A stretch of DNA of 39,525 bases from a virus, in IMG/VR virus record IMGVR_UViG_3300020733_000034, positions 1 through 39,525 of that record, one strand, 5' to 3'. The position numbers and the translations under genes are program-made. Shown piece after piece: positions 1 through 39,525 of the stretch. The notes beneath the pieces were generated by a model, which was not told the origin of the DNA, made no database searches, and was given only the letters and a program-made list of their open reading frames with translations. Each line of letters begins with the position of its first letter. The stretch's first letter is position 1.

Positions 1-546
1 GGTGTTCCTGAAGCTGGAGTACCTCCAATCGGTGCTGCATCAACACCTATGGGAATGAAAGATATGGCTGCTGATAGCATACCTGTAATGGAAAATGAGG
101 ATGACAGTGAGGAACCAACAAGAAGATATGAAATTGAAGACCATATCAATGACTTATTAAAATCTATGTTTGGTTTTAAATATTATTTCGGCTCTGAGCA
201 AGAAGAACCACCAACAATTATTCAAAAGAAAGATATACAAGGTTCATTATTTCCAATGAAACCTGTGGCTAAAGAAGAATACCCATATTTTGACAACTTG
301 AGTAATAATAGAAAAAACGAATTATTAAGTGACCGTGAGTTTGTTCAAGTAATGAAACTATTAGATTTTGATAAATTTCCTGAAGCATTAAACGCTTTGA
401 TTCGTATGAAAGAAAAAATGTTATCTGAAAATTTGGTAAATTCTAAAATGTTTAGTATTATTGCTGAAAATGAAATCCCAACAATATCAAAAGGTGATTT
501 TATATCATATTTAAAATCAAAGAAAGATGAAAAATTTAACAGCTAA
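1..546 (+). CDS. Hypothetical protein, 5' end outside the window
   Basis: The reading frame is open from base 1. The ATG at 49 is therefore probably internal, and the true start probably lies upstream. The visible part (about 181 residues) begins with a Pro/Ala/Gly-rich stretch (GVPEAGVPPIGAAST), then an acidic segment, then a mixed helical C-terminal region with RKNELLSDREF and ALNALIRMKEKML. I do not recognise the family. It lies two genes upstream of terL in a late virion-gene block, so a virion or packaging role is possible, but that is inference from position only. Its 3' end overlaps a small Pro/Thr-rich ORF at 527. Confidence 0.7.
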   Translation, partial: GVPEAGVPPIGAASTPMGMKDMAADSIPVMENEDDSEEPTRRYEIEDHINDLLKSMFGFKYYFGSEQEEPPTIIQKKDIQGSLFPMKPVAKEEYPYFDNLSNNRKNELLSDREFVQVMKLLDFDKFPEALNALIRMKEKMLSENLVNSKMFSIIAENEIPTISKGDFISYLKSKKDEKFNS

Positions 547-652
547 CGCTCCGATTACTACACCAACAATTACTCCCACGATCACACCAACACAAGATCC
601 GAGTAAGATTAACATTGAAAAACCAAGTGTTGACCCAGCTCCAAAAGCTTAA
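527..652 (+). CDS. Small Pro/Thr-rich ORF (41 aa)
   Basis: ATG at 527 opens a 41-codon frame that overlaps the end of the preceding gene by 20 bases and stops at 650-652, just before a promoter/terminator region. The product is almost entirely low complexity, with TTPTITPTITPT followed by a Lys/Pro tail. The alternating Thr-Pro-Ile pattern and the tight junction with the upstream gene suggest translational coupling. No family is recognised. It could be a short virion peptide or simply an unused frame. No ribosome-binding site stands out, which is normal in this window. Confidence 0.4.
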   Translation: MKNLTANAPITTPTITPTITPTQDPSKINIEKPSVDPAPKA

Positions 653-657
653 AAATA

Positions 658-689
658 TTTGGTTTTTCCAAAATTATTTATTAAATTTG
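658..689 (+). promoter_or_regulatory. Bacteroidota-type promoter nested on a terminator
   Basis: TTTG at 658-661 is followed after 20 bases by TAAATTTG at 682-689. This matches the Bacteroidota -33/-7 consensus (TTTG, N19-21, TAnnTTTG). The expected start, about 7 bases further on, falls after the left arm of the terminator hairpin at 689-717. Confidence 0.5.
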
Positions 690-717
690 CCTTGTCTAAT
701 AAAACAAGGCTTTTTTT
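689..717 (+). terminator. Rho-independent terminator
   Basis: GCCTTG (689-694) pairs with CAAGGC (705-710) around an A-rich loop and is followed by seven T. The next gene's ATG lies directly after the T-run. Confidence 0.75.
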
Positions 718-1860
718 ATGCGTAAATCTGGTATCAAAATTGAGGGTTACCCAAATTTCATTCACCCTAAAAATATCTCAAACCTATCATCAAGAAAACA
801 TCCTTTAGGTAATTTGCCAATCTATTCCGATAATGATAAAAATTCTCATCAAGAAGAATTACTTGCTTCAGATAGATATAAGTTTTTAATTGACGAATAT
901 TGTCGTACACATAATTGTCAAATTAATGAAATAAAACCTATAAATATTATGATGGAAGCCAGTTTAGGTGGTCATCAATTGATGAGTTTAGAACAATCCC
1001 ACAGAACCGAATTAATCAAAATTGCTGAAGAAATTGTTAGGTCTGAATATAATTTGGATAAATCTGAATTATTGTTTGACCTTGAAATTTTGGATACACC
1101 AACAACTAATTTTCCTGAAGGTATGAATTCTGAAGATAAATTTGATTTTGAATCAGAAAGTGATATACCAGATAATATAAAAGATGAAATTGTAAAAAGA
1201 AGAATTGTTAATTCTCTATGTCAGGGTGCCGCAAAAAAAGGTCACTTTATGTTTCATTTAGCTGGTGATAAATTGAATGATTTAATCCCAGGAATAGTAG
1301 ATAGTTATCAAAAAATAGTACTATCTAACGATATTCTTTATTACATGATGTCAGATGATGATTTTAATAACTTCATTGAAAACGACCAAACATCATCATA
1401 TGTTAAATTGAATTTTGATGGTGATATTCCTGTAATAGAAGCAAAAGCGTTTTCTTTTCCTATACTTGTTCATGAAATGGTTAAAGGTGTAATTGAATTA
1501 CTCGCAACTCAAGGTTACCCAAAAGATAAAGATATTGCAAAACAAGTTATCGAAACATGTGACGTTGTACGTGACGAAATGTGGGGTATCAGAATTGGCC
1601 CTGAACTATGGGTTAAATTTCATGAATTAATTCATCCATCAGATTATCATATAAAAAAACTAATCATACGTGACGTGTTCAAACTGCCAGCGGATGAGTT
1701 TATTAATTTCTTCTATGATGTTTTAAATGACACAAAATCTGCTGAAAAAAAGGTTAAATATATTACATACAATATATTAGAAAAGATCTCAGAATATGAA
1801 TTAAATAAAGATTCTGACGAGGATTTACCAGAAGTCGACTTCTCGCAATTTGACATTTAG
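718..1860 (+). CDS. Conserved protein of unknown function upstream of terminase
   Basis: This 380-residue protein begins at an ATG immediately after a terminator T-run. An in-frame stop at 700-702 rules out an earlier start. No catalytic motif is obvious. The central part (NSLCQGAAKKGHFMFHL, then a segment ending ILYYMM) and the part with FPILVHEMVKGVIELL followed by IGPELWVKFHELIHP resemble, from memory, a family found next to TerL in many environmental T4-like phages. That family has no assigned function that I know of. The length does not suit a small terminase (usually under 200 residues). Expression could come from the promoter at 658-689. A packaging or virion role is inferred from location only. 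Confidence 0.8.
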   Translation: MRKSGIKIEGYPNFIHPKNISNLSSRKHPLGNLPIYSDNDKNSHQEELLASDRYKFLIDEYCRTHNCQINEIKPINIMMEASLGGHQLMSLEQSHRTELIKIAEEIVRSEYNLDKSELLFDLEILDTPTTNFPEGMNSEDKFDFESESDIPDNIKDEIVKRRIVNSLCQGAAKKGHFMFHLAGDKLNDLIPGIVDSYQKIVLSNDILYYMMSDDDFNNFIENDQTSSYVKLNFDGDIPVIEAKAFSFPILVHEMVKGVIELLATQGYPKDKDIAKQVIETCDVVRDEMWGIRIGPELWVKFHELIHPSDYHIKKLIIRDVFKLPADEFINFFYDVLNDTKSAEKKVKYITYNILEKISEYELNKDSDEDLPEVDFSQFDI

Positions 1861-1870
1861 TCTTTACATT

Positions 1871-1880
1871 AACTATTTAT
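1871..1880 (+). promoter_or_regulatory. Putative late promoter motif before terL
   Basis: AACTATTTAT lies 20 bases before the terL start. It is one member of a motif recurring before virion genes throughout the window, with AACTATTTAT or closely related (A/G)(A/C/G)TATTTAT forms. It may be analogous to the short T4 late promoter. Confidence 0.5.
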
Positions 1881-1899
1881 CTATATATTATTATAATAT

Positions 1900-2943
1900 A
1901 TGGATAAAAAAGAATTATTAATTGAGTATAGTAAATGTGTTGCTGACCCATGTTATGTTATTGAAAATTACTATGTAACATTCGATAAAACAAGGGAAAG
2001 TTATGTCCCATTCAAATTATTCGAAAGACAAAAAGAGCTCATAAGAAACTATGAAGCTAACAGGTATAACATTGTCTTAAAATACAGACAAGCAGGTATT
2101 ACAACTGTAACTGCTGCTTATGCGGCGGTTAAAGCGGTAATGGCAAACGCTGAAAACCCTGAAAGAATATTGATTCTTGCTAATAAGCAAGAAACGGCAA
2201 TAGAGTTTCTTACAAAGATAACCGACTTTATTAAACAATCACCTAATTGGTTGTTGACAAATATCGGAACATTTAATAAAGAGGGTAAAATTGATTTTAC
2301 AAAGGGTGCCTCTAAACACGTTAAGTTTAAAAATGGTTCTGAAATCAAAGCGGTTGCAACATCTAAAGATGCCTTGCGTGGTTACACACCAACAATCATG
2401 ATTCTGGATGAGGGTGCGTTCATTGAGGGTGGTCAAGAATTATGGTCAGCATGTCTGGCCTCAGTTTCAACAGGTGGTAAAGTATATCTTATCTCAACAC
2501 CTAATGGTATGGATGAAATATACTACGAAGCTTATGAAGGTTCTGTTGACGGTACAAACAAATTCAAAATTACAGCGATCAAATGGTGGGAAGATCCAAG
2601 ATATAACAAAGGTTTAAAAATGATAAAAACCGATGATATTATAAACTGGATTCAAAAACCTGAGGCAGAAAAAAATGAAGAGATTCTCACAGACATTATT
2701 CCAGCTGAAGTAAATGGTGTCGTTAAGCCTGATTTATATAAACAAATCATGAATTATATAACACAAGGTTATCAACCACATTCACAATGGTTTGAGAATA
2801 TGTGTCGTGATATGAACTTAAATAAACGAATGATCAACCAAGAGTTGAATTGTGTTATAGGTCAAACAATGGTTACTATTAGGAATAAAAATACTGGTAT
2901 TATTGAGAATATATTGATTCAAGATTTAAATAGTAGACTCTAA
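1900..2943 (+). CDS. terL: Terminase large subunit, N-terminal half fused to a split-intein N fragment
   Basis: This is the ATPase half of a T4 gp17-like packaging motor. It shows a Walker A-like segment (KYRQAGIT), a Walker B (IMILDEGAF) and the coupling motif STPNG. Residues 1-317 are extein, ending INQELN. From Cys318 (base 2851) the sequence stops matching terminase and becomes an intein N fragment of 30 residues starting CVIGQTMV, which runs straight into a stop. The rest of terminase begins on a separate gene at 3887, after an endonuclease gene. Trans-splicing would join INQELN to CAFIGSG and give a 618-residue protein, close to the roughly 610 of gp17. A late-type motif lies 20 bases upstream of the ATG. 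Confidence 0.96.
   Translation: MDKKELLIEYSKCVADPCYVIENYYVTFDKTRESYVPFKLFERQKELIRNYEANRYNIVLKYRQAGITTVTAAYAAVKAVMANAENPERILILANKQETAIEFLTKITDFIKQSPNWLLTNIGTFNKEGKIDFTKGASKHVKFKNGSEIKAVATSKDALRGYTPTIMILDEGAFIEGGQELWSACLASVSTGGKVYLISTPNGMDEIYYEAYEGSVDGTNKFKITAIKWWEDPRYNKGLKMIKTDDIINWIQKPEAEKNEEILTDIIPAEVNGVVKPDLYKQIMNYITQGYQPHSQWFENMCRDMNLNKRMINQELNCVIGQTMVTIRNKNTGIIENILIQDLNSRL
2851..2940 (+). mobile_element. Split intein N fragment (TerL IntN, 30 aa)
   Basis: Starts with the nucleophile Cys1 and contains the block A pattern C-V-I-G-Q-T-M-V. At 30 residues it is far shorter than the N part of canonical split inteins. It resembles the atypically split AceL-TerL intein known from metagenomic phage terminases (IntN about 25 aa). 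It aligns without gaps with the ClpC IntN at 27536: C1, I3, T6, R11, N12, T15, G16, I18, I21 and D25 are shared. Confidence 0.93.
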
Positions 2944-2959
2944 CTTCTGATTAAATTTA

Positions 2960-2969
2960 AACTATTTAT
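2960..2969 (+). promoter_or_regulatory. Putative late promoter before the TerL endonuclease
   Basis: AACTATTTAT lies 5 bases before the endonuclease ATG. It is the same motif as at 1871 and it could let the nuclease and the downstream TerL-C gene be transcribed independently. With a leader this short the start site would be at or next to the ATG. Confidence 0.45.
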
Positions 2970-2973
2970 TATT

Positions 2974-3897
2974 ATGGAAATAATTAATAAAACAAAAAAA
3001 GGTTGGATAACATCAAAAGCAAAAATAACAAGTGATATTTATGATAAAGATAAAACAATAAAAATATTAAAAGAAAATGATTTTTATTTATCGTTATTGG
3101 GTCGAGCAAAAAACAGAACACTAATAAAAAATGATAGTGTTTTATATAATTCTATATATGAGTATACCAAATCTCTGAATGATTTAAATAAAAATAATAA
3201 TAAATTTTCTATCAGAATTTTATTTTTAGTGAAAGATAGTGGTGATATAGAAAGAATAAAATGTAAAAAATGTTTAAATAATTTAACATCATTTAATTAT
3301 GAAAAAGGTTATTTTAATGAATACTGTTTAAATTGTTTTAATACAAAAAAAATTAAATACCCAAATATTGACTGGTTTAAAACTAAGTACTCATCTAATT
3401 GGGAATATTTCTATAAATTGGATCGTGAGAGAATTAAAAATAAAAAAGTTGGCAGTAAAGATTGGTATATTAAAAAATATGGCGAGTTAAATGGTACATT
3501 AAAATATGATAATGTTAAAGAAAACAGAATTAATAATCTAACTAATTTAATTGGTGTAAAATATTCTAAAATTTCACAAGAAATATTTTGGTTAATTTAT
3601 AAAGAATTAACAGATGATGAAAAAAATAAATGTTATTTTAAAGAACTAAATCATGAATATTTCTTAAAAAACGGTAATTCTTGTTTTTTTATTGATTTTA
3701 AATGTGGTGATTTTGTCATAGAATATGATGGTGAATATTGGCATAAAAATAGAAAAGAATTGGATGAATTACGAAATGTGTTTTATAAAAAAAATAAATT
3801 AAATCTTTTAATACTTAACGAAAAAGATTATAATAGAACAAACAAAAACGAAGACACAATCGAAAAATGTTTGGCGTTTATTAGAAATGAATATTAA
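2974..3897 (+). CDS. Free-standing Vsr-like (EDxHD) homing endonuclease between the terL halves
   Basis: This 307-residue, Lys/Asn-rich protein has a zinc-binding pattern CKKC...CLNC near residues 93-126. Its C-terminal nuclease core reads FVIEYDGEYWHK (E250, D252, E254, H257) within a Vsr/PD-(D/E)XK-like strand arrangement. The same core (SQE-x-F, then IEFNGDCYH) occurs in the endonuclease inside clpC. Endonucleases of this EDxHD class are known to sit between halves of fractured phage genes that carry split inteins. The expected role is to cut intein-free terL alleles and so spread the insertion. Its stop codon overlaps the start of TerL-C by 11 bases, which would couple their translation. 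Confidence 0.88.
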   Translation: MEIINKTKKGWITSKAKITSDIYDKDKTIKILKENDFYLSLLGRAKNRTLIKNDSVLYNSIYEYTKSLNDLNKNNNKFSIRILFLVKDSGDIERIKCKKCLNNLTSFNYEKGYFNEYCLNCFNTKKIKYPNIDWFKTKYSSNWEYFYKLDRERIKNKKVGSKDWYIKKYGELNGTLKYDNVKENRINNLTNLIGVKYSKISQEIFWLIYKELTDDEKNKCYFKELNHEYFLKNGNSCFFIDFKCGDFVIEYDGEYWHKNRKELDELRNVFYKKNKLNLLILNEKDYNRTNKNEDTIEKCLAFIRNEY

Positions 3898-4213
3898 ATT
3901 AAATACTGAATATGAAGTCTTAACACCAAATGGTTTTAAAGATTTTTATGCAATAAAACAAATAAAAAAAACCTATTTGAAAATATCATTTAATAACGGT
4001 GAAGAAATAGGTATAACACCCAATCACATTTTTGTTATTAACAATGTTGAAATTTTAGCTAAAGATATTAAAATTGGTGATAAATTACAAGGTATTCATG
4101 ATGAATTAATAGTAATCTCAATTACACCTGTTGATGAATTTACAGATGTTTATGATTTAATAGAAGTGGATGGTGGTAATATATATTATACTAATAATAT
4201 ATTATCTCATAAT
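3887..4213 (+). mobile_element. Split intein C fragment (TerL IntC, 109 aa)
   Basis: Ends with His-Asn before the +1 Cys. It carries VLTPNGF near the start and the Hint-fold strand pattern (ISFNNGEEI, then NHIF). The architecture matches the roughly 104-residue IntC of AceL-TerL. The break falls after the first strands of the Hint fold, unlike the usual split near the endonuclease site. Confidence 0.93.
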
Positions 4214-5119
4214 TGTGCTTTTATTGGTTCTGGTGATAACGTAATTGATGCGGCAATACTTGAAAAACAATTACAAATAAATGTACAAGACCCAATAATT
4301 AAAGATTCAAGATGGGATAGTACATTATGGATATGGAAATATCCTGAGGAAGGTCACAGATACATTGGTGCCCTTGACGTATCCAGAGGAGATTCCGAGG
4401 ACGCTACTGGATATAGTATTATCGATTTTGATACTTTTGAACAAGTTCTTGAATACCATGGTAAGGTTCCACCTGACGTTGCTGCGATAATTGTTGAGCA
4501 ATATAGTAAAATGTATAATGCATTAACCACTTTCGATATAACTGGTGGTATGGGTATAGCCGCAATCAATAAGCTGAAGGAAATGAATTTTCCATCTAAA
4601 CTTTATCATTACGATGATGATAACGATTTAACATTATTTTATGGTGCGGACTCAGACAAAACACCTGGAATCAACTTTGCTTCAAAAAATAGACGTGTAC
4701 AAATAGTACAGGCTCTCGAAGAAGCTGTATGTCGTGGTGGGTTTAAAATTAGAAGTGTTAGATTAATAAACGAATTGAAAAAATTTGTATTCAAGAACGG
4801 TAAACCTGATCATATGAAAGGTTCACATGATGACCTTATCATGGCCTTGGGTATGTGTTTGTTTGTCGCAAATACCTCTTTCAAAAGATTATCTGAAAAT
4901 ACTTCTACAACAAAAGCTATGTTAGATAGTTGGAAAGTTCAAACTAATAGCATCCAATCAACAGCCGCAAATATGATAAATGATATTAATACGTTAGTCA
5001 GTAACGATAAAATTTATGATAATCAGGGTATTTATAGTAATAAAGAAGAAATATTACAAAATACTCGTGACTTTTCTTGGTTATTTGGTAATATTAATAA
5101 ATATAACCCTCAAAATTAA
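3887..5119 (+). CDS. terL: Terminase large subunit, C-terminal half preceded by a split-intein C fragment
   Basis: Residues 1-109 are an intein C fragment: VLTPNGF, a block-B-like TPNHIFV and the terminal ILSHN. Cys110 (base 4214) is the +1 residue of the C-extein CAFIGSG, the conserved segment that follows the ATPase domain in gp17-type terminases. The nuclease domain follows, with acidic metal-ligand candidates in ALDVSRGD, FDITGGMG and HDDLIMALG, the RNase H-like arrangement of headful nucleases. The C-extein is 301 residues. The ATG lies inside the end of the endonuclease gene (11-base overlap), so translation probably depends on readthrough or reinitiation from it. Without trans-splicing neither half has both motor and nuclease. 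Confidence 0.96.
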   Translation: MNIKLNTEYEVLTPNGFKDFYAIKQIKKTYLKISFNNGEEIGITPNHIFVINNVEILAKDIKIGDKLQGIHDELIVISITPVDEFTDVYDLIEVDGGNIYYTNNILSHNCAFIGSGDNVIDAAILEKQLQINVQDPIIKDSRWDSTLWIWKYPEEGHRYIGALDVSRGDSEDATGYSIIDFDTFEQVLEYHGKVPPDVAAIIVEQYSKMYNALTTFDITGGMGIAAINKLKEMNFPSKLYHYDDDNDLTLFYGADSDKTPGINFASKNRRVQIVQALEEAVCRGGFKIRSVRLINELKKFVFKNGKPDHMKGSHDDLIMALGMCLFVANTSFKRLSENTSTTKAMLDSWKVQTNSIQSTAANMINDINTLVSNDKIYDNQGIYSNKEEILQNTRDFSWLFGNINKYNPQN

Positions 5120-5124
5120 AAACT

Positions 5125-5346
5125 ATGAGTAGACAGTTATTTTCAAGGTTTAACACAGCAGGTGCTGTAAGACAAAGCGTTAATAGTGCAACAAAAAGTG
5201 AAGCTACAAACGTAAATAAAAAGGCTACTTTGGTTTGTTCTAATTATGATGACCCATTTGTAAATTATGCATATGACGCACAATGGAATATTAAATTACA
5301 ACGCCAAGTACATAACCCAGTATTCGAATGTGGATACGTTGAATAA
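5125..5346 (+). CDS. Small hypothetical protein between terminase and portal (73 aa)
   Basis: A 73-residue ORF starting 5 bases after the terL stop and ending 9 bases before the portal ATG, so it belongs to the same transcript. The N-terminal half is polar (Ser/Thr/Ala/Asn). The second half contains DDPFVNYAYDAQWNIKLQRQ and VFECGYVE. No domain, signal peptide or membrane helix is visible. In T4 this interval holds the tail sheath and tube genes, but this product is far too small for either. The function is unknown. Tight spacing and the conserved-looking aromatic C-terminal half support a real gene. Confidence 0.75.
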   Translation: MSRQLFSRFNTAGAVRQSVNSATKSEATNVNKKATLVCSNYDDPFVNYAYDAQWNIKLQRQVHNPVFECGYVE

Positions 5347-5355
5347 TCTAAACAT

Positions 5356-8163
5356 ATGGCAAATTTTACAGTATTTCAAAAATTAAATAAAGTTTTAGGT
5401 AATGAATTAGAATCACCTAAATATACCATTGACCCAAATTCATTCAAGAATCTTGACGATCAGGAACTCGAAATGAAACGACTTGAGGCACAGCAGGTCA
5501 TCTATTTACAGAATCAGTGGAAAAAAATTGATAACGAATTATATCAAAAAGCTGTTTATTACGAACCAACCAGAATCGCATCATATTATGATTACGAAGC
5601 AATGGAGTTTTGTTTGGCTGGAGAGACTAAAATAGCAACACCAAGCGGATTCATAACCATAGAAGAGTTAGCTAAAAAGGGTAGGGAGAATGAATTTATT
5701 GTTTATTCCTATGACCATAATACTAAAAAAGTTGTACCAGCATGGGCTAAAAACGCACACCATACAAGAGATGAAGTGACATATAAGGTTATTTTTGACG
5801 ATGATTCTTATATTATTGGTACTTTTGACCATAAATTAATGAAAAGAGATGGTAGTTTTTCAAAAATTTCAGAATTAAAAGAAGGGGATTCTATGATGCC
5901 TTTCTATAGAAAATCTTTTTATAATAACCAAAAATATAATTGGGTTTATACTTGTAATTCATTAGAAGGTTATAATGGTTGGGTATCTGAACACAATTTA
6001 ATTGCTGAGTGGTTCTATGAGACTAAAATTAATGAAGATGAAGAGGTTCACCATATAGATTTTAATGGTAAAAACAATTCCCCTGAAAATTTATCTATTA
6101 TGAAAATATCTGAGCATAGAGCATACCATGCGAGATTAAATAATAGTAAGCTTTGGGTAAATGAGGAATATAGAGCAAAAATGCTTGAAATAAGTAAAAG
6201 AACAGATAATAAACACAAATGGAATGGTGCAAGAAGTGGTAAGAATAATCCAGCTTATTTTAAAATACCTTTTGATTTAATTATTGAAACAGCAAAAAAA
6301 ATTAAAACACTTAAAGGTACGGCGAAAGAGTTAAATATTTCTCACACAAAATTACAAAGAGAAATAATGATGGCTGGATATAAAGACTGGAAAACATTTT
6401 GTCATGCATATAGTATAGAGTTATCTAAATACTCAACAGCAACCGTTAAAGGTGAACAATATGTTCTGAATCATAAAATTAAATCTATTGAACCATATAA
6501 AGTTATACCAGTATATGATTTGACAGTACCAGGGTATAAAAATTTTGCAACAGATACAATATTTTCACATAATACTCCAGAAATTGCTGCTGCGCTTGAT
6601 ATATTTTCTGAGGAGGCAACAACACCTAATGAAAGTGGTAAAATTCTAACAGTATATTCGGAAAGTAATCGTATCAAAGACGAATTAACAGACCTTTTTG
6701 ATAATGTAATCGATATCAATTCAGTTATCACCAGCTGGGCAAGAAACCTATGCAAATATGGTGATAATTTTTTATATAACAAGGTTATTCCAGGTAAAGG
6801 TATTGTGGGTGTAACACAATTACCAAACATCGAAATCACAAGAGCTGAACCAGGTTTCTCAAAAGTTATGAGTATGGATGATTTCCAAAAAGAAAAGAAT
6901 GTTAAATTCTTTTGGAAGGAAAAACAACTTGATTTCAACTCATTTGAGATATCTCACTTCAGACTCATGGGTGATGATAGACGTTTACCTTATGGTACAA
7001 GTATGCTCGAAAAAGTTAGAAGAATTTGGAAACAATTACTTTTAGCCGAAGACGCTATGCTTGTTTATCGTGTTACCAGAGCCCCAGAAAGACGTGTTTA
7101 CAAAGTTTATGTAGGTAATATGGATGAAAAAGACATCGATGCTTACGTAGATAAAGTCGCTAATAACTTCAAAAGATCAAATTTGGTAAACTCATCAAAC
7201 GGACAACAAGATACCAGATATAATGCTATGGCCGTGGATCAAGACTTTTTTATCCCAACCAGAGACCCTCAATTACCAATGCCAATTGAAACATTACCAG
7301 GAGCTCAAAATCTTGGGGAAATAGCTGATATTCAATACATTCAAAATAAAATGTTGGCTGCTCTAAGAATCCCTAAAACGTTCTTAGGTTTTGATCAAGC
7401 TGTTGGTGACGGTAAAAACCTATCCATTCTTGATATACGTTTTGCAAGAGCTGTTTATAGATTACAAAGATCTATAATACAAGAGTTAAATAAAATGGCA
7501 ATCATCCACCTTTATGTTAAAGGTTATGAGGATGATTTACATAATTTTACTCTATCTTTATCTAATCCTTCCACCCAAGCAGACATGCTTAAAATCACTA
7601 ACTGGCAAGCTAAAATACAACTTTACAAAGACGCTGTTACAGATCTTGGTAATGGTTTTGGGCCTGTATCACAAACTTGGGCTAAGAAAGAAATTCTTGG
7701 ATTCAGTGATGATGAAATTAAAATTGATGTTCAAAGACAAGTTGTGGAAAAAGCAGCCTCTGAAGAACTTAAAATGTTGGGTGAAACAATCAAACAAACA
7801 GGTATGTTTAGAGATTTGTATAAATTATACAAGATTGATCCTAACAATATGGGACAAGCGCCTGCTGAAAACCAACAACAAGAAACTCCTCCAGGCGGCG
7901 GAACAGGTGGTGGTGTAGCTCAAGATTTCACAGCACCACTCGAAGGTGGAACAACCCCTGAAATTGGTGGAACGGAAACAACACCAGAAGCTGGTGCTGC
8001 ACCAGAGGCTGGCACGGCTGAAACCCCAATGCCAGGTACGCCAGGTGAAGAAACACAATTACAAGAAAATATGGTAAAAAGGATGTTATTGAATAGAAGA
8101 CAGTCAATAAGTGAAAATATTTCCAAAACTTTGGATGATATTGACAAAATGTTAAACGAATAA
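5356..8163 (+). CDS. 20: Portal protein (gp20-like) with in-frame intein
   Basis: The precursor has 935 residues. Residues 1-85 and 407-935 are portal extein: YEPTRIASYYDYEAMEF joins TPEIAAALDIFSEEAT, then the stem and clip region (VRRIWKQLLLAEDAMLVYRVTRAPERRVYKV) typical of T4-type portals. Removing the intein (86-406) leaves 614 residues, somewhat longer than gp20 because of a Pro/Gly/Thr-rich tail (about residues 830-890) before a short helical C-terminus ending DKMLNE. The portal forms the dodecameric DNA gate at the capsid vertex and the docking site for TerL, encoded just upstream. The gene is co-oriented with terL and separated from it only by one small ORF. Confidence 0.95.
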   Translation: MANFTVFQKLNKVLGNELESPKYTIDPNSFKNLDDQELEMKRLEAQQVIYLQNQWKKIDNELYQKAVYYEPTRIASYYDYEAMEFCLAGETKIATPSGFITIEELAKKGRENEFIVYSYDHNTKKVVPAWAKNAHHTRDEVTYKVIFDDDSYIIGTFDHKLMKRDGSFSKISELKEGDSMMPFYRKSFYNNQKYNWVYTCNSLEGYNGWVSEHNLIAEWFYETKINEDEEVHHIDFNGKNNSPENLSIMKISEHRAYHARLNNSKLWVNEEYRAKMLEISKRTDNKHKWNGARSGKNNPAYFKIPFDLIIETAKKIKTLKGTAKELNISHTKLQREIMMAGYKDWKTFCHAYSIELSKYSTATVKGEQYVLNHKIKSIEPYKVIPVYDLTVPGYKNFATDTIFSHNTPEIAAALDIFSEEATTPNESGKILTVYSESNRIKDELTDLFDNVIDINSVITSWARNLCKYGDNFLYNKVIPGKGIVGVTQLPNIEITRAEPGFSKVMSMDDFQKEKNVKFFWKEKQLDFNSFEISHFRLMGDDRRLPYGTSMLEKVRRIWKQLLLAEDAMLVYRVTRAPERRVYKVYVGNMDEKDIDAYVDKVANNFKRSNLVNSSNGQQDTRYNAMAVDQDFFIPTRDPQLPMPIETLPGAQNLGEIADIQYIQNKMLAALRIPKTFLGFDQAVGDGKNLSILDIRFARAVYRLQRSIIQELNKMAIIHLYVKGYEDDLHNFTLSLSNPSTQADMLKITNWQAKIQLYKDAVTDLGNGFGPVSQTWAKKEILGFSDDEIKIDVQRQVVEKAASEELKMLGETIKQTGMFRDLYKLYKIDPNNMGQAPAENQQQETPPGGGTGGGVAQDFTAPLEGGTTPEIGGTETTPEAGAAPEAGTAETPMPGTPGEETQLQENMVKRMLLNRRQSISENISKTLDDIDKMLNE
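5611..6573 (+). mobile_element. Cis-splicing intein with HNH endonuclease in the portal gene (321 aa)
   Basis: Begins CLAGETKIATPSGF (block A) and ends IFSHN before a +1 Thr. The block-B-like segment is GTFDHKLM. An HNH nuclease lies in the middle: HHIDFNGKNNSPENL begins at His232-His233 of the precursor, with a further His in SEHRAYH. A helix-turn-helix-like stretch (GTAKELNISHTKLQREI) that follows may help recognise the target. The insertion lies at the N-terminal edge of the conserved portal core. Confidence 0.94.
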
Positions 8164-8182
8164 AACCTTTTACCAAAAAAAC

Positions 8183-8192
8183 AAATATTTAT
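8183..8192 (+). promoter_or_regulatory. Putative late promoter motif
   Basis: AAATATTTAT lies 15 bases before the ATG at 8208. It is a variant of the recurring late motif. Confidence 0.4.
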
Positions 8193-8207
8193 TTAAAACA
8201 ATCAAAT

Positions 8208-8918
8208 ATGTTCGGTCTACTTAAAGAAAATATTATCAATAATTTAGAAAAAGTCTATCTTGAGAAAGGAGAAAAAGACTTCAAAAAAGGATTCAATGCG
8301 TTTATGAAAACAATTAAAGAATCTAAAGATCTAAAACAAATATATAACATATATTCTTTATATGAGAATATTCATTTTGATAATGAGGTTATTGCAAGAG
8401 AATTTGTAAATGAATCAATTAATCAGTTAAAATCATATGACAAGTCTAAATTAAATGACTTAAAGACTTTGACTGAAACATATGAAAATTTACCTAAAAA
8501 CTCAAGATATTTTTACTTAGATGAATTGGCCTTCAACGATAAATTATCTTTAAAGAACAAAGTTGAATATAAAGTGGCGTTAATTAACTCATTAGTTAAT
8601 GAAACCAAAAACAATGAAAATTTGATCAATCTTATCAATAATGCTGATAAAATTAATGAAAATTTAAATACCTTAAGTGAAGCCCAAGTCGAAGCTATAA
8701 GTATTTTAGCTGAAAATGATAAAACTAAAGTTAATGAATATTATACCAATTTGATTAACGAAACACAAGAACTTTTGGATAACAAAATCATTGAATCTAA
8801 GAAAGAAACTGAAGCTGTAGTTAAATTGGTGGAGGCTAAGAAAAAACTTAAAGCTATTTCCAAGGAAGCTAACGTAAATAATATTGAATTAATTTTAGAT
8901 TTAAAGTCAATCCTATAA
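8208..8918 (+). CDS. Hypothetical helical protein after the portal
   Basis: A 236-residue protein rich in Lys, Glu, Asn and Leu. It is predicted by eye to be almost entirely alpha-helical with coiled-coil character (for example IIESKKETEAVVKLVEAKKK). It has no Cys, no membrane helix and no catalytic motif. It occupies the slot where T4 has the small prohead-core genes 67 and 68, between portal and prohead protease. It contains several I/L-x-E tripeptides (INE, LSE) of the kind cut by gp21-type proteases. A prohead-core or scaffold accessory role is inference from position and composition; no family is recognised. Confidence 0.8.
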   Translation: MFGLLKENIINNLEKVYLEKGEKDFKKGFNAFMKTIKESKDLKQIYNIYSLYENIHFDNEVIAREFVNESINQLKSYDKSKLNDLKTLTETYENLPKNSRYFYLDELAFNDKLSLKNKVEYKVALINSLVNETKNNENLINLINNADKINENLNTLSEAQVEAISILAENDKTKVNEYYTNLINETQELLDNKIIESKKETEAVVKLVEAKKKLKAISKEANVNNIELILDLKSIL

Positions 8919-8928
8919 GAAAAAATTT

Positions 8929-8995
8929 GGTTTTATCATTTTATTTTATTACTTTTATTTTAAATAATAAAAATTTAAATAAAATGATTAAAATC
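8929..8995. repeat. Long AT-only inverted repeat before a start codon
   Basis: The arms 8929-8946 and 8977-8995 pair over about 18 bp with one bulge. The loop region can pair further (ATTTTA against TAAAAAT-type runs). It ends 2 bases before the ATG at 8998. There is no T-run after it as in a terminator, so a structure that hides the translation start, or a transcript processing site, is more likely. Confidence 0.55.
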
Positions 8996-8997
8996 AA

Positions 8998-9435
8998 ATG
9001 TTTTGCAAATTCGGCAAAGAAAGAAAGTTATTTACTAACACAAATTTCAGAGTTAAATATGGGACTATAGATGCCCTTAAACTCAATTCAATATACATAG
9101 ATATTGAATCCTGGGTTCAGCCAAAAGAACCCTTAAGCTACGAATCTTATATTCGTTTAATGCGAAGACAAGTTATTCTTTCGCTCAATAATGAACTTGA
9201 TTCAAATTTTTTCAATCAAAACTTTATTGTTGATCTTGATTTAAGAGCATCAGGAATGGATCCAAAAAGGAAATCATTCATGTTGCTCGAAGTTACTTTA
9301 TACCCCAAAATCAAACCTAAATTCACATCAAAAGAACTTAATCAAAAGGTTGAAGAAGTAACAAATGTTATAATCAATACACTACAAAAAAATAAATTCA
9401 ATTTTAACTCCAAAAAAAATGAACGTAATAAATAG
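8998..9435 (+). CDS. Hypothetical protein (145 aa)
   Basis: This frame has a stop at 8989-8991 just upstream, so ATG 8998 is the earliest start. The protein has an alternating strand and helix pattern, with IDIESWVQPKEPLSYESYIRL, a basic helix (RLMRRQVILSL) and FIVDLDLRASGMDPKRKSFMLLEVTLYPK. This last segment looks like a conserved core, and I believe similar sequences occur in other environmental T4-like phages, but I cannot name a function. The end overlaps the following AAA+ gene by 17 bases, which suggests the two are translated together. A long hairpin precedes the start. Confidence 0.75.
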   Translation: MFCKFGKERKLFTNTNFRVKYGTIDALKLNSIYIDIESWVQPKEPLSYESYIRLMRRQVILSLNNELDSNFFNQNFIVDLDLRASGMDPKRKSFMLLEVTLYPKIKPKFTSKELNQKVEEVTNVIINTLQKNKFNFNSKKNERNK

Positions 9436-10360
9436 CGATTATATGGACATTGATCTAAATGAAAATCTCATTAATGAAATCATAATTGAAAATCATTCAG
9501 ATCTATCTAAGATTGGCGAAAACATGGAAACCTGGTTTTCTATTAATAATAAAGATTATTTCTTCAATTATAGAAGTATACCTAAATTACCATCTGGCCT
9601 ATATTCTATCGTATTTACTGAAGCAAATGGTTTTGGATTATCTAAAATGGAATATAAATCTGAAGATTATTTTGTATTACCCTCGTTACCCCACGAAGAA
9701 ATTATCTCAGATATCAAGAAATTTTGGGATAGTAAAAAGAACTATGAAAAATACAATCTTACTACTAAGAGAGGAATAATTTTGCATGGTGATCCAGGTG
9801 GTGGTAAAACATCCCTGATTTATCTTTTGATTGAAGAAATGAAGAAATATGATGGTATTTCCATATATTTTGATTCACCAAAAACCTGGATTGAGATAGC
9901 TAAACTTATTCGTAAAATTGAACCAGACAGACCAATATTGTGCATTATTGAGGATATTGACGGTGTAATTGAAAATAATGGTGAAGAAATATTTTTAAAT
10001 TTCCTTGATGGTCTAAACTCCGTATCAAATATTGTTTATGTTGCAACAACCAATAATTTAAGGGAAATACCAGATAGGATAAAGAATAGACCATCACGTT
10101 TCGATAAAAAATATGAAGTAAAAAAACCAACAGATGAAGATAGGTTAATATATTTCACCAGAATGGTTTGTGAAGAAGATAAGGATATCTATGACCTTAA
10201 AAAACTTGCAAAGGACACGAAAGACTTGAGCATGGCTCATCTTAAAGAATTATTCATATCATTATACATATTCAAGAATGATTATGCAAAGAGTCTACAA
10301 GATATAAAAAAGGGTAATATAATAGAAAAATCTATTGGGTTTGGCAGAAATGATGACTGA
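9419..10360 (+). CDS. AAA+ ATPase
   Basis: 313 residues with a complete AAA module: Walker A GDPGGGKT (residues 124-131), Walker B LCIIEDID, sensor-1 ATTNN and arginine-finger region NRPSRFD. This pattern is closest to classical AAA proteins (Bcs1/Cdc48-like) rather than clamp-loader or MoxR types. The first about 100 residues form an N-terminal domain I do not recognise. The gene overlaps its upstream neighbour and lies between the portal and prohead-protease genes. Together these suggest a chaperone or remodelling step in head assembly. That role is inference; T4 itself has no such gene at this place. Confidence 0.88.
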   Translation: MNVINSDYMDIDLNENLINEIIIENHSDLSKIGENMETWFSINNKDYFFNYRSIPKLPSGLYSIVFTEANGFGLSKMEYKSEDYFVLPSLPHEEIISDIKKFWDSKKNYEKYNLTTKRGIILHGDPGGGKTSLIYLLIEEMKKYDGISIYFDSPKTWIEIAKLIRKIEPDRPILCIIEDIDGVIENNGEEIFLNFLDGLNSVSNIVYVATTNNLREIPDRIKNRPSRFDKKYEVKKPTDEDRLIYFTRMVCEEDKDIYDLKKLAKDTKDLSMAHLKELFISLYIFKNDYAKSLQDIKKGNIIEKSIGFGRNDD

Positions 10361-10382
10361 AACCATCTTTTAATACAATCTT

Positions 10383-10392
10383 AAATATTTAT
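10383..10392 (+). promoter_or_regulatory. Putative late promoter motif
   Basis: AAATATTTAT followed by an A is in the leader of the GIY-YIG gene, 22 bases before its ATG. It may also serve gene 21 downstream. Confidence 0.4.
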
Positions 10393-10413
10393 AATTGAAA
10401 TATTATATTTATT

Positions 10414-11115
10414 ATGGCTATAAAACTATTAAAAGAGGGTGAAGAAGGATTTATATATACATTAACAGACCCAAATACCAACTTGGTTAGATATGTTGGT
10501 AAAGCCAAATCTATAGAGAACAGGTTCAAAGAACATATAAAAAAAGCAAAACTGGGAAAAACACATAAAAATAATTGGATTAATTCACTTTTAAAAAATA
10601 ACCAATTACCAATTATAGAAATAATTGATTCTGTAAGTACCGTTGATATTAATTTTTATGAAATATATTGGATTAATCAATTTAAATCATGGGGGTTCAA
10701 TTTAACAAATGAAGCTAAAGGTGGTTCTGGTGGGAATTTGGGTGATATGGTTAATAAAAAAATTTCAAATAAATTGAAAAATAGAACTTTTAGTCCTGAA
10801 ACAATAGAAAAAATGAGGCTTGCACGAATAGGAAAAAAAGCATCAACTAAAACAAAAGAATTGCTTTCTAAACAAAGATTGGGTAATAAAAATCCAATGT
10901 ATGGAAAAAAAAGATGCATAATATCCAATTATAAAAAGATAATACAATTGGATATAAATAATAAATTTATTAAAGAGTGGGCATCAATAAAAGATGCTTC
11001 AGAAAATTTAAAAATAAGTAGACAACTTATTGGCGATGTTCTTCATAATAGAAAATGGAAGAAAACTGCTGGTGGTTTCAAGTGGGCTTTTAAAAATATA
11101 AATAATGAAATATAG
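10414..11115 (+). CDS. GIY-YIG homing endonuclease (free-standing)
   Basis: 233 residues. The nuclease domain starts GFIYTLTDP and continues RYVGKAKSIENRFKEH, giving the GIY (FIY, residues 13-15) and YIG (YVG, 27-29) elements and the catalytic Arg. Downstream come NUMOD3-type DNA-binding repeats (FSPETIEKMRLARIGKK; LLSKQRLGNKNPMYGKK) and a C-terminal NUMOD1-type module (IIQLDINNKFIKEWASIKDA). This is the classic segD/I-TevI-like layout of phage endonucleases. It sits between the AAA+ gene and gene 21, and its 3' end overlaps the gene 21 start by 11 bases, the same overlap length seen for the TerL endonuclease. It is presumably a selfish insertion in the intergenic region. Confidence 0.93.
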   Translation: MAIKLLKEGEEGFIYTLTDPNTNLVRYVGKAKSIENRFKEHIKKAKLGKTHKNNWINSLLKNNQLPIIEIIDSVSTVDINFYEIYWINQFKSWGFNLTNEAKGGSGGNLGDMVNKKISNKLKNRTFSPETIEKMRLARIGKKASTKTKELLSKQRLGNKNPMYGKKRCIISNYKKIIQLDINNKFIKEWASIKDASENLKISRQLIGDVLHNRKWKKTAGGFKWAFKNINNEI

Positions 11116-11827
11116 TGATATTGGAATTAATGAAAACAATGAATTAGGTGTTTTCAAACTACTAATAGAACATGATGCTGGTTTCATTTCAAAAGAATTT
11201 ACAAAAGGATTCTTAAAAGAGGGAACCATAAACGAAACTCTTGATTTAACTAAACCAATATTCTATTATTCAACACTTCAGAAATATGGTGTTGAAAATA
11301 GAAATGGTAGAATCTACCCTGAAGACATACTCAAACGTCAAGTTGAGATATACAAAGATGTTATAAGAAAGAATGCGTCTTTTCATGAAATGGATCACCC
11401 AGATTCATCAACAATATCACTTAAAGGTGGTTCACCATACAGAATAGTTGATCTTTTTTGGAAAGGTAACGCTTTAATTGGTAAGCTTGAGGTACTTGTA
11501 TCAGACGGTTATAGAAGAAGCGGTATTATATCATGTAATGGTGACCTTTTGGCTCATTATCTAAGCTATGGCATGACCGTTGGTATATCTTCAAGAGGTA
11601 TAGGTACATTGAAGAAAGTTAACGGCAAAAACATGGTTCAAGATGATTTTGAACTTATATGTTGGGATGCTGTTTCAAGCCCATCAACACCTGGTTCCTA
11701 TCTTTATCAAGATATAAATGATTTTGGTAAATATGATGAGGTTTTACCAGATAAAAAAGATGAGATTGAAGAATCAAGCAACGGTAATGATTTTCTTAAG
11801 AACCTACAGAAATTTTTGAACAGATAA
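11105..11827 (+). CDS. 21: Prohead core protease (gp21-like)
   Basis: A 240-residue serine protease of the T4 gp21 class. Visible landmarks are NRNGRIYPEDIL, the catalytic His in FHEMDHPDSS, the strand block IVDLFWKGNALIGKLEVL, and the nucleophile region GMTVGISSRGIG with the Ser in SSRG. The tail is acidic and polar. In T4 this enzyme is assembled in the prohead core and cuts capsid, scaffold and internal proteins after L/I-x-E. Such sites are present in the capsid protein and in several small proteins of this window. The ATG overlaps the end of the GIY-YIG gene by 11 bases. Confidence 0.92.
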   Translation: MKYSDIGINENNELGVFKLLIEHDAGFISKEFTKGFLKEGTINETLDLTKPIFYYSTLQKYGVENRNGRIYPEDILKRQVEIYKDVIRKNASFHEMDHPDSSTISLKGGSPYRIVDLFWKGNALIGKLEVLVSDGYRRSGIISCNGDLLAHYLSYGMTVGISSRGIGTLKKVNGKNMVQDDFELICWDAVSSPSTPGSYLYQDINDFGKYDEVLPDKKDEIEESSNGNDFLKNLQKFLNR

Positions 11828-11882
11828 TTTGTTTTTATGGATCTTATTTACTATTATTGTAGTAATAAAAAAGATATTTAAT

Positions 11883-12116
11883 ATGAAAACTTATTATTGG
11901 TACTTAGTTTCATCCCAGGATATTTACACGGATGATAATGGAAGACAGAAGAAGCAAAAGAAAACAAATTTATTTAAAGCTGTATCTGTTACTGACGCTG
12001 AAACACAAGCAATTGCACAACTTAGTAATATGAGTGATGACTTCAGAATCCTCAGTGTTACTGAATCAAAGATCGAACAAGTATTCTTTCCAGAAGGTGT
12101 TGAGATCAACGATTAA
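11883..12116 (+). CDS. Small protein, possibly DUF4494-like (77 aa)
   Basis: The start chosen is ATG 11883. A longer frame from a TTG at 11829 would add an implausible hydrophobic leader. The protein begins MKTYYWYLVSSQD and continues with a charged KKQKKT turn, then KAVSVTDAETQAIAQL and a strand-rich end. The pattern (a basic loop, then ALS/VSVTDAE, then a helix) recalls DUF4494, a short family of Bacteroidota and their phages. The match is from memory and the sequence is shorter than the usual family member. It lies between gene 21 and a terminator. The function is unknown. Confidence 0.75.
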   Translation: MKTYYWYLVSSQDIYTDDNGRQKKQKKTNLFKAVSVTDAETQAIAQLSNMSDDFRILSVTESKIEQVFFPEGVEIND

Positions 12117-12140
12117 GAAAGTTTAAAAACTTTTTTTTAT

Positions 12141-12178
12141 AAAACCCCAAAAAAAATAACATTTTTTGGGGTTTTTTT
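12141..12178 (+). terminator. Rho-independent terminator
   Basis: AACCCCAAAAAA pairs with TTTTTTGGGGTT around a short AATAACA-type loop and is followed by T. It separates the protease unit from the scaffold and capsid unit. Confidence 0.8.
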
Positions 12179-12217
12179 ATTGTTTTTACTATATAAATTG
12201 GTTTTTTGAAAAATATA

Positions 12218-12228
12218 ATATATTTATA
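12218..12228 (+). promoter_or_regulatory. Putative late promoter for the scaffold and capsid genes
   Basis: ATATATTTATA, a late-motif variant, lies 41 bases before the scaffold ATG, just downstream of a terminator. A new transcript for the two most abundant head proteins would be expected to start here. Confidence 0.4.
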
Positions 12229-12268
12229 TCTAAGAAAGCATAATAGTTTTTATTAAAACAAATAAAAT

Positions 12269-13468
12269 ATGAGCAAAAGAAGTATATTAGCTGATACTCT
12301 AAATGAGGTTCAACAAATTAGAGAAGCTATAGAAAAAAATGCTAATCACGTATTGAAATCTACCTTGAAAGAAGAATTGGAAGAAATTATTCACAAGGGT
12401 TTAGATGAAATGGGTGATGAGGAACAAGATGAAAACATCGAAGATATGAATCCAGACTCTACAGATGGCATGGACTTAGATTCAGAAATGGGTTCTGACT
12501 CAGAAGAAATGACCGATAAACCAGACATTGAAGACACCCCAAGTGACGAAATACCTGGTGACGAGGTAATTGATCTAACTGATAAATCAGACAAAGAAGT
12601 TCTAAAGAGATTTGAACTTATGGAACCTACAGACGAAATCGAAGTTATTCGCACAGGAGACGGTATCGAAATTAAATTCCACCCAGAAGGATCTGAAGAA
12701 GAACCAGGTGAAATGAGCCCAGAAATGGATCATGAAGCTGGCGAAGAAGAAGATGAAGCTGGTGAAGAAGAAGACGAAATGGCACCAGCAATGGATGAAG
12801 CATCTGAAGAAGATGAGGGTGTTATGTACGAAATCGAAATCGCAGAAGGTGATGAAGAAGAAGATGAAGCTGTTAAAGAAGCTGAAGGTGAGGAAGAAGA
12901 TGAAAGCACCATGGATGAAGTAAAGACTACAAGCAAAGTTAAGTTTTTAAAAACTCATACTGCTGCTCCAGCTGGTCAATCAGAAGGCTTACAAGAAAAA
13001 CTTGTTAACACAAGAAAAAAATTACAAACTCTTGTTGCAGAAAACAAAAAAATCAAACAAGAATTAGATGCTTTCAAAACTCTTAAAGAATCATTTGTTT
13101 CAAATGAGAAAGAGTATAAGAATGCTATCAAAGTTCTTAAAACACAACTTCAAGAAGTTTCGTTATTCACTACCAATTTAACATATGCTGTTAAATTGAT
13201 GACAGAGAACACTACAACTAAAGAAGAAAAATTCCAAATTTTATCGACTTTAGACAAAGCAAAAACTTTGAATGAATCTCAAAACATAGCAACTACGTTG
13301 GAAGAACAATTTAAATCAAAGAAATCAACATCTGCTGCTACAATTCTTGAAAATAAAGTTCTTGACAAACCTGCTTTCAGCAGCACTTCAGCTTCGATTA
13401 ACGAATCTACAGTGTACAAGAATCCACAGGTTGAAAGAATGAAAGATTTAATAAATAAAATACAATAA
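12269..13468 (+). CDS. 22: Prohead scaffold protein (gp22-like)
   Basis: 399 residues. It has an N-terminal amphipathic helix, a very long acidic middle (roughly residues 45-220; repeated EEEDEA and EDEM blocks), and a C-terminal coiled-coil half (KKLQTLVAENKKIKQELDAF). Gene order protease-scaffold-capsid and the acidic coiled-coil character fit T4 gp22, the core scaffold removed by gp21. Candidate cleavage tripeptides LNE occur at ILADTLNE near the N-terminus and at KTLNESQ, with INE near the C-terminus. The assignment rests on position and composition, because scaffolds diverge fast. Codons in the acidic part give a purine-rich repetitive DNA tract. Confidence 0.82.
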   Translation: MSKRSILADTLNEVQQIREAIEKNANHVLKSTLKEELEEIIHKGLDEMGDEEQDENIEDMNPDSTDGMDLDSEMGSDSEEMTDKPDIEDTPSDEIPGDEVIDLTDKSDKEVLKRFELMEPTDEIEVIRTGDGIEIKFHPEGSEEEPGEMSPEMDHEAGEEEDEAGEEEDEMAPAMDEASEEDEGVMYEIEIAEGDEEEDEAVKEAEGEEEDESTMDEVKTTSKVKFLKTHTAAPAGQSEGLQEKLVNTRKKLQTLVAENKKIKQELDAFKTLKESFVSNEKEYKNAIKVLKTQLQEVSLFTTNLTYAVKLMTENTTTKEEKFQILSTLDKAKTLNESQNIATTLEEQFKSKKSTSAATILENKVLDKPAFSSTSASINESTVYKNPQVERMKDLINKIQ

Positions 13469-13504
13469 TAATAACAATAAAACAAAAAACAAAAACCAAA
13501 TAAA

Positions 13505-15241
13505 ATGGGTGCATTATTAGAATCAGGTAGAGTTGGTAACGTGAGCGTTAACCACTTGAAACTTGTAAGAGAAGATGTAATCAACAGATGGGATGACTTA
13601 GGTCTTTTAGAAGGTCTTAAAGGTCATGCTAAAGAAAACGTCGCTCAATTATTCGAGAACCAAGCTTCTTGGATGTTAAACGAATCAACTGCTTTAGGCG
13701 TTGAGGGTTCATTTGAAACCGTTGTGTTTCCAATCGTGAGAAGAGTATTCTCAAAATTATTAGCTAACGAAATCGTTTCGGTACAAGCGTTGAACTTACC
13801 TATCGGTAAATTGTTCTACTTCATACCTAAAATCGGTTCATCTGCGTTCAGTGCTACTGGTACTAACCAAATGGCAATGGATAGTGGTAACGGTTTCAGC
13901 GATAACGTAAATCTTTACGATGCGTTCTATGGTGAAGATGGTATGTATGATAAATCTAAGGGTGCTGCTGTAGCTATCACTGGTAGCTTAGGTTCTTACT
14001 CTGGTGCTACTGCTCATACTTTCGCATACACAAGAACTCCATGGGGTCACTCTCAACCAAACGATGGTTTTGCTCCAATAGCTCCATTCGTAGTTAATAT
14101 TTCTGGTGGTACATCATCAGTTCCAGCAAGCGCTATTGTAAAAGTACAATTTGCACTTTCTACAGTTAACCAAGTATTGACATCATTAGGTTTGTCTACT
14201 TCTACTTATCAAGGTGAAAATCCTGGTCAGTATTTGTTCGAAAACGCTGAAGAATTCTTGTCAACATTAAGTTTGACTGCTACTTCTGGTTACGGTGGTG
14301 TTGCAGCTGGTGCAGCTTTAGACTTTAATTTCGCTACTCAAAAGTACGGATTACAGTTAATGACTGATAACGGTACAAACGCTTACACTTATGTACAGCT
14401 TTATAACTATGACACTACTAAATTAGCTCTTTCTAACGTTACTGTAGGTGCTAAAATCTACAAATCATTGGAACTTGCTGATGATATGGGTGAAGTAAGC
14501 TTCGAGCTTAAATCAGTAACTGTATCTGTTATTGAAAGAAAATTAAGAGCACAATGGTCTCCAGAACTTGCTCAAGATGTTAGTGCATTCCACAACATTG
14601 ACGCTGAAGCTGAATTGACAGCTTTATTGTCTGAACAAGTTGCTGCTGAAATCGACAGAGAAATCTTGCGTGACTTACGTAGAGGTGCTGCTTGGAGATT
14701 GGCATGGGATTATAAAGGTTCTACTGGTCGTGGTATCGATACATCAAACAGCGCTGCATTCTATACTCAAAAAGAATGGAACCAAACTTTGATGACTGCT
14801 ATCAACCAAGTTTCTGCTCAAATCCATAAAGCAACTTTAAGAGGTGGTGCTAACTTCATCGTATGCTCTGCTGAAATTTCAGCTATCTTCGATGACTTGG
14901 AATATTTCCACGTATCTAACGCTGCTCCTGAGCAAGATAAATATAACATGGGTATCGAAAGAATCGGTGCTTTAGGTGGTCGCTACCAAGTTTATCGTGA
15001 TCCTTACTTCCCAGCAGACACAATCCTTATGGGACACAAAGGTACATCATTGTTAGACACTGGTTATGTGTACGCTCCATACGTGCCAATGCAATTGACA
15101 CCAACAATGTATAACCCATTCACTTTCGCTCCTGTGAAAGGTTTGATGACAAGGTACGCTAAGAAAATGGTTAACAACCGTTACTATGGTGTGATCAAAG
15201 TTAGAAATGTGGTATCATTTGGTATCGATAGCTTTAGATAA
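13505..15241 (+). CDS. 23: Major capsid protein (gp23-like)
   Basis: A 578-residue precursor. The N-terminal about 60 residues form the delta region, with LFENQASWMLNE. Cleavage after Glu60 (LNE|STALG) would mirror T4 gp23, which is cut after Glu65. The downstream FPIVRRVFSKLLANEIVSVQALNLPIGKLFYF aligns in pattern with the gp23 segment around MVRRAIPNLIAFDICGVQPMN. The C-terminal end has the HK97-fold-type conserved region YAPYVPMQLTPTMYNPFTF and GLMTRYAKKMVNNRYYGVI. Codon choice is more regular and less AT-biased than in neighbours, as expected for a highly expressed gene. There is no separate promoter, so it is likely co-transcribed with the scaffold, and a strong bidirectional terminator follows. 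Confidence 0.96.
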   Translation: MGALLESGRVGNVSVNHLKLVREDVINRWDDLGLLEGLKGHAKENVAQLFENQASWMLNESTALGVEGSFETVVFPIVRRVFSKLLANEIVSVQALNLPIGKLFYFIPKIGSSAFSATGTNQMAMDSGNGFSDNVNLYDAFYGEDGMYDKSKGAAVAITGSLGSYSGATAHTFAYTRTPWGHSQPNDGFAPIAPFVVNISGGTSSVPASAIVKVQFALSTVNQVLTSLGLSTSTYQGENPGQYLFENAEEFLSTLSLTATSGYGGVAAGAALDFNFATQKYGLQLMTDNGTNAYTYVQLYNYDTTKLALSNVTVGAKIYKSLELADDMGEVSFELKSVTVSVIERKLRAQWSPELAQDVSAFHNIDAEAELTALLSEQVAAEIDREILRDLRRGAAWRLAWDYKGSTGRGIDTSNSAAFYTQKEWNQTLMTAINQVSAQIHKATLRGGANFIVCSAEISAIFDDLEYFHVSNAAPEQDKYNMGIERIGALGGRYQVYRDPYFPADTILMGHKGTSLLDTGYVYAPYVPMQLTPTMYNPFTFAPVKGLMTRYAKKMVNNRYYGVIKVRNVVSFGIDSFR

Positions 15242-15265
15242 TCGAATTATCTATACACTATACAG

Positions 15266-15296
15266 AAATGGCTGGAAAAAATTCCAGCCATTTTTA
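15266..15296. terminator. Bidirectional terminator after the capsid gene
   Basis: AAATGGCTGGAA (15266-15277) pairs with TTCCAGCCATTT (15282-15293). T-runs on the plus side and A/T on the minus side serve the converging capsid and dNMP kinase genes. The structure reaches the kinase stop codon. Confidence 0.85.
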
Positions 15297-15866
15297 TTTT
15301 GATACAATATCATTTATAAAAATATTATCAACCTTAAAATATAAATCATCTAATGTACCATCATTAATTATTAAATGATTATATTTTATATCAAACATTT
15401 CTTTTTCTGATGCGTGGAAATCACCAACGTTCATTCCTGGTCTATCAACTCTCCATATTTCCCCACCCATTTTTACAATGGAATCAGCTTCATGCATAAA
15501 TCTAACATCAGATATTACAACACTATTATCTGTATTTGATTTATACCATTGCTCAAATCTTTTAACCCAAATCAATCTACCTATTTCTTTAAAAGCTGGT
15601 ATATGATTCTGTAAATCATATTGAGAAACTTCAGTTCCCATAACCTTTAATATATCTCTTGGAGTACAACCCCATACAGGATCGATAGTATCCTTTGCAT
15701 CACCAAAGACTTGTTCTTCGGTGAATCCAAACATGGCCATACAACCACGTTTTAGTGGGTCAGCAAAACTATATTTATTGTATTTGTGATATTTGCAAAG
15801 AAAATCAGATATTGTGTCTTTGCCAGAACGAGCTAATCCTATACAACCTATTAATTTTTTTTTCAT
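15294..15866 (-). CDS. Deoxynucleoside monophosphate kinase (T4 gp1-like)
   Basis: 190 residues with P-loop GLARSGKD (10-17), followed by the substrate-site pattern YSFADPLKRG and later VVISDVRFMHEAD and IWRVDRPG. These are features of the phage dNMP kinase family that phosphorylates dTMP, dGMP and hydroxymethyl-dCMP for phage DNA synthesis. It would act together with the thymidylate synthase at 21.6-22.8 kb. Its stop is part of the bidirectional terminator. A perfect hairpin (15879-15905) lies in its leader, and a lone TATATTTG (minus strand, 15919-15926) without a good -33 partner could be its promoter. Confidence 0.88.
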   Translation of the reverse strand: MKKKLIGCIGLARSGKDTISDFLCKYHKYNKYSFADPLKRGCMAMFGFTEEQVFGDAKDTIDPVWGCTPRDILKVMGTEVSQYDLQNHIPAFKEIGRLIWVKRFEQWYKSNTDNSVVISDVRFMHEADSIVKMGGEIWRVDRPGMNVGDFHASEKEMFDIKYNHLIINDGTLDDLYFKVDNIFINDIVSK

Positions 15867-15878
15867 ATAATCTATATT

Positions 15879-15905
15879 TTTTAGTTATTACAATAATAAC
15901 TAAAA
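15879..15905. repeat. Perfect 12-bp hairpin in the leader of the dNMP kinase gene
   Basis: TTTTAGTTATTA and TAATAACTAAAA are separated by CAA. No T-run follows on the minus strand, so it does not look like a terminator. It lies 13 bases before the kinase ATG. Confidence 0.6.
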
Positions 15906-16150
15906 TTATTTGAATTTCCAAATATACCCATAAGCTGTTACCACTTCCACACCCATTAACAAATTTCATAGCATCCTCAATTGATCTGTGTTCTTTAATT
16001 AAAGAACCAGTTTTAGTAAATTGTAAAACTGGTTTACAAAACCTTGTTTTTCAATTTTTTCTTTTGTTAATTCTGATAATTTCTTATCTTTATTTAAAGA
16101 TGTTGAGCCTTTTTTAAAACAACCAGAGTTAGCTTTAAAAAACCAAATAA
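15906..16150 (-). pseudogene. Decayed homing endonuclease relic (NUMOD3/NUMOD1 fragments)
   Basis: This otherwise empty stretch translates on the minus strand, in two different frames, into fragments typical of phage endonuclease tails. First comes KANSGCFKKGSTSLNKDKK with ELTKEKIEKQ (NUMOD3-like). After a shift near 16035 comes KPVLQFTKTGSLIKEHRSIE followed by DAMKF (NUMOD1-like). No nuclease domain remains. The relic sits directly between a terminator and the dNMP kinase leader. It is probably the 3' remnant of an HNH or GIY-YIG gene that was once inserted here. The assignment is by pattern only. Confidence 0.7.
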
Positions 16151-16173
16151 AAAAACCCACATTTCTGTGGGTT
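16151..16173 (-). terminator. Terminator on the minus strand
   Basis: AACCCACA (16154-16161) pairs with TGTGGGTT (16166-16173). On the minus strand it is followed by a run of seven T, just after the stop of the gene at 16178. Confidence 0.8.
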
Positions 16174-16177
16174 AATT

Positions 16178-17419
16178 TTAAGTATTTGTATTATCGTCAG
16201 TAGTTGTGGAAGTATTAAATTTTGGTACACCAGTATTGGTTTGATTAGATGGGGCTTTTGAATCAGGTTTTTTTTGTTTAGTCGGAGTTTTTTTAGCTAC
16301 TTTTTTTGGAGCCGCTTTTGCTGGTACAACTTTTTTATTTTGATCAGCATTTTGACTTAAAATATTTGTGTTATCTGTACCATTAGCATTAACGTTTGTA
16401 ATATTATAACCTATATTCAAAGATTTTAATATATCTGTAAGGGCTTTAACACTTATTGTATCTCCTTCTTGATTAGCCTTTTGTAACTCCTTCTGTGTTT
16501 GTTTCGCAACATCATTTTTTTGATTCGGATCGTTAGACTTTATAGCTTGATTAGCTTTATTAGCCAAAGATTGAACCTCTGGTTCTTGAGCAGATGGATT
16601 GTCAACCCCTTTTTCATCTGATGAAAGTGTTGCTTGAGCCCTTTTTATGATATTGAAAAAATTATTTATATCATTCTGTAGTTTTTCTATCTGTTTAAAT
16701 TCTTCGAACTCAGCACCATTTTTTTGAACATCAACATATAATTTGTTTAACTCAGAAACAAGCGGTATTAATTTATTCAACGTTGGCATAACCTTATTAT
16801 TCAAATCTTTAGTAATTCTTTTGGCTATAGAACTCCATCTTTTACCATAAAAATTAAATGTATAAGCATTTACACCAGTTTTGAAACCAGTTTTTAAACC
16901 CCAATCAGGTGTTCCAATATTTTGTAAAGGTTTTTGTCCTTTTGGTAACCAATATGTTGCAAGACCTTCATTGATATTGTTTAATCTGTTGATTAAATTT
17001 TCAGTTATATTGCTATAATCCTCATCTCCCTTATAATAATCTTCATTCATCCCCCAATCAGGACTATATCTATTGTACATCCATTCTCTTTCATTTGGAT
17101 CTGGATAATCTCTTTCGAACCTATCCGCAAAATCATCATTGGATTTTATTCTATAGAAATCACGTTCATCATCGCTACGATAATCTTCAGGGTCATCATC
17201 GTGATAATCCATATCATCATCGTGATAATCCATGTCATCGTGTTGTTCCTCTGGTTCTGGATCTTCCTCCTCAAATTCCTCTAAAGGAATAATACCAAGA
17301 TCAAGTTTATTACCAGAAAGAGCACCCTTAGCGTCAATATTAACTGATGGATCTAAAAATTCATTTAAACCCATTAGTTTTCTTTGCTTATTAAGTGATT
17401 CTAATAGTTCTTTTTTCAT
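16178..17419 (-). CDS. Candidate internal head protein with N-terminal LNE motif
   Basis: 413 residues. The first 20, MKKELLESLNKQRKLMGLNE, closely match the N-terminus of the next gene upstream (SLxxQRKLMGLNE), although the rest of the two proteins differs. This resembles T4 capsid-targeting sequences, which end in an L/I-x-E site cut by gp21. An acidic Asp/His/Tyr-rich stretch follows, with DDMDYHDDD repeated. Then come a globular part (SPDWGMNEDYY; YWLPKGQKPLQNIGTPDWGLK), coiled-coil helices, and a Lys/Pro/Thr-rich basic tail (KKVAKKTPTKQKKPDSK). Packaging into the prohead with removal of the leader is inferred. It forms a minus-strand cluster with four similar genes and ends at a terminator. 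Confidence 0.85.
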   Translation of the reverse strand: MKKELLESLNKQRKLMGLNEFLDPSVNIDAKGALSGNKLDLGIIPLEEFEEEDPEPEEQHDDMDYHDDDMDYHDDDPEDYRSDDERDFYRIKSNDDFADRFERDYPDPNEREWMYNRYSPDWGMNEDYYKGDEDYSNITENLINRLNNINEGLATYWLPKGQKPLQNIGTPDWGLKTGFKTGVNAYTFNFYGKRWSSIAKRITKDLNNKVMPTLNKLIPLVSELNKLYVDVQKNGAEFEEFKQIEKLQNDINNFFNIIKRAQATLSSDEKGVDNPSAQEPEVQSLANKANQAIKSNDPNQKNDVAKQTQKELQKANQEGDTISVKALTDILKSLNIGYNITNVNANGTDNTNILSQNADQNKKVVPAKAAPKKVAKKTPTKQKKPDSKAPSNQTNTGVPKFNTSTTTDDNTNT

Positions 17420-17422
17420 ATA

Positions 17423-18166
17423 TTATACTGTTGTTGTTGCAGCTTTATTATTTTTTGCAGCATTTCTTGCATTTAATTGACTTTGATTCAACGGTCTACC
17501 ATTTTTATCAACTTCTGGAGCTGCTTGTGTTTCTGGAGCCTGTGTTGTTGATGCTTGAGTTTCTGGAGCTTGTGTTGTTGTAGACGTTCCAGTTTGGGTA
17601 GTTTGTCCGCTTTGAGCAGTCGCACCCTGAGCGTTAGATTGCGTTGCCGCTTCTTTATCAGCTTGTGCTGCTCCAGTTGCAGATGCTTGGCTCAATGATG
17701 TTACAAATTGTGACATTTGAGCTAAAGAATCTTTTTGAGCTTTCCATGTAGTACCCATGTTACCAAATACTGTTGTCATTTGTTTAACGATTGGATCATT
17801 AGCACCTAATTGAGCTACTTGCTGTTGCATCGATTTAAGTTGATTAAATTGACCATCACTTTTGTTCACAAATTGAGTCATTTGTTGAATGGTTTTTTGC
17901 AATACTTTAATTTGGTTGTTAATCTTTCTCAATATTATGGCCTTTTTAGCACCTTGCATTGCACCACCAATAGCACCTTTAATAGCGGTATTTATACCAA
18001 AAATTTCATCCAACTCACCCTCTTCTTCGTCATGTTCACTTTCTTCCATTGGTTTAGAATATTCAGCGTAGCCACCTTCCTTAAATTCGTAGCTCATTGT
18101 TTCGTTCAATCCCATTAGTTTTCTTTGTCTATCAAGGGATTCGTTTAATGATAATTTCTTTTCCAT
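17423..18166 (-). CDS. Candidate internal head protein sharing the QRKLMGLNE leader
   Basis: 247 residues. The N-terminal leader SLDRQRKLMGLNE matches that of the downstream gene, with the same putative cleavage after LNE. An acidic segment (HDEEEGELDEIFG) is followed by a Gly/Ala helix (AIKGAIGGAMQGAKKAIIL), then a coiled-coil region rich in Gln, and a low-complexity Thr/Gln/Ala tail with repeated TTQAPETQAS units. It has no enzymatic motif. The start codon overlaps the stop of the preceding gene by one base, so the cluster is probably one operon. The glycine-rich hydrophobic helix could insert in a membrane or pack in a helical core; I cannot decide which. Confidence 0.85.
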   Translation of the reverse strand: MEKKLSLNESLDRQRKLMGLNETMSYEFKEGGYAEYSKPMEESEHDEEEGELDEIFGINTAIKGAIGGAMQGAKKAIILRKINNQIKVLQKTIQQMTQFVNKSDGQFNQLKSMQQQVAQLGANDPIVKQMTTVFGNMGTTWKAQKDSLAQMSQFVTSLSQASATGAAQADKEAATQSNAQGATAQSGQTTQTGTSTTTQAPETQASTTQAPETQAAPEVDKNGRPLNQSQLNARNAAKNNKAATTTV

Positions 18167-18999
18167 TATATTTTATTTAACTTTTTTTTAATGTCTTTTA
18201 TTATATTACTATAAATAGTCTGTTTTTCCTCATTAATCATCTTTTGGCTATCTTCCATTTCACCAAATTTTACAAGTGAAAGATACACATCTTTACCATC
18301 TTCATCAAGATCATTATAACCTCTCAAAAGTGGACTTGGTTTGTACTTAAATTTGTATAAAATAGATTCTAAATAGTGGATAAAAGGTATATCCTCATTA
18401 TAATCATTAATATACACTCTTATTGCGTCAGATATATCGAATGCTAAACTTGCTTGATTTTCATAATTATCCAAACCAGCCATTTTAACTATTTTGGAAA
18501 TTATAGGTACAGCCATGAAGTCTTTAACCCATGCGTAAGTGTTGTCTTCATTATCATCATCTCCTTCTACCTCAGAAAGATTTGCATCTTGTTGAGCCTC
18601 TTCTTTACCATTCAATTTATTCATAATCTGTTCCTTGTCCTTATCTGTTAACTTAGTAACATCAACAGCGGATAAAACAGAATTAATTATATATTTATAT
18701 TCTTTATTTGTTAGTTGTTGTGCAATCTCACGCATGTCTTGAGCAAGTTTTCCAGTTGTTTTTTGTATTTCATTAAATGTCATTTCCTCACCACCTTCAG
18801 TACCAGCACCCATATCAGGTGTTGTCATCGGAACTTCTGGGGCAGCTGACGCATTTGGGTCGGCCATAGGTTGAGGTTGTTGTGAAAAATCAACAGCACC
18901 AACATCAGGTGTCGGTGCCGTCATATCTGGTTGAGGGATTGCTTCTTGAGTAGGTTGTACAGGAATAGATGCTTGTGCAGGTTGTTTAACCTTGATCAC
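18166..18999 (-). CDS. Hypothetical virion-type protein with Pro-rich N-terminus
   Basis: 277 residues. The first about 75 are low complexity (Pro, Gln, Ala, Met), with PTQEAIPQPDMTAPTPD. The rest is globular and mostly helical, with FNEIQKTTGKLAQDMREIA, VKDFMAVPIISKIVKMAGLDNYENQA and a conserved-looking AFDISDAIRVYINDYNEDIPF. No family is recognised. The gene is sandwiched between candidate internal head proteins and overlaps one by a base, which places it with that late cluster. It lacks the LNE leader of its neighbours. The first ATG is used here, and no better internal start is evident. Confidence 0.8.
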   Translation of the reverse strand: MIKVKQPAQASIPVQPTQEAIPQPDMTAPTPDVGAVDFSQQPQPMADPNASAAPEVPMTTPDMGAGTEGGEEMTFNEIQKTTGKLAQDMREIAQQLTNKEYKYIINSVLSAVDVTKLTDKDKEQIMNKLNGKEEAQQDANLSEVEGDDDNEDNTYAWVKDFMAVPIISKIVKMAGLDNYENQASLAFDISDAIRVYINDYNEDIPFIHYLESILYKFKYKPSPLLRGYNDLDEDGKDVYLSLVKFGEMEDSQKMINEEKQTIYSNIIKDIKKKLNKI

Positions 19000-19010
19000 A
19001 AAACGTTCAT

Positions 19011-19367
19011 CTATACTACTTTTTTTTTTAAAATATCAACCTGTTGAGCGTGTTCATTCAATTCGTTGATTTCTTTAAACATCAAATTTAGATGTTTAAG
19101 AGCATCAGCAGTTGTTTTATATGAGAATTCTTTAATGTTATTAACACCACTCATATACTCATATGATTCGTTAATTTTTTTCTTGATATAAACATATTTG
19201 TTCTCTTGAACAATAGCATATTCATCACCATTAGAAGCTGTAGCTTCATGGATGATGGTTGAACTAACATCATTTTTGTTAGAACTTTCAGTGATGCCAG
19301 CAATTTGCTTAATTCTTGCTAATTTATCATCAACATTTTGAATTTTTTCTGAACCAATTGGTCTCAT
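19011..19367 (-). CDS. Small protein with ITE-type leader (118 aa)
   Basis: The N-terminus ends in LARIKQIAGITE at residue 27, an I-x-E tripeptide in the same place as the LNE motifs of neighbours. Similar leaders (basic helix, AGIxxE) are, from memory, frequent on environmental phage virion proteins. The rest is a compact domain: TIIHEATASNGDEYAIVQENKYVYIKKKI, then a helical end. It is the first gene after a triple late-promoter-like array (19384-19424), so it probably heads the late minus-strand operon running to 16.2 kb. Processing by the gp21-like protease is inferred. Confidence 0.8.
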   Translation of the reverse strand: MRPIGSEKIQNVDDKLARIKQIAGITESSNKNDVSSTIIHEATASNGDEYAIVQENKYVYIKKKINESYEYMSGVNNIKEFSYKTTADALKHLNLMFKEINELNEHAQQVDILKKKVV

Positions 19368-19383
19368 ATATAATTAATTTAAT

Positions 19384-19424
19384 ATAAATAGTCTTATTCT
19401 TATTATAAATAGTTTATAAATACT
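19384..19424 (-). promoter_or_regulatory. Three tandem late promoter-like motifs
   Basis: Read on the minus strand, ACTATTTAT (19384-19392), ACTATTTAT (19405-19413) and AGTATTTAT (19416-19424) lie one after another before the gene at 19367. This is the densest cluster of this motif in the window, and the last overlaps the stop region of the upstream gene. Confidence 0.5.
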
Positions 19425-20175
19425 AAAAAGTATTCATTTCTTCGTTTTCAAGTGATAATTTCTTATCAATTAATGAGTATTTCAAATCGCTCAATTCTTC
19501 ATTGAATCCAACCCTTCTTAAGTATTTGAAAACCATGTTTTCTGTGCCAAATTCGCCGTTTTTATCCAATCCTGACTGTCTATACCTTTTAATCTTTTCC
19601 TTCAATTTTTCGATCATTTTAAGCTTGTCATCGGTATTTGCGGAAGCTTTTATATGATCCAAATCTTTATAAAAAGATTTGACCTTTTTCAATATAGATT
19701 CCTTGTCTATTTTCTCACCAGATGTTGTTGGTTCAGATACCCATTTGTTATACAAAACACTGTACATACCTTTAGATTTTAAATCTTCTCTATTAATATC
19801 CTGAACGTACATTTCAATATCAAAACCTTTTATCTTAATATCATGGTTTTGAGTAAATTCTTTTTTCTTGGTATCTAAAAATTCATCCACAAGATCTTGA
19901 TTATCACTTATTTTGCTTTTATCAACAACAATATGAATATCCAGGTCTGAAAAACTTGACCAATTGTAATTACAAATACTACCAACAAGTAGTATATCAT
20001 GAACATCCAAAAATTCAATATTGATAGACTCAATGAAAACCTGAGCAGCCTCCAACATGTGTTTTCTGACCTCTGGGTTTAACTTGATCTGAGAAAAATC
20101 CTTAGTTTCAACATTATCCCATATTTCTGGTGATAGTGTATCTTTAAATTTGAAACTTTTTAAAATATTATTCAT
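19423..20175 (-). CDS. Nucleotidyltransferase-fold protein
   Basis: 250 residues. The segment LLVGSICNYNWSSFSDLDIHIVVD has the pol-beta-type signature: GS (65-66), then D77-x-D79, with a third acidic strand near D119-E121 (DIEMYVQD). This is the pattern of minimal nucleotidyltransferases, poly(A)-polymerase-like enzymes and tRNA nucleotidyltransferases. A helical C-terminal part follows (KKVKSFYKDLDHI; EKLKEKIKRYRQSGLDKNGEFG). Proteins of this kind recur in large environmental phages near virion genes, but their substrate is not known to me. A late-type motif (20180-20188) lies 4 bases before the ATG, so it may have a very short leader. Confidence 0.78.
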   Translation of the reverse strand: MNNILKSFKFKDTLSPEIWDNVETKDFSQIKLNPEVRKHMLEAAQVFIESINIEFLDVHDILLVGSICNYNWSSFSDLDIHIVVDKSKISDNQDLVDEFLDTKKKEFTQNHDIKIKGFDIEMYVQDINREDLKSKGMYSVLYNKWVSEPTTSGEKIDKESILKKVKSFYKDLDHIKASANTDDKLKMIEKLKEKIKRYRQSGLDKNGEFGTENMVFKYLRRVGFNEELSDLKYSLIDKKLSLENEEMNTF

Positions 20176-20179
20176 ACCT

Positions 20180-20188
20180 ATAAATATC
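20180..20188 (-). promoter_or_regulatory. Putative late promoter motif
   Basis: GATATTTAT on the minus strand lies 4 bases before the nucleotidyltransferase ATG. It implies an almost leaderless transcript if used. Confidence 0.35.
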
Positions 20189-20214
20189 TTGAAAATAGGT
20201 AATATCTATCTTAA

Positions 20215-20676
20215 TTAGATTAATTTGGCATCGTGAACTGATAATGTTATTGCGTGTGTGGAAATATTATCAATATCATAAGCTAAGTCCGAAGATAAAA
20301 TCATATCTAAGGAACATGTATATTCCCATTTTTCACGAGACATACCTGTAGGATCAAGCATATCCAAATAAACCACAAATTCATTGTAATCTGGATTACC
20401 ATTTTTTATATTATCCATGATTTTGTATAGTCTATGTGGTACTGAAAAATCTAATGGATCATATAATGTAACTCTCATGGTACTATATTCTATAGTTTGA
20501 CCAACCATTATATAAGGTCTTTCAACAGATTTTACAATCCATGGTTTTATATCAAAATATTCTGGGAATGTAAAATAGAATCTATTATTCATTTTCGGTT
20601 CCCATGCCTTAGGCATTTCATCTAAATTAGATGTACCACTATTATGTTCTGGTACAATATCCTCATTAGTATTCAT
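20215..20676 (-). CDS. Probable tail-tube-like (gp19-fold) protein
   Basis: 153 residues. A short disordered start leads to MPKAWEPKMNNRFYFTFPEYFDIKPWIVKSVERP. The order (matrix strand, then 'PWxVKSxxRP', then strands with TMRVTLYDPLDF, and a C-terminal strand after HAITLSVHDAKLI) resembles T4 gp19-type tail-tube and related baseplate tube proteins. The length is close to gp19 (about 163 residues). Confidence is moderate because the fold is recognised by pattern, not by conserved catalytic residues. A perfect hairpin lies 1 base before the ATG. No sheath gene is visible next to it, so it could also be a baseplate-proximal tube initiator. Confidence 0.5.
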   Translation of the reverse strand: MNTNEDIVPEHNSGTSNLDEMPKAWEPKMNNRFYFTFPEYFDIKPWIVKSVERPYIMVGQTIEYSTMRVTLYDPLDFSVPHRLYKIMDNIKNGNPDYNEFVVYLDMLDPTGMSREKWEYTCSLDMILSSDLAYDIDNISTHAITLSVHDAKLI

Positions 20677-20677
20677 A

Positions 20678-20704
20678 ATCTTTTTATTTTAAAAATAAAA
20701 AGAT
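20678..20704. repeat. Perfect palindromic hairpin at a start codon
   Basis: ATCTTTTTATTTT and its complement AAAATAAAAAGAT are nearly contiguous and end one base before the ATG of the tube-like gene on the minus strand. It may act as a weak terminator for the upstream small gene or shield the start. Confidence 0.5.
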
Positions 20705-20722
20705 ATCAACCAAAGTAAAGTA

Positions 20723-20884
20723 TTATCTCTGATTGTATAAATGATATAAAATAAAAAATTGAATACAAAGAACTATTAGACCTATTAACGTTCTAACAAG
20801 TTCCATCCTATTTTTATATCTTCCAAGTTTTTGCTCAAAAGATTCCTTTTTGATTTCTATAAAATCTCCTGTAACTTCTTCCAT
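20723..20884 (-). CDS. Small single-pass membrane protein (53 aa)
   Basis: ATG at 20884 opens 53 codons: MEEVTGDFIEIKKESFEQKL, a basic stretch (GRYKNRMEL), and a hydrophobic helix VRTLIGLIVLCIQFFILYHL near the C-terminus. The stop is followed by a hairpin before the next gene, and the start lies one base from the stop of the neighbouring 79-aa gene, so it fits the operon exactly. The topology (cytoplasmic N-terminus with positive charges before the helix) would put a tiny tail outside. Similar short C-tail or N-in proteins occur among phage lysis and superinfection-exclusion factors. The function here is unknown. Confidence 0.6.
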   Translation of the reverse strand: MEEVTGDFIEIKKESFEQKLGRYKNRMELVRTLIGLIVLCIQFFILYHLYNQR

Positions 20885-20885
20885 A

Positions 20886-21125
20886 TTAATATTGTACGTA
20901 TTTGTTTAATAATTCTATTTGTTTTCTTTTTTGTGCAAAGTTTGGATTTTCATCCAAAAAAATACCCAATTCATCTTCCGATGCTTTTTCAGCTATTATA
21001 TCATATTCATCATCGGATATACGATAATAACTTTTAATAACATTATCAAAAGCATCAAAAATACCTCCACGACATAAAAGTCCCATATATGAAGGATCTA
21101 AATTTCTTCTATTAATTCTACTCAT
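20886..21125 (-). CDS. Small hypothetical protein (79 aa)
   Basis: 79 residues starting MSRINRRNLDPSYMGLL, then FDAFDNVIKSYYRISDDEYDIIAEKASEDELGIFL and a basic C-terminus. It is mostly helical and acidic in the middle. No motif is recognised. It overlaps the next upstream gene by 8 bases, consistent with an early operon of small genes running from a promoter near 24.2 kb. It gives no clue to a function beyond that context. Confidence 0.7.
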   Translation of the reverse strand: MSRINRRNLDPSYMGLLCRGGIFDAFDNVIKSYYRISDDEYDIIAEKASEDELGIFLDENPNFAQKRKQIELLNKYVQY

Positions 21126-21348
21126 TTTTATAGATTATAATATGATTATATATGTTTAATATATCTAATGTTATTTCAAACGAAGGTTTACGGTTATCTT
21201 CATATCGATCCCAATTAATATTTAGTTTTAAAAATGTGATACCGTCTTTTAAAGACCTAATAGGTGCTAATAACTGATACTCAAAAAAGTATTTTCTACT
21301 TATAGCAAAATATCCGCAAAACCCAATAAATTTTTTACCAAACCTCAT
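21118..21348 (-). CDS. Small hypothetical protein (76 aa)
   Basis: 76 residues, unusually rich in aromatic amino acids: FGKKFIGFCGYFAISRKYFFEYQLL. It continues SLKDGITFLKLNINWDRYEDNRKPSFEITLDILN. The central strand pattern (an amphipathic strand, then DRY-E-D-x-RKPSFE) suggests a small beta-rich domain. Early-operon location. No family recognised. Confidence 0.65.
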   Translation of the reverse strand: MRFGKKFIGFCGYFAISRKYFFEYQLLAPIRSLKDGITFLKLNINWDRYEDNRKPSFEITLDILNIYNHIIIYKNE

Positions 21349-21357
21349 ATTGTTATA

Positions 21358-21621
21358 TTATTCAATATTAAAAGTTATATTACCATCTTCTATTTTGGTT
21401 ACCACACGTTTTTGATTCACTATCTCACATTCCTGTCCAGCACCGTTAACTAAAGCTTCCTTTGCCATTTGTTTAAATTCAAGTGCTATTGTATCTAACA
21501 TCACTTCTAATAAACCCATCGCTCTCATGTCTGACAAATATTCATCAATAAATGTTTGCTGAAAAGTTAATTGTTTCATTTCTCCCTGTGGAGTTTCGAT
21601 TTTTTTAATTTGTATTTTCAT
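21358..21621 (-). CDS. Small hypothetical protein (87 aa)
   Basis: 87 residues with a Lys-rich start, a helix pair (FQQTFIDEYLSDMRAMGLLEVMLDTIALEFKQMAKEAL) and a C-terminal beta-hairpin (CEIVNQKRVVTKIEDGNITFNIE). It lies 5 bases downstream of thyA in the same orientation. I do not recognise it. A role linked to nucleotide metabolism would be guesswork from proximity alone. Confidence 0.7.
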   Translation of the reverse strand: MKIQIKKIETPQGEMKQLTFQQTFIDEYLSDMRAMGLLEVMLDTIALEFKQMAKEALVNGAGQECEIVNQKRVVTKIEDGNITFNIE

Positions 21622-21626
21622 AAAAT

Positions 21627-22835
21627 TTAATTTGATAATGGCGCTTTAATTGCTGGATGTGATTGATAATTTTCTACTCTGAAATCATCAGGATCTAAAT
21701 GACCAAATAACGATATGTGGTTTGATAAAGATTCAAAAAACGCTGGAGTTTTACCAGTTATTAATTTCGGTAATGGATATGGTTCTCTTGTATAATACGG
21801 TATTTTAAACGATTCGAAATACTCACTCATACCACCGCCAAACGGCATTAAATCTGAAACAGCATCTTTATACTTTTCTTCACCCATTGCTGTTTTCAAC
21901 ATTTCTGTTCTTTCTTCTATACTAATTTTTTTACCAATTTGTTCTTTCGCTTGTTCAATGTGATTCGAATAAAGATGAGTATCACCCAAGTTTCCAATCA
22001 ATTCATCAGGAACCATGTTAACCATTTTTGCAATTATTTCAAGTAATAAACCATATGAAGCAATGTTAAATGGTAAACCTAAAAATGTATCCACGCTACG
22101 CTGATTCCACATTAATGAAATTGCTCTGGTTGGGATATTATATTTAATATAATCTTCTTCTGATATTGCAGTCATTTTTCTTTTCTTTGCCGCACATAAA
22201 TCATATCTCTCATCATCATTTAACTCCCTTGTATAAAATTGGAAAAAGTTATGACATGGACGAAGTACCATCTGGTCGAGTTCTCCTACGTTCCATGCTG
22301 ATACAATTATACCCCTATCATCTGGGTTTGTTTTAAGTTTATTAATTACTTCTGCAATTTGATCAATATTGCCATTCCAATTACGCCACTGATGTCCATA
22401 GATAGAACCCAAATCACCCCACTTCTTAGCAAAATCATCATCAGTTTTGATTTGGTTGATGAATTCTACCATTGTCATTAATCTCATGCAATTCTGATTT
22501 GGGTCATCTATATGAATATTATAATCTGGCTCTTCCATAGAGCCTGCAATTTTGCAATAATTCTTATAAGCGTCACCGTTCCATATATGACAATCGTTTT
22601 CTAAGAGATACTCTATTGATGTATCACCTTTTAAAAACCACAATAGTTCGGTTACTACACTTTTAAAGTGAATTTTCTTTGTGGTGAGCAGTGGAAATTT
22701 TCCGTCTTTAAATTTGTACTTAATTTGTCTACCAAAAACACTTAACGTCCCTGTACCAGTCCTATCTTTTTTCTCCACGCCATTTTCTAAAATGTCTTTT
22801 AATAGAGCTTGATAATCTAAATCTAATTGATTCAT
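21627..22835 (-). CDS. thyA: Thymidylate synthase
   Basis: 402 residues. It converts dUMP to dTMP with methylene-tetrahydrofolate. Clear signatures are RTGTGTLSVFGRQI near the N-terminus, LLTTKKIHFKSVVTELLWFLKGDT, the catalytic Cys194 in LRPCHNFFQFY, the substrate-binding SLMWNQRSVDTFLGLPFNIASYG and a folate/dUMP end region YQSHPAIKAPLSN. It is about 140 residues longer than the 264-residue bacterial enzyme. Insertions are visible near residues 95-120, 225-255 and 310-355; the last is Met/Phe/Gly-rich (DLMPFGGGMSEYF). No intron or intein interrupts it. It would supply dTMP to the dNMP kinase at 15.3 kb. Confidence 0.97.
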   Translation of the reverse strand: MNQLDLDYQALLKDILENGVEKKDRTGTGTLSVFGRQIKYKFKDGKFPLLTTKKIHFKSVVTELLWFLKGDTSIEYLLENDCHIWNGDAYKNYCKIAGSMEEPDYNIHIDDPNQNCMRLMTMVEFINQIKTDDDFAKKWGDLGSIYGHQWRNWNGNIDQIAEVINKLKTNPDDRGIIVSAWNVGELDQMVLRPCHNFFQFYTRELNDDERYDLCAAKKRKMTAISEEDYIKYNIPTRAISLMWNQRSVDTFLGLPFNIASYGLLLEIIAKMVNMVPDELIGNLGDTHLYSNHIEQAKEQIGKKISIEERTEMLKTAMGEEKYKDAVSDLMPFGGGMSEYFESFKIPYYTREPYPLPKLITGKTPAFFESLSNHISLFGHLDPDDFRVENYQSHPAIKAPLSN

Positions 22836-23056
22836 AATATTATAAATTTAAAATTAATTCCTTTATTTATTACAGATTCTCTTTTAATAATATTTTTTTC
22901 TTTTTCTTTATTAAATGTATATGTTATTATACATCCTTTATTTTTATTATATCTTTTTATAGTAAGAATACCTTCTGATATTCCTTGATATGTTCCTCTA
23001 CCAAAAACCTTAATTATTTTCTTTTTCAGTTTACGAGGTAATTTATTTTTATTCAT
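22832..23056 (-). CDS. Small basic hypothetical protein (74 aa)
   Basis: A strongly basic 74-residue protein (KNKLPRKLKKKIIKVFG) with a strand-rich middle (EGILTIKRYNKNKGCIITYTF). It overlaps thyA by 4 bases (ATGA-type junction), implying translational coupling. Basic charge could mean nucleic-acid or ribosome association, but no recognised domain supports that. Early-operon context. Confidence 0.7.
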   Translation of the reverse strand: MNKNKLPRKLKKKIIKVFGRGTYQGISEGILTIKRYNKNKGCIITYTFNKEKEKNIIKRESVINKGINFKFIIL

Positions 23057-23059
23057 AAT

Positions 23060-23419
23060 TTAATATCTTTTTTCTTTCCATTCATCATCTGCTTGATTCT
23101 CAAGTTTTGTAACTATTTCATATGCCATTTTTGCTGTTGGTATTTTAACATCGACATTATAAGCAATTATTCCTATAGAAACAAGTAATAATCTAAAAAG
23201 TCTTCGTGGTATTTCTAAAGTTTGTGGCGAATCATATGGAATATTTTGCGCCTCTGGATTATTGGATGTGAAGTATAATCCAAAAAAAAATGGTTTAATT
23301 ATATTTGCTAATTCAATAAACCGTTCTTTAGAAACTCTTTCAAATTCTTTTCTTGATGCGGAATCTACCCATGTATGAACAGAAGCCCATTCTTCTTTTG
23401 TTAATGTTACCTTTATCAT
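23060..23419 (-). CDS. Hypothetical protein (119 aa)
   Basis: 119 residues, mainly helical: LTKEEWASVHTWVDSASRKEFERVSKERFIELANIIKPFFFGLYF, then PRRLFRLLLVSIGIIAYNVDVKIPTA. The hydrophobic RLLLVSIGIIAY run is short for a membrane helix and could be a buried core helix. It overlaps the neighbouring gene at 23416 by 4 bases. I recognise no family; an early, host-directed role is the default guess for genes in this operon. Confidence 0.7.
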   Translation of the reverse strand: MIKVTLTKEEWASVHTWVDSASRKEFERVSKERFIELANIIKPFFFGLYFTSNNPEAQNIPYDSPQTLEIPRRLFRLLLVSIGIIAYNVDVKIPTAKMAYEIVTKLENQADDEWKEKRY

Positions 23420-23727
23420 AATTTAATATATTCAATTTTCTTTATATCATTCGGTGGTATATAATCTGTAACAAATTCAAAATCTGATTTAATTGGAATA
23501 CCAGTTGATGTATAAATGTGAGGCTCAACATTATGTGTGTCAATATATATTATAGCAATTTCTTTCCAATGATTTCTACCTAATTGGGTATCTATTATTT
23601 TCCATATGTCATTAGTTAAAAATACTTTTTTATATTTTATACTACCAATTCCTTTTTTATAATCTGGTTTTAATCCTTCAATTAAAATATTGGATATATT
23701 TTCAGGTTTAGTGATATGATATAACAT
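23416..23727 (-). CDS. Small ADP-ribosyltransferase-fold-like protein (103 aa)
   Basis: 103 residues with the layout of minimal ART or Tpt1-like domains. It starts LYHITKPENISNILIEGLKP (the H-x-T segment of the LYHGT form), then KKVFLTNDIWKI (the strand with V[YF]LT), AIIYIDTHNV, and a closing FEFVTDYIPPNDIKKIEYI, where E-x-x-x-x-x-IPP-x-x-I is the usual last active-site strand. The candidate triad is His4, an aromatic near residue 36 and Glu78-79. If real, it could modify a host protein or nucleic acid. It might also be a degenerate or RNA 2'-phosphotransferase-like member. The match is by pattern only. Confidence 0.55.
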   Translation of the reverse strand: MLYHITKPENISNILIEGLKPDYKKGIGSIKYKKVFLTNDIWKIIDTQLGRNHWKEIAIIYIDTHNVEPHIYTSTGIPIKSDFEFVTDYIPPNDIKKIEYIKL

Positions 23728-23741
23728 TTATTTATATTTTA

Positions 23742-23990
23742 TTATTGAGATGATAAAGTACCTAATTTTTTATATTTGTATTTTGGCATCTTTTTATCTT
23801 TAACAAATGATAGCGCCCAACAATCTTTGGTTGTCCAATACCCTTGAGATTTACAAAAGGTTTTTGCTTCTTCTTCTGATTTGGTATAAGAGTGATATTC
23901 ATACCCAAAGGCATCACGATTTTCCAATGGGTCGATCCAAGCTTTTAAAATTAAGAAAATATCTTCAGTATTATCTAATTTTTTATTCAT
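23742..23990 (-). CDS. Small hypothetical protein (82 aa)
   Basis: 82 residues. The middle, YHSYTKSEEEAKTFCKSQGYWTTKDCWALSFVKDK, has the look of a small alpha/beta module with an E-E-A-x-x-F helix of the sort used in YCII- or SPOR-like repeats. It resembles the neighbour at 23993 in using an EEA helix followed by a Tyr-rich strand (EQEAQEAREKYGY). The two may be paralogues, but I cannot show it. Early-operon gene, function unknown. Confidence 0.65.
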   Translation of the reverse strand: MNKKLDNTEDIFLILKAWIDPLENRDAFGYEYHSYTKSEEEAKTFCKSQGYWTTKDCWALSFVKDKKMPKYKYKKLGTLSSQ

Positions 23991-23992
23991 AA

Positions 23993-24196
23993 TTAAAAGT
24001 ATATTTTATCTATGTAATAGTTATCATTGTTATATCCATATTTTTCTCTGGCTTCTTGAGCTTCTTGTTCAGATTTGTATGGTGCAAGTATTACATTATT
24101 TATCGCACTACCATGTGCTGGTACCTTTTCATACACAGCATATTGTGGATAATTTTCCTGAATAAATGCTTTATAACTTGAATTAACATTGTTCAT
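23993..24196 (-). CDS. Small hypothetical protein (67 aa), first of the early operon
   Basis: 67 residues: AFIQENYPQYAVYEKVPAHGSAINNVILAPYKSEQEAQEAREKYGYNNDNYYID. A strand, a loop, and an E-A helix are visible, giving a compact alpha/beta unit. It begins 5 bases after a Bacteroidota-type promoter (24201-24232), so the transcript would have a very short or absent leader. It is likely the first gene of the run down to about 20.2 kb. Function unknown. Confidence 0.65.
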   Translation of the reverse strand: MNNVNSSYKAFIQENYPQYAVYEKVPAHGSAINNVILAPYKSEQEAQEAREKYGYNNDNYYIDKIYF

Positions 24197-24200
24197 AGAA

Positions 24201-24232
24201 CAAATATACGAAATAATTTTGAATAAAACAAA
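24201..24232 (-). promoter_or_regulatory. Bacteroidota-type promoter for the small-gene operon
   Basis: On the minus strand TTTG (24229-24232), 20 bases, then TATATTTG (24201-24208), only 5 bases before the ATG at 24196. It fits the -33/-7 consensus well. Confidence 0.65.
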
Positions 24233-24507
24233 TTAAATTCCGTAATTAGCTCTTTGAGCATTAAAGTTTTGTGAAATTTCTGTGGCAGATAAGCCTCTGT
24301 TATACATTTGTATTGCACCCATGTAACCTTGATATAGCGCACCACTTCCACTATATCTACCTAATATACCAAACTTGGGTCAACACCTGACCAATAATCT
24401 GTAGTAACAGTTGGGCCATAAGCAATAGTATCGGTACCCAATAAAACATTACCTTTTTTTATTGTACCTGTTAAAGAAGTTGCTGAATATTTTACTGCAT
24501 TACCCAT
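24233..24507 (-). pseudogene. Deleted LamG-type virion protein gene
   Basis: The minus strand carries an ATG at 24507 with MGNAVKYSATSLTGTIKKGN followed by VLLG, matching the N-terminus of the intact gene upstream (ATG at 25550). About 45 codons later the frame runs into a stop. In another frame the C-terminus continues (GRYSGSGALYQGYMGAIQMY; NRGLSATEISQNFNAQRANYGI), again matching that neighbour's end (RILSSTEISQNFNAQRSRFGI). The central about 250 codons, including the LamG domain, are missing. This is a collapsed tandem duplicate. Confidence 0.85.
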
Positions 24508-24511
24508 GTTA

Positions 24512-24520
24512 ATAAATATT
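24512..24520 (-). promoter_or_regulatory. Late-motif copy before the deleted LamG gene
   Basis: AATATTTAT on the minus strand lies 4 bases before the pseudogene ATG, matching the spacing at 25840-25849. Confidence 0.35.
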
Positions 24521-24524
24521 AACT

Positions 24525-25550
24525 TTATATACCAAATCTCGACCTCTGAGCATTGAAATTTTGACTTATTTCTGTTGATGATAATATTCTGTTATATACC
24601 TGACATATTGCTATTCTACCAGGAAAAAAATTGGATGTGCCACCACCAGGGCCTCCAAGTCTTATCAAACCAATACCCAAACTAACACCAGTTGAAGATT
24701 GCTCAACAATTGCTGAATTTGATTGGGTTGTTGTGGTCGACCCATTAAGATAAAATATGGCTGTTTTGGTACTTGTATTCCATGTTACACAAACATAATT
24801 CCAAGTATTTAACGTTAATGCTGTACCTGTATCAACTAAATCTTTATTAGCGTGAGGCCAGAACTGTAATTTATTACTACTGTTTAACCAAAAACCCCAT
24901 CCCCCATAAGCTGATGATCCTCCGCTACCTGTATTATCATATTCTTTATCAATAATTCCAGCAACACCACTTGGTGATGATGTGGGATATATCCATGCAC
25001 ACGCTGTTTTATTGGCAACATCCACACCAAGATTATTTGAACCAAAATTTATATAACTTGAAGCACCATCAAAAGATAAATAACCACCATTACCAGAGTT
25101 CCAAGTTGGTGAATTTGTTAAAGTACCAGAAATATTACCTCCAGAAATATCCCACCAAGAATTACCATTTTGAGGATATGATTGTATAAAACCTGAATCA
25201 ATGTTAAAAACAAGTCCGCTTGTTACAATATTTTCATATAATCTATTTGTCACAAGGATATTTGATTGCGTTTCAAAATAATTTAACGCACCATTAAATG
25301 TTGTTATCCCAGAGCCACCAAGTTGGTTGGCCAAAGTTACAATTTGAGTTGAATCTACATAATATATTCTTGGGGCACCAGAAGTCCCAACAAAATAATA
25401 AATACAATAATTTGAACCTGGATTAACCGCAGTCCAAAAATCTGTTGTACTTGTTGGCCCATACTGAACTTGATTTGCACCAATTGCAACATTATTAGCT
25501 CTTAATGCATTCGAGGGTGTTGTTGTTGAATATTTTATACCATTATCCAT
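24525..25550 (-). CDS. LamG-like (concanavalin fold) virion or fibre protein
   Basis: 341 residues. An N-terminal head of about 115 residues (MDNGIKYSTTTPSNALR; ANQVQYGPTSTTDFW) is followed by a LamG/concanavalin-type jelly-roll. The repeat pattern is that of the phage LamG_3 type: GLVFNIDSGFIQSYPQNG, SPTWNSGNGGYLSFDGASSY, ACAWIYPTSSP, NTWNYVCVTWN and a C-terminal FFPGRIAICQVYNRILSSTE. Such domains bind glycans and often decorate capsids or tail fibres. It is neighboured by a deleted paralogue and by a small conserved gene, forming a virion adhesin locus. A late-type motif lies at 25571-25580. Confidence 0.85.
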   Translation of the reverse strand: MDNGIKYSTTTPSNALRANNVAIGANQVQYGPTSTTDFWTAVNPGSNYCIYYFVGTSGAPRIYYVDSTQIVTLANQLGGSGITTFNGALNYFETQSNILVTNRLYENIVTSGLVFNIDSGFIQSYPQNGNSWWDISGGNISGTLTNSPTWNSGNGGYLSFDGASSYINFGSNNLGVDVANKTACAWIYPTSSPSGVAGIIDKEYDNTGSGGSSAYGGWGFWLNSSNKLQFWPHANKDLVDTGTALTLNTWNYVCVTWNTSTKTAIFYLNGSTTTTQSNSAIVEQSSTGVSLGIGLIRLGGPGGGTSNFFPGRIAICQVYNRILSSTEISQNFNAQRSRFGI

Positions 25551-25570
25551 AAATTATCTTTATCTTATGA

Positions 25571-25580
25571 ATAAATATCC
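25571..25580 (-). promoter_or_regulatory. Putative late promoter motif
   Basis: GGATATTTAT on the minus strand lies 20 bases before the LamG gene ATG. Confidence 0.45.
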
Positions 25581-25589
25581 ATGAAATTA

Positions 25590-25835
25590 TTAAATTACAG
25601 CATTCCAAACTGAGGTACCTAATATAGGTAAAATTTCATCATATGTATATACGCCAACTATTGTTGTCATATCAGATAAAAATCCTGGAACATCACCATC
25701 ATACTTCATCAAAACCAAAGTTCCATCAAGTGATTTTCTTATAGTTTCATGACTGTCCTCAAGAATTTGATTGAAATCAATCTTATCAAGCTCAGAAGCT
25801 GAAAATATTACGAAATTTCTATTACTATAATCCAT
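25590..25835 (-). CDS. Small conserved phage protein by the LamG locus (81 aa)
   Basis: 81 residues: MDYSNRNFVIFSASELDKID, FNQILEDSHETIRKSLDGT, LVLMKYDGDVPGFL and TYDEILPILGTSVWN. From memory, proteins with this order (VIF-x-x-SEL-x-x-IDFN, then ET-R-SLDGT, W/YDGE-P) are very common in environmental T4-like phages, often beside fibre or LamG genes. Their function is not established; a tail-fibre assembly or virion role is inferred from position. A late-type motif (25840-25849) precedes it by only 4 bases. Confidence 0.8.
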   Translation of the reverse strand: MDYSNRNFVIFSASELDKIDFNQILEDSHETIRKSLDGTLVLMKYDGDVPGFLSDMTTIVGVYTYDEILPILGTSVWNAVI

Positions 25836-25839
25836 ATGT

Positions 25840-25849
25840 ATAAATATCC
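25840..25849 (-). promoter_or_regulatory. Putative late promoter motif
   Basis: GGATATTTAT on the minus strand, 4 bases before the ATG at 25835. Confidence 0.4.
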
Positions 25850-25852
25850 GTA

Positions 25853-26026
25853 TTATTGGGTTAATTTATCCAATTCGGATGACAAATCCCTCAATTCCTT
25901 TTCAATTTTTGCTTTTTCCAATAAAAGACGATTAAGTTCCTCTTTATCATGTTTACTCAAACCGTCCTCATGTTCAAGGATATTATCAATCTGTTGGGTA
26001 ATTTTTTTTAAAATATCTTTAATCAT
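25853..26026 (-). CDS. Small coiled-coil protein (57 aa)
   Basis: ATG at 26026 opens 57 codons: MIKDILKKITQQIDNILEHE, DGLSKHDKEELNRLLLEKAK, IEKELRDLSSELDKLTQ. A heptad pattern of Leu/Ile and Lys/Glu runs through the whole protein. It abuts the HAD gene (one base apart) and fills an otherwise empty gap, which supports expression. No relative is recognised; it may be a small regulator or binding partner. Confidence 0.6.
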   Translation of the reverse strand: MIKDILKKITQQIDNILEHEDGLSKHDKEELNRLLLEKAKIEKELRDLSSELDKLTQ

Positions 26027-26027
26027 A

Positions 26028-26507
26028 TTAAATATTATTTAATGTTTTGATTATTTTATTTTTGATACCATCTTGTTTTATACCGTCATTATCTTTCGAA
26101 CAAATTACAAAATGGTCGGTTAACCATGTCTTCATATCAAGGTCGTCAATTGCTACCCATGGTTCATTAATATTATGCACATTTAACCACTGATTGATTT
26201 CTTGTGCACGATTAAATTCGAGGGTAGTTGCAACACTATTATTGAATGTACCTGTGAAACCTATCGGTTGTTTAATCACACCTTGCCAAGAGTACATTTC
26301 CCTCATCATAGGTAAAGATAAATCGTATTTCCAATCAGAAGATACAACTATTTCAGCATCAGGTACTTCTATTAAAATTTCATTTAATATTTGTACACAA
26401 CCCTTATCAAAATAATCAACATCATATTTGTTTGGTCTTTTCGCTCTTGAACCCCATTGCGGTTGAAGACACATCACGCCATCATGATCAAGAAATATTA
26501 GTTTCAT
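26028..26507 (-). CDS. HAD-family hydrolase or phosphatase
   Basis: 159 residues with HAD motif I FLDHDGVM (Asp7, Asp9), motif II VVSSDWK (Ser-Ser-Asp) and motif IV WVAIDDLD. There is no large cap domain, placing it among small cap-less HAD proteins. Forms similar to this are known as the HAD domain of RNA-repair (Swiss army knife) proteins and as free phage 5'-nucleotidases or phosphatases. A nucleotide or end-repair role is plausible. It overlaps the upstream KTSC gene by 4 bases, so the two are probably co-expressed from the divergent early promoter at 26768. Confidence 0.85.
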   Translation of the reverse strand: MKLIFLDHDGVMCLQPQWGSRAKRPNKYDVDYFDKGCVQILNEILIEVPDAEIVVSSDWKYDLSLPMMREMYSWQGVIKQPIGFTGTFNNSVATTLEFNRAQEINQWLNVHNINEPWVAIDDLDMKTWLTDHFVICSKDNDGIKQDGIKNKIIKTLNNI

Positions 26508-26743
26508 TTTTTTCTAAATGTAAATTTTTTATTTATATTTTTGTTAAAGTGTTTACCCTGGCTTTCTGCCATGTCAAACTCCGTAAATGTTTTATGGTCT
26601 ACATTATCATATTCATAAGTTGAACCATTACTAAACGTAATTTCGAGTAATTTAGACTCAATATCATATTGAGCTTTATGAATATTTGAAGAGTCATATT
26701 CACATAAGATTTTAGTACCTAAGATAGCTTTTGATTTATTCAT
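26504..26743 (-). CDS. KTSC domain protein (79 aa)
   Basis: 79 residues matching the KTSC pattern: YDSSNIHKAQYDIESKLLEITFSNGSTYEYDNVDHKTFTEF, then MAESQGKHFNKNINKKF. The domain is short, probably beta-rich, and found alone or fused in bacterial and phage proteins. Its role is unclear. First gene of the minus-strand side of the divergent promoter region; the HAD gene follows with a 4-base overlap. Confidence 0.85.
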   Translation of the reverse strand: MNKSKAILGTKILCEYDSSNIHKAQYDIESKLLEITFSNGSTYEYDNVDHKTFTEFDMAESQGKHFNKNINKKFTFRKK

Positions 26744-26767
26744 AACAATATTTATTTTATATTATTA

Positions 26768-26799
26768 CAAATATACTAAAAAAAGCGGATAAAAACAAT
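26768..26799 (-). promoter_or_regulatory. Divergent promoter, minus side (KTSC/HAD)
   Basis: TATATTTG on the minus strand (26768-26775) is preceded after 20 bases by ATTG (26796-26799), an imperfect -33. It faces away from the clpC promoter. Confidence 0.5.
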
Positions 26800-26814
26800 T
26801 TTTGATAAAAACAT

Positions 26815-26845
26815 TTTGTTGTTTCGGAAATTATTATTACATTTG
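26815..26845 (+). promoter_or_regulatory. Bacteroidota-type promoter for clpC-N
   Basis: TTTG (26815-26818), 19 bases, then TACATTTG (26838-26845). The ATG lies 18 bases after the -7 element. It is nearly the same as the helicase promoter at 34692. Confidence 0.7.
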
Positions 26846-26863
26846 TATAAAATCAAATTATAG

Positions 26864-27640
26864 ATGCAAGAAAAAATGAGCAACGAGCTGAGGATAGCTT
26901 TTCAAAAGGGTTATAAATCAGCAATAATTTTAAATGATAGTCTAATTAGAATTGAACACGTTCTGTACGGTATACTCACTACAAACAATATCATCAGTGA
27001 AATAATTAGTAAAAAACTTGAGGATTTTGATGTTTTCATAAATGACATTGAAGATCATAACAGAAGTATATCGGAAGATATTGACCCAGAATTAAGGACA
27101 GAAAAAGTTCTTAATTTCGAAGATTCTCTTAAGGTATTGGTAAAAAAATGTGCCCAAAAATCTAATGATGCAATTACAGTCAACACATTTTTTATGAGTT
27201 GTTTTGATCTCGATAATCAAATCATCAAAATAATGAACGAATACGGTATAACAAAATCATTTATGCAAAGAAGACTTAAACAACTAACACCAACTGCCTC
27301 TACATTCCCACTCGATGAAAACTTCGAAAAGAGATATGATGGCAATAATTCAAATAGACAAAAATCTAAAACCCCAGTTTTGGATAACTTCAGTCGTGAT
27401 TTAACCATTCTTGCAACTGAGGGTAAACTCGATCCTGTAATTGGTAGAGAAGCTGAAGTTGAACGTGTTGCCCAAATCCTCACCAGACGCAAAAAGAACA
27501 ACCCAGTTCTTATTGGTGATCCAGGTGTTGGTAAATGCTATATTAAAGAAACTAATATATGTTTACGAAATGACCTAACTGGTGAAATTTTTAGTATATC
27601 AGTCAATGATTTTTTAACATCGCTTACCGATGCCAAGTAA
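26864..27640 (+). CDS. clpC: ClpC-like ATPase, N-terminal part fused to a split-intein N fragment
   Basis: 258 residues. Residues 1-224 are the ClpC start: a Clp N-domain ([26 protein letters not shown]), a linker, and the first AAA domain up to the P-loop ([33 protein letters not shown]). From Cys225 (base 27536) the sequence is a 34-residue intein N fragment ([19 protein letters not shown]), then a stop. The rest of ClpC is encoded at 29171 after an endonuclease gene. Trans-splicing would rebuild the P-loop GDPGVGKT exactly. Spliced length is about 820 residues, as in ClpC. It uses the early-type promoter at 26815. Confidence 0.95.
27536..27637 (+). mobile_element. Split intein N fragment (ClpC IntN, 34 aa)
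   Basis: Cys1 follows directly on Walker A Lys224. The 34 residues align gap-free with TerL IntN (shared Cys1, Ile3, Thr6, Arg11, Asn12, Thr15, Gly16, Ile18, Ile21, Asp25), so the two are related. The stop comes at the same place in the Hint fold. Confidence 0.92.
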
Positions 27641-27680
27641 TCTTTTTTTTAAATAATTGATTTACTTTCTTAATTTTTAT

Positions 27681-27689
27681 ACTATTTAT
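27681..27689 (+). promoter_or_regulatory. Late promoter-like motif before the ClpC endonuclease
   Basis: ACTATTTAT lies 6 bases before the endonuclease ATG at 27696, the same placement as in the TerL locus (2960-2969). Confidence 0.45.
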
Positions 27690-27695
27690 TGTGGT

Positions 27696-29150
27696 ATGAG
27701 AATTGTAACAAAAAAAGAAAGTTTTGATTTTAAAGAATATTTTAAAACTGTTAATGATTTAAAAACATTTATCAAAGAAAATAATGAATTTGTAAATGTT
27801 GAAGGTATTGGTGAAAAGATAGGTAAATTATATGATGATTTATCCGAATTAGATATTTCTTTAAAATCATCGGTTTTACCTGAAAGATTAATTTATTATC
27901 TTGGTTTTAAGAATAGGTCAGCATTTAAGTTGGATTTTTGGTTGGAGCGTGGTAATACTATAACCGAATTTAATACTTGGTTATTAAAAAGGAGAAATAT
28001 TGAACCAGTTAAATCTTTGGAATGTGGTAACGTAAATAAATTCGAATACGGTGAGTTTAAATTTACGTTTGATGGTAGACCAGTTTGTAATTTATGTAAA
28101 TCCGATTTAACATTTGATGTTTTAACCGATAGGTATGTGATAAAAAATTGTCAAAATGATGGTTGTCCAACACACAAAAATCAAGATCAATACTTCATAA
28201 GGCAACTGGCTTATTTGCCTATTGATATTTTTAAAAATAAAAATAAGAGAACTAACATAGAATCGAGGATTCATCCTTATTTTTGGTTGTTGTCTGGTTT
28301 AACTTATGATGAGTCGTTGAAAAAATGTGAAGAGATAAAAACCACACTTAAAAATAAAATAAAGGGGTCAGATGAATATTATAAGATTTTATTTGGTTTG
28401 ACTGATGAAATGGCTTTAGATAGGGCTTTAGCACCAACTCAAATTAGGTTTTGGGTTAATAGGGGTTTTTCGGAGGAGGATGCTAAGATCAAAGTGTCTG
28501 AAAACCAAAAGAATGCGGCTAAATCTGTTGATTTTGAGAAACGGTTATTACCATCAAATATTGAGTATTGGATTAAAAGGGGTTTAACGGAAGATGACGC
28601 TAAGGTTGAAGTATCTAATCATCAGAGGACGTTTACACTTCAAAAATGTATTGATAAACATGGTGAAGGAACTGGTAACCTTATCTATACTAAACGACAA
28701 GTTAAGTGGCAAACTTCATTAATTGAAAATGGGAATTTAAAATGTGGGTTTTCAAGAATATCACAAGAATTATTTTATCGACTATTAGACGAATATTCAT
28801 TTAAAGAAAAAATTGACGTTTTTTTTGCTACAAAAAATAAAGAATATTTTATATCTTTAAAGGGTGGTGAATTTTATCAATATGATTTTGTTGATAGGAA
28901 TAAAATGAAAATTATCGAATTTAACGGTGACTGTTATCATGCAAACCCAATTAAATATAATGAAAATGATAAGCCCAATCCGTTTAGACAAAACCTAACA
29001 GCATCAGATATATGGGCTAAAGATAAAAGAAAAACGGAAGTTGCTATTGAAAACGGTTTTCAGCTCTTAACAATATGGGAATCGGAGTATAAAAAGAATA
29101 AAGAGTTAACAATAAAAAAATGTTTGGATTTTTTGGAAATCCGAGAATAA
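27696..29150 (+). CDS. Vsr-like (EDxHD) homing endonuclease between the clpC halves
   Basis: 484 residues. The start chosen is ATG 27696, because the longer frame begins at a TTG and runs through the late motif. A zinc-finger-like CNLCKSDL then CQNDGCPTH occurs around residues 130-165. Three related segments follow that end in a Glu/Asp-Ala helix: HPYFWLLSGLTYDESLKKC, APTQIRFWVNRGFSEEDAK and LPSNIEYWIKRGLTEDDAKV. They are probably tandem DNA-contact modules. The C-terminal nuclease core has FNGD and H: KIIEFNGDCYHANP (E408, D412, H415), then IWAKDKRKTEVAIENGFQLL. It is homologous to the nuclease inside terL over this core. The role is to cut uninterrupted clpC alleles. Confidence 0.88.
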   Translation: MRIVTKKESFDFKEYFKTVNDLKTFIKENNEFVNVEGIGEKIGKLYDDLSELDISLKSSVLPERLIYYLGFKNRSAFKLDFWLERGNTITEFNTWLLKRRNIEPVKSLECGNVNKFEYGEFKFTFDGRPVCNLCKSDLTFDVLTDRYVIKNCQNDGCPTHKNQDQYFIRQLAYLPIDIFKNKNKRTNIESRIHPYFWLLSGLTYDESLKKCEEIKTTLKNKIKGSDEYYKILFGLTDEMALDRALAPTQIRFWVNRGFSEEDAKIKVSENQKNAAKSVDFEKRLLPSNIEYWIKRGLTEDDAKVEVSNHQRTFTLQKCIDKHGEGTGNLIYTKRQVKWQTSLIENGNLKCGFSRISQELFYRLLDEYSFKEKIDVFFATKNKEYFISLKGGEFYQYDFVDRNKMKIIEFNGDCYHANPIKYNENDKPNPFRQNLTASDIWAKDKRKTEVAIENGFQLLTIWESEYKKNKELTIKKCLDFLEIRE

Positions 29151-29163
29151 ATAACTAAATTTG
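29132..29163 (+). promoter_or_regulatory. Bacteroidota-type promoter for the clpC C half
   Basis: TTTG (29132-29135), 20 bases, TAAATTTG (29156-29163), inside the end of the endonuclease gene and just before the ATG at 29171. The predicted start falls at about 29170, so the mRNA may be leaderless or use ATG 29177. Confidence 0.6.
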
Positions 29164-29170
29164 CAAAAAA

Positions 29171-29650
29171 ATGACAATGAATTACTACGAATTTTATGAA
29201 CAAGAGTCGTTGGCTCAGTTAGATAAGGATTACCCAAATGAAGAAGGGCATAAAAAATTCACCAAAACTTGGAATATCGAAAATTTTAGTGTTTTAACGG
29301 ACAATGGATTTCAAAAAATTGATAAACTACATGAAACAATATCGTACAATGTTTATCATTTAATATTGGATAATGGATTTGAACTTAAATGCGCTGATAA
29401 CCATATTGTTATGTTACCTCGTATGGTTAACATGGTAAGACAACTCGATAATATGAGTGAATCGACAGAACCTATTGAATGTTATGTTAAAAATTTGAAA
29501 CCAGGTGACTTAGTTCATACTAATGATGATATTGGTTGTGCCTCTGTTGTATCCGTAACCAATCTTGGATATCAAGAGAATATGTATGATTTGCAATTAT
29601 CAGACGATTCTAACCACAGATATTACACTAATGGTATATTGAGCCATAAT
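29171..29650 (+). mobile_element. Split intein C fragment (ClpC IntC, 160 aa)
   Basis: Contains [28 protein letters not shown] and the terminal [10 protein letters not shown], homologous to TerL IntC (VLTPNGF, NHIF, YTNNILSHN). About 35 residues precede the conserved part and have no counterpart in TerL IntC. An extra loop ([15 protein letters not shown]) lies mid-domain. Confidence 0.92.
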
Positions 29651-31441
29651 ACAGCTATCGTTGAAGGATTGGCCATTAAAATAGCAAATAACGATTGTCC
29701 CAGAACATTGCAAGGTAAGCGTCTTGTTACGCTCGACCTAACCTCAATGGTTGCTGGTACAAAATATCGTGGCCAGTTTGAAGAACGCATAAAAGCGTTA
29801 CTTGATGAAGTTCGTGATAACGATCAGGTTATATTATTCATTGATGAACTACACACAATGGTTGGTGCTGGCAATTCATCTGGTTCCCTTGATGCTGCAA
29901 ATGTATTCAAACCAGCTCTTGCTCGTGGTGAAATACAATGCATTGGTGCAACAACTCTTGACGAATATCGTGAACACATTGAAAAAGATGGTGCACTTGA
30001 TAGAAGATTTCAGAAAGTAATGGTTAACCCACCATCAATTACTGAAACCAGAGATATTTTAATGAACATAAAAAACAAGTATGAGGACTATCATAAAGTA
30101 ACTTATACTGAAGATGCTGTTGATGAAATTGTAAGACTTGCTGATAGGTATATTACCAATCGTGAATTTCCAGACAAAGCTATTGATATACTTGATGAAG
30201 CTGGCTCACGCACACACATTAATATAAAACCACCTCAAATCATTAAAGATCTACAAGACGAGATTAATGAAATTAAAGTTGAGAAACAAAATGTTGTTAA
30301 AACACAAAATTTTGAAAAAGCAGCAGACCTTAGAGATAAGGAAAAGAAACTATTAACACAACTTGATAAAGAATCTGGTATTTGGAAAAAAAGTCTTGAA
30401 ATAGATAGAGTTGTTATCGATGAAAACATGATAGCTGATGTTGTATCATCAATGACTGGTATACCTGTAAGTAGGGTTTCACAAAACGAAATTCAAAGAT
30501 TACTTCAAATAGACACTGAATTAAAAGATTCTGTGATAGGTCAAGATGAAGCAATTCAAAAAGTTGCTTCAGCTATCAGACGTAATAGAACTGGTATAAG
30601 CAGAAAAAGTAGACCAATTGGTTCTTTCATGTTTATAGGCCCTTCAGGTGTTGGTAAAACGGAACTTGCCAAAACTCTCGCTGAAAAAATCTTCGGAACA
30701 CAAGATGCTTTAATCAGATTTGATATGTCTGAATTCGGTGAGAAATTTAATGTAAGTAAACTTATAGGTTCACCTCCAGGATATGTTGGTTATGAAGAAG
30801 GCGGCCAACTTACAGAAAAAATTAAGAATAAACCCTATTCATTAATATTGTTCGATGAAATCGAGAAAGCGCACCCAGATGTTTTTAATATCCTACTCCA
30901 ATTACTGGATGAAGGTCATCTTTCAGATTCATCAGGTAGAAAAATAAACTTTAAAAATACCATCGTCATTATGACATCTAATATCGGTATTAGAGAAGTT
31001 CAAGATTTCGGAACCAAAATTGGTTTTAGCGCCGATGGTTCAGAAGATGATTTGAAAAACGCAAATTATATCATAGAAAAAGCTTTGAAAAAGCAATTCA
31101 AACCAGAGTTTTTAAATAGGTTAGATGATATAATTTACTTTAATTATCTTAAAGATGAAAGTATATTAAAAATTATCGATATACAATTAAACGATCTTGA
31201 AGAGAGATTACTCGAATCTTGTTATACACTTGAAATTGGTAAAAACGTTAAAGAATACGTATTAAAACAAGGTTATGACAAAAATTACGGAGCCAGAGAA
31301 ATTCAACGAACAGTTCAAAAATACCTCGAAGATCCTATTTCCGAGGAATTGTTAAAAGAACATATGCCTAAATTTGCACATATTACCGTTGGTTACGATA
31401 AGAAAAATGATAAGCTAAATATCAAAATAACCACTACTTAA
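29171..31441 (+). CDS. clpC: ClpC-like ATPase, C-terminal part preceded by a split-intein C fragment
   Basis: 756 residues. Residues 1-160 are intein C fragment ending [10 protein letters not shown]. Thr161 (base 29651) starts the C-extein [13 protein letters not shown], completing the D1 P-loop. D1 continues ([45 protein letters not shown]). A coiled-coil middle domain contains a UVR-like segment ([15 protein letters not shown]), the ClpC hallmark. D2 has its own P-loop [16 protein letters not shown] and Walker [14 protein letters not shown]. The C-terminal domain ends with [20 protein letters not shown]. There is no ClpP partner in the window, so unfolding for a host protease or free chaperone action are both possible. 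It has its own early-type promoter. Confidence 0.95.
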
Positions 31442-31473
31442 TTTGGATATTTACACACTATTTAGTATATTTG
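31442..31473 (+). promoter_or_regulatory. Bacteroidota-type promoter for the lysis/peptidase genes
   Basis: TTTG (31442-31445), 20 bases, TATATTTG (31466-31473), directly after the clpC stop. The predicted start lies within the hairpin at 31476-31493. Confidence 0.6.
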
Positions 31474-31475
31474 TG

Positions 31476-31493
31476 CCACTTAGCAATAAGTGG
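31476..31493 (+). terminator. Hairpin, probable clpC terminator overlapping the next promoter
   Basis: CCACTT and AAGTGG pair around AGCAAT, followed by a T-rich tract (TATATTTATTTTT). Transcripts starting at the promoter just upstream would begin inside the left arm and so would not form it. Confidence 0.5.
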
Positions 31494-31520
31494 TATATTT
31501 ATTTTTAAAAACTATAACAT

Positions 31521-32054
31521 ATGAAAAAGAAATTGTTTGTAATTGTTTTGTCGGTTATTTCGATTGGATTATGCTCATGGTTCTCATATAATAATTTTAT
31601 CAGATCTGAGAAATTTACCCATTTTCCAGAATCGGTTAAAATGTATTTCTACATTGAGAAATATTCAAAAGAATATGGTATTCCAAGAAATATTGCTTAT
31701 GGTATACCTTATTATGAAACTAATTATAAAGGCCCTACTGATACTACATATAACCCAAAAAGAACCTCAAAATCTAAGGCTTATGGGGCAATGCAGCTAA
31801 AGTTGAAGACGGCCAATGCTGTATGCGATTCAACTATCACGAGAAAAGAACTATTGAATAATACTGAACTTAATGTAATACTTTCATTCAAACTACTGAA
31901 GACTCTACATGACAAATATGGGAGTTGGAAATTGGCTTTGGGTGCATATAATACAGGTAAACCTGTTGTAAACAAGTATTCAAAAAATATAACCAAATTC
32001 AGTTTAAGAAAAATATTTAAGACACAGAATTACCTATATGCAACAACAAATTAA
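31521..32054 (+). CDS. SLT-type lytic transglycosylase with N-terminal membrane anchor
   Basis: 177 residues. A positively charged start and a hydrophobic helix (residues 5-23) act as signal anchor. The soluble domain has the transglycosylase pattern: IPRNIAYGIPYYETNYKG with catalytic Glu66, AYGAMQLKLKTA (the YGxMQ motif), and LALGAYNTGKPVV (the AYN-x-G motif). It would cleave peptidoglycan in the periplasm of a Gram-negative host. A lysis accessory or entry role is possible. The GH19 enzyme at 37.8 kb is a second muralytic activity. It overlaps the peptidase gene by 17 bases. Confidence 0.83.
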   Translation: MKKKLFVIVLSVISIGLCSWFSYNNFIRSEKFTHFPESVKMYFYIEKYSKEYGIPRNIAYGIPYYETNYKGPTDTTYNPKRTSKSKAYGAMQLKLKTANAVCDSTITRKELLNNTELNVILSFKLLKTLHDKYGSWKLALGAYNTGKPVVNKYSKNITKFSLRKIFKTQNYLYATTN

Positions 32055-32892
32055 AAATTTAATAGATATATTATCAACCCCAACATATTTTGCAAATGAA
32101 GAAAAATTGGTTGAGAAAATATGTAATATTTTAAAAGAAAATGATGTATCGTATGAAGTTGATGATGTCGGTAACATTTATGTAACAAAAGGAGAAGCTG
32201 AATTTTACCCTTGTGTTGTTGCCCATACAGATACAGTACATGAATTGGAATCAATAAATATCAGAGAGACATTAGATCATGGAATGTTATGTCTATCAGC
32301 ATACAACGATAGCGGTATGCCCACAGGTATTGGGGGAGATGATAAATGTGGCGTTTTTGTTTGTCTTGAGGTTATCAAATCCTTAAACAATATTAAGGCT
32401 GTATTTCTGGTAGGTGAAGAATTCGGTTGTTATGGCGCAAGAATGGCCAACCCTATTTTTTTTGATAATGTTGGGTATGCAATACAATTCGATGCCCCAT
32501 ATCATAACTGGGTATCACATGTTTCCTACGGTGTCAAATTGTTTGATGAAAATGGTGAATTCTACAATCATATACAACCAATACTTGAAAAATATATGGG
32601 TAAATACACTCTTGGTAATCATCCATATACAGACGTATGTGTGTTAAAAAATAAATACGATTTTAGTTGTATCAATATTTCTGTTGGATATCACAACATG
32701 CACACAAGAGAAGAATTTGTTGATGTTAACACAACTCTCAGAACTGTTGAAATTGCTAAAGACATGATCAATACATTAGGAACAAAAAAATATGAATTTA
32801 TATCTAAAACCAGGGATGTCTTATTTGAACATATTGATAGTATACAACAATTAAAATACAAATTTTTATCCAGAAAAACAAAAAGCGACTAA
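32038..32892 (+). CDS. Zinc-dependent aminopeptidase (M20/M28/M42-like)
   Basis: 284 residues with the di-zinc ligand order of peptidase T/M20-type enzymes: VVAHTDTVHE (His63, Asp65), GGDDKCGV (Asp101), VGEEFGCYGA (Glu127 as base, Glu128), IQFDAPYHN (Asp152), and a final ligand His in GYHNMHTREE. It is shorter than typical (about 400 residues) because the lid/dimerisation domain is reduced to about 40 residues, leaving mainly the catalytic domain. Phage copies are uncommon; substrates are unknown. Its stop is built into the following terminator. Overlap with the transglycosylase gene suggests one transcript. Confidence 0.82.
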   Translation: MQQQIKNLIDILSTPTYFANEEKLVEKICNILKENDVSYEVDDVGNIYVTKGEAEFYPCVVAHTDTVHELESINIRETLDHGMLCLSAYNDSGMPTGIGGDDKCGVFVCLEVIKSLNNIKAVFLVGEEFGCYGARMANPIFFDNVGYAIQFDAPYHNWVSHVSYGVKLFDENGEFYNHIQPILEKYMGKYTLGNHPYTDVCVLKNKYDFSCINISVGYHNMHTREEFVDVNTTLRTVEIAKDMINTLGTKKYEFISKTRDVLFEHIDSIQQLKYKFLSRKTKSD

Positions 32893-32912
32893 GAATAGTC
32901 GCTTTTTTTTGT
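32881..32912. terminator. Bidirectional terminator
   Basis: AAAAGCGACT (32881-32890) pairs with AGTCGCTTTT (32897-32906) and is followed by further T; the peptidase stop codon lies inside. It also faces the converging gene at 32931. Confidence 0.85.
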
Positions 32913-32930
32913 GATATTGCCAATTAAATA

Positions 32931-33674
32931 TTATTTCTTGTCCATTTTAGCGTTCATAGCTTCCATAGCCTCTTTTTTCTTGTCTTTCATTTGCTTTGGT
33001 GTTAAAGACTCTTTTTTCTCTTCATTAACTGTACCAGTTTTTGCATTTTCCCAAGTACCAGTTTTAGCTTTTGCGGATTCGATATCTTTCATACCACCTG
33101 CACTTTTCAACGATTTTTCAACGTGCTTAGTAGCTTCTTTAGCAACACCTGATGTTGCTTTTGCTGTATCTTTAGTTGCACTCTTTGGAGCACCCATAGA
33201 ATTTTTAACCTCACCAGCTTTCATTCCTTTAACCATGTGAGCTGTAGCATCTGCTGATTTTTTGCTCACACCATCCCATACACCAGTAGCTGCTTTTGCC
33301 TTCTCAATATCTGTAGATTTACCACCAGATTTGATACCATCCTTAGGTGTTTTACCACTCTTCACATTTTTATCCCAAGTACCTTCACCTTTAGTTCCAG
33401 CTACCTTTGTACCAGTAAATTTTTCTTTACCAACTTCTTCATGCATAGAACCTTTAGCCATGTGCTTTGGATTGTGAGCTTCTGGAGCATAAGGTTTCTT
33501 AGGTAAAGCAGTTGCTTCAGCTTCCTTAACTGTTTCATCTTCCTCTTCTTCAGTTTCCATCATAGCTTCATCTTCCATAGGAGTTTCCATCATGGATTCG
33601 TCTTCAACAGATTCGTTTAAGTGTTTATGAATGCTCATCAATTGAGCTTCTGTAATTCTATATTTTACTGCCAT
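32931..33674 (-). CDS. Candidate basic internal head protein with LNE leader
   Basis: 247 residues. The start chosen is ATG 33674, because the longer frame from 33746 crosses the late motif at 33694. The N-terminus MAVKYRITEAQLMSIHKHLNE followed by SVE carries an LNE site. It is followed by a strongly acidic segment (roughly residues 22-50), then a long Lys/Ala/Gly/Thr-rich basic body without Cys or hydrophobic core. Three repeats of a T/A-G-x-W unit are visible (GEGTWDKNVKSG; ATGVWDGVSKK; KTGTWENAKTG). Composition resembles histone-like or T4 IP-type packaged proteins. Removal of the acidic part and packaging with DNA are inferred. Confidence 0.8.
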   Translation of the reverse strand: MAVKYRITEAQLMSIHKHLNESVEDESMMETPMEDEAMMETEEEEDETVKEAEATALPKKPYAPEAHNPKHMAKGSMHEEVGKEKFTGTKVAGTKGEGTWDKNVKSGKTPKDGIKSGGKSTDIEKAKAATGVWDGVSKKSADATAHMVKGMKAGEVKNSMGAPKSATKDTAKATSGVAKEATKHVEKSLKSAGGMKDIESAKAKTGTWENAKTGTVNEEKKESLTPKQMKDKKKEAMEAMNAKMDKK

Positions 33675-33693
33675 AATAAATGATATTTTTATA

Positions 33694-33703
33694 ATAAATA
33701 GTT
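33694..33703 (-). promoter_or_regulatory. Putative late promoter motif
   Basis: AACTATTTAT on the minus strand followed by TATAA, 20 bases before the ATG at 33674. Confidence 0.5.
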
Positions 33704-33723
33704 TATATTTAGCTAAAAGACAT

Positions 33724-33751
33724 AAAAAAAGTGATATTTCTATCACTTTTT
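33724..33751. terminator. Terminator after the zinc-ribbon gene
   Basis: AAAAAGTGATA pairs with TATCACTTTTT around TTTC; A- and T-runs on both sides make it bidirectional. Confidence 0.8.
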
Positions 33752-33753
33752 CT

Positions 33754-34650
33754 TGGAACCTCGTAGATTTTATTATTATTTTAATTTATTCCCACATTTT
33801 GGGCAAAAATTGTAGGATTCTTTCTTAATTTTGGTACCGCAAGAAGTACAATAGTTCTGCACAGCAGCATATTGCACAGGTTCTTGTGATTGCGGCATTA
33901 TTTTCCAGTAGGTTCTGGTTGAGTAATAGGTGTTAAAACTACCATTAACTTCTGTAAATGATTGGTTTGAAACGTCACCCTTTTCAATTCTACCTGTTTC
34001 AATACTTTCTAATGAATCCATGGTTGCTGAACTATTAGAACTTGAACTACGTAATATTCTTGAGCTAACTTGACCAACCATACTCGTGTTATTCAAAGTA
34101 TTGGTAGCGGTAGTCATAACAGTTGGGTTATTTAGAAAGTTATTGGATATTGGTTGACTTGAATACCAGAAAGTATTAGTTGTCAATATTGGGGCAATGT
34201 ATTCATCATAAAATTCGATTTCAACATCACCATTATTAGCTATTGCCTTTTTAACCTCATTCGAAGCACCAACTTCATATGTTGAAAATAAAAATTTATT
34301 GTTATTATCAATAAATCTATCCAAGAATATGCGTTGACCTGGTTTCAAATAGATACCTCTGGTTGAGATATAATTTCCGTTTAATTTTATTTTTACGAGA
34401 ACAGATGTGGTTTTTGGATTGAACAGTTCAATCTCGAATTCTTGTTTATCATTCATGTAAACAGTATTGTTGTACTGTTTAACTCTGTTTTTACCGACTG
34501 TTAAATATGCAGACGGTGTTGACCCATTGTTATAGGTGTACGTTGTGTGATACATATATTTTTCCTCTTTTTTTAATTTACCTACCTTTTTGTTGCCAGT
34601 TAGACAACTCCAAAGCCACAAGGACTCAAGGCAAATAACACGAGGTTCCA
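33754..34650. repeat. 11-bp inverted repeat flanking the zinc-ribbon gene
   Basis: TGGAACCTCGT at 33754-33764 and its reverse complement ACGAGGTTCCA at 34640-34650 bracket exactly one gene with its leader and tail. Only these two copies were noticed by eye. Confidence 0.5.
33776..34555 (-). CDS. Conserved phage protein with C-terminal zinc ribbon
   Basis: 259 residues; start at ATG 34555 (KYM|YHTTYTYNNG). A purine-rich AAAGAGGA lies before it, one of the few Shine-Dalgarno-like sites here. The longer frame to 34744 would need a leader crossing the divergent promoter of the helicase. The N-terminal about 130 residues form a beta-rich domain (LTVGKNRVKQYNNTVYMNDKQ; EFEIELFNP; RGIYLKPGQRIFLDRF; GDVEIEFYDEY). 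A Ser/Thr/Asn-rich linker follows, then a C-terminal zinc ribbon CTSCGTKIKKESYNFCPKCG. From memory this beta domain is widespread in large environmental phages, function unknown. An 11-bp inverted repeat flanks the gene. Confidence 0.85.
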   Translation of the reverse strand: MYHTTYTYNNGSTPSAYLTVGKNRVKQYNNTVYMNDKQEFEIELFNPKTTSVLVKIKLNGNYISTRGIYLKPGQRIFLDRFIDNNNKFLFSTYEVGASNEVKKAIANNGDVEIEFYDEYIAPILTTNTFWYSSQPISNNFLNNPTVMTTATNTLNNTSMVGQVSSRILRSSSSNSSATMDSLESIETGRIEKGDVSNQSFTEVNGSFNTYYSTRTYWKIMPQSQEPVQYAAVQNYCTSCGTKIKKESYNFCPKCGNKLK

Positions 34651-34660
34651 GCAATAAATA
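34560..34660 (-). other. Unusual GC-richer leader region with possible RNA structure
   Basis: On the minus strand this stretch between the helicase promoter and the ATG at 34555 contains CTTT..GTTG/CAAC..AAAG (a stem around TCTAACTGG) and two TTGC-N(5-7)-CCTnGTG units. It is markedly less AT-rich than the surroundings. No tRNA could be folded from it. A late-like TATATTTAT lies near 34656-34664, so it may be a structured 5' leader. Confidence 0.35.
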
Positions 34661-34691
34661 TAATAATGGGTCAAAAAAAATAAACATTATT

Positions 34692-34722
34692 TTTGTGTTT
34701 TGGAAAATATTTCTTACATTTG
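34692..34722 (+). promoter_or_regulatory. Bacteroidota-type promoter for the helicase
   Basis: TTTG (34692-34695), 19 bases, TACATTTG (34715-34722); ATG 34743 follows 21 bases later. The -7 element and spacing match those before clpC-N (26815). Confidence 0.7.
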
Positions 34723-34742
34723 TTGAAAATAGAAAAAATATC

Positions 34743-37184
34743 ATGGCAAATTACACCGATGAACAATTAGATTTTATCAATTATTCTGGCACCGATTCAA
34801 TAATTCTTTCCGCAACAGCTGGCTCAGGTAAAGAACAACCTTTATTTTGTAAAGTTTTAACGCCAAATGGTTGGGTTAGAATGGGCGACCTTAAATGTGG
34901 CGATGAAGTTTTAACACCAACAGGTGAAATTAGTAAAATAACTAATATATATCCACAAGGTATAAAAGAAGTATTTAAAATAACTTTTAGTGATGGTTCA
35001 TTTACTTATGCTGGACACGAACACCTTTGGAAAGTTCAAACCAGAAACCAAAGATCCACATATAGTAAGAATTATAGTGTTTTAACAACTGATAAAATAG
35101 CACAAAAATTGTTTAAAACTGATTCAAGAGGTATTAAATATAAATTTTATTATATACCCTTGACTGACATAGCATATAAAGAAAAAAACTTACCAATAGA
35201 CCCATATTTATTAGGTTGTTTACTTGGTGATGGTGGTATGAGTCGTAATTCACAAGTAACTTTTACCAATAGTGATCAGTTAATTTTAGATGAAATAAAA
35301 AAATTAATTGAAAAATATGATTTGAAATTAAAAGAAAAAAAAGGTGATCCTGGAAATTACTATATATCTAAAGAAATACCTAATCATAAAAATGAATTAA
35401 TCGATCAATTAAGATCATTAGGTTTAATGGAACATCTATCGGTTGGTAAATTTATACCAAAAGAATATTTAACAGCATCTAAAGAACAAAGATTAAGGTT
35501 ATTAAACGGTTTATTAGATACAGATGGTTATGTTGATAAAAATTCGGTGTACATAACATTATCTTCAAAACAAATGTCGGATGATATTGTTGAATTGGTT
35601 AATTCTATTGGTGGAATTGTTTATGTTACATTAAAAAAAGGTAGATATAAAAAAAATGGTATATATGTAGATTGTAATCAGGCTTATGTAATGTCTATAT
35701 GTCTTCCTAAAGAATTAAAATATAAAGCATTTACACTACCAAGGAAAAAAGATTTATTAGCTGATAAGGGTAAGACATATATACCCTATAGAGCTTTTGA
35801 TAAAATTGAGTTTTATGATAATGTTGAATGTCAATGTATTGAAATAGATCACACCGATCATCTTTATGTAACAGATAATCATATTGTTACACATAATACA
35901 CATTCAACTGTTGGTAGATTAAATAAAATGGTTGACGATGGAGTGGATCCTCAAAAAATCATATTTTTTAGCTTTACAAATGACGCTGTTGATGAATTAA
36001 AACGCCGTATCAAACATGACGTTAAAATCACAACAATTCATAGTTTCACAGCTTCTTTACTTGGCAAAATGGGCAGATTTAAAAAGATTGCCACATTTTA
36101 TGATTTTGTGAACTGGTATAAAGAAAAATATAAACCAGCTCCAAGAGCACCCAAAAATATTAAAGATGAATATCAACAAATGTTAACCTTCTTTTATGAA
36201 GAAGGAAATCAGGTATCAGCATCGTTCTCAGCGTTTAAATTACAAACATCAGATGGATTCAAATTACCAAAGCCTGAACATTACGTTGATTACGATAAAT
36301 TCCTAAGAGAAACTCAATCAAGAGATTTTGCTGACATGTTGATAGACACTGAAAAGCTATCACGTGATCCAAAATATATTAAATATTTTGAGGGTCTTTA
36401 CGACCACATATTTGTTGATGAATACCAAGATACATCAACTTTACAACTAAAAATATTGTTGGCTATAAAAGCCAAACAATACTATCTTATTGGTGACGAA
36501 AATCAATCTATTTATGGGTTCTCAGGTGCAAACTGTGATATGATTGAACAACTACTTACATCAAAACATAAGACCACAAGAATGACCTTAACAAAAAACT
36601 TCAGGTCTGATAAAAAAATAGTTGAACACGCTAATAAGTACAGTAAAATCACAGCTATACCACACTCTGAAAATGATGGTAGTGTTAAATATGATCTTAT
36701 TGATAAGTTTGATTTAATTGAAATGATAAATGATGATAGACCATTGGCAATTCTTGTTAGAACCAATAATGTTATTAAAGACCTCGAAGAATATTGTCTT
36801 AAAAGTAAACTTAAGATAAGATATAATAATTTTATAACTAATGATGAGCTTAGGCATATTAAGGAAAACAATATAAATCCATCGTTGAAACGTAGATTGG
36901 ATAGAATTACCTCATATTTTGTTAGCGTTGAAAAACTGGTACAGTTTATTGAAGCAAACAAAGAGTCAATGAAATTTATTACCAGTATCCACAAAAGTAA
37001 GGGTAGAGAATTCCCAAGATGTGTTATTGTTAATTCGCTCGATCCAGAATTAGCAGAAAGATATGGTGTTGATGATGATTACACTTACTTAACTAAAGAT
37101 GGTGACATTGACCAAGAAGAAAGAAATGTTCACTATGTGGCCGTAACAAGACCAATGCACGAAGTTTACTTCATGATATTTTAA
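34743..37184 (+). CDS. SF1 (UvrD/Rep-like) DNA helicase with in-frame intein
   Basis: 813 residues as precursor. The start chosen is ATG 34743; an in-frame extension to 34590 precedes the promoter. Extein 1-30 ends at Walker A ATAGSGK and resumes at Thr386 (THSTVGRLNKM). Helicase motifs are intact: Ia FSFTNDAVDELKRR, TIHSF, II IFVDEYQDTS, III LIGDENQSIYGFSGA, IV TKNFRSDKKIV, V SIHKSKGREFPRCVIVNS and VI VHYVAVTRP. Mature length is about 458 residues, much smaller than UvrD and near T4 Dda, so it may be a compact replication or recombination helicase. Splicing must restore GKT for ATP binding. A terminator follows directly. Confidence 0.94.
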   Translation: MANYTDEQLDFINYSGTDSIILSATAGSGKEQPLFCKVLTPNGWVRMGDLKCGDEVLTPTGEISKITNIYPQGIKEVFKITFSDGSFTYAGHEHLWKVQTRNQRSTYSKNYSVLTTDKIAQKLFKTDSRGIKYKFYYIPLTDIAYKEKNLPIDPYLLGCLLGDGGMSRNSQVTFTNSDQLILDEIKKLIEKYDLKLKEKKGDPGNYYISKEIPNHKNELIDQLRSLGLMEHLSVGKFIPKEYLTASKEQRLRLLNGLLDTDGYVDKNSVYITLSSKQMSDDIVELVNSIGGIVYVTLKKGRYKKNGIYVDCNQAYVMSICLPKELKYKAFTLPRKKDLLADKGKTYIPYRAFDKIEFYDNVECQCIEIDHTDHLYVTDNHIVTHNTHSTVGRLNKMVDDGVDPQKIIFFSFTNDAVDELKRRIKHDVKITTIHSFTASLLGKMGRFKKIATFYDFVNWYKEKYKPAPRAPKNIKDEYQQMLTFFYEEGNQVSASFSAFKLQTSDGFKLPKPEHYVDYDKFLRETQSRDFADMLIDTEKLSRDPKYIKYFEGLYDHIFVDEYQDTSTLQLKILLAIKAKQYYLIGDENQSIYGFSGANCDMIEQLLTSKHKTTRMTLTKNFRSDKKIVEHANKYSKITAIPHSENDGSVKYDLIDKFDLIEMINDDRPLAILVRTNNVIKDLEEYCLKSKLKIRYNNFITNDELRHIKENNINPSLKRRLDRITSYFVSVEKLVQFIEANKESMKFITSIHKSKGREFPRCVIVNSLDPELAERYGVDDDYTYLTKDGDIDQEERNVHYVAVTRPMHEVYFMIF
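34833..35897 (+). mobile_element. Class 3-like intein with LAGLIDADG endonuclease in the helicase P-loop (355 aa)
   Basis: Inserted between Lys30 and Thr of GSGK|T. It begins EQPLFCKVLTPNGWVRMGDL with no Cys/Ser at position 1. It has block B GHEHLWKV (Trp), a Cys in ECQCIEIDHTDHLYVT and Thr in VTHN|T. This is the W-C-T set of class 3 inteins, where an internal Cys starts the reaction. LAGLIDADG-type motifs are LLGCLLGDGG and LLNGLLDTDGYV. Confidence 0.88.
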
Positions 37185-37190
37185 AAGAAA

Positions 37191-37217
37191 AACCCAACTT
37201 AATGTTGGGTTTTTTTA
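37191..37217. terminator. Terminator after the helicase
   Basis: AACCCAAC and GTTGGGTT around TTAAT with T-runs; bidirectional for the basic-protein gene that follows on the other strand. Confidence 0.85.
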
Positions 37218-37218
37218 A

Positions 37219-37359
37219 TTAACGACCTTGTCCTCTATAACGTTTCAAATAATTTTTAGAACCTTTGTTCCTACCAGCTTTGTTTTTCGAGTGAATTCCT
37301 GGTCTTCTTCTTGATTCTTTCCTTGCGAAAGTTCCTGCATTTGATGTTTCTTTTGCCAT
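37219..37359 (-). CDS. Very basic small protein (46 aa)
   Basis: 46 residues: MAKETSNAGTFARKESRRRP, GIHSKNKAGRNKGSKNYLKR, YRGQGR. The net charge is strongly positive and the pattern (R/K-PG-H-x-K-NK, then SKNY-K-x-YRGQGR) matches, from memory, small proteins of Bacteroidota and their phages of unknown function. The ORF ends at a terminator and begins 3 bases from the next gene's stop. Nucleic-acid or ribosome binding is likely from charge, but that is inference. Confidence 0.7.
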   Translation of the reverse strand: MAKETSNAGTFARKESRRRPGIHSKNKAGRNKGSKNYLKRYRGQGR

Positions 37360-37362
37360 TTT

Positions 37363-37803
37363 TTAGAATAGTTTTTTAATCTTATTTATTTCCTCATTTA
37401 AACTGCCTTCAGTAGGCATTTCCTTACATTTCTTTCCGCAATGGGAACAATATTCATTATTTACAATTTCTTGTTGGCAACATTGTGATAATCTTGGAGC
37501 TTCGCCAAATACCTCACCTAAAGCTCCAGCTCTCGTACTCATCCATGATGATTCGCTTATATCTCCTTGAAAATCATAGTTTTTAGTATATTTTCCAGAT
37601 TCTTCAGCATCATGCTTGTTAATCATAGTATCTTCAAAACCCTTATCTATATTTTTATAAACTTTATTGATATCCTCGACACACATTTCTTGAAAACGTT
37701 GAGCTGACACAATATTAATTGTGAATTTTTCACCGTTTTTTGCTTTTTCCATGGCCTGATTCAGATTCCAGCCTATATTCCTGATTAATTCTTCAAAATT
37801 CAT
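37363..37803 (-). CDS. Hypothetical protein with zinc-ribbon tail (146 aa)
   Basis: 146 residues: a helical N-terminal half (RNIGWNLNQAMEKAKNGEKF; RFQEMCVEDINKVY), a middle with GDISESSWMSTRAGALGEVFGEA, then a Cys-rich CCQQEIVNNEYCSHCGKKC segment typical of zinc-ribbon motifs. The closing GSLNEEINKIKKLF contains an LNE tripeptide. It shares with the gene at 33776 a C-terminal metal-binding knot. The start is ATG 37803, next to a palindromic late-motif region (37820-37831) shared with the endolysin. Function unknown. Confidence 0.75.
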   Translation of the reverse strand: MNFEELIRNIGWNLNQAMEKAKNGEKFTINIVSAQRFQEMCVEDINKVYKNIDKGFEDTMINKHDAEESGKYTKNYDFQGDISESSWMSTRAGALGEVFGEAPRLSQCCQQEIVNNEYCSHCGKKCKEMPTEGSLNEEINKIKKLF

Positions 37804-37819
37804 GTTCTTTTGATTTAAT

Positions 37820-37831
37820 ATAAATATTTAT
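37820..37831. promoter_or_regulatory. Divergent late promoter-like palindrome
   Basis: ATAAATATTTAT reads as the late-type motif on both strands, between the divergent genes at 37803 and 37849. Confidence 0.45.
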
Positions 37832-37848
37832 AAATAAATTAAAAGTTT

Positions 37849-38430
37849 ATGACAAAAGAATTAATTATCAAAACAACAGGTTGCTCAGACGCATTGGCTG
37901 AGAAATTCTTACCACATATCATAGAAACATGTGCTAAGTATGAAATTAACACCCCAGCAAGACAAGTTGCTTTTTTAGCACAAGTTGGGCATGAATCAGG
38001 TAGTCTTTTCTACACTGAAGAACTTGCTTCAGGTGAAGCATATAATAACAGAAAAGATCTTGGAAACATCAACCCAGGTGACGGCCCTAAATACAAGGGT
38101 AGAGGTCTTATCCAAATCACTGGTAAAGCTAACTACAAATCTTTATCTGAATCTTTTGGAACTGACTTTGTCAACAACCCAACACTTTTGGGTGGTAAAA
38201 GTTCTAAGGTATCATCTGATGAACAATTGAAATGGTCTACAATGTCTGCTGGTTGGTTCTGGAACAAAACTCATTTGAATGAACTTGCTGATAAATTGGA
38301 TTTAACCAAAAAGGTTACTGATGAACCAAATCTTACTAACTTCAAAACAATCACTAAAAAAATCAATGGTGGTTACAACGGACTTGAAGATAGACAAGCT
38401 CGATTCGAAAAAGGAAGAACAATAGCTTAA
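37849..38430 (+). CDS. GH19-family endolysin
   Basis: 193 residues of the chitinase/lysozyme GH19 fold. Landmarks are ARQVAFLAQVGHESGSLFYTEE (catalytic Glu49 in HES, second acid Glu57 or 58), PKYKGRGLIQITGKANYKSL (the GRG-x-IQ-x-T-G-x-NY signature) and MSAGWFWNKTHLNELAD. No signal peptide or cell-wall-binding domain is visible, so it would need a holin, unidentified here, or passive release to reach peptidoglycan. Codon usage is regular and less AT-biased than the small genes, suggesting strong late expression. A perfect terminator follows. Confidence 0.93.
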   Translation: MTKELIIKTTGCSDALAEKFLPHIIETCAKYEINTPARQVAFLAQVGHESGSLFYTEELASGEAYNNRKDLGNINPGDGPKYKGRGLIQITGKANYKSLSESFGTDFVNNPTLLGGKSSKVSSDEQLKWSTMSAGWFWNKTHLNELADKLDLTKKVTDEPNLTNFKTITKKINGGYNGLEDRQARFEKGRTIA

Positions 38431-38434
38431 ATGA

Positions 38435-38462
38435 AAAAGGGATCAAATTTGATCCCTTTTTT
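38435..38462. terminator. Bidirectional terminator
   Basis: Perfect palindrome AAAAAGGGATCAAA/TTTGATCCCTTTTT between converging genes. Confidence 0.9.
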
Positions 38463-39286
38463 TATTTCTTTTTCTTATCTTCACCAACCATCTTGGATAC
38501 TGGTTTATTTGACCATGTCTTACAAGCCCAATATCTTGCCTTCCAACGAGGGCCTGGATTCTCACAATGGTGTCTTGCCCTAAAACTTTTCTTTCTCTTT
38601 GGATTGTCTCTTTTAATTTCCATATTAGGATCCCCAAATTCAACCTTTACCACATTACCCTTACCGTTTTTAACGTGAACCTTATATTTCTTAACATCAC
38701 CTTTGGAAATCTTTCCAAGCGATACTTTTCTACCTTTATATTCAGCTTCGTTTAGGTTTTCTTCTGTCATCATATAATATTCTGCCAAAGCTTCATTAAC
38801 CATATCAGTTAACTTATTAGGAGTAATTTTACCTTCACAAAGTCTACCATTAGTAACCACCAAATCCTCAATAGCATATTCACCAGTTTCTTCCTTGATA
38901 ATTTCATCAACCAGAGCAAAGAAATTTTCATTAGTAAAACCCAAAGCCATATTTGTCGGAGCCTTATCGTTACCAGCACCCTTGAATTCGTTCATGATAA
39001 AATCAAATACTTGATCAATACTTTCTTTAGCTGTAGCCATGTGATCTTCAGCCCAATCATGACCATTTTCAAGCAACTCATGAACTTCTTCTTTATTTAA
39101 TTCCAATAATTTACCTGTTTGTCTGTGAATTTGCATCAAATTACCAAAAAACATGTATCTATCGGTCATATCACCTTCTGACTTATCTTCCATGTCAGGC
39201 ATTTCAGCTTCGTTGACTTTAGACTTTTTAGACAACAAACTACCATTCTTTCCTTCATTTATAATCTTGATATTCTTGATTCTCAT
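38462..39286 (-). CDS. Virion-type protein with INE leader and conserved basic C-terminal module
   Basis: 274 residues. The start MRIKNIKIINE has an I-N-E tripeptide at residues 9-11 like other internal-head candidates. A helical domain has DWAEDHMATAKESIDQVFDFI, of the kind seen in environmental phage virion proteins. The C-terminal module is striking: KVHVKNGKGNVVKVEFGDPN, KRKKSFRARHHCENPGPRWK and ARYWACKTWSN. From memory it matches a module common in T4-like and other large phages, and the spacing of Cys and His hints at metal binding. No function is established. A late motif (39304-39313) precedes it. Confidence 0.83.
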   Translation of the reverse strand: MRIKNIKIINEGKNGSLLSKKSKVNEAEMPDMEDKSEGDMTDRYMFFGNLMQIHRQTGKLLELNKEEVHELLENGHDWAEDHMATAKESIDQVFDFIMNEFKGAGNDKAPTNMALGFTNENFFALVDEIIKEETGEYAIEDLVVTNGRLCEGKITPNKLTDMVNEALAEYYMMTEENLNEAEYKGRKVSLGKISKGDVKKYKVHVKNGKGNVVKVEFGDPNMEIKRDNPKRKKSFRARHHCENPGPRWKARYWACKTWSNKPVSKMVGEDKKKK

Positions 39287-39303
39287 AATTAATTTGTTTT
39301 ATA

Positions 39304-39313
39304 ATAAATAGTT
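39304..39313 (-). promoter_or_regulatory. Putative late promoter motif
   Basis: AACTATTTAT followed by TATAAA-like bases on the minus strand, 18 bases before the ATG at 39286. Confidence 0.5.
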
Positions 39314-39343
39314 TCCTCAAATCAAAAATTTAGCCACATTTTA

Positions 39344-39353
39344 ATATATTTAT
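39344..39353 (+). promoter_or_regulatory. Putative late promoter motif
   Basis: ATATATTTAT on the plus strand lies 22 bases before the ATG at 39375, back-to-back with the minus-strand copy at 39304. Confidence 0.4.
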
Positions 39354-39374
39354 AAGTAATAATATTATCTATAT

Positions 39375-39525
39375 ATGGCTAATAAAAAGGGACTCAATGA
39401 AGAGTTATTAAAAATAAAAAAATATATGCGTCTTCTTGAGAACTATGAAATTCCAGGTGAAGATGATACCAACGAATTTACTGGTGCTGTACAATACCCT
39501 GTATATGAAGAAGAAGATGAAAATG
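39375..39525 (+). CDS. Partial virion-type protein, 3' end outside the window
   Basis: Fifty codons are visible: MANKKGLNEELLKIKKYMRL, LENYEIPGEDDTNEF and an acidic TYR/Glu-rich stretch. The N-terminus again carries LNE and, after a basic helix, LLE, the sort of leader seen on the internal head candidates. It follows a late-type motif. Too little is visible to assign a function. Confidence 0.65.
   Translation, partial: MANKKGLNEELLKIKKYMRLLENYEIPGEDDTNEFTGAVQYPVYEEEDEN

What the first reader, a model, noticed from the sequence alone, without database searches (positions are those of the whole stretch)
2851..4213. terL is fractured by an atypically split intein with a homing endonuclease gene between the halves
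The TerL ATPase half ends in a 30-residue intein N fragment and a stop. A separate EDxHD-type endonuclease follows. The TerL nuclease half then begins behind a 109-residue intein C fragment ending HN before Cys. Trans-splicing would rebuild INQELN-CAFIGSG and a gp17-sized protein. The short-N/long-C break resembles AceL-TerL from metagenomes (established), but here the endonuclease and both halves are seen together in genomic context. The packaging motor would depend on protein trans-splicing.
Basis: partly seen in the sequence, partly recalled or inferred. Interest (0 to 1): 0.9.

Follow-up and report, generated by a model that had tools for sequence, protein, structure and literature searches.

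The report
Split-intein packaging motor gene in phage
This phage's DNA-packaging motor gene is really broken into two pieces that each carry part of a self-splicing protein tag, with a gene-drive nuclease between them; the arrangement is real but already known from many phages, and its value here lies in a near-identical sister phage that shows how such elements come and go.

Summary
TerL-N (1900-2943) ends in a 30-aa intein-N fragment (2851-2940). A 307-aa endonuclease follows (2974-3897). TerL-C (3887-5119) starts with a 109-aa intein-C fragment ending SHN|C.

Against all PDB sequences, the intein-N and intein-C fragments each hit, as best match, their own chain of the same entry: 6dsl, the consensus atypically split 'Cat' intein. 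The endonuclease profile hits I-Bth0305I (3r3p, EDxHD), E=1e-6. Removing the insert gives QELN|CAFIGS; 45 intein-free relatives read QELE|CAFIGS.

The novelty claim fails. This is the 'fractured gene' arrangement. It is annotated in Aeromonas phage PX29 and readable in Providencia, Serratia and Vibrio isolates. I found 78 TerL loci (redundant) with an intein at this site, 71 split.

What adds value is around it. The same fragment holds a second fractured gene, a Clp ATPase split at Walker A, and two contiguous inteins. A 95-98% identical sister contig lacks those three cleanly. It keeps the TerL split although its endonuclease is mostly deleted. An intein tree requires at least five split/contiguous changes and frequent endonuclease turnover.

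Verdict: new member of a known kind.

The parts
1900..2850 (+). TerL N-extein: ATPase half (317 aa), ends INQELN
   Evidence: Pfam Terminase_6N 2.2e-9; PHROG terminase large subunit 4e-31; dN/dS 0.018-0.12
2851..2940 (+). intein-N fragment, 30 aa, Cys1; TAA stop at 2941-2943
   Evidence: best PDB match CatN 6dsl_A, E 1.4 alone; same position and similar length in split TerL loci
2961..2969 (+). ACTATTTAT, promoter-like motif just upstream of the endonuclease ATG
   Evidence: 8 in window vs 1.6 expected, 0 of 100 shuffles reach 8; also upstream of TerL (1872) and of the Clp endonuclease (27681)
2974..3897 (+). free-standing EDxHD-type homing endonuclease, 307 aa
   Evidence: profile A3 vs PDB: 3r3p_A I-Bth0305I 1e-6; invariant E228, D241, E250, H257; relatives hit DUF559/MTES_1575
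3887..4213 (+). intein-C fragment, 109 aa, block B TPNH, ends SHN; overlaps the endonuclease by 11 nt
   Evidence: 6dsl_B CatC 7e-16; invariant H47, H108, N109; dN/dS 0.03-0.30 in close pairs
4214..5119 (+). TerL C-extein: nuclease half (301 aa), Cys+1
   Evidence: PDB 3c6a 8.9e-7; PHROG terminase 3.5e-11; Pfam Terminase_6C 8e-4
26864..27535 (+). second fractured gene: Clp ATPase N part ending GDPGVGK (Walker A)
27536..27637 (+). Clp intein-N fragment, 34 aa, Cys1, then TAA
   Evidence: absent in sister contig
27696..29150 (+). EDxHD-type endonuclease between the Clp halves (484 aa from ATG)
   Evidence: shares the invariant E/D/E/H with the TerL endonuclease
29171..29650 (+). Clp intein-C fragment, ends SHN, +1 Thr
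   Evidence: Pfam Intein_splicing 6.9e-5; nearest isolate relatives are TerL inteins of Vibrio phages
29651..31441 (+). Clp ATPase C part, TAIVEGLA...
   Evidence: Pfam AAA_2 6.6e-66, ClpB_D2-small
5611..6573 (+). contiguous HNH intein in portal gp20 (ORF 5356-8163)
   Evidence: clean empty site in L012
34833..35897 (+). contiguous LAGLIDADG intein at Walker A of a UvrD-like helicase (ORF start about 34743)
   Evidence: clean empty site in L159

Best explanation
The insert is a mobile fractured-gene cassette in gp17-type terL. Three proteins are translated: TerL ATPase half + intein-N, a homing endonuclease, and intein-C + TerL nuclease half. The two intein pieces associate into a Hint fold and trans-splice. 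Cys1 (2851) attacks, the chain transfers to Cys+1 (4214), and Asn109 (4211-4213) cyclises. This yields a normal 618-residue TerL joined INQELN-CAFIGSG, near the ATPase/nuclease domain border. The endonuclease would cut the uninterrupted terL junction of a co-infecting phage, and repair would copy in the whole cassette. Splicing makes the insertion tolerable, and once split the phage depends on it. Shown here: anatomy, homology, conserved catalytic residues, purifying selection, empty sites, and endonuclease loss with the split kept. Inferred: splicing activity, cleavage site, homing.
For: Intein pieces match CatN/CatC. Block-B His, His-Asn and Cys+1 are invariant and Cys1 nearly so. Extein joint equals the intein-free TerL sequence QELE|CAFIGS in 45 contigs. 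Joint maps to about T4 gp17 residue 353. Endonuclease profile hits I-Bth0305I at 1e-6. TerL halves and intein-C are under purifying selection: dN/dS 0.02-0.12 and 0.03-0.30 in close pairs; a relative's endonuclease 0.10. The same phage's Clp cassette is cleanly absent from a ~97% sister contig, so whole fractured cassettes come or go precisely. L012 and L016 lost the endonuclease to different extents yet keep both intein pieces and the same stop. TerL intein/endonuclease pairings are repeatedly reshuffled.
Against: No experiment here. Intein-N dN/dS is noisy (0.05-1.85, 30 codons). AlphaFold gave a poor model of the intein-C part (pLDDT 30-77), and the endonuclease fold match to 3r3p is weak alone (E about 0.9). 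No closely related TerL locus without the intein was found; the intein-free relatives match TerL-C at 65-74% or less.
Confidence: 0.88

Rival explanations
1. The two TerL halves work as separate non-covalent subunits without splicing, as the endonuclease-split Aeh1 NrdA and phage-25 gp43 do.
For: The break lies near the ATPase/nuclease domain border; such split enzymes are documented in T4-like phages (PMC2988022).
Against: There is no reason then to keep Cys1, block-B His, HN and Cys+1 and a purifying-selected 109-aa intein-C. Split loci repeatedly have contiguous-intein neighbours in the tree, where splicing in cis is the only option.
Confidence: 0.06
2. Decayed or mis-assembled locus: terL is a pseudogene, or a frame-restoring error makes it one gene.
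For: Only one stop codon separates the intein-N frame from the endonuclease frame, and the next junction is a frame shift.
Against: Identical in three assemblies. The stop is conserved in L012 and L016, and a stop plus the 11-nt overlap recur in L013/L014. The exteins are under strong purifying selection.
Confidence: 0.01
3. The split intein splices, but the endonuclease is only a passenger in an intergenic gap and does not mobilise the intein.
For: L012 and L016 do without it; a mosaic of nuclease families sits in the same slot.
Against: It lies exactly between the intein pieces with overlapping or near-overlapping ORFs in many lineages, in some fused to one half (L001, L002, L140, L157). A relative's copy is under purifying selection.
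Confidence: 0.08

Closest known systems
AceL-TerL / GOS-TerL / consensus Cat atypically split inteins
   Same: Same host gene, short-N/long-C split (Cat 30/104 aa, here 30/109), Cys1, HN|C, sequence homology; Cat lengths from PMC11766414
   Different: A distinct sequence in a T4-like phage whose major capsid protein is nearest to Flavobacterium phages and a 484-kb uncultured phage. The contig L156, AceL-like by recalled sequence only, carries a GIY-YIG-type nuclease between the halves, this one an EDxHD nuclease
[quoted passage not shown] 2009)
   Same: Conserved gene interrupted by a split intein with a free-standing endonuclease between the halves
   Different: None in kind, as far as known; the paper's text was not available here. 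Two such genes in one phage fragment, and a sister contig with one cassette missing and the other without most of its nuclease, are additional data
Aeromonas PX29 gene 17A/17B; Providencia PSTRCR_127, Serratia 92A1, Vibrio Va1 terL
   Same: Same TerL site, same atypical split; PX29 annotated as N-intein/C-intein; Va1 with EDxHD nuclease
   Different: GIY-YIG nuclease in PX29, PSTRCR_127 and 92A1; nuclease fused to intein-C in PX29 and Va1
I-Bth0305I (EDxHD homing endonucleases)
   Same: Catalytic core profile E=1e-6
   Different: I-Bth0305I comes from a mobile group I intron (PMC3943268); this one sits between intein halves with other N-terminal domains

Membership tests
Atypically split TerL inteins (AceL/GOS/Cat) | short intein-N (about 25-37 aa), long intein-C (about 104 aa), two ORFs | tested here: met
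   30 and 109 aa on two ORFs
Atypically split TerL inteins (AceL/GOS/Cat) | sequence homology of both pieces | tested here: met
   CatC 7e-16; CatN best PDB match but E 1.4 alone
Atypically split TerL inteins (AceL/GOS/Cat) | nucleophile at 1, block-B His, terminal Asn, nucleophile at +1 | tested here: met
   C1, H47, H108-N109, C+1
Atypically split TerL inteins (AceL/GOS/Cat) | trans-splicing activity | not testable with these tools
   needs co-expression
Fractured genes (Dassa arrangement) | conserved gene split by a split intein with a free-standing endonuclease between the halves | tested here: met
Fractured genes (Dassa arrangement) | intein-free homologue restores the gene at the same site | tested here: met
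   QELE|CAFIGS in 45 contigs
EDxHD homing endonucleases | catalytic core homologous to I-Bth0305I | tested here: met
   profile E 1e-6; fold match TMt 0.67 to 3r3p_B but E 0.9
EDxHD homing endonucleases | conserved E, D, H, D catalytic residues | tested here: met
   E228, D241, H257 invariant in 12 sequences; D264 invariant in the 5-sequence set only
EDxHD homing endonucleases | site-specific cleavage of the intein-free allele | not testable with these tools
   biochemistry needed

The most novel reading that the evidence does not exclude
TerL inteins at this site switch repeatedly between contiguous, split-with-nuclease and split-without-nuclease states, because different nuclease genes invade and leave the same point of the intein. 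The GIY-YIG nucleases travel with a half-site copy of their own target fused to a late promoter, making them self-repressing like I-TevI. One phage can run two such fractured genes (TerL and a Clp ATPase) at once, the Clp cassette having jumped from a terminase P-loop.
Probability: 0.3. Interest if true: 0.65.

Novelty: new member of a known kind. Interest (0 to 1): 0.45.

Why it matters
Fractured genes are a natural source of the split inteins used in protein engineering, but how a gene becomes and stays split is unclear. This locus comes with a near-isogenic comparison: the window and a 95-98% identical contig differ by three cleanly present or absent inteins, a free-standing endonuclease gene, and a nuclease deletion inside a split that persists. 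That makes gain, loss and dependence directly testable. The Clp and TerL inteins of one phage are also a naturally co-resident, presumably orthogonal pair.

Tried and rejected
Pfam, PHROGs and PDB with the single endonuclease sequence: no useful hit; only the 12-sequence profile reached 3r3p. Foldseek of the endonuclease model: nothing below E 0.1, so used only as weak support. AlphaFold of intein-C + TerL-C: intein part unreliable, not searched further. Target half-site copy upstream of the EDxHD nucleases, window included: not present. Thymidylate synthase of 402 aa suspected of an intein: read through, none seen. Dassa 2009 not held; the T4-genomes paper does not mention inteins. A 'homing tract' reading of the window/L012 divergence pattern was not pursued: flank differences are few and the genomes are mosaic.

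Full report
OBSERVATION. The layout is exactly as reported. TerL-N ORF 1900-2943 ends INQELN|CVIGQTMVTIRNKNTGIIENILIQDLNSRL*. The endonuclease ORF is 2974-3897. TerL-C ORF 3887-5119 begins with 109 residues ending NILSHN|CAFIGSG. TerL identity rests on Pfam and PHROGs. The intein identity is strong: of 177,635 distinct PDB sequences, the intein-C ORF's best match is CatC (6dsl_B, 7e-16), and the 30-residue intein-N's best match is CatN of the same entry (6dsl_A; E 1.4 alone). Cat is the consensus of GOS-TerL and AceL-TerL (PMC11766414).

THE ENDONUCLEASE. The single sequence matches little. A profile of 12 relatives, including the Clp-associated one from the same window, hits I-Bth0305I (3r3p, 1e-6), the EDxHD prototype (PMC3943268). 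Relatives hit the DUF559/MTES_1575 nuclease families. E228, D241, E250 and H257 are invariant. The fold match is to the right protein but not significant alone.

NOT AN ARTEFACT. The locus is identical in contigs of two other datasets, one of 190 kb (L011, L015). The intein-N stop is conserved in L012 (95% identical TerL-C ORF) and L016 (61%), and L013/L014 keep a stop and the 11-nt overlap. Between close relatives, both TerL halves and intein-C are under purifying selection (dN/dS 0.02-0.12 and 0.03-0.30); in L013/L014 the endonuclease is too (0.096). Forty-eight intein-free junctions were read, 45 of them as QELE|CAFIGS; the window's flanks join as QELN|CAFIGS. The joint corresponds to about residue 353 of T4 gp17, near the end of the ATPase domain (domain limits from general knowledge).

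HOW COMMON IT IS. An intein-C profile scan of IMG/VR gave 195 relatives from a single search pattern; the 80 best were kept. Parsing them with the isolates gave 78 TerL loci (redundant) with an intein at this same site: 71 on two ORFs, 7 contiguous in one ORF. Where it stands alone, intein-N is about 28-44 aa. The slot between the pieces holds EDxHD, GIY-YIG or HNH nucleases or nothing. The nuclease may be fused to either half (L001, L002, L140, L157). Isolates include Aeromonas PX29, whose GenBank entry already says N-intein and C-intein, Providencia PSTRCR_127, Serratia 92A1, Vibrio Va1 and EniLVp02. The first 34 of the 40 isolate records listed align to the intein-C region, at this site or, in those read such as phiS and Campylobacter PT14, at a Walker-B site. 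So the arrangement is known and widespread.

EVOLUTION. A tree of 50 distinct inteins puts the window with L012 and L016 (100/99). Split versus contiguous needs five changes, all forced by well-supported branches: L101/L138, L117/L108, L116/L111 and L001/L122 are split/contiguous neighbours. Nuclease state needs 19 changes in all. L146, L148 and L150 carry the same intein as L145 without its GIY-YIG gene; a single TGA now splits it. In L012 and L016 the endonuclease is deleted to different extents, with the split kept. The split therefore outlives its nuclease. Direction is not resolved in general, because the tree is unrooted and the alignment is short.

A NEAR-ISOGENIC COMPARISON. Contig IMGVR_UViG_3300032241_002908 is 95-98% identical to the window. 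It lacks, cleanly, the gp20 intein (5611-6573), the Clp cassette (27536-29650) and the helicase intein (34833-35897), and it lacks the GIY-YIG gene near 10414-11115. Where the window reads GGTAAA|TGC...CATAAT|ACAGCT in Clp, the sister reads GGTAAA|ACAGCT. A whole fractured cassette therefore comes or goes as one precise unit, which supports both mobility and splicing.

SECOND FRACTURED GENE. The Clp ATPase is split at Walker [16 protein letters not shown]. It has a 34-aa intein-N, a 484-aa EDxHD-type nuclease with the same invariant residues, and a 160-aa intein-C fragment. Its intein-C is nearest, among isolates, to terminase inteins of Vibrio phages (41%); in VP-1 that intein sits at the TerL Walker A, QSGK|T. 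This suggests a jump between P-loops of unrelated ATPases. The paper search found nothing on a phage Clp intein, which is weak evidence of novelty.

A SIDE OBSERVATION. In 13 of 21 GIY-YIG-type loci, a copy of the start of the C-extein (about TGTRARTTYYTWGGA) follows intein-N directly. In 11 of these, TATAAATA starts 16-17 nt after the start of the copy, just upstream of the nuclease start codon. Neither feature occurs in the 29 other loci. T4 I-TevI represses its own late promoter through an operator resembling its homing site (PMC2988022). The same design is a reasonable hypothesis here. It does not apply to the window's EDxHD type.

MECHANISM AND CONFIDENCE. Trans-splicing to a 618-residue TerL plus nuclease-driven homing is by far the best explanation (0.88). 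Anatomy, homology, selection and empty sites are shown; splicing, cleavage and homing are inferred. The main rival, two non-covalent TerL subunits, has real precedents in T4-like phages but does not explain the conserved splicing residues.

VERDICT. A real, functional-looking fractured terL, and a new member of a known kind. The surrounding comparative material is worth more than the locus itself.

Noticed in passing
window 26864-31441: Second fractured gene: a Clp ATPase split at Walker A by an atypically split intein with an EDxHD-type nuclease; cleanly absent in a ~97% identical sister contig (L159).
   Followed up: yes
window 5611-6573 and 34833-35897: Contiguous inteins in portal gp20 (HNH) and at Walker A of a UvrD-like helicase (LAGLIDADG; residue 1 is Glu with a block-B Trp, class-3-like by eye). 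Both are absent in the sister contig.
   Followed up: partly
L145:3984-4007, L113:4110-4133, also L101, L156 and others, right after the intein-N stop: Copy of the C-extein half-site (about TGTRARTTYYTWGGA) abutting a T4-type late promoter TATAAATA upstream of GIY-YIG nuclease genes: possible I-TevI-like autorepressor operator.
   Followed up: partly
L146, L148, L150 versus L145: Same split intein with and without the GIY-YIG gene; without it a single TGA codon separates intein-N from intein-C.
   Followed up: partly
L116, L120, L122, L137, L138, L088: TerL genes interrupted at two or more sites, apparently by several related inteins, some split.
   Followed up: no
L109 4433-5000: An HNH nuclease whose C-terminal part resembles that of the GIY-YIG nucleases found at the same site: possible catalytic-domain swap on one DNA-binding module.
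   Followed up: no
L016 5001-7313: TerL with the split intein lacking most of its nuclease plus a second, contiguous intein at MKGSHDD|C.
   Followed up: no
L167 (190-kb contig that holds the window's sequence): A ribonucleotide reductase ORF with apparently three inteins; with those in the window the phage would carry about seven.
   Followed up: no
window 1872, 2961, 27681 (+) and 18211, 19384, 19405, 33694, 39304 (-): ACTATTTAT is enriched (8 vs 1.6 expected) and lies mostly 5-45 nt upstream of start codons, including TerL and both fractured-gene nucleases: likely this phage's promoter element.
   Followed up: partly
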